Below the pieces are notes generated by a model, which was given only the letters and a program-made list of their open reading frames with translations, made no database searches and was not told the DNA's origin. A program made the position numbers and the translations under genes. A DNA stretch of 64,000 nt from Rhizobium indicum (lineage in GTDB: Bacteria; Pseudomonadota; Alphaproteobacteria; Rhizobiales; Rhizobiaceae), in NCBI RefSeq assembly GCF_005862305.2, contig NZ_CP054021.1, positions 558,001 to 622,000 on the forward strand, read 5' to 3'. Every line of letters begins with the position of its first letter. The first letter of the stretch is position 1. Of the stretch, positions 1 to 64,000 are shown piece after piece.

Positions 1-1659
1 GAAAGCGCCGCCGATCCGATGACCGACATGGTCAAGACGCTTTCCAAGGTCACCGAATACTGGATTTCCGATCCGCGCCGCACCTTCGAGGCACAGACGC
101 AGCTGATGTCCTCGTTCTTCGGCATCTGGATGCGCTCGATGCAGCGCATGCAAGGCGATCCCACGCCACCCGAGCCGGACACCCGCAAGGACAAACGCTT
201 TTCGGACGAGGACTGGCAGAAGAATCCGTTCTTCGATTTTCTCCGCCAGGTCTATTTCGTCACGACCGACTGGGTGGAAAAGCTGGTGTCGGAGACCGAA
301 GGCCTCGACGAGCACACCAAACACAAGGCCGGCTTCTACGTGAAGCAGATCACGGCAGCGCTTTCGCCGACCAACTTCATCGCCACCAATCCGCAGCTCT
401 ACCGCGAGACGATCGCGACCAGCGGCGCCAATCTGGTGCGGGGGATGAAGATGCTGGCCGAGGATATCGCTGCTGGACATGGCGACCTTCGCCTTCGCCA
501 GACCGACATGACGAAATTCGCCGTCGGCCGCGACATGGCACTGACGCCAGGCAAGGTGATCGCCCAGAACGACATCTGCCAGATCATCCAGTACGAGGCT
601 TCGACCGAAACCGTGCTGAAGCGGCCGCTTCTGATCTGCCCGCCCTGGATCAACAAGTTCTATATTCTCGACCTCAACCCGCAAAAATCCTTCATCAAAT
701 GGTGCGTCGACCAGGGGCAGACGGTCTTCGTCATTTCCTGGGTCAATCCGGATGCGCGCCACGCCGACAAGGACTGGGCGGCCTATGCCCGCGAGGGCAT
801 CGATTTCGCGCTGGCAACGGTCGAGAAGGCGACCGGCGAGAAGGACGTCAACGCCGTCGGCTACTGCGTCGGCGGCACGCTGCTTGCCGCGACACTGGCG
901 CTGCATGCCAAGGAGAAGAACAAGCGCATCAAAACCGCGACACTCTTCACCACCCAGGTCGACTTCACCCATGCCGGCGACCTCAAGGTCTTCGTCGACG
1001 AGGAGCAGCTTGAATCGCTCGAAGAGCATATGCAGGCGGCCGGCTATCTGGACGGCACGAAGATGTCGATGGCCTTCAACATGTTGCGCGCCTCCGAGCT
1101 CATATGGCCTTATTTCGTCAACAACTACCTCAAGGGCCAGGATCCCCTGCCCTTCGACCTGTTGTTCTGGAACGCCGATTCGACCCGCATGGCAGCGGCA
1201 AACCATGCCTTCTACCTGCGCAATTGCTATCTCAAGAATGCGCTGACGCAGAACGAGATGGTCCTCGACGGCAAGTCCGTGTCGCTGAAGGACGTGAAGA
1301 TCCCGATCTATAATCTCGCCACCCGCGAGGATCACATCGCACCTGCCAAGTCCGTCTTCCTCGGCAGCCGGTTCTTCGGCGGCAAGGTGGAATTCGTCGT
1401 GACCGGCTCCGGACACATCGCCGGCGTCGTCAATCCGCCCGACAGGAAGAAGTATCAATTCTGGACGGGCGGCCCCGCCAAGGGAGACTACGAGACCTGG
1501 CTCGAGCAGGCGACGGAGACGCCGGGATCATGGTGGCCGCATTGGCAGGCCTGGATCGAGACACATGAGGGCAGACGCGTGCCAGCCCGCAAACCTGGCG
1601 GCGATGCGTTGAACGCGATCGAGGAAGCGCCGGGAAGTTATGTGATGGAGCGCGCCTGA
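1..1659 (+). CDS. phaC: Class I poly(3-hydroxyalkanoate) synthase, 5' end cut by the window
   Basis: Polymerises 3-hydroxyacyl-CoA (mainly hydroxybutyryl-CoA) into PHA storage granules in the cytoplasm. The frame is open from base 1, so the gene starts before the window; 552 codons are visible, against about 570-640 residues for the class I family. The lipase-like box GYCVGGT puts the nucleophilic cysteine at bases 865-867. The Asp of the triad is likely in REDHIAP and the His in GSGHIAGVV. The PHA synthase N-terminal domain and the tryptophan-rich C-terminal motif (SWWPHWQAW) are both present. The next gene on this strand is unrelated. Identification is firm; only the start is unknown. Confidence 0.95.
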   Translation, partial: ESAADPMTDMVKTLSKVTEYWISDPRRTFEAQTQLMSSFFGIWMRSMQRMQGDPTPPEPDTRKDKRFSDEDWQKNPFFDFLRQVYFVTTDWVEKLVSETEGLDEHTKHKAGFYVKQITAALSPTNFIATNPQLYRETIATSGANLVRGMKMLAEDIAAGHGDLRLRQTDMTKFAVGRDMALTPGKVIAQNDICQIIQYEASTETVLKRPLLICPPWINKFYILDLNPQKSFIKWCVDQGQTVFVISWVNPDARHADKDWAAYAREGIDFALATVEKATGEKDVNAVGYCVGGTLLAATLALHAKEKNKRIKTATLFTTQVDFTHAGDLKVFVDEEQLESLEEHMQAAGYLDGTKMSMAFNMLRASELIWPYFVNNYLKGQDPLPFDLLFWNADSTRMAAANHAFYLRNCYLKNALTQNEMVLDGKSVSLKDVKIPIYNLATREDHIAPAKSVFLGSRFFGGKVEFVVTGSGHIAGVVNPPDRKKYQFWTGGPAKGDYETWLEQATETPGSWWPHWQAWIETHEGRRVPARKPGGDALNAIEEAPGSYVMERA

Positions 1660-1866
1660 GAAGGCCCAACACATCTCTTTTTGAGACGTCGTGAGAAACT
1701 GCAACGCCGCGTAAACAAATTAGAAACCATAATTCGTCATCCTTGCGAGACAGTCGGACGTCGTGGGTGGTCTAAATTCGGCCCATTTGCGCCTGTACCG
1801 GCCCCGGCGAAGTGTAGTCAGTCAGTGCCGCCGGCCTGCGTAGCGAGTTTGAAAGACGAGTGTAGT

Positions 1867-3207
1867 ATGGCGTGTGCGGTCGGGACGTTCGATGACGTCA
1901 CCCCTCTTGGCGGATCTGCTTTCCGTTGGCGCAGATCTCGTGGTTTCCTTTACGGTGTTGTCGGCGCCGGATTTCTGACCTCCACATGGCTGATCGCGAC
2001 CTTCGCGACGATGCACTCGATAGCCGCTCCCTATTCTCCGCCGGATCGCTTGGCACAGGTGGCAGCTGCGCCGAAGGTGGCGGCTGCGCCGCGCCATGAG
2101 AGGCTGATCCATGTCGGCAAGGCCGATCGACTGGCCGCCTTCGATGCGAAGCCGAAGGTCCCGCTGACGGCGAGCCTCATTCAATCCCATGCCGAAAAGA
2201 CCGCCGCCGCTGCGACGGCGCTTGCGGTTCTCGCCAAAAACAATCGGCTCGTCATGGCTGCCGAACAGCCGGTCGTGGCGGCGATCTCCGACAGCGCCAA
2301 ATTCCGCAAGGACGATGTGATTGCGGCGGCGCCGGTCGAGGTCGCCTCGGCAGAGACGGAAGAAGACGACGGTGACCGGATCATCGTTCCCTCGAAAGAG
2401 GCGGTCGCTGCAGCCGAACTCCCGACCCTGCTTGCTCTTGCCGATGCCGGATCCCGGCAAATCGCGCCGGCTCCGGTCGAGCCAACCGCATCTCCCCTCA
2501 AAACGGCTTCCATTCCCGCATCTGAACCAGCTCCTGTGGTTGTCGCCGCCGCGGAAGACGCGCCACCCTTCGATCTCGTGCTGGCGCCGGACGAAGGTTC
2601 GGTGCCGCTGCCGATGGCGCGTCCTGACGGACTCATCGGCAAACCGACACCGGCCTCCAAGGGTTCTGAGCGCTCAGCCGAGCCTGTGCTTGCCTACGCC
2701 CAGCCGAACTCGCCGATCGAGGATGACGAGGACGATGCAGTGCCGCGCTACGACAGGCCGGCCTTCTCGCCGAAGCTGCGCGCAGGCGTGGCGATCTACG
2801 ATATCGAAAACAGCATCGTCTATCTGCCGAACGGCGAGCGGCTCGAGGCCCATTCCGGGCTCGGTAAGATGCGCGACAAACCGCGTTTCGCCAATAAGAA
2901 GATGCGCGGACCGACGCCGCCGCACACCTATGTTCTTACCATGCGCGAGAGCCTTTTCCACGGTGTCGAGGCGCTGCGGCTGACGCCGGTCGAGGGTTCA
3001 GACGCCATCTATGACCGTGTCGGCCTGCTCGCCCACACCTACATGCTCGGCAAGAACGGTGATTCCAACGGCTGCGTCTCCTTCAAGGATTACCGCCGCT
3101 TCCTCGCCGCCTACAAGCGCGGCGACATAAAGCAGCTCGTGGTGGTGCCGCGCCTGAACAACAAACCGACTTCGACGCTCGCCTCGCTGTTTTCGCGGCG
3201 CAGCTGA
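1867..3207 (+). CDS. Membrane-anchored protein with C-terminal Tlde1/DUF2778 L,D-transpeptidase-like domain
   Basis: I place the start at the ATG at 1867 (446 aa). A longer frame from 1681 adds 62 residues that do not look like protein sequence. One hydrophobic segment (GFLYGVVGAGFLTSTWLIATF) lies near residues 25-50, followed by a long Ala/Pro/Glu-rich linker of about 250 residues. The last 130 residues form a DUF2778 (Tlde1) domain: a conserved His (390) in LLAHTYML and Cys 403 in DSNGCVSF, the His/Cys pair of L,D-transpeptidase folds. The topology suggests a periplasmic peptidoglycan-active enzyme. The family is named after a Salmonella type VI effector, but no secretion or immunity genes are nearby, so a housekeeping wall role is more likely. 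The substrate is unknown. Confidence 0.8.
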   Translation: MACAVGTFDDVTPLGGSAFRWRRSRGFLYGVVGAGFLTSTWLIATFATMHSIAAPYSPPDRLAQVAAAPKVAAAPRHERLIHVGKADRLAAFDAKPKVPLTASLIQSHAEKTAAAATALAVLAKNNRLVMAAEQPVVAAISDSAKFRKDDVIAAAPVEVASAETEEDDGDRIIVPSKEAVAAAELPTLLALADAGSRQIAPAPVEPTASPLKTASIPASEPAPVVVAAAEDAPPFDLVLAPDEGSVPLPMARPDGLIGKPTPASKGSERSAEPVLAYAQPNSPIEDDEDDAVPRYDRPAFSPKLRAGVAIYDIENSIVYLPNGERLEAHSGLGKMRDKPRFANKKMRGPTPPHTYVLTMRESLFHGVEALRLTPVEGSDAIYDRVGLLAHTYMLGKNGDSNGCVSFKDYRRFLAAYKRGDIKQLVVVPRLNNKPTSTLASLFSRRS

Positions 3208-3227
3208 GCAATAAGCAACCGCGAGCG

Positions 3228-4415
3228 CTATTTCAGCCAAGCCGCGATTCGCTCCACCGCCTCGGCGATCTCCGCTTCTGAGCCCGCATAGGACAGACGC
3301 AGCGTTCGATGTCCCTCCAGCGGATCGAAGTCGAGACCGGGCGTTGCGGCGACGTCGATTTCCGCGAGCATGCGTTTGGCAAAGCCCATGCTGTCATTGG
3401 TGAAGCGTGTGACGTCGAGATAGGCGTAGAAAGCCCCGTCCATCGGCGAGGCGATCGAAAGCCCGATCTGCGGCAGGCGCTGCATCAGCAAATCGCGGTT
3501 GGCGGCGTAACTGGCCTTGTAACGATCGAGCTCGGCGCCGGCGCTCAAAGCGGCCGTGGCGGCGATCTGGGAAAGCTCGGGCGGGGAAATATAGAGGCTC
3601 TGCGCTACCCGCTCGATCGGCCGAACCAGGCGCTCGGGAAGCACCATCCAGCCGATTCGCCAGCCGGTCATGCAATAATATTTAGAGAAGGAGTTGATGA
3701 CGATCGCCTCGTCGGTCAGCTCCAGCGCACTCGCCTCCTCGCCGGCGAAGGTCAGCCCGTGGTAGATTTCATCGGAGATGAAAGCGATGGATTGGGCCGC
3801 GCAGTAATCCGAAAGCGCCTCCAGCCCCTCGCGGCCGGTCACCGTGCCAGTCGGATTGGCGGGGCTTGCAAGCAGCACGCCTTTCAGCCTCATGCCGCTT
3901 TCCTTCTGCGCCGCTTCGAGGCTTTGCGGCGTCAGGGTGAAGTGGGTCTCGGCCGTTACCGGCACTTCGAGGACCTTCAGGCCCAGCGCGCCGAGGATAT
4001 TGCGATAGGCGGGATAACCGGGTCTTGCGATCGCCACCGCATCGCCGGCATCGAAGAGCGACAGGAAGGCGAGATTGAAGCCGGCCGAGGAACCTGTGGT
4101 GATGGCGATGCGCTTGGGATCAATCTCCAGGCCGTGGCGATCCTTGTAGTGCCAGGCGAGCGCCGATTTAAGCCGTGCCGTCCCCAGCGCATCGGTATAA
4201 CCGATCCGACCTTCGGCAAGGGCTGCGCGCGCCGCTTCGAGGGCCGCTAGAGGCGCCGGATGCGAAGGCTGGCCAACCGCCATCGAGATCACGGGATGGC
4301 CGGCCGCACGCCGCTTCGTCGCCTCCGCCAGGACGTCCATGGCGTGAAAAGGCTCGACTTCGCTGCGTTTCGATATGGAAAACAAGATCGTTTCTCGCTT
4401 AGCTTCTGCAATCAC
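3228..4415 (-). CDS. PLP-dependent aminotransferase, class I/II (aspartate aminotransferase-like)
   Basis: 395 aa fold-type I aminotransferase. The PLP-binding lysine lies in SFSKYYCMTGWRIGW, the Asn/Pro substrate-loop motif is SPANPTGT, and the PLP-ring Asp/Tyr motif is ISDEIYHGL. The length is normal for the family. It converges on the DUF2778 gene and is divergent from the DsbA-like gene, so it is probably transcribed alone. The amino donor and acceptor cannot be read from the sequence; related rhizobial proteins are annotated only as pyridoxal-phosphate aminotransferases. Confidence 0.88.
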   Translation of the reverse strand: MIAEAKRETILFSISKRSEVEPFHAMDVLAEATKRRAAGHPVISMAVGQPSHPAPLAALEAARAALAEGRIGYTDALGTARLKSALAWHYKDRHGLEIDPKRIAITTGSSAGFNLAFLSLFDAGDAVAIARPGYPAYRNILGALGLKVLEVPVTAETHFTLTPQSLEAAQKESGMRLKGVLLASPANPTGTVTGREGLEALSDYCAAQSIAFISDEIYHGLTFAGEEASALELTDEAIVINSFSKYYCMTGWRIGWMVLPERLVRPIERVAQSLYISPPELSQIAATAALSAGAELDRYKASYAANRDLLMQRLPQIGLSIASPMDGAFYAYLDVTRFTNDSMGFAKRMLAEIDVAATPGLDFDPLEGHRTLRLSYAGSEAEIAEAVERIAAWLK

Positions 4416-4512
4416 GGCCCGACAATTGCCGCATTAATCGGCTCATCACAATCCCGCGAGGGCCGCTCGGGGACGAAAAATTCTGGTTTGAGCAGAACCG
4501 AACGCACCGTAC

Positions 4513-4541
4513 CTTGACGCGACGCATTCAAGTCCATTAAC
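4513..4541 (+). promoter_or_regulatory. Possible sigma70-type promoter for the DsbA-like gene
   Basis: CTTGAC (4513-4518), a 17-bp spacer and ATTAAC (4536-4541) lie about 55 bp before the start of the DsbA-like gene. The -35 matches the rhizobial consensus exactly, but the -10 is weak. Confidence 0.35.
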
Positions 4542-4596
4542 CCGGCGACGGTCTTTTCGATGAAGAGACGACCATATCGCCGATGACGAGGATATC

Positions 4597-5355
4597 ATGG
4601 CATTCTTCCCGAAGACCTTCACCGCACTGGCGCTTGCCGCATCGATCGCCCTTCCGCTTCCGGCGGCAGCGCTCGACGACCAGCAGAAGAAGGAGTTCGG
4701 CGAATTCATCAAGCAATACCTGATCGAGAACCCCGAGATCATGCTGGAAGTTCAGGATGCGCTGCAGAAGAAGCAGGAGGCCCAGCGGTCGGTTAAGGCC
4801 AATATGGCGATCGAAGAGAACGCCACCGACATCTTCGAATCGAAGAACGACGTCACGCTCGGCAATCCCAAGGGCGACGTCACTGTGGTCGAATTCTTCG
4901 ATTATAATTGCAGCTACTGCCGCCATGCGCTTCCCGACATGCAGGCGATGCTGAAGAAGGACAAAAACGTCCGTTTCGTCCTCAAGGAATTCCCGATCCT
5001 CGGGCCGGATTCAGTCGCCGCCCACAAGGTGGCAGACGCCTTCCGCAAGCTCGCACCGGAGAAATATGCCGATTTCCACGTCGCCCTTCTCGGCACCGAA
5101 GGCCGCGCCTCCGACGAAACAGCGGTCGCGGTCGCCGCTTCGCTCGGCGTCAGTGAGGACAAGATCCGCGCCGAGATGGCAAAGAGCCCGAATGACGGTA
5201 TAGTCCAGGCGACCTACCAGCTCGCCTCCAGTCTCGGCATCAGCGGCACGCCCTCCTATGTGATCGGCAGCGAACTGGTGCCCGGCGCCGTCGGGCTCGA
5301 CGATCTCGAAGCCAAGGTCAAGAACATGCGCAGCTGCGGCAAGACCGCCTGCTGA
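4597..5355 (+). CDS. DsbA/Com1-family periplasmic thiol-disulfide oxidoreductase
   Basis: 252 aa. The N-terminal signal peptide (hydrophobic core to about residue 24, ending PAAALDD) predicts export. A short helical N-terminal region is followed by a thioredoxin fold with active site C105-S-Y-C108 in FFDYNCSYCRHA and the cis-proline loop GTPSYVIG near the C-terminus. Two further cysteines close the protein (RSCGKTAC) and could form a structural disulfide. Proteins of this type oxidise or isomerise cysteines in exported substrates. It appears monocistronic; an RBS-like GAGGAT sits just before the ATG. Confidence 0.9.
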   Translation: MAFFPKTFTALALAASIALPLPAAALDDQQKKEFGEFIKQYLIENPEIMLEVQDALQKKQEAQRSVKANMAIEENATDIFESKNDVTLGNPKGDVTVVEFFDYNCSYCRHALPDMQAMLKKDKNVRFVLKEFPILGPDSVAAHKVADAFRKLAPEKYADFHVALLGTEGRASDETAVAVAASLGVSEDKIRAEMAKSPNDGIVQATYQLASSLGISGTPSYVIGSELVPGAVGLDDLEAKVKNMRSCGKTAC

Positions 5356-5516
5356 GCAAACCAGTCGCCAGCCAGCAGCCCATCAAATCGCCAAAATCGA
5401 AGTGTTTCAACCATGTGGACAAATGTGGCACGATTGCCGCTGGCCAATCCGTAAGGGCTTTCATTCAGCCTTCGCGGAGTCTATAGGTTGCCGTCGTACA
5501 TTTTACGGAACATTCG

Positions 5517-5954
5517 ATGACGCAAACGATTTTTGTCCTGAACGGCCCCAACCTGAACATGCTGGGCAAACGAGAGCCCGGCATTTATGGCGGCAAGACG
5601 CTCAGGGACATCGAGGTAGATTGCAAGGCTGCAGGCCGCGAACTCGGCCTCGATATCGACTTCCGTCAGAGCAACCACGAAGGCACGCTCGTCGACTGGT
5701 TCCATGAGGCCGACGAAAAGGCCGTCGGCGTTGCCATCAATGCAGGCGCCTATACGCATACATCGGTCGCGCTGCATGATGCGATCCGCGCTATCTCCAT
5801 TCCCGTCGTCGAGCTCCACATATCCAACGTGCATGCACGGGAAGAATTCCGCCACAAGTCGATGATCGCGCCGGCATGCAAAGGCGTGATCTGCGGCTTC
5901 GGGCCTCACAGCTACATCCTGGCGCTCCACGCGCTGAAGAACATCACGGCATAA
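5517..5954 (+). CDS. aroQ: Type II 3-dehydroquinate dehydratase
   Basis: 145 aa, the standard type II length. It dehydrates 3-dehydroquinate to 3-dehydroshikimate in the shikimate pathway. The N-terminal motif FVLNGPNLNMLGKREPGIYG contains the catalytic tyrosine and flexible-loop arginine; NAGAYTHTS and ELHISNVHAREEFR carry the remaining substrate-binding residues. It lies 20 bp upstream of accB and in the same direction, so the three genes aroQ-accB-accC probably share a transcript, a common alphaproteobacterial arrangement. Confidence 0.95.
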   Translation: MTQTIFVLNGPNLNMLGKREPGIYGGKTLRDIEVDCKAAGRELGLDIDFRQSNHEGTLVDWFHEADEKAVGVAINAGAYTHTSVALHDAIRAISIPVVELHISNVHAREEFRHKSMIAPACKGVICGFGPHSYILALHALKNITA

Positions 5955-5974
5955 GAATAAGACAGGGCAACACC

Positions 5975-6436
5975 ATGGCTGAAAAGAAATCGGGTATCGA
6001 CCAGGCACTGATCCGCGATCTCGCCAATATTCTCAACGAAACGGATCTGACGGAGATCGAGGTCGAGCAGGACGACCTGCGTATCCGCGTATCGCGTGCA
6101 GGCACGCCGCAATATGTTCAGGCGCCGATTGCGGCACCGGCCTTTGCCGCGCCCGCTGCGGCAGCCGCTGCCGCGCCAGCCGCAGCTCCCAGCCGCAACC
6201 CGGCCAATGTCGTCAATGCACCGATGGTGGGCACCGTCTATATGGCGCCGGCGCCGGGCGCGCGTCCCTTCATCGAAGTCGGCGCGACCGTCAAGGAAGG
6301 CCAGACGCTGATCATCATCGAAGCGATGAAGACAATGAACCAGATTCCCTCACCGAAGTCAGGCAAGGTGACCGAAATCCTCGTCGATGACGGACATCCC
6401 GTCGAATACGGCCAAGCCCTCGTCGTCATCGAATAG
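5975..6436 (+). CDS. accB: Biotin carboxyl carrier protein of acetyl-CoA carboxylase
   Basis: 153 aa from the ATG at 5975; a longer frame from 5876 overlaps aroQ and is not needed. An N-terminal helical region is joined by an Ala/Pro-rich linker (residues about 50-75) to the C-terminal biotinyl domain. The biotinylated lysine is K119 in [12 protein letters not shown]. The E. coli form is AMKMMN; Thr at that place is not unusual in this group. It carries the carboxyl group made by AccC to the carboxyltransferase, whose genes are not in the window. accC starts 10 bp downstream. Confidence 0.95.
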
Positions 6437-6446
6437 GCCGATGCCC

Positions 6447-7796
6447 ATGATTTCGAAAATCCTCATCGCCAATCGCGGGGAAATCGCCCTTCGCGTGCTC
6501 CGGGCTTGCAAAGAGCTCGGCATCGCCTGCGTCGCGGTTCATTCCACCGCCGACGCCGATGCCATGCATGTGCGCCTTGCCGACGAAAGTGTCTGCATCG
6601 GACCGCCCTCCTCGCGCGAGAGCTATCTCAACATCCACCAGATCGTTGCCGCCTGCGAGATCACCGGCGCCGATGCCGTGCATCCGGGCTACGGCTTTCT
6701 GTCGGAGAATGCCAAGTTTGCCGATATCCTCGAAGCCCACGGCATCACCTTCATCGGGCCGACGGCCGACCATATCCGCATCATGGGCGACAAGATCACC
6801 GCCAAGACGACGGCGCTGGAACTCGGCATTCCCGTCGTTCCGGGCTCGGACGGCGAAGTGAAGACCGAAGAGGATGCGCTGAAGACGGCCGCCGAAATCG
6901 GCTATCCGGTGCTGATCAAGGCAACGGCCGGCGGCGGCGGCCGCGGCATGAAGGTCGCCAAGAGCGAGGCCGACGTGATCGAAGCATGGTCGACGGCACG
7001 CACGGAAGCGGCAGCCGCCTTCGGCAACGATGCCGTCTACATGGAAAAATATCTCGGCAAGCCGCGCCATATCGAAATCCAGGTATTCGGCGACGGCGAG
7101 GGCAATGCCATCCATCTCGGCGAGCGCGACTGCTCGCTGCAGCGCCGCCATCAGAAGGTCTGGGAAGAGGCGAATTCGCCGGCACTCAACGTTGAGCAGC
7201 GCATGAAGATCGGCCAGGTCTGCGCCGACGCCATGAAGAAGCTGAAATATCGCGGCGCCGGCACGATCGAATTCCTTTACGAAAACGGCGAGTTCTATTT
7301 CATCGAAATGAACACCCGCCTGCAGGTGGAGCATCCGATCACCGAAGCGATCACCGGCATCGACCTCGTGCATGAGCAGATTCGCGTCGCTTCCGGCGGC
7401 GGTCTCTCGGTGACGCAGGACGAAGTGCATTTTTCCGGTCACGCCATCGAGTGCCGTATCAATGCCGAGCACCCGCGCACCTTCGTGCCCTCACCCGGTA
7501 CGATCACGCATTTCCACGCGCCGGGCGGCCTCGGCGTGCGCATCGATTCCGGTGCCTATCAGGGCTACAAGATCCCGCCCTATTACGACAGCCTCATCGG
7601 CAAGCTGATCGTGCACGGCCGTACCCGCGTCGAATGCATGATGCGCCTGCGCCGGGCGCTCGACGAATTCGTCGTCGACGGCATCAATACGACGCTGCCG
7701 CTGTTCCAGGATCTCGTCTCCAACCAGGATATCGCCAACGGCGATTACGACATCCATTGGCTGGAAGACTACCTCGCCAACACACCGGCGGCATAG
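6447..7796 (+). CDS. accC: Biotin carboxylase subunit of acetyl-CoA carboxylase
   Basis: 449 aa from the ATG at 6447 (the E. coli protein is also 449); an ATG two codons earlier at 6441 is the alternative. It carboxylates biotin on AccB using ATP and bicarbonate. The order is the biotin carboxylase N-domain ([13 protein letters not shown]), an ATP-grasp domain with the glycine-rich loop [13 protein letters not shown], metal/ATP residues in [13 protein letters not shown], and the C-terminal biotin carboxylase domain. It is tightly linked to accB, and aat follows 7 bp later. Confidence 0.96.
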
Positions 7797-7803
7797 GACA
7801 GGA

Positions 7804-8418
7804 ATGGCAGGATCGCGCAGGAAGTCACCAGGCATAACCCCTGACATTCTCCTGCGCGCCTATTCCATCGGCCTCTTCCCGATGGCCGAATCCGCCGACG
7901 ACCCAGAGATCTTCTGGGTCGAACCGGAACTGCGCGGCGTGCTGCCGTTCGACCATTTCCATGTGTCGAAAAGCCTCGCCAAGACGGTGCGCAAGAAACC
8001 CTTCGAGATCCGTTTCGATCACGCTTTCGATCAGGTCATCGCTGCCTGTGCGGAGGAGACATCCGGGCGCCCGAGCACCTGGATTAACAGGACGATCAGA
8101 TCGCTCTACTCGACGCTCTTCGACATGGGCCATGCCCATACCGTCGAAGCCTGGGAAGGCGATGAGCTGGTCGGCGGCCTCTACGGCGTCTCTCTCGGCT
8201 CGGCCTTCTTCGGCGAAAGCATGTTTTCGCGCCGGACGGATGCCTCGAAGATCTGCCTCGTGCATCTGGTCGACCGGCTGCGGGAAAGAGGCTTCACCCT
8301 GCTCGACACCCAGTTCACCACCGAGCACCTGAAAACATTCGGAGCGATCGACGTTCCGAAGGCAGATTACGCCGCGATGCTTGCTGCGGCGATGGAATCG
8401 CCGCACCTGGCTTTCTGA
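7804..8418 (+). CDS. aat: Leucyl/phenylalanyl-tRNA--protein transferase
   Basis: 204 aa. It transfers Leu or Phe from aminoacyl-tRNA to N-terminal Arg or Lys of proteins, marking them for ClpAP (N-degron pathway). Family signatures seen are [14 protein letters not shown] near the N-terminus, the W-V-EPE-RGVLPF block, and [19 protein letters not shown] in the acetyltransferase-like core, with the C-terminal [16 protein letters not shown]. The first codons lie 7 bp after accC, so translation is probably coupled to the acc operon. Confidence 0.94.
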
Positions 8419-8530
8419 CGATCATTATCCAACGGAGGTTTGATCGAGCGGGACAATCCTCCGAGATGATCCTGCGGATAGCACATGAGGATCAGGCGCA
8501 ATAGGAGATGCCAGCCTAACGAAGATGCAG

Positions 8531-8965
8531 CTATCTCACCTTGGCACCGTCAGGAGCCGGGACATCCGAGTTTGCCTTGCAATCCTTCAGCCAGACGTCA
8601 TAGATCGGGTGCTCGACGGCGTTGAGGCCGGGGCTGGCGGCGAACATCCAGCCGGTGAAGATGCGGCGGATCTTGCGGTCGAGGGTGATCTCGTCGACCT
8701 CAACGAAACCGTCGATCTTCTGTGCTTCCGACTGGTCGCGCGAATAACAGGCCTTCGGTGTCACCTGCAGCGCACCGAACTGTACCGTCTCATTGACATA
8801 GACGTCGAAGGTCGTGATGCGGCCAGTGATCTTGTCGAGGCCGGAAAAGACGGCAACCGGATTTTCGATGCGTGCGGCATGTGCCGCAACTGGCGGAAGC
8901 AGGGCCGAGAGCGCCAGCAGCGATCCGGCGGCACGCAGGACCATGTTCCGCGTGAAGAGCTTCAT
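8531..8965 (-). CDS. DUF2155 domain-containing exported protein
   Basis: 144 aa with a signal peptide (hydrophobic run to about residue 30, ending AAHAARI). The rest matches the alphaproteobacterial DUF2155 family: a beta-rich domain with the conserved block GWMFAASPGLNAVEHPIYDVWLKDC and two cysteines (ACYSR and LKDC) that could form a disulfide. Function is unknown. It is followed, in direction of transcription, by nothing on its strand, and lies 115 bp after the NDUFA12-like gene; the pair is often adjacent in this class. Confidence 0.82.
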   Translation of the reverse strand: MKLFTRNMVLRAAGSLLALSALLPPVAAHAARIENPVAVFSGLDKITGRITTFDVYVNETVQFGALQVTPKACYSRDQSEAQKIDGFVEVDEITLDRKIRRIFTGWMFAASPGLNAVEHPIYDVWLKDCKANSDVPAPDGAKVR

Positions 8966-9080
8966 ATGTACCCGTCTCCAGACATTTTCAGTTCACGGCC
9001 GCGGTCAAGCGCGGCCAACCTGCGGGTAAAGGTCAATTGTGGCCAAAAGCCGGGTCTTGGGATCGCCCGGTCGAGCCGTC

Positions 9081-9479
9081 TCAGTTGCCCGGCGTCCAAG
9101 CATCGTAATCGCCTGTGACGCGCGGACGTTCGCCCGGAACGGCGATAGAGCCGGGCGGACGATAGGCCTGCGGCGAACCGGTATGGTTGGGCCGGTGTGG
9201 CTTCTGCCAATCCTTGGCGACGTAGCTCTCCTTGGACGGGGGAACATCGGTGCGATGATGCATCCAGCCATGCCAACCCGGCGGAATGGCGGAAGCTTCG
9301 GCATAACCCTTGTAGATCACCCAGCGCTTCGGCAGACCGTAGGAAGACATGCCGCCTTCGTAGTAGACGTTGCCGAATTCATCCTCGCCGACGCGCTTGC
9401 CAAAACGCCAGGTCGCAAAACGCGTGCCCATCGTCTGACCGTTCCACCAGGTAAAGGTCTGAACCAGAAGATTCCACAT
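9081..9479 (-). CDS. NDUFA12-family NADH:ubiquinone oxidoreductase accessory protein
   Basis: 132 aa from the ATG at 9479 (MWNLLVQTFTWW); a frame 11 codons longer adds non-conserved residues. NDUFA12 (B17.2) is an accessory subunit of respiratory complex I that alphaproteobacteria share with mitochondria. Signatures are WNGQTMGTRFATWRFGKRVGEDEFGN, the RRW-like block KRWVIYKG and IPPGWHGWMHHRTDVPP. The nuo operon is not in the window, which is the usual situation for this gene. It probably acts at the membrane arm/matrix-side junction of complex I. Confidence 0.9.
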   Translation of the reverse strand: MWNLLVQTFTWWNGQTMGTRFATWRFGKRVGEDEFGNVYYEGGMSSYGLPKRWVIYKGYAEASAIPPGWHGWMHHRTDVPPSKESYVAKDWQKPHRPNHTGSPQAYRPPGSIAVPGERPRVTGDYDAWTPGN

Positions 9480-9582
9480 GTCTTTTCCTTGTGCCCGCCA
9501 GATGCGAGCCAAACCAGAATTCGTTTCCTCGCTTATGCCGTCGCCAAGCCGAATTGTCCAGCGATTCCGCGACAGTCACGGG

Positions 9583-10050
9583 TCATTTCAAAGCCATCTT
9601 GAAGCCCAGATGCGAGGGCTTGAAGCCCAGCCTTTCATAGAAACGATGGGCATCCTTGCGTACTGCATTCGAGGTCAACGCTACCCGCCCGATACCGCGG
9701 CCTTTTGCCTCGGCAATGGCGAATTCGATCATCAGTCCGCCGACCCCCTGCCCGCGCATATCGGCGCGTGTCTGCACCGCCTCGATAATCATCGCCGAGG
9801 AGCCGCGGCCGGTGAGCGACGTCGTCACCATCGTCTGAAACGTACCGACGACCTCGGCGCCACGCTCTGCGACGTAAAGCGTCTGGTCGGGCGAGGCCTC
9901 GATGACGGCGAAGGCCCTGAGATAATCGGGAAAGGCTTCAGCTTCCGTGGTATCGCCGTGACCGCCGAGTGCATCGGCGGCAAACATCGCCACGAGTGCC
10001 GGCAGGTCGTCCTTGCGAGCTTCACGGATATTCAAATCTTGTGGCATCAC
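9583..10050 (-). CDS. GNAT family N-acetyltransferase
   Basis: 155 aa, the whole length being one GNAT fold. The acetyl-CoA pyrophosphate-binding loop is RADMRGQGVGGLMIEFA and the C-terminal motif is AHRFYERLGFKPSHLGFKM. The start could also be the second Met, one codon later. The substrate is unknown. It is divergent from the neighbouring membrane protein gene and lies upstream of the NDUFA12-like gene on the same strand, about 100 bp apart. Confidence 0.85.
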   Translation of the reverse strand: MMPQDLNIREARKDDLPALVAMFAADALGGHGDTTEAEAFPDYLRAFAVIEASPDQTLYVAERGAEVVGTFQTMVTTSLTGRGSSAMIIEAVQTRADMRGQGVGGLMIEFAIAEAKGRGIGRVALTSNAVRKDAHRFYERLGFKPSHLGFKMALK

Positions 10051-10105
10051 ACTTTTCTACCTATGTAAAAATCGGACGATGATTGTTGCGGAAGGAAAAA
10101 GACGG

Positions 10106-10705
10106 ATGTTCTTGAGCGATATCCGTGAGATCGGATACTCCGCCAGGGATATTCGGCTTAGAATTGCACTATCAACACTGGTGATAATTGTCTTCGGCTT
10201 CTGGATTTTCGATAGGACATTGAATTCGTTTTTCCTGTCTCTCCTCTTTGGGCCGCCAATTGCGTACTACCTATTTTGCAATCTTTATGTCCTGATCTTT
10301 TCATCCAATAAGATGATCATTGCGATAGGCCCAAATGGCTTCAAAGATCTTCGGCTAATGCAAGAATTAATTCCGTGGCCGGCAGTCGCACGCATCGAGG
10401 CCGCGGCACCCACGCTGGCGCAAAGGATTTTGCGAACAATTTTTCTGGTTCTGGGCAACCTGTTGTCCGCATCGCCGGGAACGGACGCAGAAGGCACCGG
10501 AGATACAATCGCTGTCTGGTGCCGACCAGACGGCATTCAGGGTCGCAAACCGATGTTCTCATTATTCCGTACCGCACGTGCCACGAATGATCTTCGGCAA
10601 CTGCGCATCGAAACGAGTGGTCTTACCGTCAGCAAGGAGCGCCTGATGCAACTGCTCCAGACCTACCACACCCACCACAAGGCACTCAACGATACAGGCG
10701 TTTAA
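10106..10705 (+). CDS. Hypothetical membrane protein, base composition unlike its neighbours
   Basis: 199 aa from the ATG at 10106, chosen because GGAAGG lies 10 bp upstream; an in-frame ATG at 10079 lacks a good site. Two hydrophobic segments at about residues 18-40 and 43-65 form a hairpin in the membrane. The rest is soluble, with a stretch (NGFKDLRLMQELIPWPAVARIE) that resembles PH-like domains of small bacterial membrane proteins; this resemblance is weak. It uses many A/T-ending codons compared with flanking genes, which suggests acquisition by transfer. No function is assigned. Its 3' end overlaps the end of the next gene by 4 bp, on the opposite strand. Confidence 0.6.
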   Translation: MFLSDIREIGYSARDIRLRIALSTLVIIVFGFWIFDRTLNSFFLSLLFGPPIAYYLFCNLYVLIFSSNKMIIAIGPNGFKDLRLMQELIPWPAVARIEAAAPTLAQRILRTIFLVLGNLLSASPGTDAEGTGDTIAVWCRPDGIQGRKPMFSLFRTARATNDLRQLRIETSGLTVSKERLMQLLQTYHTHHKALNDTGV

Positions 10706-11202
10706 CCCGCCAAGCGCTTCTCCAACACCAACGCCGGAATGCCGGATTGTCCGGCCCCGTCATTCTCGTTGCGACCGATCTCGGTGAAGCCATGCGTGCG
10801 ATAGAAGGCGATCGCCGCGGCATTCTGCGGTTCGACTTCGAGGCGCATGATCTCCGCATCGGGAAAGCAGGTTTCGAGCTCGGCGAAGATATCGCGGCCG
10901 ATACCCTGGCGCTGCAGCGCCGGCCGGACATAGAGGAGATGCAGCATGACCGTCTTCGTCAATTGCTGCGACATTGCCGCATAACCCATGCCGCCGATAT
11001 TGCTGCCGTCATCGGCAACGAGGAATTCGGCATCCTTTCGCACCAGCCGCGTCTTCAGCGCCGCCGGCGAAAAGAGATGGACGATCAGATCCTCCACCTT
11101 GGCTCTGCCATGCAGGCCGTCATAGGTGGCATGAAAGCTCTCCACCAAGAGGGCGCGCACCTTCTCCAGGTCGCGCTCGCCGGCGGTGCGGACGAAATAC
11201 AC
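10702..11202 (-). CDS. GNAT family N-acetyltransferase
   Basis: 166 aa GNAT domain. The acetyl-CoA loop is RPALQRQGIGRDIFAELE and the C-terminal motif is AIAFYRTHGFTEIGRNEN. It follows gatB by 3 bp on the same strand, so it is probably cotranscribed with gatB. The acceptor is unknown; a role tied to tRNA amidation is not implied by the linkage alone. Confidence 0.86.
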   Translation of the reverse strand: MYFVRTAGERDLEKVRALLVESFHATYDGLHGRAKVEDLIVHLFSPAALKTRLVRKDAEFLVADDGSNIGGMGYAAMSQQLTKTVMLHLLYVRPALQRQGIGRDIFAELETCFPDAEIMRLEVEPQNAAAIAFYRTHGFTEIGRNENDGAGQSGIPALVLEKRLAG

Positions 11203-11205
11203 CGC

Positions 11206-12708
11206 TTACTCCTCGATGCCGAGTTTCGCCTTGACGAGGGCCTGGACAGCCTGCGGATTGGCCTTGCCGCCGGTCGCCTTCATCACCTGGCCAACGAACC
11301 ATGCGGCCATGGTCGGCTTCGCCTTGACCTTTTCCACCTGATCGGGATTGGCGGCGATGATCTCGTCCACGGCCTTTTCGATCGCGCCGGTATCCGTCAC
11401 CTGCTTCATGCCGCGCGCCTCGACGATCTCGGCGGGATCGCCGCCCTCGTTGAGCACGATCTCGAAGAGATCCTTGGCGATCTTGCCGGATATGGTTCCC
11501 GCCTTGATGAGATCGATGATGGCGCCGAGCTGGGCCGGCGAAACCGGCGTCTGCTCGATGTCCTTGCCTGTGCGGTTCAGTGCGCCAAGCAGATCGTTGA
11601 TCACCCAGTTGGCGGCCGTCTTGCCGTCACGGCCTGCGGCGACGGCTTCGAAATAATCGGCGATTGCTTTTTCGGAAACGAGCACCGAGGCGTCGTAGAT
11701 CGACAGGCCGAGCTCGCGCACGAAGCGCTCCTTCTTGTCGTCGGGCAATTCCGGCAGATCGGCTTCGAGCGCCTTGATGAAGGCATCGTCGAATTCGAGC
11801 GGCAGCAGGTCCGGATCGGGGAAATAACGATAGTCGTGCGCATCCTCCTTGGAGCGCATCGAGCGCGTCTCGCCCTTGTTCGGGTCGAAGAGGCGGGTCT
11901 CCTGATCGATCTTGCCACCGTCCTCCAGAATGCCGATCTGGCGACGGGCTTCATATTCGATCGCCTGGCCGATGAAACGGATGGAGTTGACGTTCTTGAT
12001 TTCGCAGCGCGTGCCGAAATCCTCGCCCGGACGGCGGACGGAGACGTTGACGTCGGCGCGCATCGAGCCCTCGTCCATGTTGCCGTCGCAGGTGCCGAGA
12101 TAACGCACGATCGAGCGCAGCTTGGTCATATAGGCCTTGGCCTCGTCGGACGAGCGCATGTCGGGCTTGGAGACGATCTCCATCAGGGCAACGCCGGAAC
12201 GGTTGAGATCGACATAGGACATGGTCGCGTGCTGGTCATGCATCGACTTGCCGGCATCCTGTTCCAGATGCAGGCGCTCGATGCCGATCTCGATATCCTC
12301 GAACTGGCCCTGGCGGTCCGGCCCGAGTGAAATGACGATCTTGCCCTCGCCGACGATCGGATCCTTGAACTGCGAGATCTGATAGCCCTGCGGCAGGTCG
12401 GGATAGAAATAGTTCTTGCGATCAAACAGGGAGCGCTTGTTGATTTGGGCTTTCAGGCCGAGGCCGGTGCGAACGGCCTGCCTGACACATTCCTCGTTGA
12501 TGACGGGCAGCATGCCGGGCATGGCGGCGTCGACCATCGAGACATTCGAATTCTGCGGCTTGCCGAATTCCGTCGAGGCGCCGGAGAAGAGCTTCGAATT
12601 GGACAGGACCTGGGCATGGACTTCCATGCCGACGATGACTTCCCAGTCGCCGGTGGCGCCGGGGATGAAGCGTTTCGGATCAGGCGTGCGGACGTCGACA
12701 AGGGTCAT
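11206..12708 (-). CDS. gatB: Asp-tRNA(Asn)/Glu-tRNA(Gln) amidotransferase subunit B
   Basis: 500 aa, normal for GatB. It binds mischarged Glu-tRNA(Gln) or Asp-tRNA(Asn) and phosphorylates the acyl group for amidation with ammonia from GatA. The N-terminal GatB cradle carries [22 protein letters not shown] and the conserved block [23 protein letters not shown]; the C-terminal YqeY-like tail ([16 protein letters not shown]) contacts the tRNA elbow. It is separated from gatCA by about 2 kb holding unrelated genes. Alphaproteobacteria generally lack glutaminyl-tRNA synthetase and need this enzyme. Confidence 0.97.
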
Positions 12709-12837
12709 CTGATGCTCTTTGCAGGCTGTTCTTTTCCACTGGTGAGGTAAAGGAAATGGCGTGCCGGTGCAAGGCTTTCGCCATGGCGCGCATCGCGGTT
12801 TTGCCGTCCATTAACGGAGCCGCGGTAGGGTTCCCCT

Positions 12838-13149
12838 ATGACGATGATCGATATTATCAAATGGGCCTTGCTGTTTCTGGCGCTGAACCTCTTGGTGTTC
12901 TCGATCTATTTCTTCGACAAGCAGGCGGCGCGCCACGGCAGGCGGCGCATCAGTGAGCGCACGCTTCTCATGCTGGCGCTGATCGGCGGCAGCCTTGGCG
13001 CGGTGGCGGCACAGCAGCTGTTGCGGCACAAGACGAGAAAGGAGCCGTTCCGGTCAATCCTGGCGGCGATCCTGATCCTGCATGGCGCACTGATTGCTAT
13101 CCTGGCCTTCGTGCCGCAATGGAGCCTTCTGCTTCCTCAGGACTTTTGA
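12838..13149 (+). CDS. DUF1294 small membrane protein
   Basis: 103 aa with three hydrophobic segments (about residues 5-25, 40-58 and 75-98). Family features of DUF1294 are YFFDKQAARHGRRRISERTLLMLALIGGSLGA followed by the basic motif RHKTRKEPF. Function is unknown. It is divergent from gatB and converges on the acetyltransferase gene, so it is likely a single-gene unit. Confidence 0.85.
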   Translation: MTMIDIIKWALLFLALNLLVFSIYFFDKQAARHGRRRISERTLLMLALIGGSLGAVAAQQLLRHKTRKEPFRSILAAILILHGALIAILAFVPQWSLLLPQDF

Positions 13150-13153
13150 AGCG

Positions 13154-13687
13154 TCAGAATTCCTGCCCATATCCACCTTGGCCGTCCGAAACGAGCTGTT
13201 TCGTCAGTCCGACGGAGGGTACGTCGCGATCAAGCTTCGGATTGTAGGCGACGGAGAGCCAGTGGATGCTATAGCCGTGCTTCTGAAAAAAGCCGATCGC
13301 CTCGCTGTTGCCGGAATGGGTCTGCATCCCCGCCTTCTCGAAGCCCTGATCGGCGATCTCCTTTTCGATGCGGACGAGAAGGGCCGAACCGAGGCCCTGG
13401 CGGTTGAAGGCGGGATCGATCCAGAAATCCGAGATGGTTTCGTCCAATCCCTCGCGCGCTGCCCAGCCTGCGACCTGGCCGTTCTGCTCGACGACGGTGA
13501 TGGTCAGCCAGTCGTTTTCCACGAAGTTCCGGAAGGCGTTGCGCGCTGCATCGATCATCGCGTCCGATTCGCCGATCGACGCCATCGCCTTTTGCCAGGC
13601 TCTCAGCCCGATCTCGCTCAATAGCTCCGCTTCACCGTCGCGGGCATTGCGAATGTGGATCAACGACACCTCCGCGTTACCCCTCAA
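13154..13687 (-). CDS. GNAT family N-acetyltransferase next to yjhX
   Basis: 177 aa as listed; the start is uncertain, since the conserved part begins at LIHIRNARDGE and a GTG two codons before it could serve. The GNAT acetyl-CoA loop is DPAFNRQGLGSALLVRIEKE, and NSEAIGFFQKHGYSIHW is the C-terminal motif. It is divergent from the YjhX-type gene across a 287-bp gap. In E. coli the gene beside yjhX (yjhQ) also encodes a GNAT protein and is described as its antitoxin, so this neighbour is worth comparing; orientation differs and homology to YjhQ itself is not established here. Confidence 0.82.
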   Translation of the reverse strand: MRGNAEVSLIHIRNARDGEAELLSEIGLRAWQKAMASIGESDAMIDAARNAFRNFVENDWLTITVVEQNGQVAGWAAREGLDETISDFWIDPAFNRQGLGSALLVRIEKEIADQGFEKAGMQTHSGNSEAIGFFQKHGYSIHWLSVAYNPKLDRDVPSVGLTKQLVSDGQGGYGQEF

Positions 13688-13779
13688 CTAGACCATTGAG
13701 TCGCGGATTTTACCAGTAGCTCCAACGGGATGATCGACCGAAACCGCGGTTTTCGACTGGTTTTGCTCGGCAAACACGC

Positions 13780-13808
13780 TCTTGACCGAATTTCCCGGGC
13801 TGAATAAT
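13780..13808 (+). promoter_or_regulatory. Predicted promoter of the yjhX leader
   Basis: CTTGAC (13780-13785), a 17-bp spacer and AATAAT (13803-13808), close to the rhizobial sigma70-type consensus. Transcription would begin near 13815, giving a leader of about 160 nt before yjhX. Confidence 0.5.
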
Positions 13809-13828
13809 AGGTCTTATCGAGGTGTTTT

Positions 13829-13855
13829 ATGTTGAGCCTGCCTGAGACCCGGTAA
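13829..13855 (+). CDS. Candidate 8-codon leader peptide upstream of yjhX
   Basis: A very short ORF (MLSLPETR, stop TAA) with a clear Shine-Dalgarno GAGG at 13819-13822, six bases before the ATG. It lies just after the predicted promoter and just before a strong hairpin. The E. coli yjhX homologue (topAI) is reported to be controlled by a translated leader ORF, which makes this candidate more than chance, but coding of so short a frame cannot be shown from one sequence. Confidence 0.4.
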   Translation: MLSLPETR

Positions 13856-13856
13856 A

Positions 13857-13891
13857 GGCCCTGCCCGCAAGTTCGCTTGCGCGCATGGGCC
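13857..13891 (+). promoter_or_regulatory. Strong hairpin in the yjhX leader
   Basis: Outer stem GGCCCTGC (13857-13864) with GCA/GGGCC (13883-13891, one bulged T); inner stem CGCAAG (13866-13871) with CTTGCG (13876-13881) closed by a UUCG tetraloop. No U-tract follows on the plus strand, so it is not a simple terminator. A second hairpin, GCGCCC-TACC-GGGCGC, lies at 13941-13956, ending 18 bases before the yjhX ATG. Confidence 0.55.
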
Positions 13892-13974
13892 CGAAAAAAA
13901 CGAAGCCCTGACGTTCGAATGAGCGCCAGATCGTTTTTGTGCGCCCTACCGGGCGCGATACCGGATCTCAACAC

Positions 13975-14232
13975 ATGGACATTTCTCGCACGGAGCAGCG
14001 CATCCTGCATCTCATGGCCCAAGGCGCCCGCATTGAAATTACCCGCGACGACGACAGGAAAATCGAGGCGGTCAGTTGCGTCACTCGCGACGGCTGGCTC
14101 TATCCCGGCGTCGACCTCGATCTCTTCCGCAGGCTGAAGCGTCTGAAGGCAATCAAGTCCTCAGGCGGCCACCCCTACCGGATCACCGAAAGAGGGCTGA
14201 GGTTGGTCAGGTCGCAGCTGAACAACAGGTAA
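13975..14232 (+). CDS. yjhX: YjhX (UPF0386)-family protein, TopAI-type toxin homologue
   Basis: 85 aa from the ATG at 13975, exactly the length of E. coli YjhX; an upstream in-frame extension from 13939 was dropped. The family pattern is clear: MDISRTEQRILHLMAQGARI at the start, a central KLKxLKAIKS-like segment, and GGHPYRITERGLRLVRSQL at the end, a winged-helix-like fold. In E. coli YjhX binds topoisomerase I and inhibits DNA replication and transcription. No good Shine-Dalgarno precedes the start, and the leader is long and folded, which suggests tight translational control. A GNAT gene lies divergently upstream. Confidence 0.85.
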   Translation: MDISRTEQRILHLMAQGARIEITRDDDRKIEAVSCVTRDGWLYPGVDLDLFRRLKRLKAIKSSGGHPYRITERGLRLVRSQLNNR

Positions 14233-14241
14233 TAGCGGCAT

Positions 14242-14274
14242 CCCCGATCGCGTCTCGAACGGGCGCGATCGGGG
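14242..14274. terminator. Inverted repeat between convergent genes, possible bidirectional terminator
   Basis: CCCCGATCGCG (14242-14252) and CGCGATCGGGG (14264-14274) form an 11-bp perfect stem in the 50-bp gap between yjhX and the convergent small gene. There is no T-run on either side, so termination is likely only partial or by another mechanism. Confidence 0.5.
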
Positions 14275-14282
14275 GTATCGCC

Positions 14283-14558
14283 TCAAGCCTTTGCAGAGAG
14301 TTCCGCCCGCATCGCCGACCACTCGTCAGCTATCGTGCCCGTGCCGCGCGCCTTGCCGGCGCGGCGATACCAGTAATCGGCGTTCCAGTCATCGCCCTCG
14401 ATGCGATGGCAAAGCGCGTGGCCCCAGTCGAACGGTTGTTCGCCTTCGTGGCGCTGGCAGATGTCGTGGACCGCCTGCCAATCCGCGCCCATGGTGAAAC
14501 CGCCGGCAGCGAGGCGATCAACTGCCTCGATCAATTGCGCAAGATCATTGCTGGCCAT
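14283..14558 (-). CDS. Small conserved hypothetical protein
   Basis: 91 aa, soluble, acidic and tryptophan/histidine-rich (DWQAVHDICQRHEGEQPFDWGHALCHRIEGDDWNADYWYRRAG). The codon usage is typical of the region and an N-terminal helix is followed by a compact domain, so I take it as a real gene. The WHALCHRIEGDxxNAxYWYRRAG-like block is seen in proteobacterial proteins of unknown function. It lies 107 bp downstream of gatA on the same strand. Confidence 0.7.
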   Translation of the reverse strand: MASNDLAQLIEAVDRLAAGGFTMGADWQAVHDICQRHEGEQPFDWGHALCHRIEGDDWNADYWYRRAGKARGTGTIADEWSAMRAELSAKA

Positions 14559-14665
14559 AAAACCTTCTCCTGGTTCCGGCTATCAATCAGTCAAGCATGC
14601 GGCAAAGCCGACGGCGCCGACCGCTTCGTGGTCGGCAGCCGCTATCTTTCGGATCGTTAGGTCCA

Positions 14666-16147
14666 TTACCACCACTTGGCCGGCGTAAACCGGCCGGCTG
14701 CCCGCTCGATGACGTGGGCGGTCTTGAAGAGGGTTTCTTCATCGAAGGGCTTGCCGATCAGCTGCAGGCCGAGCGGCAGGCCCTTATGGTCGAGGCCGGC
14801 CGGCACGGCGATGCCGGGCAGGCCCGCCATGTTGACCGTCACCGTGAAGATGTCGTTCAGATACATTTTCACCGGATCGGCGGCGAGGTTCTCATCGGCA
14901 ACGCCAAAAGCAGACGACGGCGTTGCCGGCGTCAGGATGGCATCGACGCCGGCGTCGAATGCGAGTTCGAAATCGCGCTTGATCAGCGTGCGCACCTTCT
15001 GGGCGCGGATGTAATAGGCATCATAATAACCGGCCGACAGCACATAGGTGCCGATCATGATGCGGCGCTTGACTTCCTTGCCGAAGCCCGCGGCACGCGT
15101 CTTCTCATACATGTCGACGATATCCTTGCCGTCGACGCGCAGGCCGTAGCGCACGCCGTCGTAACGCGCGAGGTTCGAGGATGCCTCGGCGGGAGCGACG
15201 ATGTAATAGGCCGGAAGGGCGTATTTGGTGTGCGGCAGCGAGATGTCGACGATCTCGGCGCCGGCATCCTTCAGCCAGGCGATGCCCTGGCGCCAGAGCG
15301 TCTCGATCTCATCCGGCATGCCATCGACACGGTATTCGTTCGGAATGCCGATCTTCATGCCCTTCAGCGATTGGCCGAGAGCTGCTTCGTAATCCGGCAC
15401 CGGCAGATCTACCGATGTCGTGTCCTTTGCGTCGACGCTTGCCATCGACTTCAAAAGAATCGCGGCATCGCGTACGTCGCGGGCGATCGGGCCTGCCTGG
15501 TCGAGCGAAGAGGCGAAGGCGACGGTGCCCCAGCGCGAGCAGCGGCCATAGGTCGGCTTGATGCCGACGGTGCCGGTGAAGGCGGCCGGCTGGCGGATCG
15601 AGCCGCCGGTATCGGTCGCGGTTGCGCCGGCGCAAAGATGCGCGGCGACGGCTGAAGCCGAGCCACCCGACGAGCCGCCGGGCACGAGCTGCTGGTTGGA
15701 GCCCGCGGCACGCCAGGGATTGATCACCGCGCCGTAATGCGAGGTCTCGTTGGAGGAGCCCATGGCGAACTCGTCCATGTTCAGCTTGCCGAGCATGACG
15801 GCGCCGTCATCCCAGAGGTTCTGCGTCACGGTCGATTCATAACGCGGCTCGAAACCATCGAGAATGTGGCTGCAGGCCTGGGTGTGAACGCCGACGGTGG
15901 CAAAGAGATCCTTGATGCCGAGCGGAATGCCTTCGAGTTCGCCTGCCTTGCCGGCGGCGATGCGCTCGTCGGAGTTCTTCGCCATGACGCGGGCGAGATC
16001 CGGCGTGACCTTGATATAGGCGTTAAGCCGGCCATTGGCCGCATCGATCGCCGAGATATAGGCTTCGGTCAGTTCGATCGCGGTGATTTCCTTGGCGCGC
16101 AGCTTCTGGCGGGCTTCGGCAATGGTCAGGCTGGTAAGTTCGCTCAT
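14666..16147 (-). CDS. gatA: Asp-tRNA(Asn)/Glu-tRNA(Gln) amidotransferase subunit A
   Basis: 493 aa, the usual length. Amidase-signature enzyme that releases ammonia from glutamine and channels it to GatB. The Ser-cisSer-Lys triad is visible: lysine in [14 protein letters not shown], the cis-serine and nucleophile in the glycine/serine-rich segment [18 protein letters not shown] and in [14 protein letters not shown]. It is preceded 56 bp upstream by gatC on the same strand; gatCA forms an operon, while gatB is located separately. Confidence 0.97.
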
Positions 16148-16203
16148 CGTGTTTTCGCTTCAGATCTGGAATGGCAACAGGGTCGGAAAGAGGCTTCGAA
16201 GCC

Positions 16204-16491
16204 TTATTCAACGACTTTCGGCACCAGGAAAAAATTGTGGTCGGTGACGGGCGCATTGGCGACGATATCGGCTGCCTTGCTGCCGTCGGTCACCTCATCG
16301 GTCCGCTTCTTCATCGCCGTCGGGGTCACCGACGTCATCGCCTCGACGCCGTCGACATTCACTTCGGAGAGTTGCTCGACGAAGCCAAGGATGCCGTTCA
16401 GCTCGCCGACCATGCGATTTGCCTCGTCCTCGGAGACGGCAATACGGGCAAGGCGGGCGACGCGCTTCACGGTGGCAAGATCGACGGACAT
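16204..16491 (-). CDS. gatC: Asp-tRNA(Asn)/Glu-tRNA(Gln) amidotransferase subunit C
   Basis: 95 aa. GatC wraps around the GatA/GatB interface and stabilises the complex. Family features are [34 protein letters not shown] at the start and the conserved C-terminal [17 protein letters not shown] segment and PKVVE end. First gene of the gatCA unit. Confidence 0.96.
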
Positions 16492-16560
16492 GGCATTCTC
16501 CGGATAGGATTTTTCCTACCCGCTATAAAGGCCATGTCCGCCGTGTGCAACGGGATTTCG

Positions 16561-17265
16561 TCAGATCGACAGGCTCTCGGAAGGCCTGATCGCCTTCACA
16601 TCCGTCTTCGATCCGTCCATGCCGGCAACGAATTTTTCAGCCGTCTGGTCGATGATCGGAAAGGTGCCGTAGTGGCAGGGGATCGCGGTCTTGAAGTTGA
16701 AATAGCGCCGGCAGGCAAGTGCTGCCACAGCGCCGCCCATGGTGAAGCGGTCGCCAACCGGCACGAAGCCGATATCAGGCTGGTGCAATTCGTTGATCAG
16801 CGCCATGTCGGAGAAGATGTCGGTATCGCCCATGGCAAGGATCGAGGCTTCGTCGTCGAAATGCAGCATCAGGCCGTTGGCGTTGCCGAGCGCATGCGAG
16901 ACGCCGTCCTCGGTGATCTGGGCGGAGGAGTGCAGCGCATTGGTGAAAGTTGCCGAGAAGCTGCCGAGCGCGATCGTGCCGCCGGTATTGCCCATCTCGA
17001 TCTTGTCGACGCCCTTGGAGCCGAGCCAGGCGGCGAGATCGGCATTGGCGAGAACCACGGCACCGGTTTCCTTGGCGAGTGCCACGGTATCGCCGACATG
17101 ATCGCCATGGCCATGCGTCAACAGGATGTGGGTGATGCCGGCGGACACATCCTTGATATCCTGGCCGGAAAAGGAGGCGTTATAGCTGAGGAATGGATCG
17201 AGCAGGATCTTCGCCTTTGATGTCTCGATGCGGAAGGCGGAATGGCCGAGCCAGGTGATCTTCAT
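16561..17265 (-). CDS. UPF0173 metal-dependent hydrolase, metallo-beta-lactamase fold
   Basis: 234 aa, compact metallo-beta-lactamase fold. The metal ligand motif is HGHGDHVGD (residues about 51-59). Other conserved blocks are [13 protein letters not shown] at the N-terminus, GDTDIFSDM and the late histidine in [13 protein letters not shown]. The substrate is not known for the family. It lies upstream of gatC in the same direction (about 70 bp), so read-through into gatCA is possible. Confidence 0.9.
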
Positions 17266-17325
17266 GAAATGTCTCCTTTATTACGTGATGCAAAGCCAGT
17301 TTCGATGCCACATCAAAGAATGAGA

Positions 17326-17369
17326 GCATGATGTCGTCCGAAAACCGCTCACACTTTTCGGCGTCATGC
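17326..17369 (+). repeat. RIME-like repeat, right half only
   Basis: GCATGATGTCGTCCGAAAA ... TTTTCGGCGTCATGC, an imperfect palindrome matching the right-hand half of the full copies at 34.2, 39.2, 40.2 and 56.7 kb. It lies between two divergent genes. Confidence 0.7.
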
Positions 17370-17444
17370 CCTAAGGACATATCTTATGCGGCCGCAAAGA
17401 AAAGCGGCGGCGACTTCAATTTGTTTTGACGGGATGAAACGGCG

Positions 17445-17939
17445 ATGACGGTGCTGACAATCGAGGAAATGGCCGAGACGCTTGCCCCGCGACAGGCGAT
17501 TGCCGGCCTCGATCTCGGCACCAAAACAATCGGGCTTTCGATGTCCGATCTCGGGCGGCGTTTCGCCACGCCGCGCACGGTGATCCGCCGCGTCAAGTTC
17601 ACCATCGATGCCCAGGCGCTGCTGGATTTCGCGACGGCGGAAAAGGTCGCAGGCTTCATCATCGGCCTGCCGATGAACATGGATGGATCGGCGGGTCCGC
17701 GCGTGCAGGCAACGCGCGCCTTCGTGCGCAACATGGAGCAGAAGACGGCGCTGCCCTTTGTCTATTGGGATGAGCGGCTTTCGACGGTTGCGGCCGAACG
17801 GACGTTGCTCGAAATGGACGTCTCGCGCGCCAAGCGGGCCGAACGGATCGATTCGGCCGCGGCAAGCTTCATCCTTCAGGGCGCGCTCGACAGGCTTTCC
17901 TTGCTGGCAAGGTCTGATGGAGACGAATTCAGCGCCTGA
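17445..17939 (+). CDS. ruvX: Putative Holliday junction resolvase / pre-16S rRNA nuclease (YqgF/RuvX)
   Basis: 164 aa, RNase H-like fold. The first catalytic aspartate is in [14 protein letters not shown], the glutamate in [13 protein letters not shown] and the last aspartate in [13 protein letters not shown]. YqgF proteins process the 5' end of 16S rRNA precursor and have been proposed as an alternative Holliday junction resolvase; which role dominates here is not decidable. It ends over the 3' end of the convergent small membrane protein gene (64-bp overlap). Confidence 0.92.
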
Positions 17940-18208
17940 CGCGCCCTCCACCAGCCGATGATCGACTTGCGCTTCCGGAAGGCCAGGATGGCGAAGACGA
18001 CGAGGCTGTCGACTGCGATCGCGCGCGCAACGAGCGGCGGGATGGTCTCCGGTGGAATGCCGAGCGCCTTGCCGTAAAGCTCGAAGGTCAGGTCATGGAC
18101 CTGCCGGCTCAGCATGAAGATGCCGAAACTCATGTCGTAATAGGAGAGCCAGTACCATCCGCCCAGAAAGACGATGGGGCCGGCCCAGAAGATCAGAAAC
18201 CACTTCAT
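17876..18208 (-). CDS. Small membrane protein (DUF6105-like)
   Basis: 110 aa from the ATG at 18208 ([20 protein letters not shown]), chosen because it overlaps the upstream stop by ATGA. Two hydrophobic segments (residues about 3-22 and 68-85), with the conserved segment [21 protein letters not shown] between them and [18 protein letters not shown] before the second. I recall this pattern as a rhizobial family of unknown function (DUF6105), moderately sure. It overlaps ruvX convergently. Confidence 0.72.
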
Positions 18209-18387
18209 GCGGCCTCTCCTCCATGCTTGCGCGCGACGGGCAGATCGAGGGAGACCAACCAGGTCGACGATGCCATGATGCAAAGCACCAGCGTCGGAAT
18301 TGCGATATCCACCGCCAGGACTGCGAAAAACATCATCGCCGTCACCAGAAACGCGGCTTTAGCGATCTTGGTTCCCATGGGCGTCAA
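18205..18387 (-). CDS. Very small membrane protein, translationally coupled to the next gene
   Basis: 60 aa, with one long hydrophobic stretch from about residue 10 to 45 that could cross the membrane twice. Its stop overlaps the next start by ATGA, which is good evidence that both are translated. The start may be the later Met (MGTKIAK) at 18379. Function unknown. Confidence 0.55.
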   Translation of the reverse strand: MTPMGTKIAKAAFLVTAMMFFAVLAVDIAIPTLVLCIMASSTWLVSLDLPVARKHGGEAA

Positions 18388-18506
18388 CTCGGGCTCTACT
18401 CATACATCTCTGCTCACCGCCACACTGTCGGGTTAACCACCCCCATGCAACGTAAACCATTTGTTAAGGTTAACGCAGGCCCCGCCCCCCGTGGATGAGC
18501 CAGGTA

Positions 18507-19166
18507 TCAGCCGTAGACGCCACGCACGATGCGCTTCAGCGCCGTTGCCGCCTTCTCCCAGTCCTTGGGTGTTTTCAGCGACAGGCCGGCGCACTGCCCG
18601 CCGGCTGCGGCGGCGAGCACAAGGTGCTGGATCGCGGCGATGACGACGGCGTTGACGGCTGCCGCATCCACCCCCTTCGGCGGCGCCAGCGAGCCGCGCA
18701 TGCGCTCGAGCCACAAGGCGAGCGCCTTCGAACGCGCCTCGGACAAGCGCCTCACCTGCTCGGTGTTTTCCGATATCTCCCAGGCGAGGATGCGGCGCAT
18801 CAGCGGATCGTTTCTCAAGGCGTCGAGGAGTAGAAGCGACAGCCGCTCCATCAGGTCGCCATAGGTGAGCAGGAACATGCCGCCGGCGTCTTCCGGAATG
18901 CGATCCTTCACCCATGTGCCGAGATCGGCGCCGATCGCCTCGACCAAACCGTCGAGGCCGCCATAGTAACGATAGATCAGCTGCTTGTCGCAACCGGCGC
19001 GGCGGGCGACCGCATTGATGCCGAAGTTCTGGAAGCCTTCCTCGGCGAGCAGCCCCTTGGCGGCGGCAAGGATGGCGCGCTCGGTGGCGCCGCGATCCCG
19101 CACCCGCCGTTCCGGCCCCTCGCCGGTCCCGGGTGAATTTTCAAGATTTACGGCTTCATTCAGCAT
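18507..19166 (-). CDS. TetR/AcrR family transcriptional regulator
   Basis: 219 aa from the ATG at 19166; a 17-codon longer frame is possible but runs through the likely operator. The N-terminal helix-turn-helix is typical: ATERAILAAAKGLLAEEGFQNFGINAVARRAGCDKQLIYRYYGGLDGLVEAI (residues about 30-80, quoted in parts: ILAAAKGLLAEEGF, QLIYRYYGG). The C-terminal ligand-binding domain is divergent, so the inducer is unknown. It is divergent from map. A palindrome 20 bp before the start is a possible operator. Confidence 0.9.
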   Translation of the reverse strand: MLNEAVNLENSPGTGEGPERRVRDRGATERAILAAAKGLLAEEGFQNFGINAVARRAGCDKQLIYRYYGGLDGLVEAIGADLGTWVKDRIPEDAGGMFLLTYGDLMERLSLLLLDALRNDPLMRRILAWEISENTEQVRRLSEARSKALALWLERMRGSLAPPKGVDAAAVNAVVIAAIQHLVLAAAAGGQCAGLSLKTPKDWEKAATALKRIVRGVYG

Positions 19167-19185
19167 GATCGACCCTTCCCCACTG

Positions 19186-19199
19186 TCACCAATCGGTGA
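19186..19199. promoter_or_regulatory. Palindrome, possible TetR operator
   Basis: TCACCAATCGGTGA: 5-bp inverted arms around a 4-bp centre, 20 bp upstream of the TetR start in the tetR-map gap. Position fits autoregulation; no second copy was seen before another gene in the window. Confidence 0.4.
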
Positions 19200-19414
19200 G
19201 TAGCGGCGAGACTTCACGCAATCAATCCTATCCCTTTGGGAAGATTGTGGATATTCCAGCCGGACCGTTGATTGTTCGTCGAACGGATGCGGAAGGCTGC
19301 ACGTTGGGCGGATCGGATCCGCTCAGAAATCTCGTCCTGGCGGTTGATCGTGATGGACGAACCCGGCATAGCTACATTATGAACAAATCTAACAATCTCC
19401 GCTAAGGCCCTGCA

Positions 19415-20251
19415 ATGGTGAACTATATCGAAGCCTCTACTGCGCCCCCGAAGAATACGGGCGCCATCCGGCTTTATGACGCGCAAGCATTCGAGGGCAT
19501 GCGCAAGGCATGCCAGCTGACCGCGCGCTGCCTCGATGCGCTTGCCGACATCGTCAAGCCCGGCCTGCTGACCGATGAGATCGACAGGTTCGTCTTCGAT
19601 TTCGGCATGGATCACGGCGCCTATCCGGCCACGCTGAACTATCGCGGTTATACCAAATCGACCTGCACCTCGATCAACCACGTCGTCTGCCACGGCATTC
19701 CGAACGACAAGCCGCTACGTGATGGCGATATCGTCAATATCGACGTCACCTTCGTGCTCGACGGATGGCACGGCGATTCCAGCCGGATGTATCCCGTCGG
19801 CGTCGTCAAGCGTGCTGCCGAGCGGCTGCTCGAAGTGACCTATGAATCGCTGATGCGCGGCATTGCCGCCGTCAGGCCCGGCGCCCGCACCGGCGCGATC
19901 GGCGAGGCGATCCAGACCTATGCAGAGGCCGAGCGCTGTTCGGTGGTGCGCGATTTCTGCGGCCACGGTGTCGGCCGGCTGTTCCACGATTCGCCGAATA
20001 TCCTGCATTACGGCCGCGCCAATGAGGGGCCGGAGCTGCGCGAAGGCATGATCTTCACCATCGAGCCGATGATCAACCTCGGCCGGCCACATGTGAAGGT
20101 GCTGGCCGACGGCTGGACAGCGGTCACTCGCGACCGCTCGCTGTCGGCGCAGTATGAACATACCGTCGGCGTCACCTCCGATGGCTGCGAGATCTTCACG
20201 CTGTCGCCGGGTGGGCTCGACCGCCCCGGCCTGCCGTCACACAACGGGTGA
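19415..20251 (+). CDS. map: Type I methionine aminopeptidase
   Basis: 278 aa. It removes the initiator Met from nascent proteins. The five metal ligands are visible in order: Asp in [22 protein letters not shown] (two), His in [18 protein letters not shown], Glu in [10 protein letters not shown], and Glu in [10 protein letters not shown]. The substrate-pocket His is in [22 protein letters not shown]. Length is slightly above the 264 residues of E. coli because of an N-terminal extension. radC starts 8 bp downstream. Confidence 0.96.
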
Positions 20252-20258
20252 CGGTCCG

Positions 20259-21086
20259 ATGGCGAAGGGCCCCGTTTCGACATCTTCCGACGACGAGCTG
20301 CCTTTCCCAACGCAAGAGTCCCTTGCCGCCGACGAACGCTCGTTCTTTGGCGGACGGCCGCAAAAGCCGTCCGCGCCGAATGCCAGGACCGCCCTGCCCG
20401 CCTCGCTCGCCGGCCCTGAGCATTATCACGGCCATCGCGAGCGGTTGCGTGACCGCTTCCGGGAGCTCGGCGACACCGCGCTGGCCGACTACGAAATCCT
20501 CGAACTGCTGCTTTTCCGCCTGATCCCGCGGCGCGACACCAAGCCGATCGCCAAGGCACTGATCGAGCGGTTCGGCTCGCTCTCCGGCGTCTTCGGTGCG
20601 CCTCAGGCGCTGCTGATGGAGGTTAAGGGCGTCGGCGAGGCCGTGGCGCTCGACCTGAAGCTGATCTCGACTGTCGCCCACCGGACGCTGAAGAGCGAAC
20701 TCAGGAGCAAACAGGTCCTGTCCTCGTGGTCTTCGGTCATCCAATATTGCCATGCCGCCATGGCGCACGAGACCCGCGAACAGTTCCGCATCCTTTTCCT
20801 CGACAAGCGCAATGTGCTGATCGCCGACGAGGTGCAGGGCCGCGGTACGGTCGACCATACGCCGGTCTATCCGCGCGAGGTGGTCAAACGCGCGCTCGAG
20901 CTTTCGGCAACGGCGATGATCCTGGTGCACAACCACCCCTCCGGCGACCCGACGCCATCGCGCGCCGACATCGACATGACGAAGGTGATCATCGATGCCG
21001 CCAAGGCGCTCGATATCACCGTCCACGACCACGTCATCATCGGTAGGGACGGCCATGTCAGCCTGAAGGGGCTGAAGCTGATCTGA
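20259..21086 (+). CDS. radC: RadC-family JAB/MPN domain protein
   Basis: 275 aa from the ATG at 20259, 8 bp after map, so probably cotranscribed; an earlier in-frame start would overlap map. A variable N-terminus of about 50 residues is followed by the helix-hairpin-helix region ([31 protein letters not shown]) and the JAB domain with [17 protein letters not shown] and the JAMM metal motif [14 protein letters not shown] (residues about 225-240). The old DNA repair role is not supported in model organisms; the activity is unknown. A decayed copy of part of this gene lies immediately downstream. Confidence 0.94.
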
Positions 21087-21094
21087 ACAAACTC

Positions 21095-21264
21095 ACGAGT
21101 ATGATCGCCGACGAGATGCAGCCCCGGCGCGTCGACCATGCCCCGGTCCATCCCGCGAGAAGACTGAGGAATGCTGGAGTTGACAGCAGTCGGTGGTGCG
21201 GGATTGTATGCAGTCGTGCACCACCACAGCCTGGACAATGCCCGCCCGAATACCGAGAAGATGA
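21095..21264 (+). pseudogene. Decayed partial duplicate of radC (JAB domain)
   Basis: From 21101 the sequence reads MIADEMQPRRVDHAPVHP, matching [19 protein letters not shown] of the intact radC just upstream (bases about 20818-20880). After a +1 frameshift near 21165 it continues LELTAVG...VVHHHSLDNARP, which follows rad[20 protein letters not shown]. The JAMM motif is destroyed. It is too short and broken to make a protein. The match is by eye at both base and residue level, and the order of the two blocks is conserved. Confidence 0.72.
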
Positions 21265-21270
21265 GGCTCC

Positions 21271-22458
21271 ATGACGATCCGCAGCGGCAACACCGATCGA
21301 TCGACCCGGCTCTGCCGCGACATACTCTGCCTCGATGACTTTGAAATAAAGGCGCGGCGACATCTGCCAAAGCCCCTGTTCGGCTATATCGCAGGCGCAA
21401 CCGAGACCAATGCATCGCTGCGGCATAACGCAGAAGCTTTCCAGGCCTATGCCTTCCGGCCTCGTGTCCTTCGGGACGTCTCGAAACGCAGTACCGAGAC
21501 GAGCCTCTTCGGCAAGACCCATGCCGCGCCATTCGGCATCGCGCCGATGGGTATCAGCGCGCTGATGGCCTATCGAGGTGACATCGTGCTCGCGCAAGGA
21601 GCGGATCAATCGGGAATCCCGATGATCATAAGCGGTTCATCGCTTATCCCTTTGGAAGAGATCGCTGCGGTTTCGCCGCAAGCATGGTTTCAGGCCTATC
21701 TCCCCGGCGAACCCGACCGTATCGACGCTCTCATCGATCGCGTCGGCGCGGCCGGCTTGCAGACACTTCTGCTGACCGTGGACACAGCCACGCTGCCAAA
21801 TCGTGAAAACAATGTAAGGGCCGGGTTTTCGACGCCTCTGCGTCCCGGCCTCCGCCTGGCATGGCAGGGCATCTCGCACCCGCGCTGGACCACCGACACA
21901 TTCCTGCGCACGATCGTCCGGCACGGCATTCCGCATTTTGAAAATTCCTATGCCACAAGGGGCGCGCCGATCATCTCCTCGAATGTGACGCGCGATTTCG
22001 GCAGGCGCGACCATCTCAACTGGAACCATCTGGAGCGGATACGCAACAGGTGGTCCGGCAAACTCGTGGTCAAGGGGATCATGCATCCTGACGACGCGGC
22101 GCGGGCTGTCGACACCGGAGCGGATGGCGTGATCGTCTCCAACCATGGCGGCCGCCAGCTCGACGGCACCGCATCTCCCCTTCAGGTCCTTCCGGAGATT
22201 GCGTCCCGTGTTGGAGACAGCGTTGCCGTCATGGTCGATGGCGGTTTCAGGCGTGGAACGGACATCATGAAGGCCCTCGCACTCGGGGCCCGTTTCGTGT
22301 TCGTGGGCAGGCCGTTCCTTTATGCCGCAGCCGTCGCGGGCCTACCGGGTGTGCTCAAGGCGGCCGATATCCTGAAGACGGAACTGCATAGCAATATGGC
22401 GTTGCTCGGCGTCACCAAGGTGGGCGATATTTCCGCGGACTACATCACCCGTGCATGA
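21271..22458 (+). CDS. FMN-dependent alpha-hydroxy-acid oxidase/dehydrogenase (LldD-like)
   Basis: 395 aa, normal for the L-lactate dehydrogenase/glycolate oxidase/mandelate dehydrogenase family. FMN and substrate residues: FGYIAGATETNASLRHNAEAF near the N-terminus, FGIAPMGISALM, VKGIMHPDDA with the FMN-contacting lysine, VSNHGGRQLDGT with the catalytic histidine and substrate arginine, and VDGGFRRGTDIMKALALGA. L-lactate is a likely substrate, but the family members differ little in these motifs. The leader overlaps the radC remnant; it appears monocistronic. Confidence 0.9.
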   Translation: MTIRSGNTDRSTRLCRDILCLDDFEIKARRHLPKPLFGYIAGATETNASLRHNAEAFQAYAFRPRVLRDVSKRSTETSLFGKTHAAPFGIAPMGISALMAYRGDIVLAQGADQSGIPMIISGSSLIPLEEIAAVSPQAWFQAYLPGEPDRIDALIDRVGAAGLQTLLLTVDTATLPNRENNVRAGFSTPLRPGLRLAWQGISHPRWTTDTFLRTIVRHGIPHFENSYATRGAPIISSNVTRDFGRRDHLNWNHLERIRNRWSGKLVVKGIMHPDDAARAVDTGADGVIVSNHGGRQLDGTASPLQVLPEIASRVGDSVAVMVDGGFRRGTDIMKALALGARFVFVGRPFLYAAAVAGLPGVLKAADILKTELHSNMALLGVTKVGDISADYITRA

Positions 22459-22677
22459 AAAGTCGTCGAGCCACAGAGCATGGCAAGCGCCCCTGCCGGT
22501 GTTCGTCAGCTACGACCCATGGTGTAAAGCTGTTTCTCGCAGGGCTCACTTGCCCGAAAAAGCACCCGTCAGGACCAATCAGGCGGCCGTAAAACAATCT
22601 GTAACATTGACCGGCTAACGATGGACGGGCGACATTTTGCGTTGCAATATGATTCCTTTCCAATCCGGGGCTTGATG

Positions 22678-24084
22678 ATGCTTCAGTACGATCTCGTTGT
22701 GGTGGGCAGCGGTCCCGCAGGGCGCCGCGGCGCGATCCAGGCGTCAAAACTCGGCAAGAAGGTGCTTGTCATCGAGCAGGGCAAACGCGTCGGCGGCGTG
22801 TCCGTGCATACCGGCACCATCCCTTCCAAAACGCTGCGAGAGACTGCGCTTAATCTTTCCGGCTGGCGCGAACGCGGCTTCTACGGCCGGTCTTACCGCG
22901 TCAAGGAAGAGATCAGTGCAGATGACCTGCGGCGTCGCCTGCTGATTACGCTGAACCACGAGGTCGAGGTGCTGGAACACCAGTTCGCCCGCAACCGCGT
23001 GCAGCATATTCGCGGCAAGGCGAGCTTCATCGATGCGTCGACGCTGCAGGTGATCAAGGATGACGGCGAGACCACGCAGGTCACCGGCGCCAGCGTGCTG
23101 CTCGCCGTCGGCACAAAACCGTTCCGCCCCGATTACATGCCCTTCGACGGCAAGACCGTTCTCGACAGCGACGAACTGCTCGACATCCAGGATCTGCCGC
23201 GATCGATGGTCGTCATCGGCGCCGGCGTCATCGGCATCGAATATGCGACGATCTTCAGCGCGCTCGACACGGCCGTCACCGTCATCGACCCGAAGACGAC
23301 AATGCTCGACTTCATCGACAAGGAAATCATCGAGGATTTTACCTATCAGCTGCGCGACCGCAACATGAAGCTGCTGCTCGGCCAGAAGGCCGACAAGGTG
23401 GAGAGGCTCGAAAACGGCAAGGTCGAACTGACGCTCGACAGTGGCCGGCGCCTGACGACCGACATGGTGCTTTTCGCCGCCGGCCGCATGGGGGCGACTG
23501 ATGCGCTGAACCTTCAGGCGATCGGCCTCGAAGCCGACAGCCGCGGCCGTCTCAAGGTCAATCCGGAAACCTTCCAGACATCGGTTGCCAACATCTATGC
23601 CGCCGGCGATGTCGTCGGCTTTCCGAGCCTTGCCTCGACCTCGATGGAACAGGGCCGCATCGCCGCCCGCGTCGCGGTCGGCGCGGTCGCCAAGGAGCCG
23701 CCGAAATATTTCCCCTATGGCATCTATGCCGTGCCGGAGATTTCGACCTGCGGCCTGACTGAAGAAGAGATGAAGGAGCGCGGTATTCCCTATGAATGCG
23801 GCATTGCCCGCTTCCGCGAGACGTCGCGCGGTCATATCATGGGCCTCGACACCGGGCTTCTGAAGCTGATCTTCTCGCTGAAGACCCGCCGCCTGCTCGG
23901 CGTGCATATCGTCGGCGAAGGCGCCACCGAGCTGGTGCATATCGGCCAGGCGGTGCTCAACCTCAAGGGCACGGTCGAATACTTCGTCGAGAACACCTTC
24001 AACTATCCGACGCTCGCCGAAGCCTACAAGATCGCCGGGCTCGATGCCTGGAACCGGATGGGCGACATCAAGTCGGAGCTCTAA
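22678..24084 (+). CDS. sthA: Soluble pyridine nucleotide (NAD(P)+) transhydrogenase
   Basis: 468 aa from the ATG at 22678 (an ATG one codon earlier is equivalent; a frame from 22621 is longer than the family). It moves hydride between NADPH and NAD+. FAD site YDLVVVGSGPAGRRGA, NAD(P) site MVVIGAGVIGIEYATIFS, FAD-closing motif NIYAAGDVVGFPSLA, and C-terminal dimer domain ending FVENTFNYPTLAEAYKIAGL. The active-site stretch is GGVSVHTGTIPSK: both positions of the disulfide found in lipoamide dehydrogenases are non-cysteine, so it cannot work as a disulfide reductase, consistent with SthA. Probably monocistronic. Confidence 0.92.
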   Translation: MLQYDLVVVGSGPAGRRGAIQASKLGKKVLVIEQGKRVGGVSVHTGTIPSKTLRETALNLSGWRERGFYGRSYRVKEEISADDLRRRLLITLNHEVEVLEHQFARNRVQHIRGKASFIDASTLQVIKDDGETTQVTGASVLLAVGTKPFRPDYMPFDGKTVLDSDELLDIQDLPRSMVVIGAGVIGIEYATIFSALDTAVTVIDPKTTMLDFIDKEIIEDFTYQLRDRNMKLLLGQKADKVERLENGKVELTLDSGRRLTTDMVLFAAGRMGATDALNLQAIGLEADSRGRLKVNPETFQTSVANIYAAGDVVGFPSLASTSMEQGRIAARVAVGAVAKEPPKYFPYGIYAVPEISTCGLTEEEMKERGIPYECGIARFRETSRGHIMGLDTGLLKLIFSLKTRRLLGVHIVGEGATELVHIGQAVLNLKGTVEYFVENTFNYPTLAEAYKIAGLDAWNRMGDIKSEL

Positions 24085-24142
24085 AGTCCGTCGCGTCGTC
24101 GAGGGAACGGCCGTCTCAGTCCGGCCGCCAAAACGGAGCCGA

Positions 24143-24952
24143 ATGATATTGCGCATCATTTCCTTGAACGCATGGGGCGGCAGGCTTCATCAAGCGCTGA
24201 TTGAATATGTGACGGCGGCCGATCCCGACGTGCTGTGCCTGCAGGAGGTTTTGCGCGCACCCGGTACCCACTCGGGCTGGTCGGTCTATCGGGACGGCGA
24301 TGTCGAATTGCCGCAGCGCTTCAATCTCTTTACCGAGATAAGCACCGCCATGCCCGGCCACGACGGTTTCTTCTGCCCGACCTCGAGAGGCGAGCTTTTC
24401 GATGGCGATACCGCCATTGTTGCCGAATTCGGGCTGGCGACCTTCGTGCGCAAAACGCATTCCGTCATCGCCCAAGGGCTGGACTTCGTGCACGGCCGTT
24501 TTTCGGCTGATGGCTGGGGCGAACATCCGCGACCGCGAAACGCCCATTGCATCCGTCTCTTCAGCCATGAGTGCGCTTCTACCGTGACCATCGCCCACAT
24601 GCATGGCCTGCGCGATCCCGCAGGCAAGGGCGACACGGCGGCGCGTGAAAAGCAGGCCGCGGCGCTAGTCGGGCTCATCGAGCGGGTCTGGCCCGGTGAC
24701 GAAGGGCTCATCGTCTGCGGCGATTTCAACGTGCTGCCTGATAGCGCAACCTTTGCGATTCTCGCCAGACTCGGGCTTTCCGACCTCGTCACCGGAAGCG
24801 GCCTTGTAGACACGCGAACCTCCTACTATCTGAAGCAGGGCCGCTTTGCCGACTACATGCTGGTGACGCCAGGGGTGAAGGTTGCCAAATTCGAGGTGGT
24901 CGCGGCGCCCGAAGTCTCCGACCATCGCGCATTGCTGCTCGATATCGGGTAG
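24143..24952 (+). CDS. Endonuclease/exonuclease/phosphatase (EEP) family protein
   Basis: 269 aa from the ATG at 24143. EEP fold with LRIISLNAWGGRL, the metal-binding glutamate in LCLQEVLRAP, GDFNVLPDSATF, and the terminal SDHRALLLDIG. No signal peptide is seen, so it is cytosolic. The family covers DNA-repair nucleases, phosphodiesterases and inositol phosphatases; the substrate is not readable. It starts 58 bp after sthA on the same strand. Confidence 0.87.
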   Translation: MILRIISLNAWGGRLHQALIEYVTAADPDVLCLQEVLRAPGTHSGWSVYRDGDVELPQRFNLFTEISTAMPGHDGFFCPTSRGELFDGDTAIVAEFGLATFVRKTHSVIAQGLDFVHGRFSADGWGEHPRPRNAHCIRLFSHECASTVTIAHMHGLRDPAGKGDTAAREKQAAALVGLIERVWPGDEGLIVCGDFNVLPDSATFAILARLGLSDLVTGSGLVDTRTSYYLKQGRFADYMLVTPGVKVAKFEVVAAPEVSDHRALLLDIG

Positions 24953-25112
24953 TATATTGAGGAATAATACACTTCGCGAAGCGTTTGCGCGCCGTGCCGT
25001 TTTTTTACGCCTTAGTTCGACCTCCTAAATCGCATTGATATGTGGTGCCTGATAGCTGCCTTCAACGCCATTTTGCCTTCGGGCAAAAGCTTCTAAAGAA
25101 AGATAGATACTC

Positions 25113-26882
25113 TTGTCCCATGTCTTGGAAGTTGCGCGCAGACGTTTTCAGCTGATCTTGATCAAGCCGTCGCATTATGACGATGACGGCTACGTCATCC
25201 GCTGGTGGCGGGCGATGATCCCCTCCAATTCGCTTGCGGCGCTCTACGGCATTGCCGCCGAATGTGCCGAGCGCAAGGTGCTCGGCGACGATACGGCCAT
25301 CGACATCACTGTGATCGACGAGACCAATACGCGGATCGATGTCGCCGGACTGCTGGCGCAGTTCAAGCGTCACGACAATTTCGGCATGATTTCGCTCGTC
25401 GGCGTCCAGACCAACCAGTATCCGCGCGCCCTCGATATCGCCCGTCCCTTCCGCGATGCCGGCCTGCCGGTTTCGATCGGCGGCTTCCATGTTTCCGGCT
25501 GCCTGTCGATGCTGGATGGCAAGGCCGTCGGGCTTGACGCCTGCCGCGACATGGGCATCTCGATGTTTGCCGGCGAAGCCGAGGGCCGGCTCGACATGGT
25601 GCTGCGCGACGCCGCCGCCGGCGAGCTGAAGCCGCTCTATAATTTCATGAACGACCTTCCCGGTATCGGCGGCACGCCGGTTCCCTTCCTGCCGAAGGAC
25701 AATATCCAGCGCACGCTCGGACTCAGCACCAGCTTCGATGCCGGACGTGGCTGTCCCTATCAGTGCTCGTTCTGCACCATCATCAACGTACAGGGACGCA
25801 AGTCGCGCTTCCGCTCGGCCGACGACGTCGAAAAGCTGGTGCGGATGAACTGGGCGCAGGGCATCCACAAATTCTTCATCACCGACGACAATTTCGCCCG
25901 CAACAAGGATTGGGAAGCGATCTTCGACCGGCTGATCGAGCTCAAGGAGCGGGACGGCATTCCGCTCGGCCTGATGATCCAGGTCGACACGCTCTGCCAC
26001 AAGATCCCTAATTTCATCGAGAAATCCCGGCGCGCCGGCGTTACTCGCGTCTTCATCGGCCTCGAAAACGTCAATCCGGACAATCTGACCGCCGCCAAGA
26101 AAAACCAGAACAAGATCACCGAATACCGCAAGATGCTGCTCGCCTGGAAGGCACAGGGCATCATGACGCTCGCCGGCTATATCCTGGGCTTCCCCGCCGA
26201 TACGCCGGAATCGATCCGCCGCGACATCACGATCATCCAGGAAGAGTTGCCACTCGACGTCATCGAATTCTTCATCCTGACGCCACTGCCCGGCTCCGAG
26301 GATCATCAGGTCCTGTGGAAGAAGGGCGTCGAGATGGATGCCGATCTCAACATCTACGATGTCGAGCATGTCTGCACGGCGCATCCGAAGATGAGCAAGC
26401 AGGAATGGGAAGACATCTACCACGAGGCCTGGGCGCTCTATTATTCGCCTGATCATATGAAGACGCTGCTGCGCCGCGCCGTGGCGACCGGCGTACCGCT
26501 CGCAAGGCTCGTCAAGGTTCTCGTCTCCTTCGCGACCACTGTGCCGCTGGAAAACGTGCACCCGCTGCAAAGCGGCCTGCTGCGCCTGAAGACGCCGTCG
26601 GAGCGGCGCCCGGACCTGCCGCGCGAGAATCCGCTGGTCTTCTGGCCGCGCTTTGCCTGGGAAACCTTCAGCAAACATGCTTCACTCGCCGGCACGATCA
26701 TTGGCCTGACGATTTCGGCATTCCTGATTTCAAGAGATGCGAAGTCGAAGACCTATATGGATCAGGCCCTGACGCCTGTCGCCGACGACGAAGAGGAAAC
26801 GCTCCACCTCTTCACACAGACCGCCGGCGGCGCCGCAGCCGTCAGCCATGTCAGGAAAGTCGCGCAACTGACCGCGCATTGA
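25113..26882 (+). CDS. B12-binding domain radical SAM protein
   Basis: 589 aa from the TTG at 25113; there is no ATG before MIPSN at residue 35, and LILIKPSHYDDDGYVIRWWR, which is clearly protein, lies before it. An N-terminal cobalamin-binding Rossmann domain (SLVGVQTNQYPRALDIA, SIGGFHVSG) is followed by the radical SAM core with cluster cysteines C214, C218, C221 in RGCPYQCSFCTI. A hydrophobic segment near the C-terminus (SLAGTIIGLTISAFLIS) may attach it to the membrane. Such enzymes often methylate or rearrange unactivated carbons in lipids or natural products; the substrate is unknown. A run of AGAAAG serves as a weak RBS. Confidence 0.88.
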   Translation: MSHVLEVARRRFQLILIKPSHYDDDGYVIRWWRAMIPSNSLAALYGIAAECAERKVLGDDTAIDITVIDETNTRIDVAGLLAQFKRHDNFGMISLVGVQTNQYPRALDIARPFRDAGLPVSIGGFHVSGCLSMLDGKAVGLDACRDMGISMFAGEAEGRLDMVLRDAAAGELKPLYNFMNDLPGIGGTPVPFLPKDNIQRTLGLSTSFDAGRGCPYQCSFCTIINVQGRKSRFRSADDVEKLVRMNWAQGIHKFFITDDNFARNKDWEAIFDRLIELKERDGIPLGLMIQVDTLCHKIPNFIEKSRRAGVTRVFIGLENVNPDNLTAAKKNQNKITEYRKMLLAWKAQGIMTLAGYILGFPADTPESIRRDITIIQEELPLDVIEFFILTPLPGSEDHQVLWKKGVEMDADLNIYDVEHVCTAHPKMSKQEWEDIYHEAWALYYSPDHMKTLLRRAVATGVPLARLVKVLVSFATTVPLENVHPLQSGLLRLKTPSERRPDLPRENPLVFWPRFAWETFSKHASLAGTIIGLTISAFLISRDAKSKTYMDQALTPVADDEEETLHLFTQTAGGAAAVSHVRKVAQLTAH

Positions 26883-26937
26883 GCGGTAATTCTTGAACGG
26901 CGGCTGGCAGCATCAAACTCTAAGCCAATGCATGTCG

Positions 26938-26978
26938 CTAAAGCGCGTCGCATGAATCAAGTTTGAGAACGCGCTTTG
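26938..26978 (+). repeat. RIME-like repeat, left half only
   Basis: CTAAAGCGCGTCGCATGAA ... ACGCGCTTTG, the first palindrome of the full element, without the second. It lies between convergent genes and could fold in either transcript. Confidence 0.65.
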
Positions 26979-27001
26979 AAGGCTCCGACTTTGGTGGCCG
27001 T

Positions 27002-27424
27002 TTAAGCGACTTGGATCATCTTGGTCGTCTCGGCCACTTGCAGTGTGTCGACGAATTCGACGATCTTGACCGGTTTCCCATCTCGGAAATGGATCTTGTC
27101 GACGAATTCCGTATGGAAGCTCACGCCCGATGGGATGTGCCTGACCTCGCCTTCGCGGTGGGCAAAGACCATATGCTCATCCTCGTCCACATAGATGCCG
27201 GCTGTCCTGATATTCGATAGATCCCACACTGTGATAAGCTGGGTTATCGCCTGGCGAAAAGAATCCCCGCTTGATTCAGTCGAAAAAGGCGCCAGCCGGG
27301 TATTGCCGACCATGCGAAAGGTGCAATGCTCACCGATCAGCGCCAGCGTAGCTTCGACATCGCCACGGTCACGCACAGCATAGATTTCCTCCACGAGCTT
27401 CTTCATGTCGTGCTTTGCGGTCAT
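27002..27424 (-). CDS. NTF2/SnoaL-like protein
   Basis: 140 aa with the pattern of the NTF2 superfamily: N-terminal helix (MKKLVEEIYAVRDRGDVEATLALI), then a curved beta-sheet (CTFRMVGNTR, VDKIHFRDGKPVKIVEFVDT). The start may be MKKLVEEI six codons later. These cone-shaped folds serve as small-ligand isomerases or as accessory domains; the ligand is unknown. Confidence 0.8.
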   Translation of the reverse strand: MTAKHDMKKLVEEIYAVRDRGDVEATLALIGEHCTFRMVGNTRLAPFSTESSGDSFRQAITQLITVWDLSNIRTAGIYVDEDEHMVFAHREGEVRHIPSGVSFHTEFVDKIHFRDGKPVKIVEFVDTLQVAETTKMIQVA

Positions 27425-27547
27425 TTTCAGGTCCCTCCACCATCAGCGAAATCTGCATCTAATTATACTTTAATGCAACTCTTTGTTGTTCCGGATAAAT
27501 AAACACAATGGAGTAGGCGTTCGAGAATAAACTGACCTGACAAATAG

Positions 27548-27575
27548 AAAAAGGCCCCGCACGATGGCGAGGCCC
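27548..27575 (-). terminator. Rho-independent terminator of tig
   Basis: On the minus strand GGCCTCGC-CATCGT-GCGGGGCC (27553-27574, one U-G pair) is followed by TTTTTC, 27 bp after the tig stop. Confidence 0.85.
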
Positions 27576-27601
27576 TTCCAAACTTCAGAACCGAAAAGCG
27601 A

Positions 27602-29086
27602 TTATTCGGCGCTTTCGTCAGCCGCCTTCTTCTTCGGAGCAGCCTTCTTCTTCGGTGCGGCTTCTTCGCCTTCACCGGCGTCAGTTGCTTCGGCCTTGGC
27701 GGCAGCCTTCTTCTTCGGTGCTGCCTTCTTGGTTTCGGCCTTCGCTTCGCCTTCTTCCTCGGCGAGCAGCTCTTCCTTGGTCACCTTCTTGTCGGTGACG
27801 TCGATTTCGGTCAGCAGGTGATCGATGACCTTCTCTTCGAAGATCGGCGCGCGGATCGAAGCGGCGGCACCCGGCTGGCTGCGGAAGAATTCGAGGATCT
27901 GCTTTTCCTGGCCCGGATACTGGCGCAGCTGATCGTAGATGGCGCGCTGCATCTCGTCTTCGCTGACTTCGACGCCGGCCTTTTCGCCGATTTCGGAGAG
28001 AACGAGACCGAGGCGAACGCGGCGCTCAGCGAGCGTCTTGTATTCCTCGCGAGCCTTCTCCTCGGTCGTGTCTTCATCCTCGAAGGTCTTGCCGGACTGG
28101 GCGAGGTCGTTGTTCACCTGGCTCCAGATGCCGTTATATTCGGCGTCGACGAGCGAGTTCGGGGTCTCGAACTTGTACATCTCGTCAAGCTGGTCGAGGA
28201 TCTGACGCTTCAGCTTCTGGCGGGTCAGCGAGCCGTACTGCGATTCGATCTGGCCACGGACGATTTCCTTCAGACGGTCGGCCGATTCGATGCCGAGCTT
28301 GGAGGCGAGTTCGTCGTTGATCTCGACATCGGCAGGTGCGGCGACTTCCTTGACTGACACGTCGAAGGTCGCTTCCTTGCCGGCGAGGTTCTTGGCCGGG
28401 TAGTCGGCCGGGAACGTCACGGTGATGGTCTTCTCGGCGCCGGCCTTGACGCCGACGAGCTGGTCTTCGAAGCCCGGAATGAAGCGGCCGGAGCCGAGCA
28501 CAAGTTCGGCGCCCTGGTCGGTGCCGCCCTCGAAGGCTTCACCGTCGACCTTGCCGACGTAATCCATGGTGATGCGGTCGCCATTGGCGGCCTTGCCGGT
28601 CTTGGTTTCGTAAGCGCGGGCGCTTTCGGCGACCTTCAGGACCTGCTCGTTGACTTCGTCGTCCGAGATGTCGATGACTTCGCGCGTGACCTTGATGCCC
28701 TTGACTGACTTCAGTTCGATCGGCGGCAGCACTTCATAGGAGAGCGTGAATTCGAAATCCTGCTCGGCTGCGAGGATCTTGTCGGCTTCGTCCTTGTCTT
28801 CCGTCATGGCGATTTCCGGCTGCGTGGCCGACTTCTCGCCGCGGCTGGACAGGATGGCTGCCGGCTGCTCGCGGACGATCTCGTTGACGAGGTCGGCCAT
28901 GATCGACTTGCCGTAGACCTTCTTCAGGTGAGCAGCGGGTACCTTGCCCGGACGGAAGCCGTTGATGCGAACTTTGTCCTTCACATCGGCAAGACGCTCA
29001 TTCATCTTGTCTTGCATGTCCTTGGCCGGGATAACGACCTTGATTTCGCGCTTCAGCCCTTCAGCGAGCGTTTCGATAACCTGCAT
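27602..29086 (-). CDS. tig: Trigger factor
   Basis: 494 aa ribosome-associated chaperone and peptidyl-prolyl isomerase. N-terminal ribosome-binding domain with the signature [19 protein letters not shown] (family G-F-R-x-G-x-x-P), PPIase domain ([31 protein letters not shown]), and the C-terminal arms. A tail of about 50 residues rich in Lys and Ala (repeats of APKKKAA) extends the usual 430-450 residue protein; it is encoded by an imperfect repeat at 27605-27760. Monocistronic, with a terminator after it and tRNA-Leu upstream on the same strand. Confidence 0.97.
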
Positions 29087-29286
29087 GTCTTCCTACCTTC
29101 ATTTCGTGGCGGCCGTGCCCAGACGCCGTTCGTTTCGATGAGCACGACGCCGGCGATCCTGCCGCGCGTGGCTTTTCCCAATTCCATATCATTCCGCCCA
29201 AAGCGGAATGGCACTCGCGGGTTATTCGGGACAACTCTCAATTGTTCTGGAACAACCGATTCTTAGTCTCCCGCCTGCAAACAGCT

Positions 29287-29371
<85 letters not shown>

Positions 29372-29426
29372 GTTCACAAAACCGCATGCCTATGCCTGCG
29401 CATGAGGCCTTCCGGAGCGCGGCGTC

Positions 29427-29454
29427 TCTATATCACCCGATTTGGTCGAGGCAA
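29427..29454 (-). promoter_or_regulatory. Possible promoter of tRNA-Leu
   Basis: On the minus strand TTGCCT (29449-29454), 16-bp spacer, TATAGA (29427-29432), with a start near 29420 and a leader of about 50 nt before the tRNA. Confidence 0.45.
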
Positions 29455-29524
29455 AGGAAAAATGAACGGCAAATGACAGGGGATTTGCAGCCCCGGAACC
29501 GCCCTGCCCCGAAGTGTGACCGGA

Positions 29525-30115
29525 TCAGTAGAGCGGCTCGTCGTAAACCGGCTTGCCGTCAACGAGAAGGCTGCGAATCTGTGCGCTTCCATCAGGGGAA
29601 ACACGCACTGCGATGGCGACGTTGCCGTCATTGCGGGCCTCCTCGATCGGCTTGCCCTCGCCTTCAGGAACGTAGTAGCGCTCGATGCCGTATTCGACAC
29701 GCATGCTGTCGCCGGCGGCAAGTCCGCCACTATAAAACGGCTGGCTGCGCAGGATGACGGACTCCGGCTGCGGAGGCAGTTCGTGAAAGGACGATTCGGT
29801 CACCGTCCAGAAACCGTCCTCCTGCTTCTTCAACCGGACCCACAACACCCGTTCGCCGGCCTCGGCCGGAATGCCGCCGGAAACCGTCTGCACCGGCACC
29901 GAGGAAATGTCGTAGTTCAAGACGACATAGTCGCCGCGCAGGAAATCGCGCGGATCGACGGGCGCCGTCTTCAGCAGCACCTCGGCGCCATCGCTGAGGA
30001 TCGACGCCCGGCTCTGGATGATCGTGCCGAGGATGAGGGTCTGCAAACCGGCGACGATGATCGCCGAAAAGAGATAACCCTTGCCGGATTGCAGCTTTGC
30101 CATGAACGAGTTCAT
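29525..30115 (-). CDS. GDYXXLXY domain membrane protein
   Basis: 196 aa. One N-terminal transmembrane segment (YLFSAIIVAGLQTLILGTII) and a periplasmic domain carrying the family motif RGDYVVLNYDIS. Domain of unknown function, regularly found beside DUF2157. Its ATG overlaps the stop of the DUF2157 gene (ATGA), so the two are translationally coupled and probably form a membrane complex. Confidence 0.85.
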   Translation of the reverse strand: MNSFMAKLQSGKGYLFSAIIVAGLQTLILGTIIQSRASILSDGAEVLLKTAPVDPRDFLRGDYVVLNYDISSVPVQTVSGGIPAEAGERVLWVRLKKQEDGFWTVTESSFHELPPQPESVILRSQPFYSGGLAAGDSMRVEYGIERYYVPEGEGKPIEEARNDGNVAIAVRVSPDGSAQIRSLLVDGKPVYDEPLY

Positions 30116-31215
30116 GCCCGCTCCCCCTGTGCATTCGCCGAAAAACGCCGTTCAAGACGGATGACCATCCAGGCGACAAGTGCCACCACGAGACCGGAGA
30201 ACAGGAAGAGGCTCGACGTGCCGAGGATCGAGCCGACGGTGACGGAGGCGAGATAGAGCATCTCCGCGGCAAAGGTCGCATAGGCGAGATATCGCACCGC
30301 GCCATTATCCCTGCCACGCAGGACGATTGCCAGCACGGAAGCGGCAAGCGTCGCCACTCCGAGCACCACCAGCCCCCAGCCGTCCTCGATCTCGATATGC
30401 AGCAGCAGAAAGCCGATTACGGCGACGAGGAAGCTGTAGAAGGCAGGAGCCGCACCGGCGCTTCTGACCAAGGAGGCAATAGGCCGGAGCGGCAACGCCG
30501 TCAGGACGAAGGCCGCCATGCCACCGATCGCAAAGGCAAGCGCCACGGCGATCTCCTCATAAAGAGTATAGAGCCAGGCAAGCCAGCCGATCAGCAGCAG
30601 ATAGGCCAGATGGCGGCCCCGCTCGGCGCCGGTATAGCGCACCAGCCCGATGACGATCACCGCCATGACGGGCGCCATCCAGGGGTCGAACCCTATCCAA
30701 TGCGTATCGTAATTCTCAAGATAGACGGCAAACGACGCCCAGGAGAGGAAGCCGGCGACGACGGCCACGGCGCCCGAACGGAACAGGATCGCCGAGATCG
30801 TCGCAATCGCGAACCAGAGATACATCACCGTCTGCTCGTCGCCGGAGAGATGATACATCTGCCCGACCAGCGAGATGGCGCCGCCGAAACTCATCGCGCC
30901 GATGACCAGCAAGCCGCCTGCGGCGGCTGTCGCACCGCGGGCAAGCATCCGGGCGGCGGCGATATGCACCACCCAGATCAGGGCAAAGATGCCCCCCACG
31001 CGCACCAGGCGCGGGATGGCCTCCCAGTTGGAGGCGACGACCAGCAGGATGGCGGCTGCAAGCAGCACCGCCGCCAGCGCCATCAGCACCCTGCCGAGGC
31101 TGAAGCTTGCCGGGCGGCTGTCATATTCGGCGAGAAGCGCACCTGCCGTTTCCTGTCCGAGCAGGCCCTTGCCCACCCAGAGCGAGAGATCCCGCTCCAA
31201 TCTGCCGCGATACAT
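30112..31215 (-). CDS. DUF2157 polytopic membrane protein
   Basis: 367 aa from the ATG at 31215 (MYRGRLERDLSLWVGKGLL); a longer frame to 31326 adds cysteine-rich residues unlike the family. A short soluble N-terminal part (about 40 residues) is followed by about 11 hydrophobic segments, typical of DUF2157. Function is unknown. It makes a coupled pair with the GDYXXLXY gene. Confidence 0.86.
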   Translation of the reverse strand: MYRGRLERDLSLWVGKGLLGQETAGALLAEYDSRPASFSLGRVLMALAAVLLAAAILLVVASNWEAIPRLVRVGGIFALIWVVHIAAARMLARGATAAAGGLLVIGAMSFGGAISLVGQMYHLSGDEQTVMYLWFAIATISAILFRSGAVAVVAGFLSWASFAVYLENYDTHWIGFDPWMAPVMAVIVIGLVRYTGAERGRHLAYLLLIGWLAWLYTLYEEIAVALAFAIGGMAAFVLTALPLRPIASLVRSAGAAPAFYSFLVAVIGFLLLHIEIEDGWGLVVLGVATLAASVLAIVLRGRDNGAVRYLAYATFAAEMLYLASVTVGSILGTSSLFLFSGLVVALVAWMVIRLERRFSANAQGERA

Positions 31216-31430
31216 GCTCAACCCCTCGATTTCCGTAACGCCGACTGCGGCGCTGCGGCTCACGCCGTTATAGACGCAGCACGGGTGTCCGCAAACGCTC
31301 TTGCGACAAATATACAAGTTCCTCATTGGTCTAAATAGTATCGAGTGTTAACCGGCCGCTAACGTCAGAAGCGCTAATATAAGCCTATGGACGGAGAGGT
31401 ATGCGATCCTTGCATATCCCCCATGAATTT

Positions 31431-31465
31431 ATTGCACTGCACAATAGTCATTAGTCATACTATTG
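31431..31465 (+). promoter_or_regulatory. LysR-type box and -10 element in front of the NfeR1-like sRNA
   Basis: ATTGCACTGCACAAT (31431-31445) has inverted ATTG/CAAT ends (T-N11-A pattern). A -10-like CTATTG follows at 31460-31465, exactly 29 bp from box start to -10, the same spacing as at 32435/32464. Transcription would start near 31472. Confidence 0.6.
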
Positions 31466-31471
31466 ATCACA

Positions 31472-31660
31472 CATCGAAGCACGGGGATGGCGCCCCGGCC
31501 CGGCATCAGCCGGACGCCCGCGGATGCTTTGTCCGTGACGAGATTCGCAGTTGCGCACTCCTCCTCCCAGCGCGCTGCGATAGACTGGCAACACTCCTCC
31601 TCCCAGTTGTCAGTCACCATAACACGCCCGCCGGATCCTCCCCCGGCGGGCGTTTTTGTT
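31472..31660 (+). ncRNA. nfeR1: Anti-Shine-Dalgarno sRNA of the alpha-r14 / NfeR1 type
   Basis: Three hairpins expose CU-rich loops. The first has ACTCCTCCTCCCA (31557-31569) between CGCAG..GCGC and GCGC..CTGCG; the second has the same 13 bases (31593-31605) between CTGGCAAC and GTTGTCAG; the third is the terminator with TCCTCCCCC in its loop. Repeated CCUCCUCCC loops are the hallmark of the rhizobial NfeR1 (alpha-r14) sRNA, which pairs with ribosome binding sites of transporter mRNAs. That RNA is about 123 nt in S. meliloti, which would place the 5' end near 31537; a start near 31472 is suggested by the promoter, so a longer primary transcript or processing is possible. The exact 5' end is unknown. 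Confidence 0.82.
31625..31660 (+). terminator. Rho-independent terminator of the NfeR1-like sRNA
   Basis: CGCCCGCCGG (31625-31634), loop ATCCTCCC, CCGGCGGGCG (31643-31652), then TTTTTGTT. The loop itself carries a third anti-SD-like motif. Confidence 0.92.
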
Positions 31661-32087
31661 TAGCCAAAGCTTCATTAAAGCCTTGGCAATGAGAGGATTT
31701 TCGTCGCGTGGCGCCATCAATGCCGCATTGTCGTCACACCGCCCCACCAACCCTGCGAAGAGATGGGCGGCTTCCGATCCGAAACAGAACGCCTCTTTAC
31801 AGCGGATGGACGGGCGGAACCATCGGAGCAAGCAGCGTTTTCCGGAGTGGCACCCCCTTCGTCCCTCCAAACCAAACTGCTTTTTCAAAAGTCATTCTGC
31901 CTATTCGTTGACCAAAAAGCGGTAAGTCTGCGTCAAATACCTCTTGAGCATTGCATAACTCGCATAGGTGATCTGAAAACTTGGCTGTTTTAGTCTTTCG
32001 CGTCGCAACATATATTCCAGTCATCAAATAGAGGTCAGCGCCGATCGGTGGCTGCTGGCGGATGAAACCCTCGGAAAGGGGCTTAAC
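31661..32087. other. Intergenic stretch without a recognised gene
   Basis: Short frames here (for example minus 31797-32204 and plus 31656-31925) have no family-like features. The sequence is more A/T-rich than the flanks. CATATA at 32009-32014 may be the -10 of the DUF1127 gene that follows, but no convincing -35 is seen. ATTGCATAACTCGCA at 31950 shares only the left half of the LysR-type box. Confidence 0.5.
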
Positions 32088-32234
32088 ATGAACTTCTCTC
32101 GCTCTTTCAATAACTGGCGCAAGTATCGTCAGACCGTCACGGAACTCGGCCGCATGACCAACCGCGAATTGCACGATCTCGGCATCGACCGTTCGGACAT
32201 CCATCGTGTTGCCCGTGAGGCTTCTGCCCGCTAA
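32088..32234 (+). CDS. DUF1127 microprotein (first copy)
   Basis: 48 aa (MNFSRSFNNWRKYRQTVTEL...). The DUF1127 pattern is clear: basic amphipathic N-terminus with W-R-x-Y-R, then ELGRMTNRELHDLGIDRSDI (L-x-x-L-x-D-I/L-G-I-x-R-x-D-I). Such small proteins in Rhizobiales affect RNA handling, phosphate or carbon metabolism and are often under stress or LysR-type control. GGAAAGGGG lies about 8 bp before the ATG. A terminator follows within 50 bp, so it is a one-gene unit. Confidence 0.88.
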   Translation: MNFSRSFNNWRKYRQTVTELGRMTNRELHDLGIDRSDIHRVAREASAR

Positions 32235-32281
32235 TTCAGGCGGTTGACTGCTCCTTACGAGCAGATCGTCTTTGATTGAAA

Positions 32282-32310
32282 CGCCCGCTGTCTCCCACAG
32301 CGGGCGTTTT
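32282..32310 (+). terminator. Rho-independent terminator after the first DUF1127 gene
   Basis: CGCCCGCTGT (32282-32291), loop CTCCC, ACAGCGGGCG (32297-32306), then TTTT. Confidence 0.9.
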
Positions 32311-32434
32311 CATTTGTCTGCATGCGGCTGCCGCGGCGGTAGCAGGTTTTTCCGTCTCATTAGCCCGCTCAAAAAATATCCGCTGCTTAATTGAAGAGCA
32401 TCATCGTGCACAATTGCATGGCAGACGCCTTTTA

Positions 32435-32469
32435 TTTGCACTGCACAATTGGACGGTTCTCGCCTATAT
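32435..32469 (+). promoter_or_regulatory. LysR-type box and -10 element in front of the second DUF1127 gene
   Basis: TTTGCACTGCACAAT (32435-32449) differs at one base from the box before the sRNA. CTATAT at 32464-32469 matches the rhizobial -10, 29 bp from the box start, the same as at 31431. A second half-site, GTGCACAATT (32406-32415), lies 35 bp upstream of CTGCACAATT. Confidence 0.65.
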
Positions 32470-32528
32470 AAACATCAACCGCAGAGAGACAGGCGATCCC
32501 GCCGTCCCGCGGACATAGGAAGAAGACA

Positions 32529-32672
32529 ATGAACCCGATCCGCATTGCAAGAAGCTGGCTCAGCTACCGTCGTACGCTCAATGAACTCGGCGGCCTTTCC
32601 AACCAGACCCTGTCCGATATCGGCGTCAGCCGCTACGACATCCGGAATATCGCATCCCGCTCGTTCCGCTAA
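32529..32672 (+). CDS. DUF1127 microprotein (second copy)
   Basis: 47 aa (MNPIRIARSWLSYRRTLNEL...). It shares the DUF1127 layout with the copy at 32088: W-x-x-Y-R, NELGGLSNQTLSDIGVSRYDI. AGGAAG lies 6 bp before the ATG. It is preceded by a LysR-type box with a good -10 and followed by a terminator, so it is a separately regulated unit. The two copies share about half their residues and are ancient rather than recent paralogues. Confidence 0.9.
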   Translation: MNPIRIARSWLSYRRTLNELGGLSNQTLSDIGVSRYDIRNIASRSFR

Positions 32673-32694
32673 TAGCGAGTACGATGCTTCCAAG

Positions 32695-32718
32695 ACGGCG
32701 CCCCAGGGCGCCGTTTTT
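32695..32718 (+). terminator. Rho-independent terminator after the second DUF1127 gene
   Basis: ACGGCGCC (32695-32702), loop CCAG, GGCGCCGT (32707-32714), T-run to 32718. It isolates trmFO from the DUF1127 transcript. Confidence 0.9.
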
Positions 32719-32765
32719 GATTCCAGGGTGTTGGATCGCACCTGCCGACATGATATCAGCCCGGA

Positions 32766-34199
32766 ATGAACACGATCTCCTCCTATTCCCCTATCCACGT
32801 CGTCGGCGGCGGGCTTGCCGGTTCGGAAGCCGCCTGGCAGATCGCCAGTTCCGGCGTTCCGGTCATCCTGCATGAAATGCGCGGGGTGCGCGGCACGGAT
32901 GCGCACAAGACCGACGGCCTTGCCGAACTCGTCTGCTCCAATTCCTTCCGGTCCGATGATGCGACCAGCAATGCCGTCGGCGTCATCCATGCCGAGATGC
33001 GTATGGCGGGCTCGCTGATCATGGCCGCTGCCGACCGGTGCCAGGTACCGGCCGGTGGTGCGCTCGCCGTCGATCGCGATGGCTTCTCCGAGGCGGTGAC
33101 CAAAGCGGTCCATGACCACCCGCTCATCACCGTCGTGCGTGAAGAGGTCACCGGCCTGCCACCAAGTGACTGGGATCTTGCCATCGTCGCCACCGGACCG
33201 CTGACGGCGCCGTCGCTCGCGAGCGCCATCCAGACGGAAACCGGCGAGGATTCGCTCGCCTTCTTCGACGCTATCGCGCCGATCGTCTATCGCGAGAGCA
33301 TCGACATGGATATCTGCTGGTATCAGTCGCGCTACGACAAGGTCGGGCCCGGCGGCACCGGCAAGGATTACATCAACTGCCCGATGGACGAGACGCAGTA
33401 CAATGCCTTCGTCGACGCGCTGATCGCGGGCGACACGGTCGGCTTCAAGGAATGGGAGGGCACGCCTTATTTCGACGGCTGCCTGCCGATCGAGGTGATG
33501 GCCGAACGCGGCCGCGAGACGCTGCGCCATGGACCGATGAAGCCGATGGGGCTGACGAACGCGCATAATCCGACGGTCAAGGCCTATGCCGTCGTGCAGC
33601 TGCGGCAGGACAATGCGCTCGGCACGCTCTATAATATGGTCGGCTTCCAGACGAAGCTGAAATACGGTGCGCAGGCCGACATCTTTCGGATGATCCCGGG
33701 CCTCGAGAATGCCGAATTCGCCCGTCTCGGCGGTCTGCACCGCAATACCTATATCAACTCCCCCACCCTGCTCGACCCGTCGCTGACGCTGAAATCGCGG
33801 CCCGGCCTGCGTTTTGCCGGACAGATCACCGGCTGCGAGGGTTATGTGGAAAGCGCCAGCGTCGGGCTGATGGCCGGGCGTTTCGCCGCCGCCGAACGCA
33901 AGGGCGAGGCGATTTCGCTACCCCCGGCGACGACGGCGCTCGGCTCGCTGCTTGGTCATATTACCGGTGGGCACCTCGTCACCGACGAGGAGCCGGGCAA
34001 ACGATCGTTCCAGCCGATGAACATCAATTTCGGGCTGTTTCCGGAGCTCCAGCCGGGTTCGATCGTCAAACCCGAAGGCGTCAAGCGCTTTCGTGGCAAG
34101 GACAAGACGATCATGAAGCGGCAGCTGATCGCGCGGCGCGCGCTTGCCGACTGCGCGGCCTGGCTCGGTCAAGAATCCACGCTTGCCGAAAGCGCCTGA
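32766..34199 (+). CDS. trmFO: Methylenetetrahydrofolate--tRNA-(uracil-5-)-methyltransferase
   Basis: 477 aa flavoenzyme that makes 5-methyluridine at position 54 of tRNA with methylene-THF as carbon donor and FADH2 as reductant. FAD-binding [18 protein letters not shown] at the N-terminus, [15 protein letters not shown], the catalytic-cysteine region (DINCPM-like segment [12 protein letters not shown]), and [20 protein letters not shown] near the C-terminus, all signatures of the family. It is the only plus-strand gene near this block and is separated from DUF1127 by a terminator. Confidence 0.95.
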
Positions 34200-34209
34200 C
34201 CGGCGTTTT

Positions 34210-34301
34210 CAAGCGCGTCGCATCGCGCATGCGACCGCTTGACGTCTTTGCTTTTGTGCATGTCGACCTCCCAAACCGATGCACAATTTTGGGCGACATG
34301 C
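34210..34301 (+). repeat. RIME-like intergenic element
   Basis: Two palindromic parts: CAAGCGCGTCGCAT ... GACCGCTTG, then TGCATGTCGACCTCCCAAA ... TTTTGGGCGACATGCA. The order and spacing match the copies at 39.2, 40.2 and 56.7 kb. It reaches the last codons of the neighbouring minus-strand gene. Confidence 0.75.
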
Positions 34302-34302
34302 A

Positions 34303-34770
34303 TTACTGCTTGTTCGCCGCCGAAATATTGCCGGGCAGCAGGTCCTTATCCGGCTCGGCGATATAATTGCCGAGCAGCCAGAGCGAAACCTCCGAGGCTT
34401 CCTTGGCGGAAGCGAATTCGAAATCGCCGTTGTGATGGGGTGCATCGAGGAAGTCGATCACCAGTCCTCTGCCCGTTTCCGAGCCGACGACGCGCACCCG
34501 ACCAGGCTCGATCACGTGGCAGGAGAAATGGCGCGACATGTTGCGCATGAAGCCGGCCTTGTTGTCGTGCAGGCGCACAAAGACGGCCTGGCCGTTTTCC
34601 GTCGCCTGCAGCTGACGGATCGCCTCGTTCGGAAAGGCACGGCCGAACTCGATGATGGCGAGGCCCGTGTCATGCAGGCCATCTTCCTTGTTCTGCGCGG
34701 CCATACGCGTTGCCACGAAAGCAAAGAAAATGACGATGGCGAAAAGGACGCACCAGACGATAATGCCCAC
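34303..34770 (-). CDS. Hypothetical protein with one membrane segment
   Basis: 155 aa from a GTG at 34770, chosen because GGAG lies 7 bp upstream and the hydrophobic segment (GIIVWCVLFAIVIFFAFVA) follows directly; a longer frame to 34893 overlaps the next gene. The rest is a soluble domain, probably periplasmic (EFGRAFPNEAIRQLQATENGQAVFVRLHDNKAGFMRN; quoted only as a landmark in pieces FGRAFPNEAIRQL and NKAGFMRNMS). Conserved in rhizobia as far as I recall; function unknown. Confidence 0.7.
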   Translation of the reverse strand: MGIIVWCVLFAIVIFFAFVATRMAAQNKEDGLHDTGLAIIEFGRAFPNEAIRQLQATENGQAVFVRLHDNKAGFMRNMSRHFSCHVIEPGRVRVVGSETGRGLVIDFLDAPHHNGDFEFASAKEASEVSLWLLGNYIAEPDKDLLPGNISAANKQ

Positions 34771-34841
34771 GCCGAGTCTCCGTTCAAAGTGTAGCGGTGG
34801 AAGCCTTGTAACGCGCGAGACTTGCGCGAATTTGACCGATA

Positions 34842-35699
34842 TCAGATTTTTCGGCGTGCGGCAGCCAGCCCCATCCGCAGCTGGCGGCGCCATTGCGGCG
34901 GCTGCAGCGGCCGGTCGAGCAGCAAGGCGCCGCGTTTCTGCGCCTTGACGAGCACCGGTTCGGCAAGCGTCGCCGGCAGGAAGGCTGGAAAGACGGTCGG
35001 CGCAATCGGCCCCGCCGCCCTCGCCTTTGCCAGATGTTCGCGACCGAGGCCGGCAAAAGCCTCGATGGCGGCAGAGATGCGCGGCCTGTCTTCGCCGACG
35101 AGGAAGGCATCGCGGTCGAGACCGGTGGCGGTAAGGATCTGCAGCGGAATATAGATCTGGCCGCGGCGGCGATGAAGCGGCATCAGGAGCAACAGCCCGG
35201 CGACCGCCTGGGCGACGCCGGCATGGCCGGCAGCGTCGGCCGAGCGTGCGGCCTCCTTCGGCGAAAGCACCAGGCTTGCGAGCTGAATCAGCGCCGATGC
35301 CGTTTCGCCGGCATAGCCTTCAAGCGAAAGACGTGTCTCCATCGGATCGTCATAGAGATCAAAGGTACGGGCCTCAATCATGTCGATCAGCGTCTTGCGT
35401 GGCAGGCGGTGCGTTTCGATGGCGATCAGAAGGGCTGCGGCGACGGGATTGGCCGCCGTCGAGCCGTGCGCGCTGCCTTCCAGAAGATCGTGCCAATATT
35501 GCAGCCGCACCTCACCGGGCAAGGGCTCGTGGACGAGATCGCGGATGCGGGCAAGCTCGGCATTGAAGGCGTAAAGAGCTGCAAGCGCGCCGCGCTTTTC
35601 CTCCGGTGACAGCAGACAGGCGAGATAGCGGTCGCGATCGCTGTCACGCAGCATCGCCAGGCAGATATCCTGGTTGGTCGCAATATGCGCTTCAGTCAT
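34842..35699 (-). CDS. Phytoene/squalene synthase-like protein, NDUFAF6 homologue
   Basis: 285 aa trans-isoprenyl diphosphate synthase fold of the squalene/phytoene synthase family. AALYAFNAELARIRD matches the first conserved region, but the aspartate-rich DxxxD motifs of true enzymes are altered (ARIRDLVHEP; YIPLQILTATGLDRD). This subgroup, in alphaproteobacteria and mitochondria (NDUFAF6), is linked to complex I assembly rather than carotenoid synthesis. It lies 2 bp after the Mth938-like gene and downstream of secDF. No carotenoid or hopanoid genes are nearby, which supports this reading. Confidence 0.8.
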   Translation of the reverse strand: MTEAHIATNQDICLAMLRDSDRDRYLACLLSPEEKRGALAALYAFNAELARIRDLVHEPLPGEVRLQYWHDLLEGSAHGSTAANPVAAALLIAIETHRLPRKTLIDMIEARTFDLYDDPMETRLSLEGYAGETASALIQLASLVLSPKEAARSADAAGHAGVAQAVAGLLLLMPLHRRRGQIYIPLQILTATGLDRDAFLVGEDRPRISAAIEAFAGLGREHLAKARAAGPIAPTVFPAFLPATLAEPVLVKAQKRGALLLDRPLQPPQWRRQLRMGLAAARRKI

Positions 35700-35701
35700 C
35701 G

Positions 35702-36088
35702 TCAGACCGCAATCAACGCCGCGGCGACGGCACGCTGCTCTGCGAGCATAATATTGAAGGTGCGCACTGCAGCCCCGGTGCTCATCGGATCGGAGGAGAT
35801 GCCGCGCGACTTCAGCGCCAGCCTCAATTCCTCGGGCAGACGGCGAAGCTCGGTTCCGGTACCGACGAGCAGAACCTCGATATCAGCGGCCTCATCCAGC
35901 ACCCGGCGAAAATTTTCAGGCGACAGCGGTTTCGACATGTCCATGTCCCAGCCATGAATGCCGGAGGGCAGGCAAAGGATCGAGCCGCGATGCGACATGT
36001 CGGCAAAACGAAAGCCGCCATTGCCGTATGCATCGATCGGAGCGCGCCCGGGGAAATGTGCGGCGCGGATTTCTATGCCTTTTGCCAT
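35702..36088 (-). CDS. Mth938-like domain protein, NDUFAF3 homologue
   Basis: 128 aa, one Mth938-like (DUF498) domain: GGFRFADMSHRGSILCLPSGIHGW, then VLLVGTGTELRRLPEELRLALKSRGIS and the end region MSTGAAVRTFNIMLAEQRAVAAALIAV. Mitochondrial NDUFAF3 belongs to this fold and acts early in complex I assembly. It starts 4 bp after the secDF stop and is followed 2 bp later by the NDUFAF6-like gene, an operon that looks functional. Confidence 0.85.
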   Translation of the reverse strand: MAKGIEIRAAHFPGRAPIDAYGNGGFRFADMSHRGSILCLPSGIHGWDMDMSKPLSPENFRRVLDEAADIEVLLVGTGTELRRLPEELRLALKSRGISSDPMSTGAAVRTFNIMLAEQRAVAAALIAV

Positions 36089-36092
36089 GTTT

Positions 36093-38633
36093 TCAAACCA
36101 CCGTGCCGGATTTTACACCCGCATCCGTCTTGTTGCTCTCTTCCCCGTCGGGAGCCTCCGGCCGCAGCCGGAAGACGATCAAGACAGGAGCGGCGATATA
36201 GATCGAAGAGAAGGTGCCGAGAGCGACGCCGAAGAGCATCGCAAAGGTGAAGGAACGGATGACTTCACCGCCGAAGAGAAAGAGCGCCAGCAAGGCGATC
36301 AGCGTCGTCGCCGCGGTCAGAACGGTGCGCGACAGCGTCTGGTTGATCGAAGCATCGATCAGGATCGGCAGCGGCATCTTCTTGTATCGCTTCAGATTCT
36401 CGCGCATTCGGTCGTAGACCACGACCGTATCGTTCAGGGAATAACCGACGATGGTCAGCACGGCGGCGATGCTCGTCAGGTTGAACTCGATGCCGGTGAG
36501 GACGAAGAGACCGAGCATGATGATGACATCGTGCAGCGTGGCAATGATGGCGCCGACCGCGAATTGCCATTCGAAGCGGATCCAGATGTAGATGAGGATC
36601 GCCGCAAGTGCTGCAAGCACGCCGAGCGTCGCCATCATCGTCAATTCGCCCGAGATGGCGGGGCCGACGACCTCGACGCGGCGAAAATCATAATCTTCCT
36701 GGAGCTCGCCGCGCACCAGCGTCGCCGCCGACTGCTCGGCATTCTCGCCGCCGCCCTGGGATGCGATGCGGATCCGCGCGTTCGACGGGCCACCGGTGCG
36801 CTCGACACTGACATCGCCGAGATTGAGATCATTCAGACGCGAGCTGAGATCGGCGATGTCGGCATTGCCCTGCTTTGCCGTCACCTCGATGAGCGAGCCG
36901 CCGGTGAAATCAATGCCGAGATGCAGGCCGACGGTGGCAAAGGCGGCCATGGCGATCAGCGAGATGACCGCCGACGCCGTAAAGACATAACGGCGGATCC
37001 CCATGAAGCGGATATTGGCGTGTTCGAAAAGATGCGTCAGCACGCTCTTCGGCAGATGCCGGGGATGGCGCCTTCTCAACCAGACGGCAACGATCGAGCG
37101 CGTCAGCGTGAATGCCGTGAAAACGGTCGTCAGGATGCCGACCGCAAGCGTTACCGCGAAACCGCGGATGGATTCGCTGCCGAGGAAGAAGAGGATGATG
37201 GCGGCGATGAAGATCGTCACATTGGCGTCGACGATCGTTGCGAATGCGCGCGAGAAACCGCGACCGACGGCCTCCGCAAAGGAATGGGTGGTTTTTTCCT
37301 CTTCGCGGATTCGCTCATAGATCAGAACGTTCGAATCGACCGCCATGCCGACGATCAGCACGATACCGGCAATCCCTGGCAAGGTGAGCGTCGCGCCGAT
37401 AAGGCTGAGCACCGCGACGATGAGGATCAGGTTGAGGAAGAGCGATGCGACGGCGATGATGCCGAGGATGCGATAGAGCGCGATCATCAGTGCCGCGACC
37501 AATACGACGGCGACGAGGCCGGCGACGAGGCCGTTGAAGATAGAATCGGCGCCGAATCTCGGGCTGACGCTGCGTTCCTCAACGCTGGTGAGCGTCGCCG
37601 GCAAGGCGCCGGCCCGTAGCATGATCGCAAGGTCGCGGACGCCATCCTCGGAGAAGTTTGCCGAAATCCGGCCCTCGCCGCCGGTGATCGCCGCATCGAT
37701 GACCGGTGATGACATCACCTGGTCGTCAAAGACGATGGCAAGGTGCTTGCCGATATTCTGCCCTGTCGCCTGCGCCAGCCGCTGCGTGCCTTCGGCATCG
37801 AGACGGTAGGCGATCGAGGTATCCTGCGTCTGTTGATCGACGACAGGCTCGATATCGACCATGTTGCTGCCGGTGATGAAAGCCGTGCGGTCGACGAGAT
37901 ACGGTACCGGCGGATCGTCAAGCGAATAGAGCACCTGCGATGTCGTCGGCCAGCGGCCGTTCAGCGCCTCCTGCCCCGACATGCTTTCGTCGATCAGATG
38001 AAAGGAAAGCTTGGCCGGCTGGTTCAGGATATTCTTCAGCCGCTCCGCATCGATTGATCCCAGCACCTGCACGACGATGCGGTCGGCGCCATCGGGGCGA
38101 ACGAGGAAATTATCATTGCCCAATCCGGCGATGCGGCGGCCAACGATATCGAGCGAGCGGGTCCGGGCGGAAGCGACGTCAGCGGTAATGCCGGCGTCGG
38201 AAATCTGCAGCGAGAGCTGCCCCTGGTCACCCTGCTGCAGGGCGACATCAGGTCGCGAATGTCCGCCAGCCGTCGTCAAAGGCTTCAGGAGATCGACCGC
38301 CGCCTGTGTCTGGGCCGCATCGGTGATGCGGACGGTGACGGTCTGGTCATTGCCGGTCAGTCCGGTATAGCGGATGCCGGCGCCGCGCAGCGCGTTGCGT
38401 ACATTGGCGACCACCTCTTCCAGGCGGTCTCTGACGATATCGGAGCGCTCGACCTTCAGAACGATATGCGAGCCGCCCTGCAGGTCGAGACCAAGCACTA
38501 CGCGGTCGTGCCGCAACCAGTCCGGCAGGGAGGATCGCTGCGCCTCGGTCAGCAGATTGGGCGCAGCGATGACGATGGCCGCAAACGCGGCCAGCCAAAT
38601 CAGAAGTGTTTTCCAGCGGGAAAAATGCAACAT
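36093..38633 (-). CDS. secDF: Fused protein-export membrane protein SecDF
   Basis: 846 aa, SecD and SecF in one chain. The SecD part (residues 1 to about 510) has an N-terminal membrane segment, the periplasmic P1 domain (LGLDLQGGSHIVLKVE) and five further membrane segments. The SecF part begins near residue 540 (FEHANIRFMGIRRYVFTAS) with its own periplasmic loop (IDFTGGSLIEV). It uses the proton gradient to pull secreted chains through SecYEG. yajC lies 45 bp upstream and the Mth938-like gene 4 bp downstream on the same strand. Confidence 0.97.
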   Translation of the reverse strand: MLHFSRWKTLLIWLAAFAAIVIAAPNLLTEAQRSSLPDWLRHDRVVLGLDLQGGSHIVLKVERSDIVRDRLEEVVANVRNALRGAGIRYTGLTGNDQTVTVRITDAAQTQAAVDLLKPLTTAGGHSRPDVALQQGDQGQLSLQISDAGITADVASARTRSLDIVGRRIAGLGNDNFLVRPDGADRIVVQVLGSIDAERLKNILNQPAKLSFHLIDESMSGQEALNGRWPTTSQVLYSLDDPPVPYLVDRTAFITGSNMVDIEPVVDQQTQDTSIAYRLDAEGTQRLAQATGQNIGKHLAIVFDDQVMSSPVIDAAITGGEGRISANFSEDGVRDLAIMLRAGALPATLTSVEERSVSPRFGADSIFNGLVAGLVAVVLVAALMIALYRILGIIAVASLFLNLILIVAVLSLIGATLTLPGIAGIVLIVGMAVDSNVLIYERIREEEKTTHSFAEAVGRGFSRAFATIVDANVTIFIAAIILFFLGSESIRGFAVTLAVGILTTVFTAFTLTRSIVAVWLRRRHPRHLPKSVLTHLFEHANIRFMGIRRYVFTASAVISLIAMAAFATVGLHLGIDFTGGSLIEVTAKQGNADIADLSSRLNDLNLGDVSVERTGGPSNARIRIASQGGGENAEQSAATLVRGELQEDYDFRRVEVVGPAISGELTMMATLGVLAALAAILIYIWIRFEWQFAVGAIIATLHDVIIMLGLFVLTGIEFNLTSIAAVLTIVGYSLNDTVVVYDRMRENLKRYKKMPLPILIDASINQTLSRTVLTAATTLIALLALFLFGGEVIRSFTFAMLFGVALGTFSSIYIAAPVLIVFRLRPEAPDGEESNKTDAGVKSGTVV

Positions 38634-38678
38634 TCTCTCGACGATCTTCCGATCCGGCGGTCCTGCCGTTATCGCTTG

Positions 38679-39026
38679 TTACGCCGCGTCGGCCTTGACC
38701 GGTTCACCCTTGACGCGAATTTCGGAGATGCCGCTGCGGACGATGCGCACGCGCACGCCGTCAGCGATCTCGACTTCGACTTCCTTTTCGTCGATCACCT
38801 TGGTGACCTTACCGACGAGGCCGCCACCGGTGACGACCTGGTCGCCGCGACGGATCGCCTTCAGGGTTTCCTCACGCTTTTTTGCCTGTGCGCGCTGCGG
38901 ACGGATCAGCAGGAAGTACCAGACGACCATCAGCGGCACGAACAGGATGATCATTTCGAAACCGGAGCCGCCGAATCCCGTTGCGGTATCGGTCGCGCTC
39001 TGGGCGAATGCCGGGGTGATGAACAT
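38679..39026 (-). CDS. yajC: Preprotein translocase subunit YajC
   Basis: 115 aa from the ATG at 39026 (MFITPAFAQS); the longer frame to 39161 was rejected. One membrane segment (MIILFVPLMVVWYFLLIRPQ) and the conserved RRGDQVVTGGGLVGKVTKV domain. It forms a subcomplex with SecDF and is upstream of it in the same direction. Confidence 0.96.
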   Translation of the reverse strand: MFITPAFAQSATDTATGFGGSGFEMIILFVPLMVVWYFLLIRPQRAQAKKREETLKAIRRGDQVVTGGGLVGKVTKVIDEKEVEVEIADGVRVRIVRSGISEIRVKGEPVKADAA

Positions 39027-39174
39027 GCTAAACTCCTCAGGCTTGGGCGGCGGAACTCCGCCTCTCTTTTCAGGTTGCCGGACTATAGTTACGGCTTCGA
39101 TGAATGCAACAGAAACAGCCGGAAACAGTACCGATTCCGCTGCCTCATAACCTTTCCGCATTCAAAACGCCATG

Positions 39175-39278
39175 CTAAAGCGCGTCGCATCGAACTTGAT
39201 CGATGCGACGCGCTTTAGCTCTTTTGTTTTCAAGCATGTCGTTATCCCGGAACCGCTCCACACTTCCGGGCGACATGC
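39175..39278 (+). repeat. RIME-like intergenic element, best-preserved copy
   Basis: First palindrome CTAAAGCGCGTCGCATCGA ... TCGATGCGACGCGCTTTAG (39175-39218, near perfect). Second GCATGTCG..CCCGGAA ... CTTCCGGGCGACATGC (39234-39278). About 104 bp, no ORF, between divergent genes. It fits the published rhizobial RIME1 description (two palindromes, about 110 bp, intergenic). Confidence 0.82.
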
Positions 39279-39336
39279 ATTAGCGGCATCGAAAGATCAA
39301 AGCGGATTGCCGCAGTGAGAAATCAGGAGGCCACCG

Positions 39337-40209
39337 ATGACCGAGGAAATCAACACAGCCCTGCTTACCGAGCTGAAACGGCTCGCAGACGCCGTCGAGC
39401 GTCTTGCCGGACCGGCACCCGCCCTCAACGACTGGGATGCTGCCGACTGTTTCGTCTGGGCGCCACTGCGCCAGCATCTGCAGCCGGTCAGGAGGCCGAA
39501 CCGGGTGGCGTTGACGCTCATCCGCGGCGTCGATCACGTGCGCGACATCCTGCATGAGAATACGGTGCGTTTCGCCGAGGGGTATGCGGCCAACAATGTG
39601 CTGCTCTGGGGCGCGCGCGGCATGGGCAAATCCTCACTGGTCAAGGCCGTGCACGAGGATGTCAGGCGCGAAAACAGCGCCTTACTGAAACTGGTCGAAG
39701 TCCATCGTGAGGATATCGCCAGCCTTCCCAATCTGCTCGACCTCTTGAAGGACACGCCGTACCGCGTGATCGTCTTCTGCGACGATCTCTCCTTCGATCA
39801 CGACGATACCGCCTACAAGTCGCTGAAGGCGGCACTCGACGGCGGCGTCGAAGGGCGGCCGGATAATGTGCTCTTCTACGCCACCTCCAACCGGCGCCAT
39901 CTCCTGCCGCGCCACATGATGGAAAACGAGCAATCGACGGCGATCAATCCGTCGGAGGCGGTCGAGGAGAAGGTTTCGCTTTCCGACCGCTTCGGCCTCT
40001 GGCTCGGCTTCCACAAATGCAGCCAGGAGGACTATCTCGGCATGATCGACGGCTATGCCGATCACTTCAAGCTCGGGCTCGAACGCGACAAGATGCATGC
40101 AGAAGCGCTGGAATGGGCAACGACGCGCGGCGCACGCTCCGGCCGCGTCGCCTGGCAGTATATTCAGGATCTGGCCGGGCGCATGCGGGTTCACATCGAC
40201 CGGGACTAA
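39337..40209 (+). CDS. DUF815 AAA-type ATPase
   Basis: 290 aa. P-loop WGARGMGKSSLVKAVH (residues about 92-107), Walker B-like IVFCDDLSFD, and a sensor region DNVLFYATSNRRHLLP, as in the DUF815 family of the AAA+ group. The partner is unknown. A RIME element lies on each side; terminator hairpin at 40311. Confidence 0.9.
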   Translation: MTEEINTALLTELKRLADAVERLAGPAPALNDWDAADCFVWAPLRQHLQPVRRPNRVALTLIRGVDHVRDILHENTVRFAEGYAANNVLLWGARGMGKSSLVKAVHEDVRRENSALLKLVEVHREDIASLPNLLDLLKDTPYRVIVFCDDLSFDHDDTAYKSLKAALDGGVEGRPDNVLFYATSNRRHLLPRHMMENEQSTAINPSEAVEEKVSLSDRFGLWLGFHKCSQEDYLGMIDGYADHFKLGLERDKMHAEALEWATTRGARSGRVAWQYIQDLAGRMRVHIDRD

Positions 40210-40213
40210 ACAT

Positions 40214-40304
40214 CTAAAGCGCGTCGCGCCAATCGGAATTCATGCGACGCGCTTATGCACGTCGTCCTCCCAAAACCGCCACCCACTTTTGGGCGTCATC
40301 CATC
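40214..40304 (+). repeat. RIME-like intergenic element
   Basis: CTAAAGCGCGTCGCG ... CATGCGACGCGCTTA, then GCACGTCGTCCTCCCAAAA ... TTTTGGGCGTCATCC. Same layout as 39175, more diverged. It ends just before a bidirectional terminator. Confidence 0.72.
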
Positions 40305-40310
40305 AAATGA

Positions 40311-40339
40311 CAAAAGCCCGGCTGGCGGCCGGGCTTTTG
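40311..40339. terminator. Bidirectional rho-independent terminator
   Basis: CAAAAGCCCGGC (40311-40322), TGGCG loop, GCCGGGCTTTTG (40328-40339): T-tracts on both strands. It serves the DUF815 gene and the convergent NlpD-like gene. Confidence 0.92.
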
Positions 40340-40359
40340 CGTTTCCTGGTACGCTGTAC

Positions 40360-41961
40360 CTATTCCAGGAAAGTCATCGGGTTGACCGGGGACGCATCCT
40401 TGCGCACCTCGAAATGGACCTGCGGCTGCTTGACGTCGCCGCTCATGCCGGAGACGGCGACGGTCTGGCCGCGCTGGATCTTCTGGCCGCGGGCGACGCT
40501 CAGCGTATCGGCGTTGCCGTAGACGGTGACGGTGCCGTCGTCGTGACGGACGAGAACCGTGTTGCCGAGTTCCTTCAGGCCGTTGCCGGCATAGATGACG
40601 ACGCCGTTTTCGGCAGCCTTGATCGGCGTGCCCTGCGGTACCGAAATGTCGATGCCGTCATTGCGGTTGCCGTTGACGTTGGCGCCGTATGAAGCAATGA
40701 CCTGGCCGCGCACCGGCCAGCGATATTTGCCGATGCCGGTCGATTCCGGCGCGGCGGAGCTGACGTCCGACTTCTTCTCGACATCGTCGACGGTCTGAGT
40801 GGCGGCGGGTGCCTTATAGGGCGCGGGCTGCACGGAAGCCGTCTGCTGGGCAGCCGCCGGCTGGGTCGGCTTCGGATCGACCTTCTCGGCCGGGATCGAG
40901 GCGGTCTTGATATTGTCGGCGGTGCCGTTCGGGATCTTCAGAGCCTGACCGATGCGGAGCGAGCTGGCCGAAAGATTGTTGGCAGCCTTGAGGTCATCGA
41001 CATTGCTACCGGTCGCCTTGGCAATCTTTGCCAGGGAATCGCCTTGCTTGACGACATAGGTGCCGGCAGGCGCCTTCGGATCCTTGCCAGCGCCGGCGGG
41101 AAGTTTGCCGGTGACATCGCCACTCGCCAGCGTCTTGTCGCGGGCGGAATTGGCGCCCGGAACGACGGCGACGTTCTGCTCAGGCGCCTTCGGCGCCGGC
41201 ATCTTGCCGGGCTTGGAAAGGTCAGCCGCCTGCGATGCCGCCTTGGCGGCATTGCCGCCGTTGAAGGTCGGGATCAGGATCGCCTGGCCGGGCTGAGCGG
41301 CAGATGCCGTCTTCAGAGCATTGACGCGCAGGATTTCCTTTTCCGGTACGCCGAAACGCCTGGAGAGCGTGGCGATGCTTTCACCCGGACGCAGCGTCAC
41401 CGACGGAGCGTTGGTCGCGGACCAGCCTGAAACCTTCGGCGTCGTGCCTGTCGTCAGCGTATCAGGCGTCACCTTCGGCGCAGCCGGCGCCACCAATCGG
41501 GGCCTTTCGGCCTGCGGCGCAGCTGGGAAAGGCTGGGCGAGCGCAACTTCCTTTTCCCGCTGCCGGGACGGAGCAACGGCCGTCGGCGCGGCCAGCTCTG
41601 AACGCTGCACCGAGACCGGCGCGGAAGCGAGACGTGCGCTCGAACTCGACGTGCGGGTCGGATCGTAACCCTGGCGTGAGGGATAAGGCTGGTTCAGCGC
41701 GTCATTGCCGCCGCCGTAGCCCGACTGGCTGGCAACGGCCGAGCTGCTAAGATCGGCGCGCGGCACCGGATCGCCCTGAGAACCGTTCATATTCCTGCGC
41801 GGAATGGAACTTGTGGTGATCTGGTCCTGCCCGGAGGAGGAAAACAAGCCGCCAAACCGTGTCACATCGGAACTGCAGCCCGTTGCGGCACTTGCCAGCA
41901 GGCTAACAACCAGAAGATTACCGGCCGACTTCCCGAACTTTGGCGAAAGACTGAAACGCAT
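40360..41961 (-). CDS. NlpD-like lipoprotein with LysM repeats and a degenerate M23 (LytM) domain
   Basis: 533 aa from the ATG at 41961. Lipoprotein signal ending LLASAATGC|SS. Two LysM domains (residues about 195-235 with VTLRPGESIATLSRRFG and 305-350 with TYVVKQGDSLAKIAKATG), Pro/Ala/Gln-rich linkers and a C-terminal M23 domain (about 430-533). The metal site is incomplete: NDGIDIS replaces HxGxD and VYGNADTL lacks the usual His, though VHFEVR retains one. It is thus like E. coli NlpD or EnvC, which activate amidases instead of cutting the wall themselves. It lies 3' of surE and pcm, as nlpD does in enterobacteria. Confidence 0.9.
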   Translation of the reverse strand: MRFSLSPKFGKSAGNLLVVSLLASAATGCSSDVTRFGGLFSSSGQDQITTSSIPRRNMNGSQGDPVPRADLSSSAVASQSGYGGGNDALNQPYPSRQGYDPTRTSSSSARLASAPVSVQRSELAAPTAVAPSRQREKEVALAQPFPAAPQAERPRLVAPAAPKVTPDTLTTGTTPKVSGWSATNAPSVTLRPGESIATLSRRFGVPEKEILRVNALKTASAAQPGQAILIPTFNGGNAAKAASQAADLSKPGKMPAPKAPEQNVAVVPGANSARDKTLASGDVTGKLPAGAGKDPKAPAGTYVVKQGDSLAKIAKATGSNVDDLKAANNLSASSLRIGQALKIPNGTADNIKTASIPAEKVDPKPTQPAAAQQTASVQPAPYKAPAATQTVDDVEKKSDVSSAAPESTGIGKYRWPVRGQVIASYGANVNGNRNDGIDISVPQGTPIKAAENGVVIYAGNGLKELGNTVLVRHDDGTVTVYGNADTLSVARGQKIQRGQTVAVSGMSGDVKQPQVHFEVRKDASPVNPMTFLE

Positions 41962-42104
41962 GACTCGACCCACTGAGAACGCAACCATTTGTGAGTCTAT
42001 TAAAACGCGTTAGTATTACCACGCAGTTAAGATGCTGGAATCAGTGCGATTTTTTTGAGAAGTTGATAACCATAGCTTACGGGCGAAAAATCGCAGTGTG
42101 CTGA

Positions 42105-42148
42105 GCATGATGCCGAAAAGTCTTAGCGGTTCTCGGACGAGATCATGC
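42105..42148 (-). repeat. RIME-like repeat, right half, inverted
   Basis: Read on the minus strand it begins GCATGATCTCGTCCGAGAA and ends CTTTTCGGCATCATGC, matching the partial copy at 17326. It lies between pcm and the NlpD-like gene. Confidence 0.68.
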
Positions 42149-42202
42149 GCGCTCTTTTCCGATGGCAAATCTCAGGGCTGTCCGGCCTGAAATCATCCAC
42201 GT

Positions 42203-42856
42203 CTACAGCAGCGAGGCAAGACGCGGAACGATCGGCAGATAGGGCGCTTCAAACAGTTCCTCGCGTTCGAAACGGCTGCCGGTTTTCGTCAGCCGCACCA
42301 TCCGACACTCGTTCTCGGAAATCATCAGCGGCGCGATCATCGAGCCGCCGGAAACGAGCTGGTCGGTATAAAAGCGCGGCATCGCGTTGAACGCCGCCGT
42401 CACCAGGATGCGGTCGAAGGTGCCCTCACCCTGCATGCCGGCGCTGCCGTCGGCCTGGCGGATGACGACGTTGCGCAGACCAAGCGATTCCATGCGCCGC
42501 TGCGCGGCTGATGTCAGCGTCTTGTAGCGATCGATGGACAGAACACGCTCGGCCAGGCGGCCCATCACGGCGGCGGTAAAGCCACTTCCCGTGCCGATCT
42601 CCAGGACGCGCTGGCCGGGCTTGAGCTTGAGGTGATGCAGGATGCGGACGGCAAAATCGATACCCTCGAGGAAGGAACCGCATTCGATCGGGATCGTCCG
42701 GCTCGAATAGGCGTCGTCGGCGAATTGCGGCGGCACGAACAGCGAGCGCTGCGTCTGCTCGACCGCCGTCAGCAGATCGAGGTCGGAGATGCCTTCGGCA
42801 CGCAATCTGAGGACGAGCGCAGCAAAGCCCTCCTTCTCCGCCAGTCTTGCCGTCAA
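42203..42856 (-). CDS. pcm: Protein-L-isoaspartate O-methyltransferase
   Basis: 217 aa. Repairs isoaspartyl residues by SAM-dependent methylation. SAM motif [20 protein letters not shown], the family motif [14 protein letters not shown], and GGSMIAPL are seen. It overlaps surE by 4 bp (ATGA), the usual surE-pcm coupling. Confidence 0.93.
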
Positions 42857-43626
42857 ACTTGTGCTCCGTATCCCAAGGCCCGCGCCACGCGGTCCGTTAC
42901 GGAATAATCGGTCAGATCCAGTTTCAAAGGCGTTACCGAAATCTTGTTATGCTTCAGGGCGTGAATATCGGTGCCTTCGACGAAGGCGCCGGCGCGTTCG
43001 CCAAACTTCAGCCAATAGTAGGGAAAGCCCCGGCCGTCGGAGCGGGCATCGACCTGCAGATTGAAGGCGAGCTTGCCCTGCATGGTCACCTCGGCGCCGT
43101 CGACCTCGTCGGGACGGCAGTTCGGAAAATTGAGATTGAGGAACGTGCCCTCCGGCAGGTCCAGGACCATCAGCTTTTCCAGAAGAGCCGGCGCATGCGT
43201 CTCGCAGACCTCCCAGGGCACGATGCGTGCACCGTCCTCATAGAGGTAGGCCTGGCTCAACGCGAAGGAGCGCACGCCCTGCATCGTGCCTTCGATGGCG
43301 CCGGCGATCGTGCCGGAATAGGTCACGTCGTCGGCAACGTTCGAGCCCGAATTGACGCCTGACAGGACGAGATCCGGCTTGATGTCCATCACCTGCCTGA
43401 TGCCCATGATGACGCAATCGGTCGGCGTGCCGCGCAGGGCGAAATGCTTGTCGGAAATCTTGCGCAGCCGCAAAGGTTCGGAAAGGCTCAGCGAATGGGC
43501 CAAGCCGCTCTGGTCGGTCTCGGGCGCCACGATCCAGACATCGTCGGACAGCGTGCGCGCGATCCGCTCCAGCGCGGCAAGACCTTCGGCGTGAATGCCG
43601 TCGTCATTCGTAAGCAGGATGCGCAT
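42853..43626 (-). CDS. surE: 5'/3'-nucleotidase SurE
   Basis: 257 aa. Metal site in [39 protein letters not shown] completes the active region. It dephosphorylates nucleoside monophosphates and short polyphosphates. Overlaps pcm downstream; serS ends 4 bp upstream, so serS-surE-pcm is probably one operon. Confidence 0.95.
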
Positions 43627-43630
43627 CGCC

Positions 43631-44914
43631 TCAAGCCGCCCGTTCGATCTTGGTCAATCCGCCCATATAAGGCAGCAAAACGTCCGGAATCGTGACCGAA
43701 CCATCCTCGTTCAGATAATTTTCAAGGATAGCGATCAGGCAGCGGCCGACCGCCGTGCCGGAACCGTTCAGCGTATGGACGAACCTGTTGCTCTTGTCGT
43801 CCTTGCCGCGGTAGCGCGCATTCATTCGCCGACCCTGAAAATCGCCGCAGACCGAGCAGGAAGAGATCTCACGGAAGGCATTCTGTCCCGGCAGCCAGAC
43901 TTCGAGATCGTAAGTCTTGCGCGAGCCGAAGCCCATGTCGCCGGTGCAAAGCGTCATGGTGCGGAAATGCAGGCCGAGGCGCTTCAGCACTTCCTCGGCG
44001 CAGGCGGTCATGCGTTCATGTTCGGCAACGGCGCTCTCGGCATCGGTGATCGAGACGAGCTCGCATTTCCAGAACTGATGCTGGCGCAGCATGCCGCGCG
44101 TATCGCGGCCGGCGGAGCCTGCTTCCGAACGGAAGGACGGCGTCAGCGCGGTAAAGCGCAACGGCAGCTTATCCTGGTCGAGGATTTCCTCGCGCACCAG
44201 ATTGGTCAGCGTCACTTCGGCCGTCGGGATCAACCAGCGTCCATCCGTCGTCCTGAAGAGATCCTCGGCGAATTTCGGCAGCTGGGCAGTACCATAGACG
44301 GCCTCGTCGCGCACCATCAGCGGCGAACTGACTTCGGTATAGCCGTGCTCGCTGGTGTGGAGATCGATCATGAACTGGCCGAGCGCGCGCTCGAGCCTTG
44401 CGAGCGGCCCGGTCAGAACCGTGAAGCGCGAGCCGGAGAGCTTGGCGGCGCGCTCGAAATCCATATAGCCGAGCGCTTCGCCGATTTCGAAGTGCTCCTT
44501 CGGTGGTTGGTTCCAGCGCGGCTTTTCGCCGACGGTGCGGGTGACGACATTGTCATGCTCGTCCTTGCCGACCGGGACGTCGTCGAAAGGTATGTTCGGG
44601 ATGCGCGAGAGCGCGTCGTTGAGTTCGGCTGTCAACTGCCGGTCCTCTTCCTCGATCGCCGGCAGCAGGGTCTTGAGTTCAGAGACCTCCGCCTTCAGCT
44701 TCTCGGCCAGCTCGCTATTCTTCTGGGCCATCGCCGCGCCAATCTCCTTGGAGGCGAGGTTGCGGCGGGACAGCAGGTCCTGCGCCTTCTGCACGGCGGA
44801 GCGGCGCTTTTCATCGAGGGCAACGAGACTTTGGGCAAGAGGCTCGGCACCGCGCTTGGCGAGGGCGGCATCGAGCGCTTCGGGATTCTCACGGATCCAT
44901 TTGATATCGAGCAT
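43631..44914 (-). CDS. serS: Seryl-tRNA synthetase
   Basis: 427 aa from the ATG at 44914 ([14 protein letters not shown]); a 13-codon extension was rejected. N-terminal coiled-coil arm (about residues 30-100), then class II motifs: [31 protein letters not shown] block [21 protein letters not shown] (motif 2), and [19 protein letters not shown] (motif 3). Confidence 0.97.
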
Positions 44915-45114
44915 CGTCGTTCCAGGTCGTTGCAACAGAGGTGGCCCGGCCAAAGCCTGATCGGGCCTCGACCGGATGTTACAGCGCCGCCCTGTCTTTT
45001 CAGACGCGCAAAGGACACCGCAACACTTTGAATTGCTGCCTAATTCCTTAAACCGTTTCGGATTTAGGGACTATGCAGTCGACGGCGTTCATGAAGGGAT
45101 TTCCTGATCGCAGC

Positions 45115-45942
45115 TCAGACGCTGTCCGTCTTGGCAACGTCTGCGGATCCGGTTTCCTTTTCGACCGCCTGCCGGGCACGCTGGCGCTCCACGAGTCGCG
45201 CCGCATAGATGGAAATTTCGTAGAGAATGATCGTCGGTATCGCAAGGCCGATCTGGGACATCGGGTCCGGCGGCGTCAGCACGGCGGCGACGACGAAGGC
45301 GAGGACGATGGCAAATTTGCGCTTTTCGGCGAGCCATTGCGACGTCAGAAGACCGACACGGGCGAGCAACGTGGTGATGACAGGCAGCTGGAAGACGAGG
45401 CCGAAGGAGAAGACCAGCGTCATGATCAGGCTCAGATATTCCGAGACCTTCGGCATCAGCGAGATTGCTATCTCGTCATGACCGGGCGCCTGCTGCATCG
45501 ACAGGAAGAACCACATGACCATCGGCGTGAAGAAGAAATAGACGAGCGCGCCGCCCATCAGGAACAGGACCGGCGAAGCGATCAGGAACGGCAGGAAAGC
45601 CTGACGCTCGTTCTTGTAGAGGCCGGGCGCCACGAACTTGTAGACCTGGGCGGCGATGATCGGGAAAGCGACCACAAGGCCGCCGAACATCGCCACCTTG
45701 ACCTGCGTGAAGAAGAATTCCTGCGGCGCGGTGTAGATGAGCTGGGCCTTCTCGACGTCGAGATTAGCCCACTGGACCGCCGTCTTGTATGGGATGACCA
45801 GATAATTGAAGAGATTCTTGGCAAAAAAGAAGCATGCGATGAAGGCGACGAAAAACGCGCCGATCGACCACATCAGCCGCGTGCGCAGCTCCATCAGGTG
45901 CTCGATCAACGGCTGCGGCTTGTCTTCGATATCACCGCTCAT
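45115..45942 (-). CDS. tatC: Sec-independent translocase subunit TatC
   Basis: 275 aa with six hydrophobic segments. Family signatures HLMELRTRLMWSIGAFFVA near the start and the SLIMTLVFSFGLVFQLPV block. It recognises twin-arginine signal peptides. It overlaps tatB by 4 bp. Confidence 0.96.
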   Translation of the reverse strand: MSGDIEDKPQPLIEHLMELRTRLMWSIGAFFVAFIACFFFAKNLFNYLVIPYKTAVQWANLDVEKAQLIYTAPQEFFFTQVKVAMFGGLVVAFPIIAAQVYKFVAPGLYKNERQAFLPFLIASPVLFLMGGALVYFFFTPMVMWFFLSMQQAPGHDEIAISLMPKVSEYLSLIMTLVFSFGLVFQLPVITTLLARVGLLTSQWLAEKRKFAIVLAFVVAAVLTPPDPMSQIGLAIPTIILYEISIYAARLVERQRARQAVEKETGSADVAKTDSV

Positions 45943-46550
45943 GCCTCGTCCTTCTTTGTCTGCGCAGGCTTCTTCGGCGTTGCAGGCTTCCTGACCGCCG
46001 TCGTGCGTTTCGGCTTTTCCACAGGCACGGCAACGGCGGCCGCAGCATCGACCTGGTCGGCAGGCTTGACGCGCGGCTTGCGCACAGCCTTCGGCCTGGC
46101 CGCAACCGTATCAGCTTGCACAATCGCTGCGGCGACCGGTTCCGACGGCGCAGGTGTCGCTACCAATGGCGGCGTTTCCGGCAAGCTCATCGACGGCGTC
46201 GGGGCTGCGACAGCATCGGGAGGCACCTCGGTCTTGTTTTCCGTGACCGTGGTCGCCTTCTGCAGGTCGGCCTTGATCTCGTTGCCCATCTGGCGGAGCG
46301 GGTTCATCGCCTCGCGCAGACTGTTGACCGGGTTGAGCTTCTGGGCGTCGCTGATCGTCTGGCGGACATCGTCAAGCTCGGCTTCGCGCAACGCTTCATC
46401 AAACTGCGCACGGAAATCACCCGCAACCTTGCGGGCGCGCTGCGTCATCTTGCCGAAAGCGCGCAGCATCGGCGGCAAATCCTTGGGACCGACGACCACG
46501 ATCAGTACGACCGCGATGACCAAAAGCTCGGTCCAGCCAATATCGAACAT
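45939..46550 (-). CDS. tatB: Sec-independent translocase subunit TatB
   Basis: 203 aa. N-terminal membrane segment with the Glu of TatB (MFDIGWTELLVIAVVLIVVVGPKDLP), amphipathic helix (AFGKMTQRARKVAGDFRAQF), and a long Ala/Pro/Lys-rich tail. It links TatC to the TatA pore. Confidence 0.95.
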   Translation of the reverse strand: MFDIGWTELLVIAVVLIVVVGPKDLPPMLRAFGKMTQRARKVAGDFRAQFDEALREAELDDVRQTISDAQKLNPVNSLREAMNPLRQMGNEIKADLQKATTVTENKTEVPPDAVAAPTPSMSLPETPPLVATPAPSEPVAAAIVQADTVAARPKAVRKPRVKPADQVDAAAAVAVPVEKPKRTTAVRKPATPKKPAQTKKDEA

Positions 46551-46601
46551 GCAAGGCTCCTGGACGGGAAGCGCGGGGGCTGCGCTTTTTCCCGGACTTG
46601 G

Positions 46602-46793
46602 TTACTTCGTTTCGTCGGCCTTGTGATCGACGGTCTTTGCCGTATCCGGCGCGTCTTCGTCCGTCATGCCCTTCTTGAAGCTCTTGATGCCCTTGGCAAC
46701 GTCGCCCATCAGTTCCGGAATCTTGCCACGACCGAACAACAACAGCACGATGACCAGAACGATCAACCAGTGCCACATGCTAAAACCACCCAT
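46602..46793 (-). CDS. tatA: Sec-independent translocase subunit TatA
   Basis: 63 aa. Membrane segment [26 protein letters not shown], the [10 protein letters not shown] hinge and an amphipathic helix, then an acidic tail. 51 bp upstream of tatB, so tatABC is one unit. Confidence 0.95.
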
Positions 46794-46975
46794 TACGCTA
46801 ACTCCCTGTTTCTATGTTCCCACGATGTAAGGATTTCCGACACCGTTTCCAACATCACGCCCTTTGAACTGCGCTTAATGTCACGGTATCGCCCTTTATG
46901 ACAAGCCATTGACCCGCCGAAAAGTGCTGGCTCCATTGTTTTCGCCATGCATGGCAAAAGCAAGACGCAAGCCCC

Positions 46976-47692
46976 TCAATCTTCAGAGGTGCCGCGTGGC
47001 GCCAGCAACCCCAGTTCCTCGAGGTCCATCTGGGTGATCGGGTCTTCGTCCTCGGTCAGTTCGTCGTTCATCAACGGCGAGGGAATATTGAAGTTTGCCG
47101 GAATGCGGCCCGACAGCAAGCCCGCTCCCTTCAACTCTTCGAGACCGGGCAGGTCACGCAGCTCTTCGAGACCGAAATGATCGAGGAAATCGCGTGTCGT
47201 GCCCAATGTCACCGGCCGGCCCGGCGTGCGCCGGCGACCACGGAACCGAACCCAGCCAGCTTCCATCAGCACGTCGAGCGTGCCGCGCGAGGTCTGGACG
47301 CCGCGGATATCCTCGATTTCGGCACGCGTCACCGGCTGGTGATAGGCGATGATCGCCAGCACTTCCAGTGCGGCGCGCGAAAGCTTCTTCACCTCATTGT
47401 CATCACGGCGGATGACGAAGGACAGGTCGGCGGCAGTGCGGAAGGCCCATGCTCCTTCGACCTGCACGAGATTGACGCCGCGCGGCGCATATTGCTCCTT
47501 CAGGCGCAGCATGATCGCATGCACGTCGGTATTCTCAGGCAGGCGCTCGGCGAGGAAGCCTTCGGAGACCGGCTGCGAGGAGGCGAAGACCAGCGCCTCG
47601 GCGATGCGCTCGGCCTCGATCTCGGCCTGCAGGTCGCGGCTCCTGTCTTCGAAATTGCCTTCGAAATCCTCTTCGCCCTTCAGATCGATCAA
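46976..47692 (-). CDS. scpB: Segregation and condensation protein B
   Basis: 238 aa, ScpB winged-helix protein of the SMC-ScpAB condensin. Signature regions AEALVFASSQPVSEGFLAERLP, SRAALEVLAIIAYHQPVTRAEIEDIRGV and RPVTLGTTRDFLDHFGLEELRDLPGL. It overlaps scpA by 4 bp. Confidence 0.95.
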   Translation of the reverse strand: MIDLKGEEDFEGNFEDRSRDLQAEIEAERIAEALVFASSQPVSEGFLAERLPENTDVHAIMLRLKEQYAPRGVNLVQVEGAWAFRTAADLSFVIRRDDNEVKKLSRAALEVLAIIAYHQPVTRAEIEDIRGVQTSRGTLDVLMEAGWVRFRGRRRTPGRPVTLGTTRDFLDHFGLEELRDLPGLEELKGAGLLSGRIPANFNIPSPLMNDELTEDEDPITQMDLEELGLLAPRGTSED

Positions 47693-48546
47693 GCCGGCCG
47701 CTCCTGTTCGACCACCTGCAGCGTGGCATGTTTCGGACCGCGGCGCATGTATATCGGCTGAAAGGCGCCGTCCTGGCGGATTTCGAGTTTGCCCTCGCGC
47801 ACCAGCTCCAGCGAGGCGGCAAAGGCGCTGGCGATTGCCGTGACGCGTTCTTCGGGCGCTGCGAGATACCGCAGCAGATAATGCTCCATCGCCGTCCAGT
47901 CAGCGACCTCGCCGATCATCTGGGTCAGCAGCTCGCGGGCATCGGTCAGCGACCAGACGGTGCGCCGCTCAATCGTCACCTGGGTGACGGCGTGGCGCTG
48001 GCGTAGCGCCGCATAGGCGGTCAGGAGATCGTAAAGGCTCGCCGCATAAGCGGATTGCTGGCGATCGGGAATATGCTCGGGCGCGCCGCGCACGAAGATA
48101 TCGCGGCCGAGGCGATTGCGGTTGACGAGGCCGTCTGCAGCCTGGCGCATAGCTTCGAGGCGTTTCAGGCGGAAGGCGAGCGTTGCCGCCAGCTCCTCGC
48201 CGGAAGGGCCGTCATCCTTGGCCTGCTGAGGAATGAGCAGCTTCGACTTGAGATAGGCAAGCCAGGCTGCCATGACGAGGTAATCGGCGGCAAGCTCGAT
48301 GCGGATACGCCGGGCGCTTTCGATGAACAGCAGATATTGCTCGGCGAGCGCCAGCACCGAAATGCGCGACAGATCGACCTTCTGGTTGCGGGCGAGATAG
48401 AGCAACAGGTCGAGCGGACCTTCGAAGCCGGCGACGTCGATCACCAGCGCCGGCTCGTGGCTGGCGCGCTCAGCTCCGTTATCCTGCCACAGCTTGTCCA
48501 TCGGCGTTGCCGCCTGTGGACGTTCCGTGCCCTTGACCGTGTTCAC
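47689..48546 (-). CDS. scpA: Segregation and condensation protein A
   Basis: 285 aa kleisin. The N-terminal motif FEGPLDLLLYLARNQKVDLSRISVLALAEQYL binds the SMC neck. The operon order nagZ-scpA-scpB with tat genes further on is common in Rhizobiales. Confidence 0.94.
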   Translation of the reverse strand: MNTVKGTERPQAATPMDKLWQDNGAERASHEPALVIDVAGFEGPLDLLLYLARNQKVDLSRISVLALAEQYLLFIESARRIRIELAADYLVMAAWLAYLKSKLLIPQQAKDDGPSGEELAATLAFRLKRLEAMRQAADGLVNRNRLGRDIFVRGAPEHIPDRQQSAYAASLYDLLTAYAALRQRHAVTQVTIERRTVWSLTDARELLTQMIGEVADWTAMEHYLLRYLAAPEERVTAIASAFAASLELVREGKLEIRQDGAFQPIYMRRGPKHATLQVVEQERPA

Positions 48547-48564
48547 CTAGCTGCTCCCTTACGA

Positions 48565-49578
48565 TCAGACCGTCGCAAACATCGCTTCGAATTCCGCCCT
48601 CAATTCCGCTTCATCGGCGGTATCCGGCGCCGCGAAGCCTGCTTCCACCGCTTTTGCGCGGGCAAGCGATATGCCGGCAAGCGACGGAACATTTGCCACG
48701 ACATCTAACATCTCGTCCATATTACCGTTGCAATGCAGCACGATATCGCATCCGCCTGCAATGATATTCGCCGCACGTTCACCGATCGTGCCAGCAAGAG
48801 CGTTCATCGAGCTGTCGTCGGAGAGCAGCAGACCGTTAAAGCCGATGTGCTCGCGGATGATGCCGTCGATCACCATGCGCGAGGTCGTCGCCGGATTGTC
48901 CGGGTCGATGACGGCGAAAACGACGTGGCAGGTCATGGCCATCAACTCGTCCTTCATTGCGACAAAGGGCGGGAAGTCATGGAGCTCCAGCTCATCGCGC
49001 GAGACGGTGACGACAGGCAGCTCCAGATGTGAATCGGCAAAGCCGCGACCGTGGCCGGGCATATGCTTCATCACAGGCAACAGGCCGCCGGCCTTCAGCC
49101 CCTCGGCAGCCGCCCGGCCCATCGCGATGACGGTCTGCGGATCGCCACCATAGGCGCGGTCGCCGATGACGTTGCTGCTGCCCTCGACCGGCACATCAAG
49201 CACTGGCAGGCAATCGACATCGATGCCGAGGCTCGAAAGATCGAAGGCGTGCAACCGCGACATCAGCCAGGCGGCGCGCAGGCCGAGTGCGCGATCGCGG
49301 CGATAGAGATCGCCGAGCGCATGGCCGGAAGGATAACGCGCCAGGACGGGTGGGCGGATGCGCTGGACGCGGCCGCCCTCCTGGTCGATCAGCACCGGCG
49401 CATGCCAGCCGACGCTATCGCGCAGTTCGGCGACGAGATCGGCGATCTGCCGTGCTTCGGAGATGTTGCGCCCGAAGAGGATGAAGCCCCAAGGTCGCTC
49501 GCCCCGGTAAAAGGCTTTCTCTTCGGATGTGAGGGCAAGGCCGCTGCAGCCAAGGATCATCGCTTTTGATTCGGTCAT
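48565..49578 (-). CDS. nagZ: Beta-N-acetylhexosaminidase (GH3)
   Basis: 337 aa from the ATG at 49578. Cytosolic GH3 glycosidase that removes GlcNAc from recycled muropeptides. Signature MKHMPGHGRGFADSHLELP contains the catalytic His/Asp loop, LIDQEGGRVQRIRPP the substrate loop, and DDSSMNAL a conserved aspartate. It lies just before scpA, 18 bp apart. Confidence 0.95.
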   Translation of the reverse strand: MTESKAMILGCSGLALTSEEKAFYRGERPWGFILFGRNISEARQIADLVAELRDSVGWHAPVLIDQEGGRVQRIRPPVLARYPSGHALGDLYRRDRALGLRAAWLMSRLHAFDLSSLGIDVDCLPVLDVPVEGSSNVIGDRAYGGDPQTVIAMGRAAAEGLKAGGLLPVMKHMPGHGRGFADSHLELPVVTVSRDELELHDFPPFVAMKDELMAMTCHVVFAVIDPDNPATTSRMVIDGIIREHIGFNGLLLSDDSSMNALAGTIGERAANIIAGGCDIVLHCNGNMDEMLDVVANVPSLAGISLARAKAVEAGFAAPDTADEAELRAEFEAMFATV

Positions 49579-49634
49579 ATCCGAATCATAGACCGCGCCC
49601 GGCCAAATGCGAGCAAGGTCGGGCGCGATGCACA

Positions 49635-49670
49635 AAAAAGAGCGGCGGACCGATCCGGCCCGCCGCTCTT
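49635..49670 (-). terminator. Rho-independent terminator of the SPOR gene
   Basis: Minus strand AAGAGCGGCGG ... CCGCCGCTCTT (49639-49670) followed by TTTTG; 18 bp after the SPOR stop. Confidence 0.9.
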
Positions 49671-49688
49671 ATATTCAAAGACGCGATC

Positions 49689-52600
49689 CTACCTGGAGAT
49701 CAGGCAGCTTCCACCCACTGCGCGATACTGTTCGCAGAGTGCTGCGGCCTCATCCTTGGAACCGGCCGGTATGCGGACACGGTAGAAAGTGCCCTTGCCG
49801 GCGATATCGGCCCTGCGGATCTCGTGGCTGCGGCCGCCGAGCACGCTGGCGAATTTCTTCGACAGGTTGGCATAGGATTTGGTCGCCTCGTCTTCCGACG
49901 GCAGCGAGGCGATCTGGATGCCGTAGCCGCCGGCGGATGCGGCCTGCTGCGGCTTTGCGGCGACGGGTGCTGCGACGGCGACCTCCGTCGTCTTCGGCTG
50001 CTGTGCGGTCGGGCGGACATTGCCCTTCTCGGTCACTGTGCCGACAACGTTGACGGGCTGATCGACCGGACGGGCGGTCGGAATCGGAGCGGTATCGGCA
50101 ATCCCCGAGGTTTTGACCGGGCGCACCGGCGGAGCGACCGGGGCGGGATTTGCGGACTGCGCGTCGGCACTGCCGGCGAGCGGCGGCTGTACCGGCGCGG
50201 TTTCGACGGGGGCTGCAGAACGCGCATCGGCGGAAGCAACCTCGGCGCTTGCCGGGAAGCTTGCGGCCGTTCCACCGACGGGAGGTGCAGCCGGGGTCGA
50301 TTGCGCGGACGGGGTCGACGGAGCCGTCAACGCCGGCTGAGCTGGCGGCATCGGCTGGGCCGACGGCGTTGCCTGGGCAGACTGTGTCGCCTGGTCAGAC
50401 GGCGTCGGCTCTTCGACGGGCGCCGATTCCTCGCGGGCGACCAACGTACCGTCAGGCTTGACGATCATCGTGCGGACCTTGCGCGGCGAAACGGACGGCG
50501 TCTTGTCGGTGTCGGTTGCCGAAGCGTTGTCGGCGCTGTCCTGGGTTGGCAGCAGACGCGGATCCTCCGTCTCACCGACCGCAGTCGGCGTGACCTGATC
50601 GTCGACGCTGGCGTTCTCGTCGTCCTCGGGCAGCGCTTCCGGTGTCAGCGTGCGCTGGACCACATCGACGGGCGCCTCATCGGAAGAAACGAGCGCCTTC
50701 TGCTTCGGCTCTTCGGCAGAACCCGCAACGCGGTCGTAGACCGCCTTATCCTGGTTCGGCACGGTCTTGCCGCCAGGATTTTCCGGAACGACCTTGACCG
50801 GTTCCTTGTCGGCGGTGATCACGCGCGGCTCGCCGGACGCGACAATGCCGAGCCCCTCGCCGTTCCAGACGGAGGAATAGACGCCATAGCCGACGCCGGC
50901 AAAGACCACGAGCACGACGGCCCCGGCAAGCAACTGGCGCATCGATCGGGCGCGGCTGAAATCAGCGGCCTGGCTTGCCGATTCGATGCGGACCTCGGAG
51001 GTCTCGCGGCGCTCGACCGGCTCGCGCACGCTGCGGCGGAAATCTTCCTCCAGCGCCCGTTCGAAATCATCGAGGCCATCGGCAATGGTGGGCTTGACCG
51101 GCTGTGCAGCGGCGGCGGCCGTATCCCGGACCGGCGTCGGCGTTTGCCGCGGTTTGGCCGGTTCAAAGAAGCTGGCAATCTCGGCGTCGAGATCGAAATC
51201 GAAATCCGCGGATTTCGCGACCGGCGCGGGCTGCTCGACCGGCGGCAGCGCCGGCACGTGCATGTCGTCGACGGCCTCGGGACGATCCTCCGGATCGGAG
51301 ATCATCGCCGGATCGAATGGCAGGTCTTCGGTCGATTCGGAGACAGGCGTCCAGTTGAAAGCCGGAGCCGGAGCTTGAGCCTGTGGCTCGGGAACGAAGG
51401 CCGGAGCGGACCGTGCAGGAGCGGCTGCAGCCTGCTCAAAAGCAGGAGCCGGCGGCTCAGGAGCAAAAACCGGAGCGGGGCGAGGAGCGACGGCAGCCGC
51501 CTGCTGGGGAGCAGGGGCCGGCGGCTCAGGCTGCGGTGCGGGCTCGGACGGCTCGGAGAAATCGAGATCGGTCAGTTCCAGCTCGATGCCGGCAAGATCC
51601 AGCTCGAAATCATGGCCGGCGAAGGGGTCGTCGGCTTCCGATACCGGCTGCGGCGCAGGCGAATATGTCGCTGCGGCAGGCTGAGGCGCAACGACCTCGG
51701 CAAGCTGCGGCGCGATCGGCCTTGCGGCTTCGACAGCATAGACAGGGGCCAGCTCGACCGGAGCAGACCGGACGGGTGCTGCGGCGAGCGGTGCGGGCGC
51801 GATCACCTTGGGCTCGACGGGTGCGGCGGTCACGGGGGTGGCGGGAACGGGCGCTGCCTCGATCGATGCGGGTTGCGGCGAGACGGGCGCCGGGGTGGCA
51901 CGTTGCGGCACCGGATAACGCGAGACGTCGGCGAGCAGATCGTCGAGATCGAATGTGCCGGCGGTGTGCGGAACATCAGGCACGACCTCGGTCAGGGCGG
52001 CATCGGCCTGGATCTCGCCTTCGACGGCGGCGGCGATGAGATCGAAACCGGCGTCGGACCCGAAGTCCTCCAGCTCTTCCTCGACTTCGACGAATTCTTC
52101 GGCCTCGGCGGTCTCTTCCGGCGCGATCACCTCATCATGGCGATCGAGTTCGGCGGGAAAGCCAAGTGAAGAAGAAGCGGATTCGAATTCTTCGGAAGGC
52201 TCGACAGCGGCGACAAGCGCCGGCGGCTCGATGACAGGTTGAGGCTCGACCACAGGAAGATCGGCGGATGGTGCTTCAGCAACCGGTGCGGAGACAGCTT
52301 CGACCACAGGCTCCGGCAAAACAACCGGCTCCTCGCGCCTCGGGGCATGGAAATTGGCAAGCGGCAGCCTGATGCTGGCAGCCGACCATTGCGGCGCCTT
52401 GGTGGGCTGCGCCAGCGAAGAGACCGGTGCTGCGCCGATCGACAGCTCAAGCTCCTCGATCAGGTCGCGCGCACCGCCGAAGACCGTTTGCACCGACGCG
52501 TCGGGCTCGGGAGAAAGCTGCTCCGCCCAGTCGGCAGCAGATGCGTCCCCATTCCCTGCGGCGGGCAAAGCTACTTCTTCTTCAGCCTCGACGGGGGCGA

Positions 52601-52931
52601 CAGAAACCGGCTCAGGAGCCTCCGCATGTTCGGCAGCGGGAGAAGCGTCGAGAACGGGCTCGACGTAATCTTCAGGAGTGACATCATCAGAGATCGACTC
52701 GGCGGGCCGGTCGAGCTCTGCGAGCGGACGTGGCGAGTCGTAGCGGTCGAACTCGCGCCCAAGCTCGTCCTCGAGATCGAGGGCTGGCTCGCGCCGTGCG
52801 GTCTCCGTCACCGTATTCGCTGCAACACGCGGCTCGAAGCCGACGATACGGGCCAGTTCAGCCAACGGATCGTCGTCTGCAAACAGATCGTTTTTTCCGC
52901 GCGTATCATACGCAAGTTGTTTATCAGCCAT
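49689..52931 (-). CDS. Large SPOR-domain membrane protein
   Basis: 1080 aa from the ATG at 52931. A long acidic, Pro/Ala/Glu-rich N-terminal region (probably cytoplasmic and disordered) is followed by one membrane segment near residue 665 (LLAGAVVLVVFAGVGYGVYSS), another Pro/Ala-rich region, and a C-terminal SPOR domain (GYGIQIASLPSEDEATKSYANL to SCLISR). SPOR domains bind denuded peptidoglycan at division sites, so it is probably a divisome or septal protein. The cytoplasmic part is unusually long for the family. Confidence 0.9.
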   Translation of the reverse strand: MADKQLAYDTRGKNDLFADDDPLAELARIVGFEPRVAANTVTETARREPALDLEDELGREFDRYDSPRPLAELDRPAESISDDVTPEDYVEPVLDASPAAEHAEAPEPVSVAPVEAEEEVALPAAGNGDASAADWAEQLSPEPDASVQTVFGGARDLIEELELSIGAAPVSSLAQPTKAPQWSAASIRLPLANFHAPRREEPVVLPEPVVEAVSAPVAEAPSADLPVVEPQPVIEPPALVAAVEPSEEFESASSSLGFPAELDRHDEVIAPEETAEAEEFVEVEEELEDFGSDAGFDLIAAAVEGEIQADAALTEVVPDVPHTAGTFDLDDLLADVSRYPVPQRATPAPVSPQPASIEAAPVPATPVTAAPVEPKVIAPAPLAAAPVRSAPVELAPVYAVEAARPIAPQLAEVVAPQPAAATYSPAPQPVSEADDPFAGHDFELDLAGIELELTDLDFSEPSEPAPQPEPPAPAPQQAAAVAPRPAPVFAPEPPAPAFEQAAAAPARSAPAFVPEPQAQAPAPAFNWTPVSESTEDLPFDPAMISDPEDRPEAVDDMHVPALPPVEQPAPVAKSADFDFDLDAEIASFFEPAKPRQTPTPVRDTAAAAAQPVKPTIADGLDDFERALEEDFRRSVREPVERRETSEVRIESASQAADFSRARSMRQLLAGAVVLVVFAGVGYGVYSSVWNGEGLGIVASGEPRVITADKEPVKVVPENPGGKTVPNQDKAVYDRVAGSAEEPKQKALVSSDEAPVDVVQRTLTPEALPEDDENASVDDQVTPTAVGETEDPRLLPTQDSADNASATDTDKTPSVSPRKVRTMIVKPDGTLVAREESAPVEEPTPSDQATQSAQATPSAQPMPPAQPALTAPSTPSAQSTPAAPPVGGTAASFPASAEVASADARSAAPVETAPVQPPLAGSADAQSANPAPVAPPVRPVKTSGIADTAPIPTARPVDQPVNVVGTVTEKGNVRPTAQQPKTTEVAVAAPVAAKPQQAASAGGYGIQIASLPSEDEATKSYANLSKKFASVLGGRSHEIRRADIAGKGTFYRVRIPAGSKDEAAALCEQYRAVGGSCLISR

Positions 52932-52993
52932 GCCTATTCCCACTCGCAAACGCCAACGCTCAAATGCCAGCGCATTGTGGGGAAATGGTGACG

Positions 52994-54751
52994 TTATCGC
53001 ATTTCGTCCGGTGCGGCAGTGCCTGTAATGGCAAGTCCCGACTTCAAAACCGACGCGACGGCGTACACCAGCCCAAGTCTGGCAATACTTGATTCTCGGT
53101 TTTTATCATTAACAAATCGTAATTCCGGCTGATCTTTACCTTTGTTCCAATGCGCGTGGAAGGAACTGGCGAGGTCGTAGAGGTAAAAAGCGATACGATG
53201 CGGCTCCTGCGACTGGGCCGCCGCCTCGACGATACGCGGGAATTCAGCGAGCTTGGCAACAAGCTGCAATTCGGCCGGATCGCCAATGCCTGCAACGGTT
53301 TTCGCCAGTTTCTCGTGGGAGACATCGAGGTCGGGAAAAGCCTCCCTCGCCTGCCGGAAGACCGACATGCAGCGAGCATGCGCATACTGCACATAAAAAA
53401 CAGGATTATCTTTCGACTGTTCGGTCACTTTGGCGAAATCGAAGTCGAGCGGCTCGGAATTCTTGCGATAAAGCATCATAAACCGGACCGAATCACGGCC
53501 GACTTCTTCGACGACGTCCCGAAGCGTGACGAAATCGCCCGAGCGTTTCGACATCTTCACCGGCTCGCCGTTGCGATAGAGCTTGACGAGCTGGCAGAGC
53601 AGCACTGTCAGCTTCGCCTTACCATCCGAAACGCCGCGTGCAACCGCTTCCAGGCGCTTGACGTAGCCGCCGTGGTCGGCGCCGAGCACATAGATCATCT
53701 CGTCGAAACCGCGGTCGAACTTGTTCTTGAAGTAGGCGACGTCGGCGGCGAAATAGGTGTAGGAGCCGTCCGACTTGATCAGCGGCCGGTCGATATCGTC
53801 GCCCACCTCGGTCGAACGGAACAATGTCTGTTCGCGATCTTCCCAGTCCTCGGGAAGCTGGCCCTTCGGCGGCGGCAGCGTGCCCTTGTAGACATAGCCC
53901 TTGAAGGTCAGGTCGTTGATCGCCGTGCGGATCGCGGCTGCACCATTGGCATGCAGGGTGCGTTCGGAGAAGAAGACGTCGTGATGGACGTTCAGAGCCG
54001 CCAGATCCTCACGGATCATCACCATCATCGCATCAATGGTGCGATCCTTGACGATCGGCATCCATTGGTCTTCCGGCATGTTGTGCAGCCGCACGCCGTA
54101 ATCGGCGGCAAGCGACTGGCCGACGGGTACGAGATAGTCGCCGGGATAGAGACCCGAGGGGATTTCGCCGATCTTTTCGCCGAGCGCTTCGCGATAGCGC
54201 AGGAAGACGGAACGGGCGAGCACGTCAATCTGCGAGCCGGCATCGTTGATGTAATATTCCTTCTCGACGCCGTAACCGGCAAAAGCGAGCAGGTTGGCGA
54301 GCGCGTCGCCGACGACGGCGCCACGGCAATGGCCGACATGCATAGGGCCGGTCGGATTGGCCGAGACATATTCGACGTTGACCTTCTTGCCCTCGCCGAG
54401 CGCCGAGCGGCCGTAATCGGTGCCGGAGCCGATCATCGAGGCGAGCAGCCGCTGCCAGTAGCCGACGGCGAGACGGATGTTGATGAAGCCCGGCCCCGCG
54501 ACCGAGACATCGGCGACGTCGGCATCCTCCTTGAGCTTGGCGATGATGACGTCGGCCAGCGCGCGCGGATTGGTTCCGAGCGGTTTTGCCAGCACCATTG
54601 CGGCATTGGTCGCGACATCGCCATGGCTCGCGTCACGCGGCGGCTCGACGGTGATGCGGCCGAAATCGAGCTCGGATCGCTTTTCCCTGACCAGATCGAT
54701 CTGTTCAAGGGCGGTTTTGATCCTGGCTTCGAAGTCGGTAAAAAGGTTCAT
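52994..54751 (-). CDS. argS: Arginyl-tRNA synthetase
   Basis: 585 aa. Class I synthetase: HIGH-like [18 protein letters not shown] and KMSK-like [12 protein letters not shown] motifs, with the N-terminal Arg-tRNA recognition domain and the C-terminal DALR anticodon domain. Upstream of the SPOR gene by 60 bp. Confidence 0.97.
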
Positions 54752-54816
54752 CGCACTCTTCCATGCATAGGCTGTGCCAAAGGCTCAAATCGGCCCTCGG
54801 CGTGGGCGACCGCTGC

Positions 54817-56034
54817 CTATCGCAAATCCGGAGTGTGGTCAAACAACCGCCTGTGGGCGCTGATGGCATATGTGTCGGTCATGCCGGCGAGATAATCGCC
54901 GACATGGCGGGCCTTCGGCGCATCGGACAGGCCGGCGATATGATCGACCCAGTAATGGCTCTGCATCTCCTTGGGATTGACCATGTAGGCGGCAAAGAGA
55001 TCGGTGACGATCTGGGCGGCACCGGCACGGATGCGCATGATATCGGGATTGCGGTAGATGCGTTTGAAGAGCATGGCCTTGATCTGCCTGTCGGTCTCGG
55101 CCATCCCCTCGGAAAAGGTGGCGATAACCCGGTCGGCAGCGCGGATGTCGGCCGCATTCTCAGGGCGGAGGAGCGACAGCCGCTGCTGCGCCACGCCAAT
55201 CACGTCCTCGACCATGCGGGTAATCTGGCGGCGCATGATCTCATGGGTGAAGCGGCTCGGCTCCAGATGTGGATATCTCGCCCTCACCTCGGCCATCAGC
55301 CCGGCAAGAAACGGGATTTCCTCCAGCATGTCGAAAGTCAGGTAGCCGGAGCGCAGGCCATCGTCGATATCGTGGGTATTATAGGCGATGTCGTCGGCGA
55401 TCGCCGCGACCTGGGCCTCAAGGCTGGCATAGGTTGCAAGCTCTAGATCGTGCAACTCGCAATAATCAAGGATCGGCTGCGGCACGGGACCGCGGGTGCC
55501 CACTCCATCAGCCGTCAGAAGGGGGCCATTGTGTTTGACGAGACCTTCGAGGCTTTCCCAGGTCAGGTTGATGCCGTCGAATTCGGCATAACGCCTCTCC
55601 AGTTTGGTCACGATGCGCAGCGATTGGGCGTTGTGATCGAAGCCGCCATAGGGTAGCAGCACCTCGTGCAGCGCGTCTTCGCCGGTATGACCGAACGGCG
55701 TATGGCCGAAATCGTGCACGAGCGCCACGCCTTCGGCCAGATCCTCGTCGAGCTTCAGGGCGCGGGCAAGCGCGCGGGCGATCTGGGCCACCTCGATCGT
55801 GTGCGTCAGCCGGGTGCGGTAATGATCGCCATCCTGGGCGATGAAGACCTGGGTCTTGTGCTTCAGCCGGCGGAAGGCGGTGGTGTGGACGATGCGGTCG
55901 CGGTCGCGCTGGAAATCGGAGCGCGTCGGGCTTCCGTCCTCCTGATAGAGCCGCCCGCGCGTCGTCCAGGGGTCGGCCGCATAGACCGCCCTCTCACTGC
56001 TGCCAAAACCCAAAGCACGCGTATCGATCGTCAT
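54817..56034 (-). CDS. dgt: Deoxyguanosinetriphosphate triphosphohydrolase-like protein
   Basis: 405 aa HD-domain phosphohydrolase. Metal residues in [20 protein letters not shown], and [19 protein letters not shown]; distal [17 protein letters not shown] block. Shorter than E. coli Dgt, the type 2 form in alphaproteobacteria. argS lies 65 bp downstream. Confidence 0.92.
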
Positions 56035-56256
56035 TCTTCACCGTCATCCTGCATGTTGCCGCATCTGCCCATTGACGCCGCCTAACGCTCTTCATACCTA
56101 TAGCCCGATGAAACGGCAAAGAGGCGCTTTCTTAACCGCTTCGGCGCATCATCGCCTTTTCGCAGATATCATGGTAAGTTTCTTTGATATCAGGCATTTG
56201 AACATTCAAGTGCCAAAACCCATTCTCTCCGGATCTTGACCCCGGCAGGAGGAAAC

Positions 56257-56589
56257 ATGACGGATACGAGTGTAACCCTTTCAGATGCCGCGGCAAAGCG
56301 TATCGCTGCGATCGTCGGCGCCGAAACCGGCAAGAGCGCCTTGCGCGTTTCCGTCGAAGGCGGCGGCTGTTCGGGCTTTTCCTACAAGTTCGATCTTGCC
56401 GACGGTGCCGGCGACGACGACATCATCGTTGAAAAGAACGATGCCAAGGTGCTGATCGACAGCCTTTCCCTCGTTTATATGGCAGGCTCGGAGATCGACT
56501 TCGTCGACAATCTGCTTGGCCAATCCTTCCAGATCAAGAACCCGAATGCGGTGGCAAGCTGCGGCTGCGGCACCAGTTTCTCGATCTGA
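56257..56589 (+). CDS. erpA: Iron-sulfur cluster insertion protein
   Basis: 110 aa from the ATG at 56257, with AGGAGG just upstream. A-type carrier with three cluster cysteines: GGGCSGFSY and SCGCGTSF. It delivers Fe-S clusters to targets. Divergent from dgt. Confidence 0.93.
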   Translation: MTDTSVTLSDAAAKRIAAIVGAETGKSALRVSVEGGGCSGFSYKFDLADGAGDDDIIVEKNDAKVLIDSLSLVYMAGSEIDFVDNLLGQSFQIKNPNAVASCGCGTSFSI

Positions 56590-56690
56590 ACGTCTAAACG
56601 CACATACTCCCCATCAAACCGGCCGAAGAATTCCTTCCGGCCGGTTTATCGTCTTGTCCGGCGGCGAAAGACCGCGATAAAAGAAGCGCA

Positions 56691-56793
56691 CTGAAGCGCG
56701 CCGGATCGACACTGATTCATGCGGTGCGCTTTAGCTCTTTGTTTTTATGCCTGTCGTCTCCCAGGCCCGCTGCACACTTCTGGGCGACATGCA
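56691..56793 (+). repeat. RIME-like intergenic element
   Basis: CTGAAGCGCGCCGGATCGAC ... GCGGTGCGCTTTAG, then GCCTGTCGTCTCCCAGG ... TTCTGGGCGACATGCAT. It lies 23 bp before xth and is likely in its leader. Confidence 0.72.
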
Positions 56794-56815
56794 TTATACG
56801 GAACGGGACAGAGCC

Positions 56816-57607
56816 ATGAAGATCGCGACCTGGAACATTAACGGCGTCAAGGCGCGCATCGACAATCTCACGCAATGGCTGAAGGATTCCGATCCGGATA
56901 TCGTCTGCCTGCAGGAGATCAAGACGGTCGACGAAGGTTTCCCACGGCTGGAGATCGAGGCGCTCGGCTATCATGTCGAGACGCACGGCCAGAAGGGCTT
57001 CAATGGCGTCGCGATCCTCTCCAAGAGTTCACCTTTCGAAGTGAACCGCGGCCTGCCCGGCGATCCGCTGGACGAACAGGCGCGTTTCCTCGAAGCGGCG
57101 TTCACCCTGTCCGACTCGAGAATCCTGCGCGTCTGCTGCATCTACCTGCCCAACGGCAATCCTGTCGAAACGGAGAAATATCCCTACAAGCTCGCCTGGA
57201 TGGAGCGCCTGCAGACGTTCGCCACCGAACGGCTGGCCTATGAGGAGATGCTGATCCTTGCCGGCGATTACAACGTCATCCCGGAACCGCACGACTGCTT
57301 CGATCCCAAGGTCTGGGAAAACGATGCACTGTTTCTGCCGCAGACACGGGCGGCGTTCCGCAGGCTCGAAAATCTCGGGCTGACGGATGCGGTGCGCGCA
57401 ACGACGGATGCGACGCAGTTTTATTCCTTCTGGGATTATCAGGCCGGCGCCTGGCCGAAGAACAACGGCATCCGCATCGACCATCTGCTGCTGTCGCCGG
57501 AAGCTGCCGACCGGATGACGTCGGCTGCGATCGAAAAACATGTGCGAGCCTGGGAAAAGCCGTCCGACCACGTGCCTGTCATCGCCTATTTCAATTTCGC
57601 GGGCTGA
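56816..57607 (+). CDS. xth: Exodeoxyribonuclease III
   Basis: 263 aa from the ATG at 56816. AP endonuclease of the EEP family: KIATWNINGVKARID, LQEIKTVDEGFP, LAGDYNVIPEPHDC, RIDHLLLSP, and SDHVPVIAYF. Acts in base excision repair. Confidence 0.94.
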   Translation: MKIATWNINGVKARIDNLTQWLKDSDPDIVCLQEIKTVDEGFPRLEIEALGYHVETHGQKGFNGVAILSKSSPFEVNRGLPGDPLDEQARFLEAAFTLSDSRILRVCCIYLPNGNPVETEKYPYKLAWMERLQTFATERLAYEEMLILAGDYNVIPEPHDCFDPKVWENDALFLPQTRAAFRRLENLGLTDAVRATTDATQFYSFWDYQAGAWPKNNGIRIDHLLLSPEAADRMTSAAIEKHVRAWEKPSDHVPVIAYFNFAG

Positions 57608-57652
57608 GGCTTTCCGCCTACAGCTTCACGCCTCCGAATAGACTTGGGCCGC

Positions 57653-58456
57653 TTAGTCGTCGGTACCGCTCGCGATGGTGTGCGACAGCGATACCGCTGT
57701 GCGGCGGTCGGCCTCGTTGGCAACCGAGAAGGCCTGCTCCTGCAGCGCTTCCATCCAGCCGCAGTCCTTGGGCTTGCAGCGATCGAGTGCTGCCGTCATC
57801 AGCGCCAGACCGCGGGCCGTCTGGCCTTCGTCGAACAGAATATTGCCGAAGACCGCCATGGCGCCGGGATGGCCGCTCTTGCGGGCCTGGTTCAGCCATT
57901 TCTTCGCCTGCTGCGGGCTGGCATTGCCGCCCTCGCCGGCCAGCATCATCTGCGCCAGTTGGAACTGCGCCTCGGGGACGCCAAAGGTGGAGGCCACCTG
58001 AAAATAAAGCTGGCGCGCCTGGCTGAGGTCGATCCTGACCGGACTGCCTGATATGCCGTGCCTGTAGTAACTGGCGAGCGAGAGCAGCGCGTTGACGAAG
58101 AAGCCGGTATCTTCTGAGCCGGGTTCGACGCCCTGCTGGGCGATCTCGCTGTAGATCTTGAAGGCTTCGAAATCGTCCTGCGTGACACCGTCGCCATCGG
58201 CATACATATTGGCAAGCGCCCAGCGCGAGCCGGTGTGCCCCTTTTCGGCAGCGTATTTATAGGCTTCTACCGCCTCTTCCTTCTGGCCGTTCTTATAGGC
58301 CTTGAAGCCGAACTTGAAGAGATCGAACGGTCCGGATTCCTTGCTGACGCCACCTTTGATGTCGAATGCACGGCACGGACCGGACAGCGCCAGCGCTACG
58401 GCTATAGACATGCCCACCAGCATGAATTTGAACAGTTTGAACTCGGACGTCACCAT
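57653..58456 (-). CDS. exoR: ExoR, negative regulator of exopolysaccharide synthesis
   Basis: 267 aa from the ATG at 58456 (MVTSEFKLFKFMLVGMS); a longer frame to 58495 is less likely given family length 268. Signal peptide ends at PCRA|FDIKGG. Sel1-like repeats (YKYAAEKGHTGSRWALANMYADG; AQFQLAQMMLAGEGG; GAMAVFGNIL) follow. In S. meliloti, periplasmic ExoR binds the sensor ExoS and holds the ExoS-ChvI system off, limiting succinoglycan and controlling motility and symbiosis. Its sequence closely follows that family. It is monocistronic. Confidence 0.93.
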   Translation of the reverse strand: MVTSEFKLFKFMLVGMSIAVALALSGPCRAFDIKGGVSKESGPFDLFKFGFKAYKNGQKEEAVEAYKYAAEKGHTGSRWALANMYADGDGVTQDDFEAFKIYSEIAQQGVEPGSEDTGFFVNALLSLASYYRHGISGSPVRIDLSQARQLYFQVASTFGVPEAQFQLAQMMLAGEGGNASPQQAKKWLNQARKSGHPGAMAVFGNILFDEGQTARGLALMTAALDRCKPKDCGWMEALQEQAFSVANEADRRTAVSLSHTIASGTDD

Positions 58457-59128
58457 TTCAACCGATTTCTTTCGCTCATCCCAGGCAGGCGGCAACGGCG
58501 CTCATGCCTTGCATCCCGCGGATGTATTTCTTCGAGGCGAGCGATCCCGCGGCGAGCTCCATGGCTCCTTTACCCGCGTCGCATCCAGCCCATTGGCCTT
58601 TTCTCAAAGGCGATATTCTCAGCCCATCCTTCAGAACCACCCGGCTCCCGGCATGGCTCGACTGCAATCTCCGTGGCACTCTTTCGGCAGGTGCGGCATC
58701 CGCCTTCCCGCCTCTATCGCATTCGTAAACAGTAAATGTGACGAAACCGGTATCGACCTTTCCGGCAAAGCCGGGCTGCTCATCCGAGCGGGTCGAAAAC
58801 AGCGACAATGAACGGATCGACGACTTCATCGCGAGGCCGGATCGGCGGCCGGAACAGCCTTGTTCGGAAAGCGAAACGACCGCAATCAAACGAATGTCGC
58901 CAATCGCGCCGTACAATTTGATGTCACCGGAAAAAAATCGACCCATGCTACTATTTACACGCACCGTACGCCTGCCATCACCTCGCCCGCAAATAGCGCT
59001 GCGCCCTCTTTGTGGCGGGAAATGGACAAATCCACCCCACCACCACCATACGCCAAACGTCGTAAAAATGTGTTGCTGAATCGTCACAAAACGGGATCGG
59101 AAATGGCATGATTAACGGGCACGAATAA
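58457..59128. other. Long gap upstream of exoR, no clear gene
   Basis: 670 bp. A minus-strand frame (58476 to about 58829, starting MKSSIRSLSLFSTRSD) ends 19 bp before exoR but shows no family features and uses rare AGA codons, so I do not call it. Probably holds the exoR promoter and leader. Confidence 0.5.
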
Positions 59129-59153
59129 AGAAGAGCCCGGCAGTGCCGGGCTC
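59129..59153 (-). terminator. Rho-independent terminator of the FadL-like gene
   Basis: Minus strand GAGCCCGGC-ACT-GCCGGGCTC (59133-59153) followed by TTCTTTATTC. Confidence 0.88.
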
Positions 59154-59175
59154 CTCAATTCTTCAAATCGGGAAA

Positions 59176-60456
59176 TTAGAACTTGATCTTTAGGCTCGTC
59201 GACAGCGCAGCGACCAGATCGTTGTCAAAGGAGTAGGAGACATCATCTCCAAACGTGACCCCATTCTGGGTCACGACGCCGGACGAACCGCTCGTCAACA
59301 CGCCCACGGCACCGGCAACGCGCCATTCGATATGTTCGGTCGGCGTGAAGGCTGCACCGAGCCCCAGCGTCCAGCTATCGGTCTGCGCGCCATAGCCCTG
59401 GCTGGTGCCGCGATCCCAGGTGAGGCTGACTGCACCTGCCCACTGCTCGTTGAATTTGTGGCCAACACCACCGGTGATCGTCCAACCGTCCTGGTAAAGA
59501 AGGTCGAGCGACGTCAGCTCCGTGGCACCGCCAGAGGTGCAGGCGACTAAGCCCTTGGTCGATTTTGGGCAGAAAGGCACGGACTGCAGGACACTCCAGT
59601 TCGTCCACTTTACCGATCCGAAGGCGAGCCAATCCGGAGCGATACCGCTTTGCAACTTAAGCTCAAGCGAATCCGGCGCTTCGGCAGAGCCGAAGACATC
59701 CGTGACCCTTCCATAAGGAGCGCCATTCAGCGGTGCAAATGGTGCAGTCACCTGCGTCAGATCCACCGTACCGGTCAAATTGTCGTATTTTACGCGGCTG
59801 TTATAGACGAGGCTCGCTCGCATTGCATATTCCGGAATCTCGTAGGCGAGACCGGCGCGCCAACCCCAGCCACTATCTTCGAGATCGAGGCGGCCGACGC
59901 CGTTGCCCGTACCGACGAGAAGCGGAACGGTTGAAACCAGACGTTCCTTGAAGCCTTCGACTTCCTGATAGAAAGCGCCGCCGATGAAGCGAAGCTGCCC
60001 AGGGCCGACATCAAAACGATAGGAGCAGGTGCCGCCATAGTTGCGGGTTTTGATCTCTGTCTCAATGTTATTGTTGGCACCGGCCCAGTTCAGACCGGGG
60101 TCGGTATGCCCGCCGAAGGGCTCTGAATAGTCGACCAGGCAGTCGATTGCATCGCCAAAACCAGCCTTAAAGCCAATATAAGGGATGGTGTAATTTGACG
60201 TATCGTCAGCGGTGTTTGGACGGCTGTTCAGATTGCCACCGCCTGGAGATGTCGACGTATCCGTGTCACGGACGTCCTTCAGCTTGCGCTGCGGCGTGAC
60301 GTAGGTAACGCCCGACTGAAACGAAAAAGGCGACGTATCGAACAGCTGATCGATGTTATAGCCGCCACGCTCCAGACCGCCAGCGAAGGACGGCGATGCA
60401 AGCGACGAAAAAAGAACGAGCGAGGTCACGCCCTTGGAAAACCTACGCGATGCCAT
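59176..60456 (-). CDS. FadL/OmpP1/TodX-family outer membrane transport protein
   Basis: 426 aa. Signal peptide (SLVLFSSLASPSFAGG), N-terminal plug-like region (GLERGGYNIDQLFDTSPFSF), many amphipathic beta strands and a terminal aromatic (SLKIKF), as in 14-stranded porins. It likely imports long-chain fatty acids or other hydrophobic compounds. It has a less G/C-rich codon usage than neighbours. Confidence 0.88.
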   Translation of the reverse strand: MASRRFSKGVTSLVLFSSLASPSFAGGLERGGYNIDQLFDTSPFSFQSGVTYVTPQRKLKDVRDTDTSTSPGGGNLNSRPNTADDTSNYTIPYIGFKAGFGDAIDCLVDYSEPFGGHTDPGLNWAGANNNIETEIKTRNYGGTCSYRFDVGPGQLRFIGGAFYQEVEGFKERLVSTVPLLVGTGNGVGRLDLEDSGWGWRAGLAYEIPEYAMRASLVYNSRVKYDNLTGTVDLTQVTAPFAPLNGAPYGRVTDVFGSAEAPDSLELKLQSGIAPDWLAFGSVKWTNWSVLQSVPFCPKSTKGLVACTSGGATELTSLDLLYQDGWTITGGVGHKFNEQWAGAVSLTWDRGTSQGYGAQTDSWTLGLGAAFTPTEHIEWRVAGAVGVLTSGSSGVVTQNGVTFGDDVSYSFDNDLVAALSTSLKIKF

Positions 60457-60792
60457 TGTGTCTCCCCCACTCCAGCAATTGATTTGGCGACACAGTGTAA
60501 GTGTTCGCCGGAAATGGCAACGCGCCCCACGGCAGCGCCTCTAACCATTGCGACTGTCAATTTACGTAAAGAAATTGACGGACACGTCAAAAAACCTGGT
60601 TAATAAAATTTTATTCCAGGCTTATCGAATTTCGGTTGGGCTTTTGGGTTTTCATTCCAAACATTGCAGAAGCTGTATCAATCCGACAACAGTGGCAGTT
60701 TTCGCCCACTGGATGCCCATTCAGCCACAATCCACAGGCTCCGCGCCTGAAACCAGCCGTTTTCATGACCGAATCGCATACACCCAGAACGA
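60457..60792. other. Gap between valS and the FadL-like gene, no clear gene
   Basis: A/T-rich, with the FadL-like gene promoter probably in the part near 60560-60620. No family-like frame or stable RNA fold was recognised, apart from the valS terminator that follows. Confidence 0.5.
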
Positions 60793-60822
60793 CAAAAAGA
60801 CGCGCCGACAGAGGGCGCGTCT
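60793..60822 (-). terminator. Rho-independent terminator of valS
   Basis: Minus strand AGACGCGCC-CTCTGTC-GGCGCGTCT (60798-60822), then TTTTTG; 34 bp after the valS stop. Confidence 0.9.
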
Positions 60823-60855
60823 TTGAAATAACTTACCAAAATGGGTCGGTGAAAC

Positions 60856-63699
60856 TTACCCGGCTTCGCTCACCCTGGAAAGAGCGATCCTCAGGCTCGC
60901 GATCTGACCCTTCAGTTCCTCGAGGCGATCACGCTCGGCCTCGACCACTTCGGGATTGGCGTTGGCGACGAACTTCTCGTTGGAGAGCTTGCCGTCGATG
61001 CGGGAGATCTCGCCCTCCATCTTGGCAATCGCTTTTTCCAGACGAGCCTTTTCGGCGGAAAGGTCGATCAGCTTGCCGAGCGGCAGGCAGATGGTGGCCT
61101 CGGCGATGACGATCTGAGCGGCACCCTTCGGCGCATCGTCAGCCAGCGATATCGCCTCGATGCGCGCAAGGCGCTTGATGGCGGCGTCGTGGCGGAACAG
61201 CCTTTCACGCGTCAGGTTGTTGGCCTTGACGACGACGAGCGGGGCCGTCGCCGATGGCGGCACGTTCGTCTCAGCACGCACCGAGCGGATGCCGGAAACC
61301 AGGTCGATCAGCCAGTTGATCTCGTCGGCGGCCCCGTCATCGGCATAGGACGGCGCTGGCCATTCGGCGTGGCAGACCAATCTGTCGCGCTCTTTGCCTT
61401 CACCTGCCGTATGGGCCCAAAGCTCTTCGGTCATGAACGGCATGAAGGGATGCAGCAGCTTGTAGATCTCTTCGAGAATATAGGCGCTGCAGGCCTGGGC
61501 TTCCGCCTTGGCACCCTCGTCCTCGCCGTTGAAGACCGGCTTCAACAGTTCGAGATACCAGTCGCAGACCTCGTTCCAGACGAAGCGGTAGAGCGCGCCG
61601 GCAGCATCGTTGAAGCGGAAGGCTTCGAGTGCTTCCGTAACGTCGCGTTCCGTACGGGCAAGTTCCGTCAGGATCCAGCGATTGATGGTGAGCTCGGCGG
61701 CCTCCGGCACGAAGTGCGGGTCGCTCTTCGCGCCGTTCATCTCGGCGAAGCGCGTGGCGTTCCAGAGCTTGGTGCCGAAATTACGGTAGCCGGCGATGCG
61801 GGCCGGATCAAGCTTCACGTCGCGGCCCTGCGCCGCCATGATCGCCAGGGTGAACCGCAGCGCGTCGGCGCCGTATTCGTCGATCAGTTCCAAGGGATCG
61901 ATGACGTTGCCCTTCGACTTCGACATCTTCTGCCCATTCTTGTCGCGCACCAGTGCGTGGACATAGACGGTCTGGAAGGGCTCGACGGGTTCGCCGTCCT
62001 CATCCTTCATAAGGTGCAGGCCCATCATCATCATGCGGGCAACCCAGAAGAAGATGATATCGAAGCCGGTGACGAGAACGTTGGTCGGGTAATAACGCGC
62101 CAGTTCGGGCGTCTCGTCCGGCCAGCCGAGCGTCGAGAAAGGCCAGAGTGCTGAGGAGAACCAGGTGTCGAGCACGTCCTCGTCACGCGTCAGGATCTCG
62201 CCCGGCTTGAAGTTTTCAAGCAGGTCCTCGACATAGGCCTTCATCGGCCCCTCGTGCGAAAGGTAATGCTGGATCGCCGCCTGCAGCGCCTCTTCCTCGG
62301 TCTTTTCGACGAAGACCTGGCCGTCCGGGCCGTACCAGGCGGGGATCTGGTGACCCCACCAGAGCTGACGGGAGATACACCAGGGCTGGATGTTTTCCAT
62401 CCATTCGTAATAGGTCTTGTCCCAGCTCTTCGGCACCATCCTGGTGCGACCTTCGCGGACCGAGGCGATCGCCGGTTCGGCGAGCGTCTTGGCATCCACA
62501 TACCACTGTTCGGTCAGCCGCGGCTCGATCGGCACGCCGCCGCGGTCGCCGTGCGGAACCATGTGCTTGTGCGGCTCGATCTTGTCGACGAGGCCCGCCT
62601 CTTCGAAAATCTCGACGATGACCTTGCGCGCATAGAAGCGGTCCTGGCCTTCCAGGCGGTCCCAGGCGCCGTGCAGCGCCGCCGGATTGTCGAGACCTTC
62701 AAGAAAGTCCTCATTGTCCTTGATGGTGATCGTGCCGTCGCCGTTCATAATATTGATGACGCGAAGACCTGCGCGCTTGCCGACGTCGAAGTCGTTGAAA
62801 TCGTGCGCGGGCGTTATCTTCACCGCGCCGGTGCCGGCAGCCGGATCGGCATAATCGTCAGCAACGATCGGAATTCTGCGGCCGACGATCGGCAGAATGA
62901 CATGCTTGCCGACAATGCCCTGATAGCGTTCGTCCTTCGGATTGACGGCAACACCGGTATCGCCCAGCATGGTCTCCGGTCGTGTCGTTGCGACGACCAC
63001 ATAATCGCGCGTCTCGAATTCGGTCGGCTTGCCTTCCTCATCGAATGCAATCGGGTATTGGTAGGTTACGCCCTTTTCCAGCGGATAGCGCAGGTGCCAG
63101 AGATTGCCCTTGACCTCGTGCTGCTCGACTTCGATATCGGAAATCGCCGTCAGCAGCTTCGGATCCCAATTGACCAGACGCTTGTCCTTGTAGATCAGCC
63201 CTTCCTTGTAGAGTCTGACGAAAACCTCGAGCACGGCCTTCGAGAGGCCTTCGTCCATGGTGAAACGTTCGCGCGACCAGTCGCATGACGCACCAAGACG
63301 CTTCAGCTGGTTGAAGATCAGGCCGCCCGATTCGGCCTTCCACTCCCAAATCTTGTCGATGAAGGCTTCGCGGCCCATGTCGCGGCGGCCCGGCAGCTGC
63401 TGTTCCATCAGCTTGCGCTCGACGACCATCTGCGTGGCGATGCCGGCGTGGTCCATGCCCGGCTGCCAGAGCACGTCCTTGCCGCGCATGCGCTCGAAGC
63501 GCACCAGGATGTCCTGCAGCGTGTTGTTCAGCGCGTGGCCCATGTGCAGCGAACCGGTGACATTCGGCGGCGGGATCACGATGGTGAAGGTCTCGGCCCC
63601 GGCTTTGGCATTTGCGCCGGCGCGGAAAGCGTCCGCCTCATCCCATATCGCGGCGATTTTCGGTTCGACGGCAGCGGAATCATAGGTCTTGTCGAGCAT
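60856..63699 (-). CDS. valS: Valyl-tRNA synthetase
   Basis: 947 aa. Class I synthetase with PPPNVTGSLHMGHALN (HIGH), the CP1 editing domain, KMSKSKGNVIDP, the anticodon-binding domain and the C-terminal coiled coil (LIDLSAEKARLEKAIAKMEGE). Confidence 0.97.
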   Translation of the reverse strand: MLDKTYDSAAVEPKIAAIWDEADAFRAGANAKAGAETFTIVIPPPNVTGSLHMGHALNNTLQDILVRFERMRGKDVLWQPGMDHAGIATQMVVERKLMEQQLPGRRDMGREAFIDKIWEWKAESGGLIFNQLKRLGASCDWSRERFTMDEGLSKAVLEVFVRLYKEGLIYKDKRLVNWDPKLLTAISDIEVEQHEVKGNLWHLRYPLEKGVTYQYPIAFDEEGKPTEFETRDYVVVATTRPETMLGDTGVAVNPKDERYQGIVGKHVILPIVGRRIPIVADDYADPAAGTGAVKITPAHDFNDFDVGKRAGLRVINIMNGDGTITIKDNEDFLEGLDNPAALHGAWDRLEGQDRFYARKVIVEIFEEAGLVDKIEPHKHMVPHGDRGGVPIEPRLTEQWYVDAKTLAEPAIASVREGRTRMVPKSWDKTYYEWMENIQPWCISRQLWWGHQIPAWYGPDGQVFVEKTEEEALQAAIQHYLSHEGPMKAYVEDLLENFKPGEILTRDEDVLDTWFSSALWPFSTLGWPDETPELARYYPTNVLVTGFDIIFFWVARMMMMGLHLMKDEDGEPVEPFQTVYVHALVRDKNGQKMSKSKGNVIDPLELIDEYGADALRFTLAIMAAQGRDVKLDPARIAGYRNFGTKLWNATRFAEMNGAKSDPHFVPEAAELTINRWILTELARTERDVTEALEAFRFNDAAGALYRFVWNEVCDWYLELLKPVFNGEDEGAKAEAQACSAYILEEIYKLLHPFMPFMTEELWAHTAGEGKERDRLVCHAEWPAPSYADDGAADEINWLIDLVSGIRSVRAETNVPPSATAPLVVVKANNLTRERLFRHDAAIKRLARIEAISLADDAPKGAAQIVIAEATICLPLGKLIDLSAEKARLEKAIAKMEGEISRIDGKLSNEKFVANANPEVVEAERDRLEELKGQIASLRIALSRVSEAG

Positions 63700-63764
63700 T
63701 TTCTGACCAATTTCGAGGTTCGAGGATGGCCGTTTGTAAATAGGATGGTCACGGCCAAGTCAAT

Positions 63765-63793
63765 AAAAAAGCCGCCCCGGAGACCGGAGCGGC
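63765..63793 (-). terminator. Rho-independent terminator of the PopZ-like gene
   Basis: Minus strand GCCGCTCCGG-TCT-CCGGGGCGGC (63771-63793, one U-G pair) and TTTTTT. Confidence 0.9.
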
Positions 63794-63815
63794 TTTTCAG
63801 GAAAAAGCAATCCGA

Positions 63816-64000
63816 TCAGCGGCGCGGGCCGCGCGCCACGCGCTCGATTTCCTCGCGCACCAACCGCTCGACCAGTGTCGGCAGATTATCATCAAGCCAC
63901 TCACGCAGCATCGGGCGCAGCATGTCCTCTGCGATCTCGTCCAGCGAGCGGCGCTCGGCACCGTCGATCGCGGCGGCGAGCTCCTCGAAGGAGCGGCTGA
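63816..64000 (-). CDS. popZ: DUF2497/PopZ-like polar organiser, partial
   Basis: The last 61 codons before the stop at 63816 are visible; the start lies beyond the window. They read as the conserved C-terminal region of DUF2497: LDEIAEDMLRPMLREWLDDNLP then LVERLVREEIERVARG. PopZ proteins assemble a polar matrix and tether chromosome origins; in Rhizobiales the gene is found before valS, as here. It runs in the same direction as valS, and a terminator separates them. Confidence 0.85.
   Translation of the reverse strand, partial: SRSFEELAAAIDGAERRSLDEIAEDMLRPMLREWLDDNLPTLVERLVREEIERVARGPRR

Follow-up and report, generated by a model that had tools for sequence, protein, structure and literature searches.

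The window, by which we mean the whole 64,000-nucleotide stretch of Rhizobium indicum DNA analysed here, carries on its forward strand a gene for a small RNA of the ar14 family, followed by two genes for DUF1127 proteins of 48 and 47 amino acids, each of the three preceded by a putative promoter (P1, P2 and P3; Table 1). A GidA-family gene (PF01134), which from its place and sequence we take to be trmFO, lies downstream of both DUF1127 genes, and a DUF2157 gene is found upstream of the locus on the opposite strand. The 15-bp boxes of P1 and P3 differ by a single base, and each one starts 29 bp before the start of its -10 hexamer (31431 to 31460 and 32435 to 32464), with a gap of 14 bp in both cases, confirming the near-identical boxes at equal spacing that a preliminary description of this DNA had pointed out. 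The products named in that description were also found where expected, an ar14 sRNA (RF02344) after the first box and a 47-aa DUF1127 protein (PF06568) after the second. Its two box promoters were therefore retained, but the middle promoter and the 48-aa gene had been overlooked, and our proposal is of three LsrB-type promoters. A scan for sigma-70 consensus promoters found none, against 1.2 expected. Stems are present after the sRNA and after the 48-aa gene, so the transcription units look separate; a further hairpin is visible 3' of the 47-aa gene (32695-32713), absent from the list of terminators given by the scan.

Table 1. Features of the ar14-DUF1127 locus, in window positions.
Feature	Position	Strand	Basis
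P1 dyad TGCGATCCTTGCAT (TGC-N7-GCAT) 5' of the box, putative site of LsrB recognition, centre about -66	31402..31415	+	Conservation; same position as the LsrB motif mapped at nfeR1 of S. meliloti
P1 box ATTGCACTGCACAAT, putative site of activation, overlaps the -35 region	31431..31445	+	
P1 -10 hexamer CTATTG	31460..31465	+	
Predicted 5' leader of the sRNA, three small hairpins	31474..31539	+	Start placed by the -10 hexamer and the distance to the dyad
ar14 (cuckoo/NfeR1 family) sRNA core, three aSD loops	31540..31658	+	Rfam RF02344
Intrinsic terminator of the sRNA	31624..31653	+	Terminator scan
Putative P2 operator: TGC-N7-GCAT dyad (31952-31965) overlapping the GCAT-N3-TG-N3-T consensus (31962-31974)	31952..31974	+	
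P2 -10 region CATATAT	32009..32015	+	
48-aa DUF1127 protein gene	32088..32234	+	PF06568
Terminator-like hairpin 3' of the 48-aa gene	32278..32310	+	
P3 upstream dyad TGCACAATTGCAT (TGC-N6-GCAT)	32407..32419	+	
P3 box TTTGCACTGCACAAT	32435..32449	+	
P3 -10 hexamer CTATAT	32464..32469	+	
47-aa DUF1127 protein gene	32529..32672	+	PF06568

The sRNA core matched the Rfam ar14 model with 111.6 bits (gathering threshold, 58.8), and three covarying stems with anti-Shine-Dalgarno (aSD) loops were recognised in it from 20 sequences. Transcription is predicted to start near position 31474, judging from the -10 hexamer and the dyad spacing, which would place a leader of about 66 nt before the core. A strict NfeR1 orthologue would start at the ar14 core and have no box in its promoter, whereas this gene has a box and a start predicted upstream of the core; the earlier label of NfeR1-like sRNA thus held as regards the ar14 family, but not as regards the predicted extra 5' leader and the box promoter, and we predict that the RNA is a leader-bearing ar14/cuckoo variant. 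The whole predicted RNA (leader, core and terminator) folded strongly, with a z of -5.67. When 17 divergent leaders were compared (L157, L158 and L160 having been left out), both partners had changed in 9 of the 14 pairs of the three leader hairpins, whereas shuffles gave 4.3 such pairs and none of 500 scored as high, in a structure derived from this same alignment; slid versions of it scored lower. The consensus fold of the whole RNA from 20 representatives contained no leader hairpins, because two of these loci have lost most of the leader. A tRNA gene (29290-29371, minus strand) is located some 2.5 kb or less from the ar14 gene of the window, and one was found in the same range of ar14 on seven of the eight box-bearing contigs checked with Rfam (L206, L210, L214, L220, L223, L251 and L265; none on L229), hinting at an old shared neighbourhood.

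The 48-aa and 47-aa proteins scored 59.1 and 49.6 bits with PF06568 (cut-off, 23.3). A short DUF1127 gene beside a cuckoo/CcsR-like sRNA is the arrangement that defines CIN1, and this is what the window contains; the linkage of sRNA and DUF1127 genes has been reported under that name (PMC10253847, citing work on cuckoo RNAs). The ccaF1-CcsR locus of Rhodobacter sphaeroides described in the same report likewise has a short DUF1127 gene beside aSD stem-loop sRNAs, but there they are said to form a single RpoH-driven operon cut by RNase E, whereas in the window a separate LsrB-type promoter is proposed for each gene. The SDPs (short DUF1127 proteins) of Agrobacterium tumefaciens (PMC12501420) also have 47-48 aa, and binding to the kinase PhoR was shown for them; in contrast to the window, the accessible text of that report mentions neither an operator nor a linkage to sRNAs.

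The box has a companion, a TGC-N6/7-GCAT dyad located 30 bp upstream of it. Its conservation in the genus was followed in 70 oriented loci (L104-L173; 30 + 40) taken from 120 genomes searched and chosen for good P1-ar14 matches, so that counts of 70 out of 70 are biased. In all 70 picked loci, the order of the ar14, 48-aa and 47-aa genes and the P1 box were kept; the DUF2157 gene was seen in 69, the P1 -10 hexamer read CTATTT in 39, and the P1 dyad (TGC-N7-GCAT) was placed exactly at -30 from the box in 56. The P3 dyad (TGC-N6-GCAT) and box were at a fixed distance in every one of the 65 unique rows of the P3 alignment. Mean identity in the dyad half-sites was 0.96 at P1 (69 unique rows) and 1.00 at P3, and in the box 0.94 and 0.99, as compared with 0.73 and 0.63 in the spacer between the box and the -10 hexamer. 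The dyad spacer was free to vary at P1 (0.44); at P3 it was also conserved (0.92), making the footprint of P3 less clear-cut than those of P1 and P2. A distance of 30 bp is close to three helical turns, which fits the recognition and activation sites of LysR regulators. From its sequence, the 15-bp box is best described as the promoter-proximal half of a putative two-part operator of which the dyad is the other half.

Conservation was also evaluated in 14 of the 120 genomes searched, those whose best P1-ar14 match was weakest (E > 1e-24). With P3 and the 47-aa gene as query, the DUF1127 pair was found in 13 of these 14 outlier genomes and was not found in G003, which is 82% complete. All 13 loci kept the P2 and P3 dyads as well as the P3 box, which was altered at no more than one or two places and began with A in six of them, and all had CTATAT or TTATAT at the position of the P3 -10 hexamer. 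An aSD array (two or more CTCCTCC upstream) was present in only 3 of the 13, from which it follows that the operators of the microprotein genes are steadier than their sRNA partner. Among 27 listed ar14 places in 6 of the 14 outlier genomes, a subset of the copies, one was a window-type locus (in G025), and six others followed a DUF1127 gene of the 48-aa type and had no box. Universal conservation of the arrangement in the genus was consequently not borne out, the sRNA being often degenerate in these genomes.

The middle promoter has the dyad and no box. In the picked genus rows, TGC-N7-GCAT was present at P2 in 70/70 and GCAT.GGTG in 69/70, and the distance from the start of the dyad to CATATAT was 57 bp in 52, 56 bp in 15 and 71 bp in 3 of the 70. 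P2 also contains an exact match to the published LsrB/VtlR consensus GCAT-N3-TG-N3-T (PMC7486931, PMC8844928); no exact full-length match was found at P1 or P3. The dyad of P2 together with this perfect consensus therefore suggests that three LsrB-type promoters may lie in a row. Across this genome, the consensus, with a background frequency of 0.017 per 200 nt, was detected upstream of 4 of the 7 ar14 genes that exceed the gathering score, of 3 of the 4 suhB/ar15-type genes and of 2 of the 3 genes for DUF1127 proteins of 47-48 aa, and it was absent upstream of an eighth ar14 match below the gathering score, all five other DUF1127 genes and the mmgR-type gene. A composite of both elements, TGC-N7-GCATR-N2-TG-N3-T, matched the genome exactly nine times, whereas its control had no match. 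Four of the nine were counted as promoters, of one suhB/ar15-type gene, one ar14 gene and two short DUF1127 genes; four of the remaining five were inside long open frames and one had no recognisable -10, although an open-frame test does not discriminate on its own, because two of the four counted promoters (L350 and L351) are also in long open frames. A second sRNA-DUF1127 pair of this genome was noticed at G000:C3:158814-159435 (L086); its DUF1127 gene encodes 48 aa, has both the dyad and the full consensus, and is followed by an ar14 sRNA having its own LsrB consensus match.

In the 7.53-Mb genome, the 13-mer TTGCACTGCACAA common to both boxes occurred exactly at three places, the two boxes of the window and one other, which precedes by 98 bp a suhB-type match scored by Rfam as ar15/AbcR with 107.1 bits. 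This third place (G000:C2:759368-759544, L103) belongs to an ar15 (AbcR-type) sRNA outside the lsrB locus, and there the 13-mer is fused to GCAT-N3-TG-N3-T. At up to two mismatches there were 118 matches to TTGCACTGCACAA, against 60 for the reversed pattern. The box followed by N15 and CTAT was found exactly only at the two promoters of the window, and at up to three mismatches it had 12 matches against 11 in the control, with no excess beyond the two window sites. On these grounds we rejected the idea that the box by itself marks out a wide regulon in the genome: with its -10 it has two exact occurrences and no more, and inexact matches are as frequent in the control. Flanks and ORFs of at least 150 aa were inspected at all 12 one-mismatch box sites, one of which adjoins an mmgR-type sRNA. 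Two one-mismatch boxes (L006 and L007; G000:C1:1855682-1855713, minus strand) are located 19 bp apart, in an apparently intergenic place, before the sequence TTATATAAG.

The pattern box-N15-YTAT, with at most one mismatch, had 79 matches in 59 of 199 genomes of the family, against 6 for the reversed pattern, and in 21 of 30 family loci taken from the 59 genomes a DUF1127 start or an aSD array, the latter called from repeated CTCCTCC, was located just downstream of the box; neither was found downstream in the other nine (L176, L177, L178, L183, L197, L198, L201, L202 and L204). A scan of GTDB contigs for box-N15-CTATAT gave at least 118 stretches, 80 of which were taken as loci. Among the matches listed in these contigs (85 sites in 80 loci), 47 sites were before a DUF1127 gene and 34 before an aSD sRNA, by the same CTCCTCC heuristic; 81 of the 85 thus preceded one of the two outputs and four neither, namely L228 and L236, both from Ahrensia, and L250 and L262, where the locus ends 136 and 75 nt after the box. 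Rfam confirmed ar14 in all eight box-bearing loci submitted. Both gene types were present within 2.5 kb in 63 of the 80 loci, again among the matches listed, a count made with a stricter DUF1127 cut-off, under which L219 and L230, counted as DUF1127 among the 85 sites, have none. Ten of the 17 loci without both types end within 800 nt on the relevant side; L225, L253 and L254 had enough flanking room, yet no aSD array was found in them. The dyad was at -29 to -31 from the box in 39 of the 47 DUF1127 promoters and 32 of the 34 sRNA promoters among the matches listed. Across this genome, the 199 family genomes and the GTDB loci, then, the box was not scattered without a spacing preference, although the genomes searched are related and its occurrences are therefore not independent events.

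A gene for LsrB (HTH_1, LysR_substrate; best PDB sequence match, 9hh1) is present in the genome, where it adjoins two tandem suhB/AbcR-type genes and trxB, the latter named from its sequence. An lsrB match was found in 196 of the 199 family genomes, which makes its presence nearly useless as a test; G173, one of the three without it, has a box match that precedes neither output. In Sinorhizobium meliloti, LsrB is reported to bind and activate the nfeR1 promoter through TGCA-N6-GCAT at -72 to -60, and NtrC to bind TGC-N11-GCA around -116 to -101, nfeR1 answering also to nitrogen through NtrC (PMC10746234). One of two tandem ar14 copies of S. meliloti 4H41 (C9:69153), counted from its Rfam start, has TGCA-N6-GCAT at -71 and the NtrC motif at -115, each no more than 1 nt off its published position, and it has no box; because of these two elements we took it as nfeR1. 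The mapped LsrB site hence corresponds to the dyad 30 bp upstream and not to the box, which had been proposed as the LysR-type site. The nfeR1 promoter, the one LsrB promoter to have been dissected, resembles P1 in the distance between its LysR-type dyad and the -10, in its ar14 product and in the DUF1127 ORFs nearby, and differs from it in lacking the box and the long leader and in having an NtrC site (LsrB-activated and NtrC-repressed; PMC10746234). Its tandem copy 272 bp upstream (C9:68881) is like P1, with a dyad, a box 30 bp further on, a -10 and a long leader, and DUF1127 ORFs adjoin the pair (L223). S. meliloti has six copies of the nfeR1 family, of which, according to a review, northern blots reliably detect only one (PMC7143759), so the box-bearing copy there may be weak or silent.

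Much of what surrounds this arrangement has been published: the linkage of sRNA and DUF1127 genes, the control of nfeR1 by LsrB, and the control of DUF1127 genes by VtlR in Brucella (PMC12595884). A conserved stretch of 29 nt upstream of NfeR1 homologues had also been reported earlier, as retold in PMC10746234. The VtlR regulon of Brucella and Agrobacterium (PMC12595884, PMC7486931) shares with the window a LysR regulator activating an AbcR sRNA and DUF1127 genes and the consensus GCAT-N3-TG-N3-T; however, the sRNAs named in the accessible text of these reports are AbcR1/AbcR2 and VrsA, none of them called ar14, and the dyad-box operator is not described there. In the openly accessible literature we found no paper joining sRNA and DUF1127 genes through one shared operator. 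The earlier idea of a compact LsrB/VtlR-type regulon is thus favoured by the sequence in that both reported kinds of output are present, but not in its use of the box as the LsrB site, and the metabolite signal suggested with it gave way to redox/ROS, the signal reported for LsrB, no metabolite ligand being named in the accessible text of those articles (PMC8844928, PMC11975290).

Taking together the anatomy and spacing of the locus, its conservation, its association with both gene types and the presence of lsrB, we infer binding and activation by LsrB, its two-site mode, the start sites and the functions of the outputs, and we consider it probable (roughly three chances in four) that the locus is a module of three promoters for LsrB, a LysR regulator of the VtlR type, in a cuckoo-RNA/DUF1127 cluster of the CIN1 type. 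In this model the dyad (TGC-N6/7-GCAT) near -66 would serve an LsrB tetramer as recognition site, and at P1 and P3 the tetramer would also occupy the TTGCACTGCACAA box near -36 as an activation site, three helical turns away. The box overlaps what would be a poor -35 element, and LsrB placed there could recruit RNA polymerase to the -10. P1 would yield the leader-bearing ar14 sRNA, whose aSD loops should let it silence many mRNAs, for transport and other functions, in the way reported for NfeR1, and P2 and P3 would yield one arginine-rich DUF1127 microprotein each; a single state of the regulator, redox according to reports elsewhere, may raise all three outputs.

The dyad without a box at P2 and at nfeR1 of S. 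meliloti, and the poor fit of the box to GCAT-N3-TG-N3-T, could also mean that LsrB uses the dyad only and that a different regulator binds the box, so that P1 and P3 integrate two inputs. We regard this as unlikely, given that 71 of the 81 named sites among the matches listed have the dyad together with the box, always 29-31 bp away, and that a box-like TGCAYTGCACAA forms part of two suhB/ar15-type promoters matching the LsrB consensus (L101 and L103). It is still harder to believe that the box is just an unusual -35 region under strong constraint, contacted by no activator: it does overlap the expected -35 position, and the sigma-70 scan came out empty, but the conservation spans at least 10 bases, with the box well above the spacer at both P1 and P3, which goes beyond the needs of a hexamer. 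That the boxes match by chance, as the 12 matches against 11 at three mismatches in this genome might suggest, is refuted by the box in 70/70 picked genus loci, the 79 matches against 6 in the family and the 81 of 85 named sites, among the matches listed, before the same two gene types.

The module of three LsrB-type promoters would join in one DNA logic three facts published separately, that is, LsrB with nfeR1, VtlR with DUF1127 genes, and cuckoo RNAs adjacent to DUF1127 genes, and its short signature of fixed spacing singles out sRNA and DUF1127 genes across the relatives of rhizobia. It also predicts that ar14 copies with both box and leader form LsrB targets separate from nfeR1. NfeR1 is independent of Hfq, and whether it is helped by some RNA chaperone, and by which, has been stated as an open question (PMC10746234), for which co-regulated neighbouring microproteins are a pointer that can now be tested directly. 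The reported binding partners of DUF1127 proteins are PhoR in A. tumefaciens (PMC12501420) and RNA in Rhodobacter, where CcaF1 is reported to act on the CcsR RNAs (PMC10253847). By analogy with the latter, the two co-induced DUF1127 microproteins might be the missing RNA partners of the Hfq-independent ar14, binding the leader-bearing precursor and helping to trim or deliver it, with the shared operator keeping RNA and protein in step; we offer this as a speculative and rather doubtful suggestion.

Finally, in the two Ahrensia loci (L228 and L236) the dyad, box and -10 were found before an ORF of 51 aa with a weak match to DUF3563 (21.7 and 19.7 bits, below the cut-off of 26.9), and this ORF may represent a further, third type of microprotein under such a promoter.
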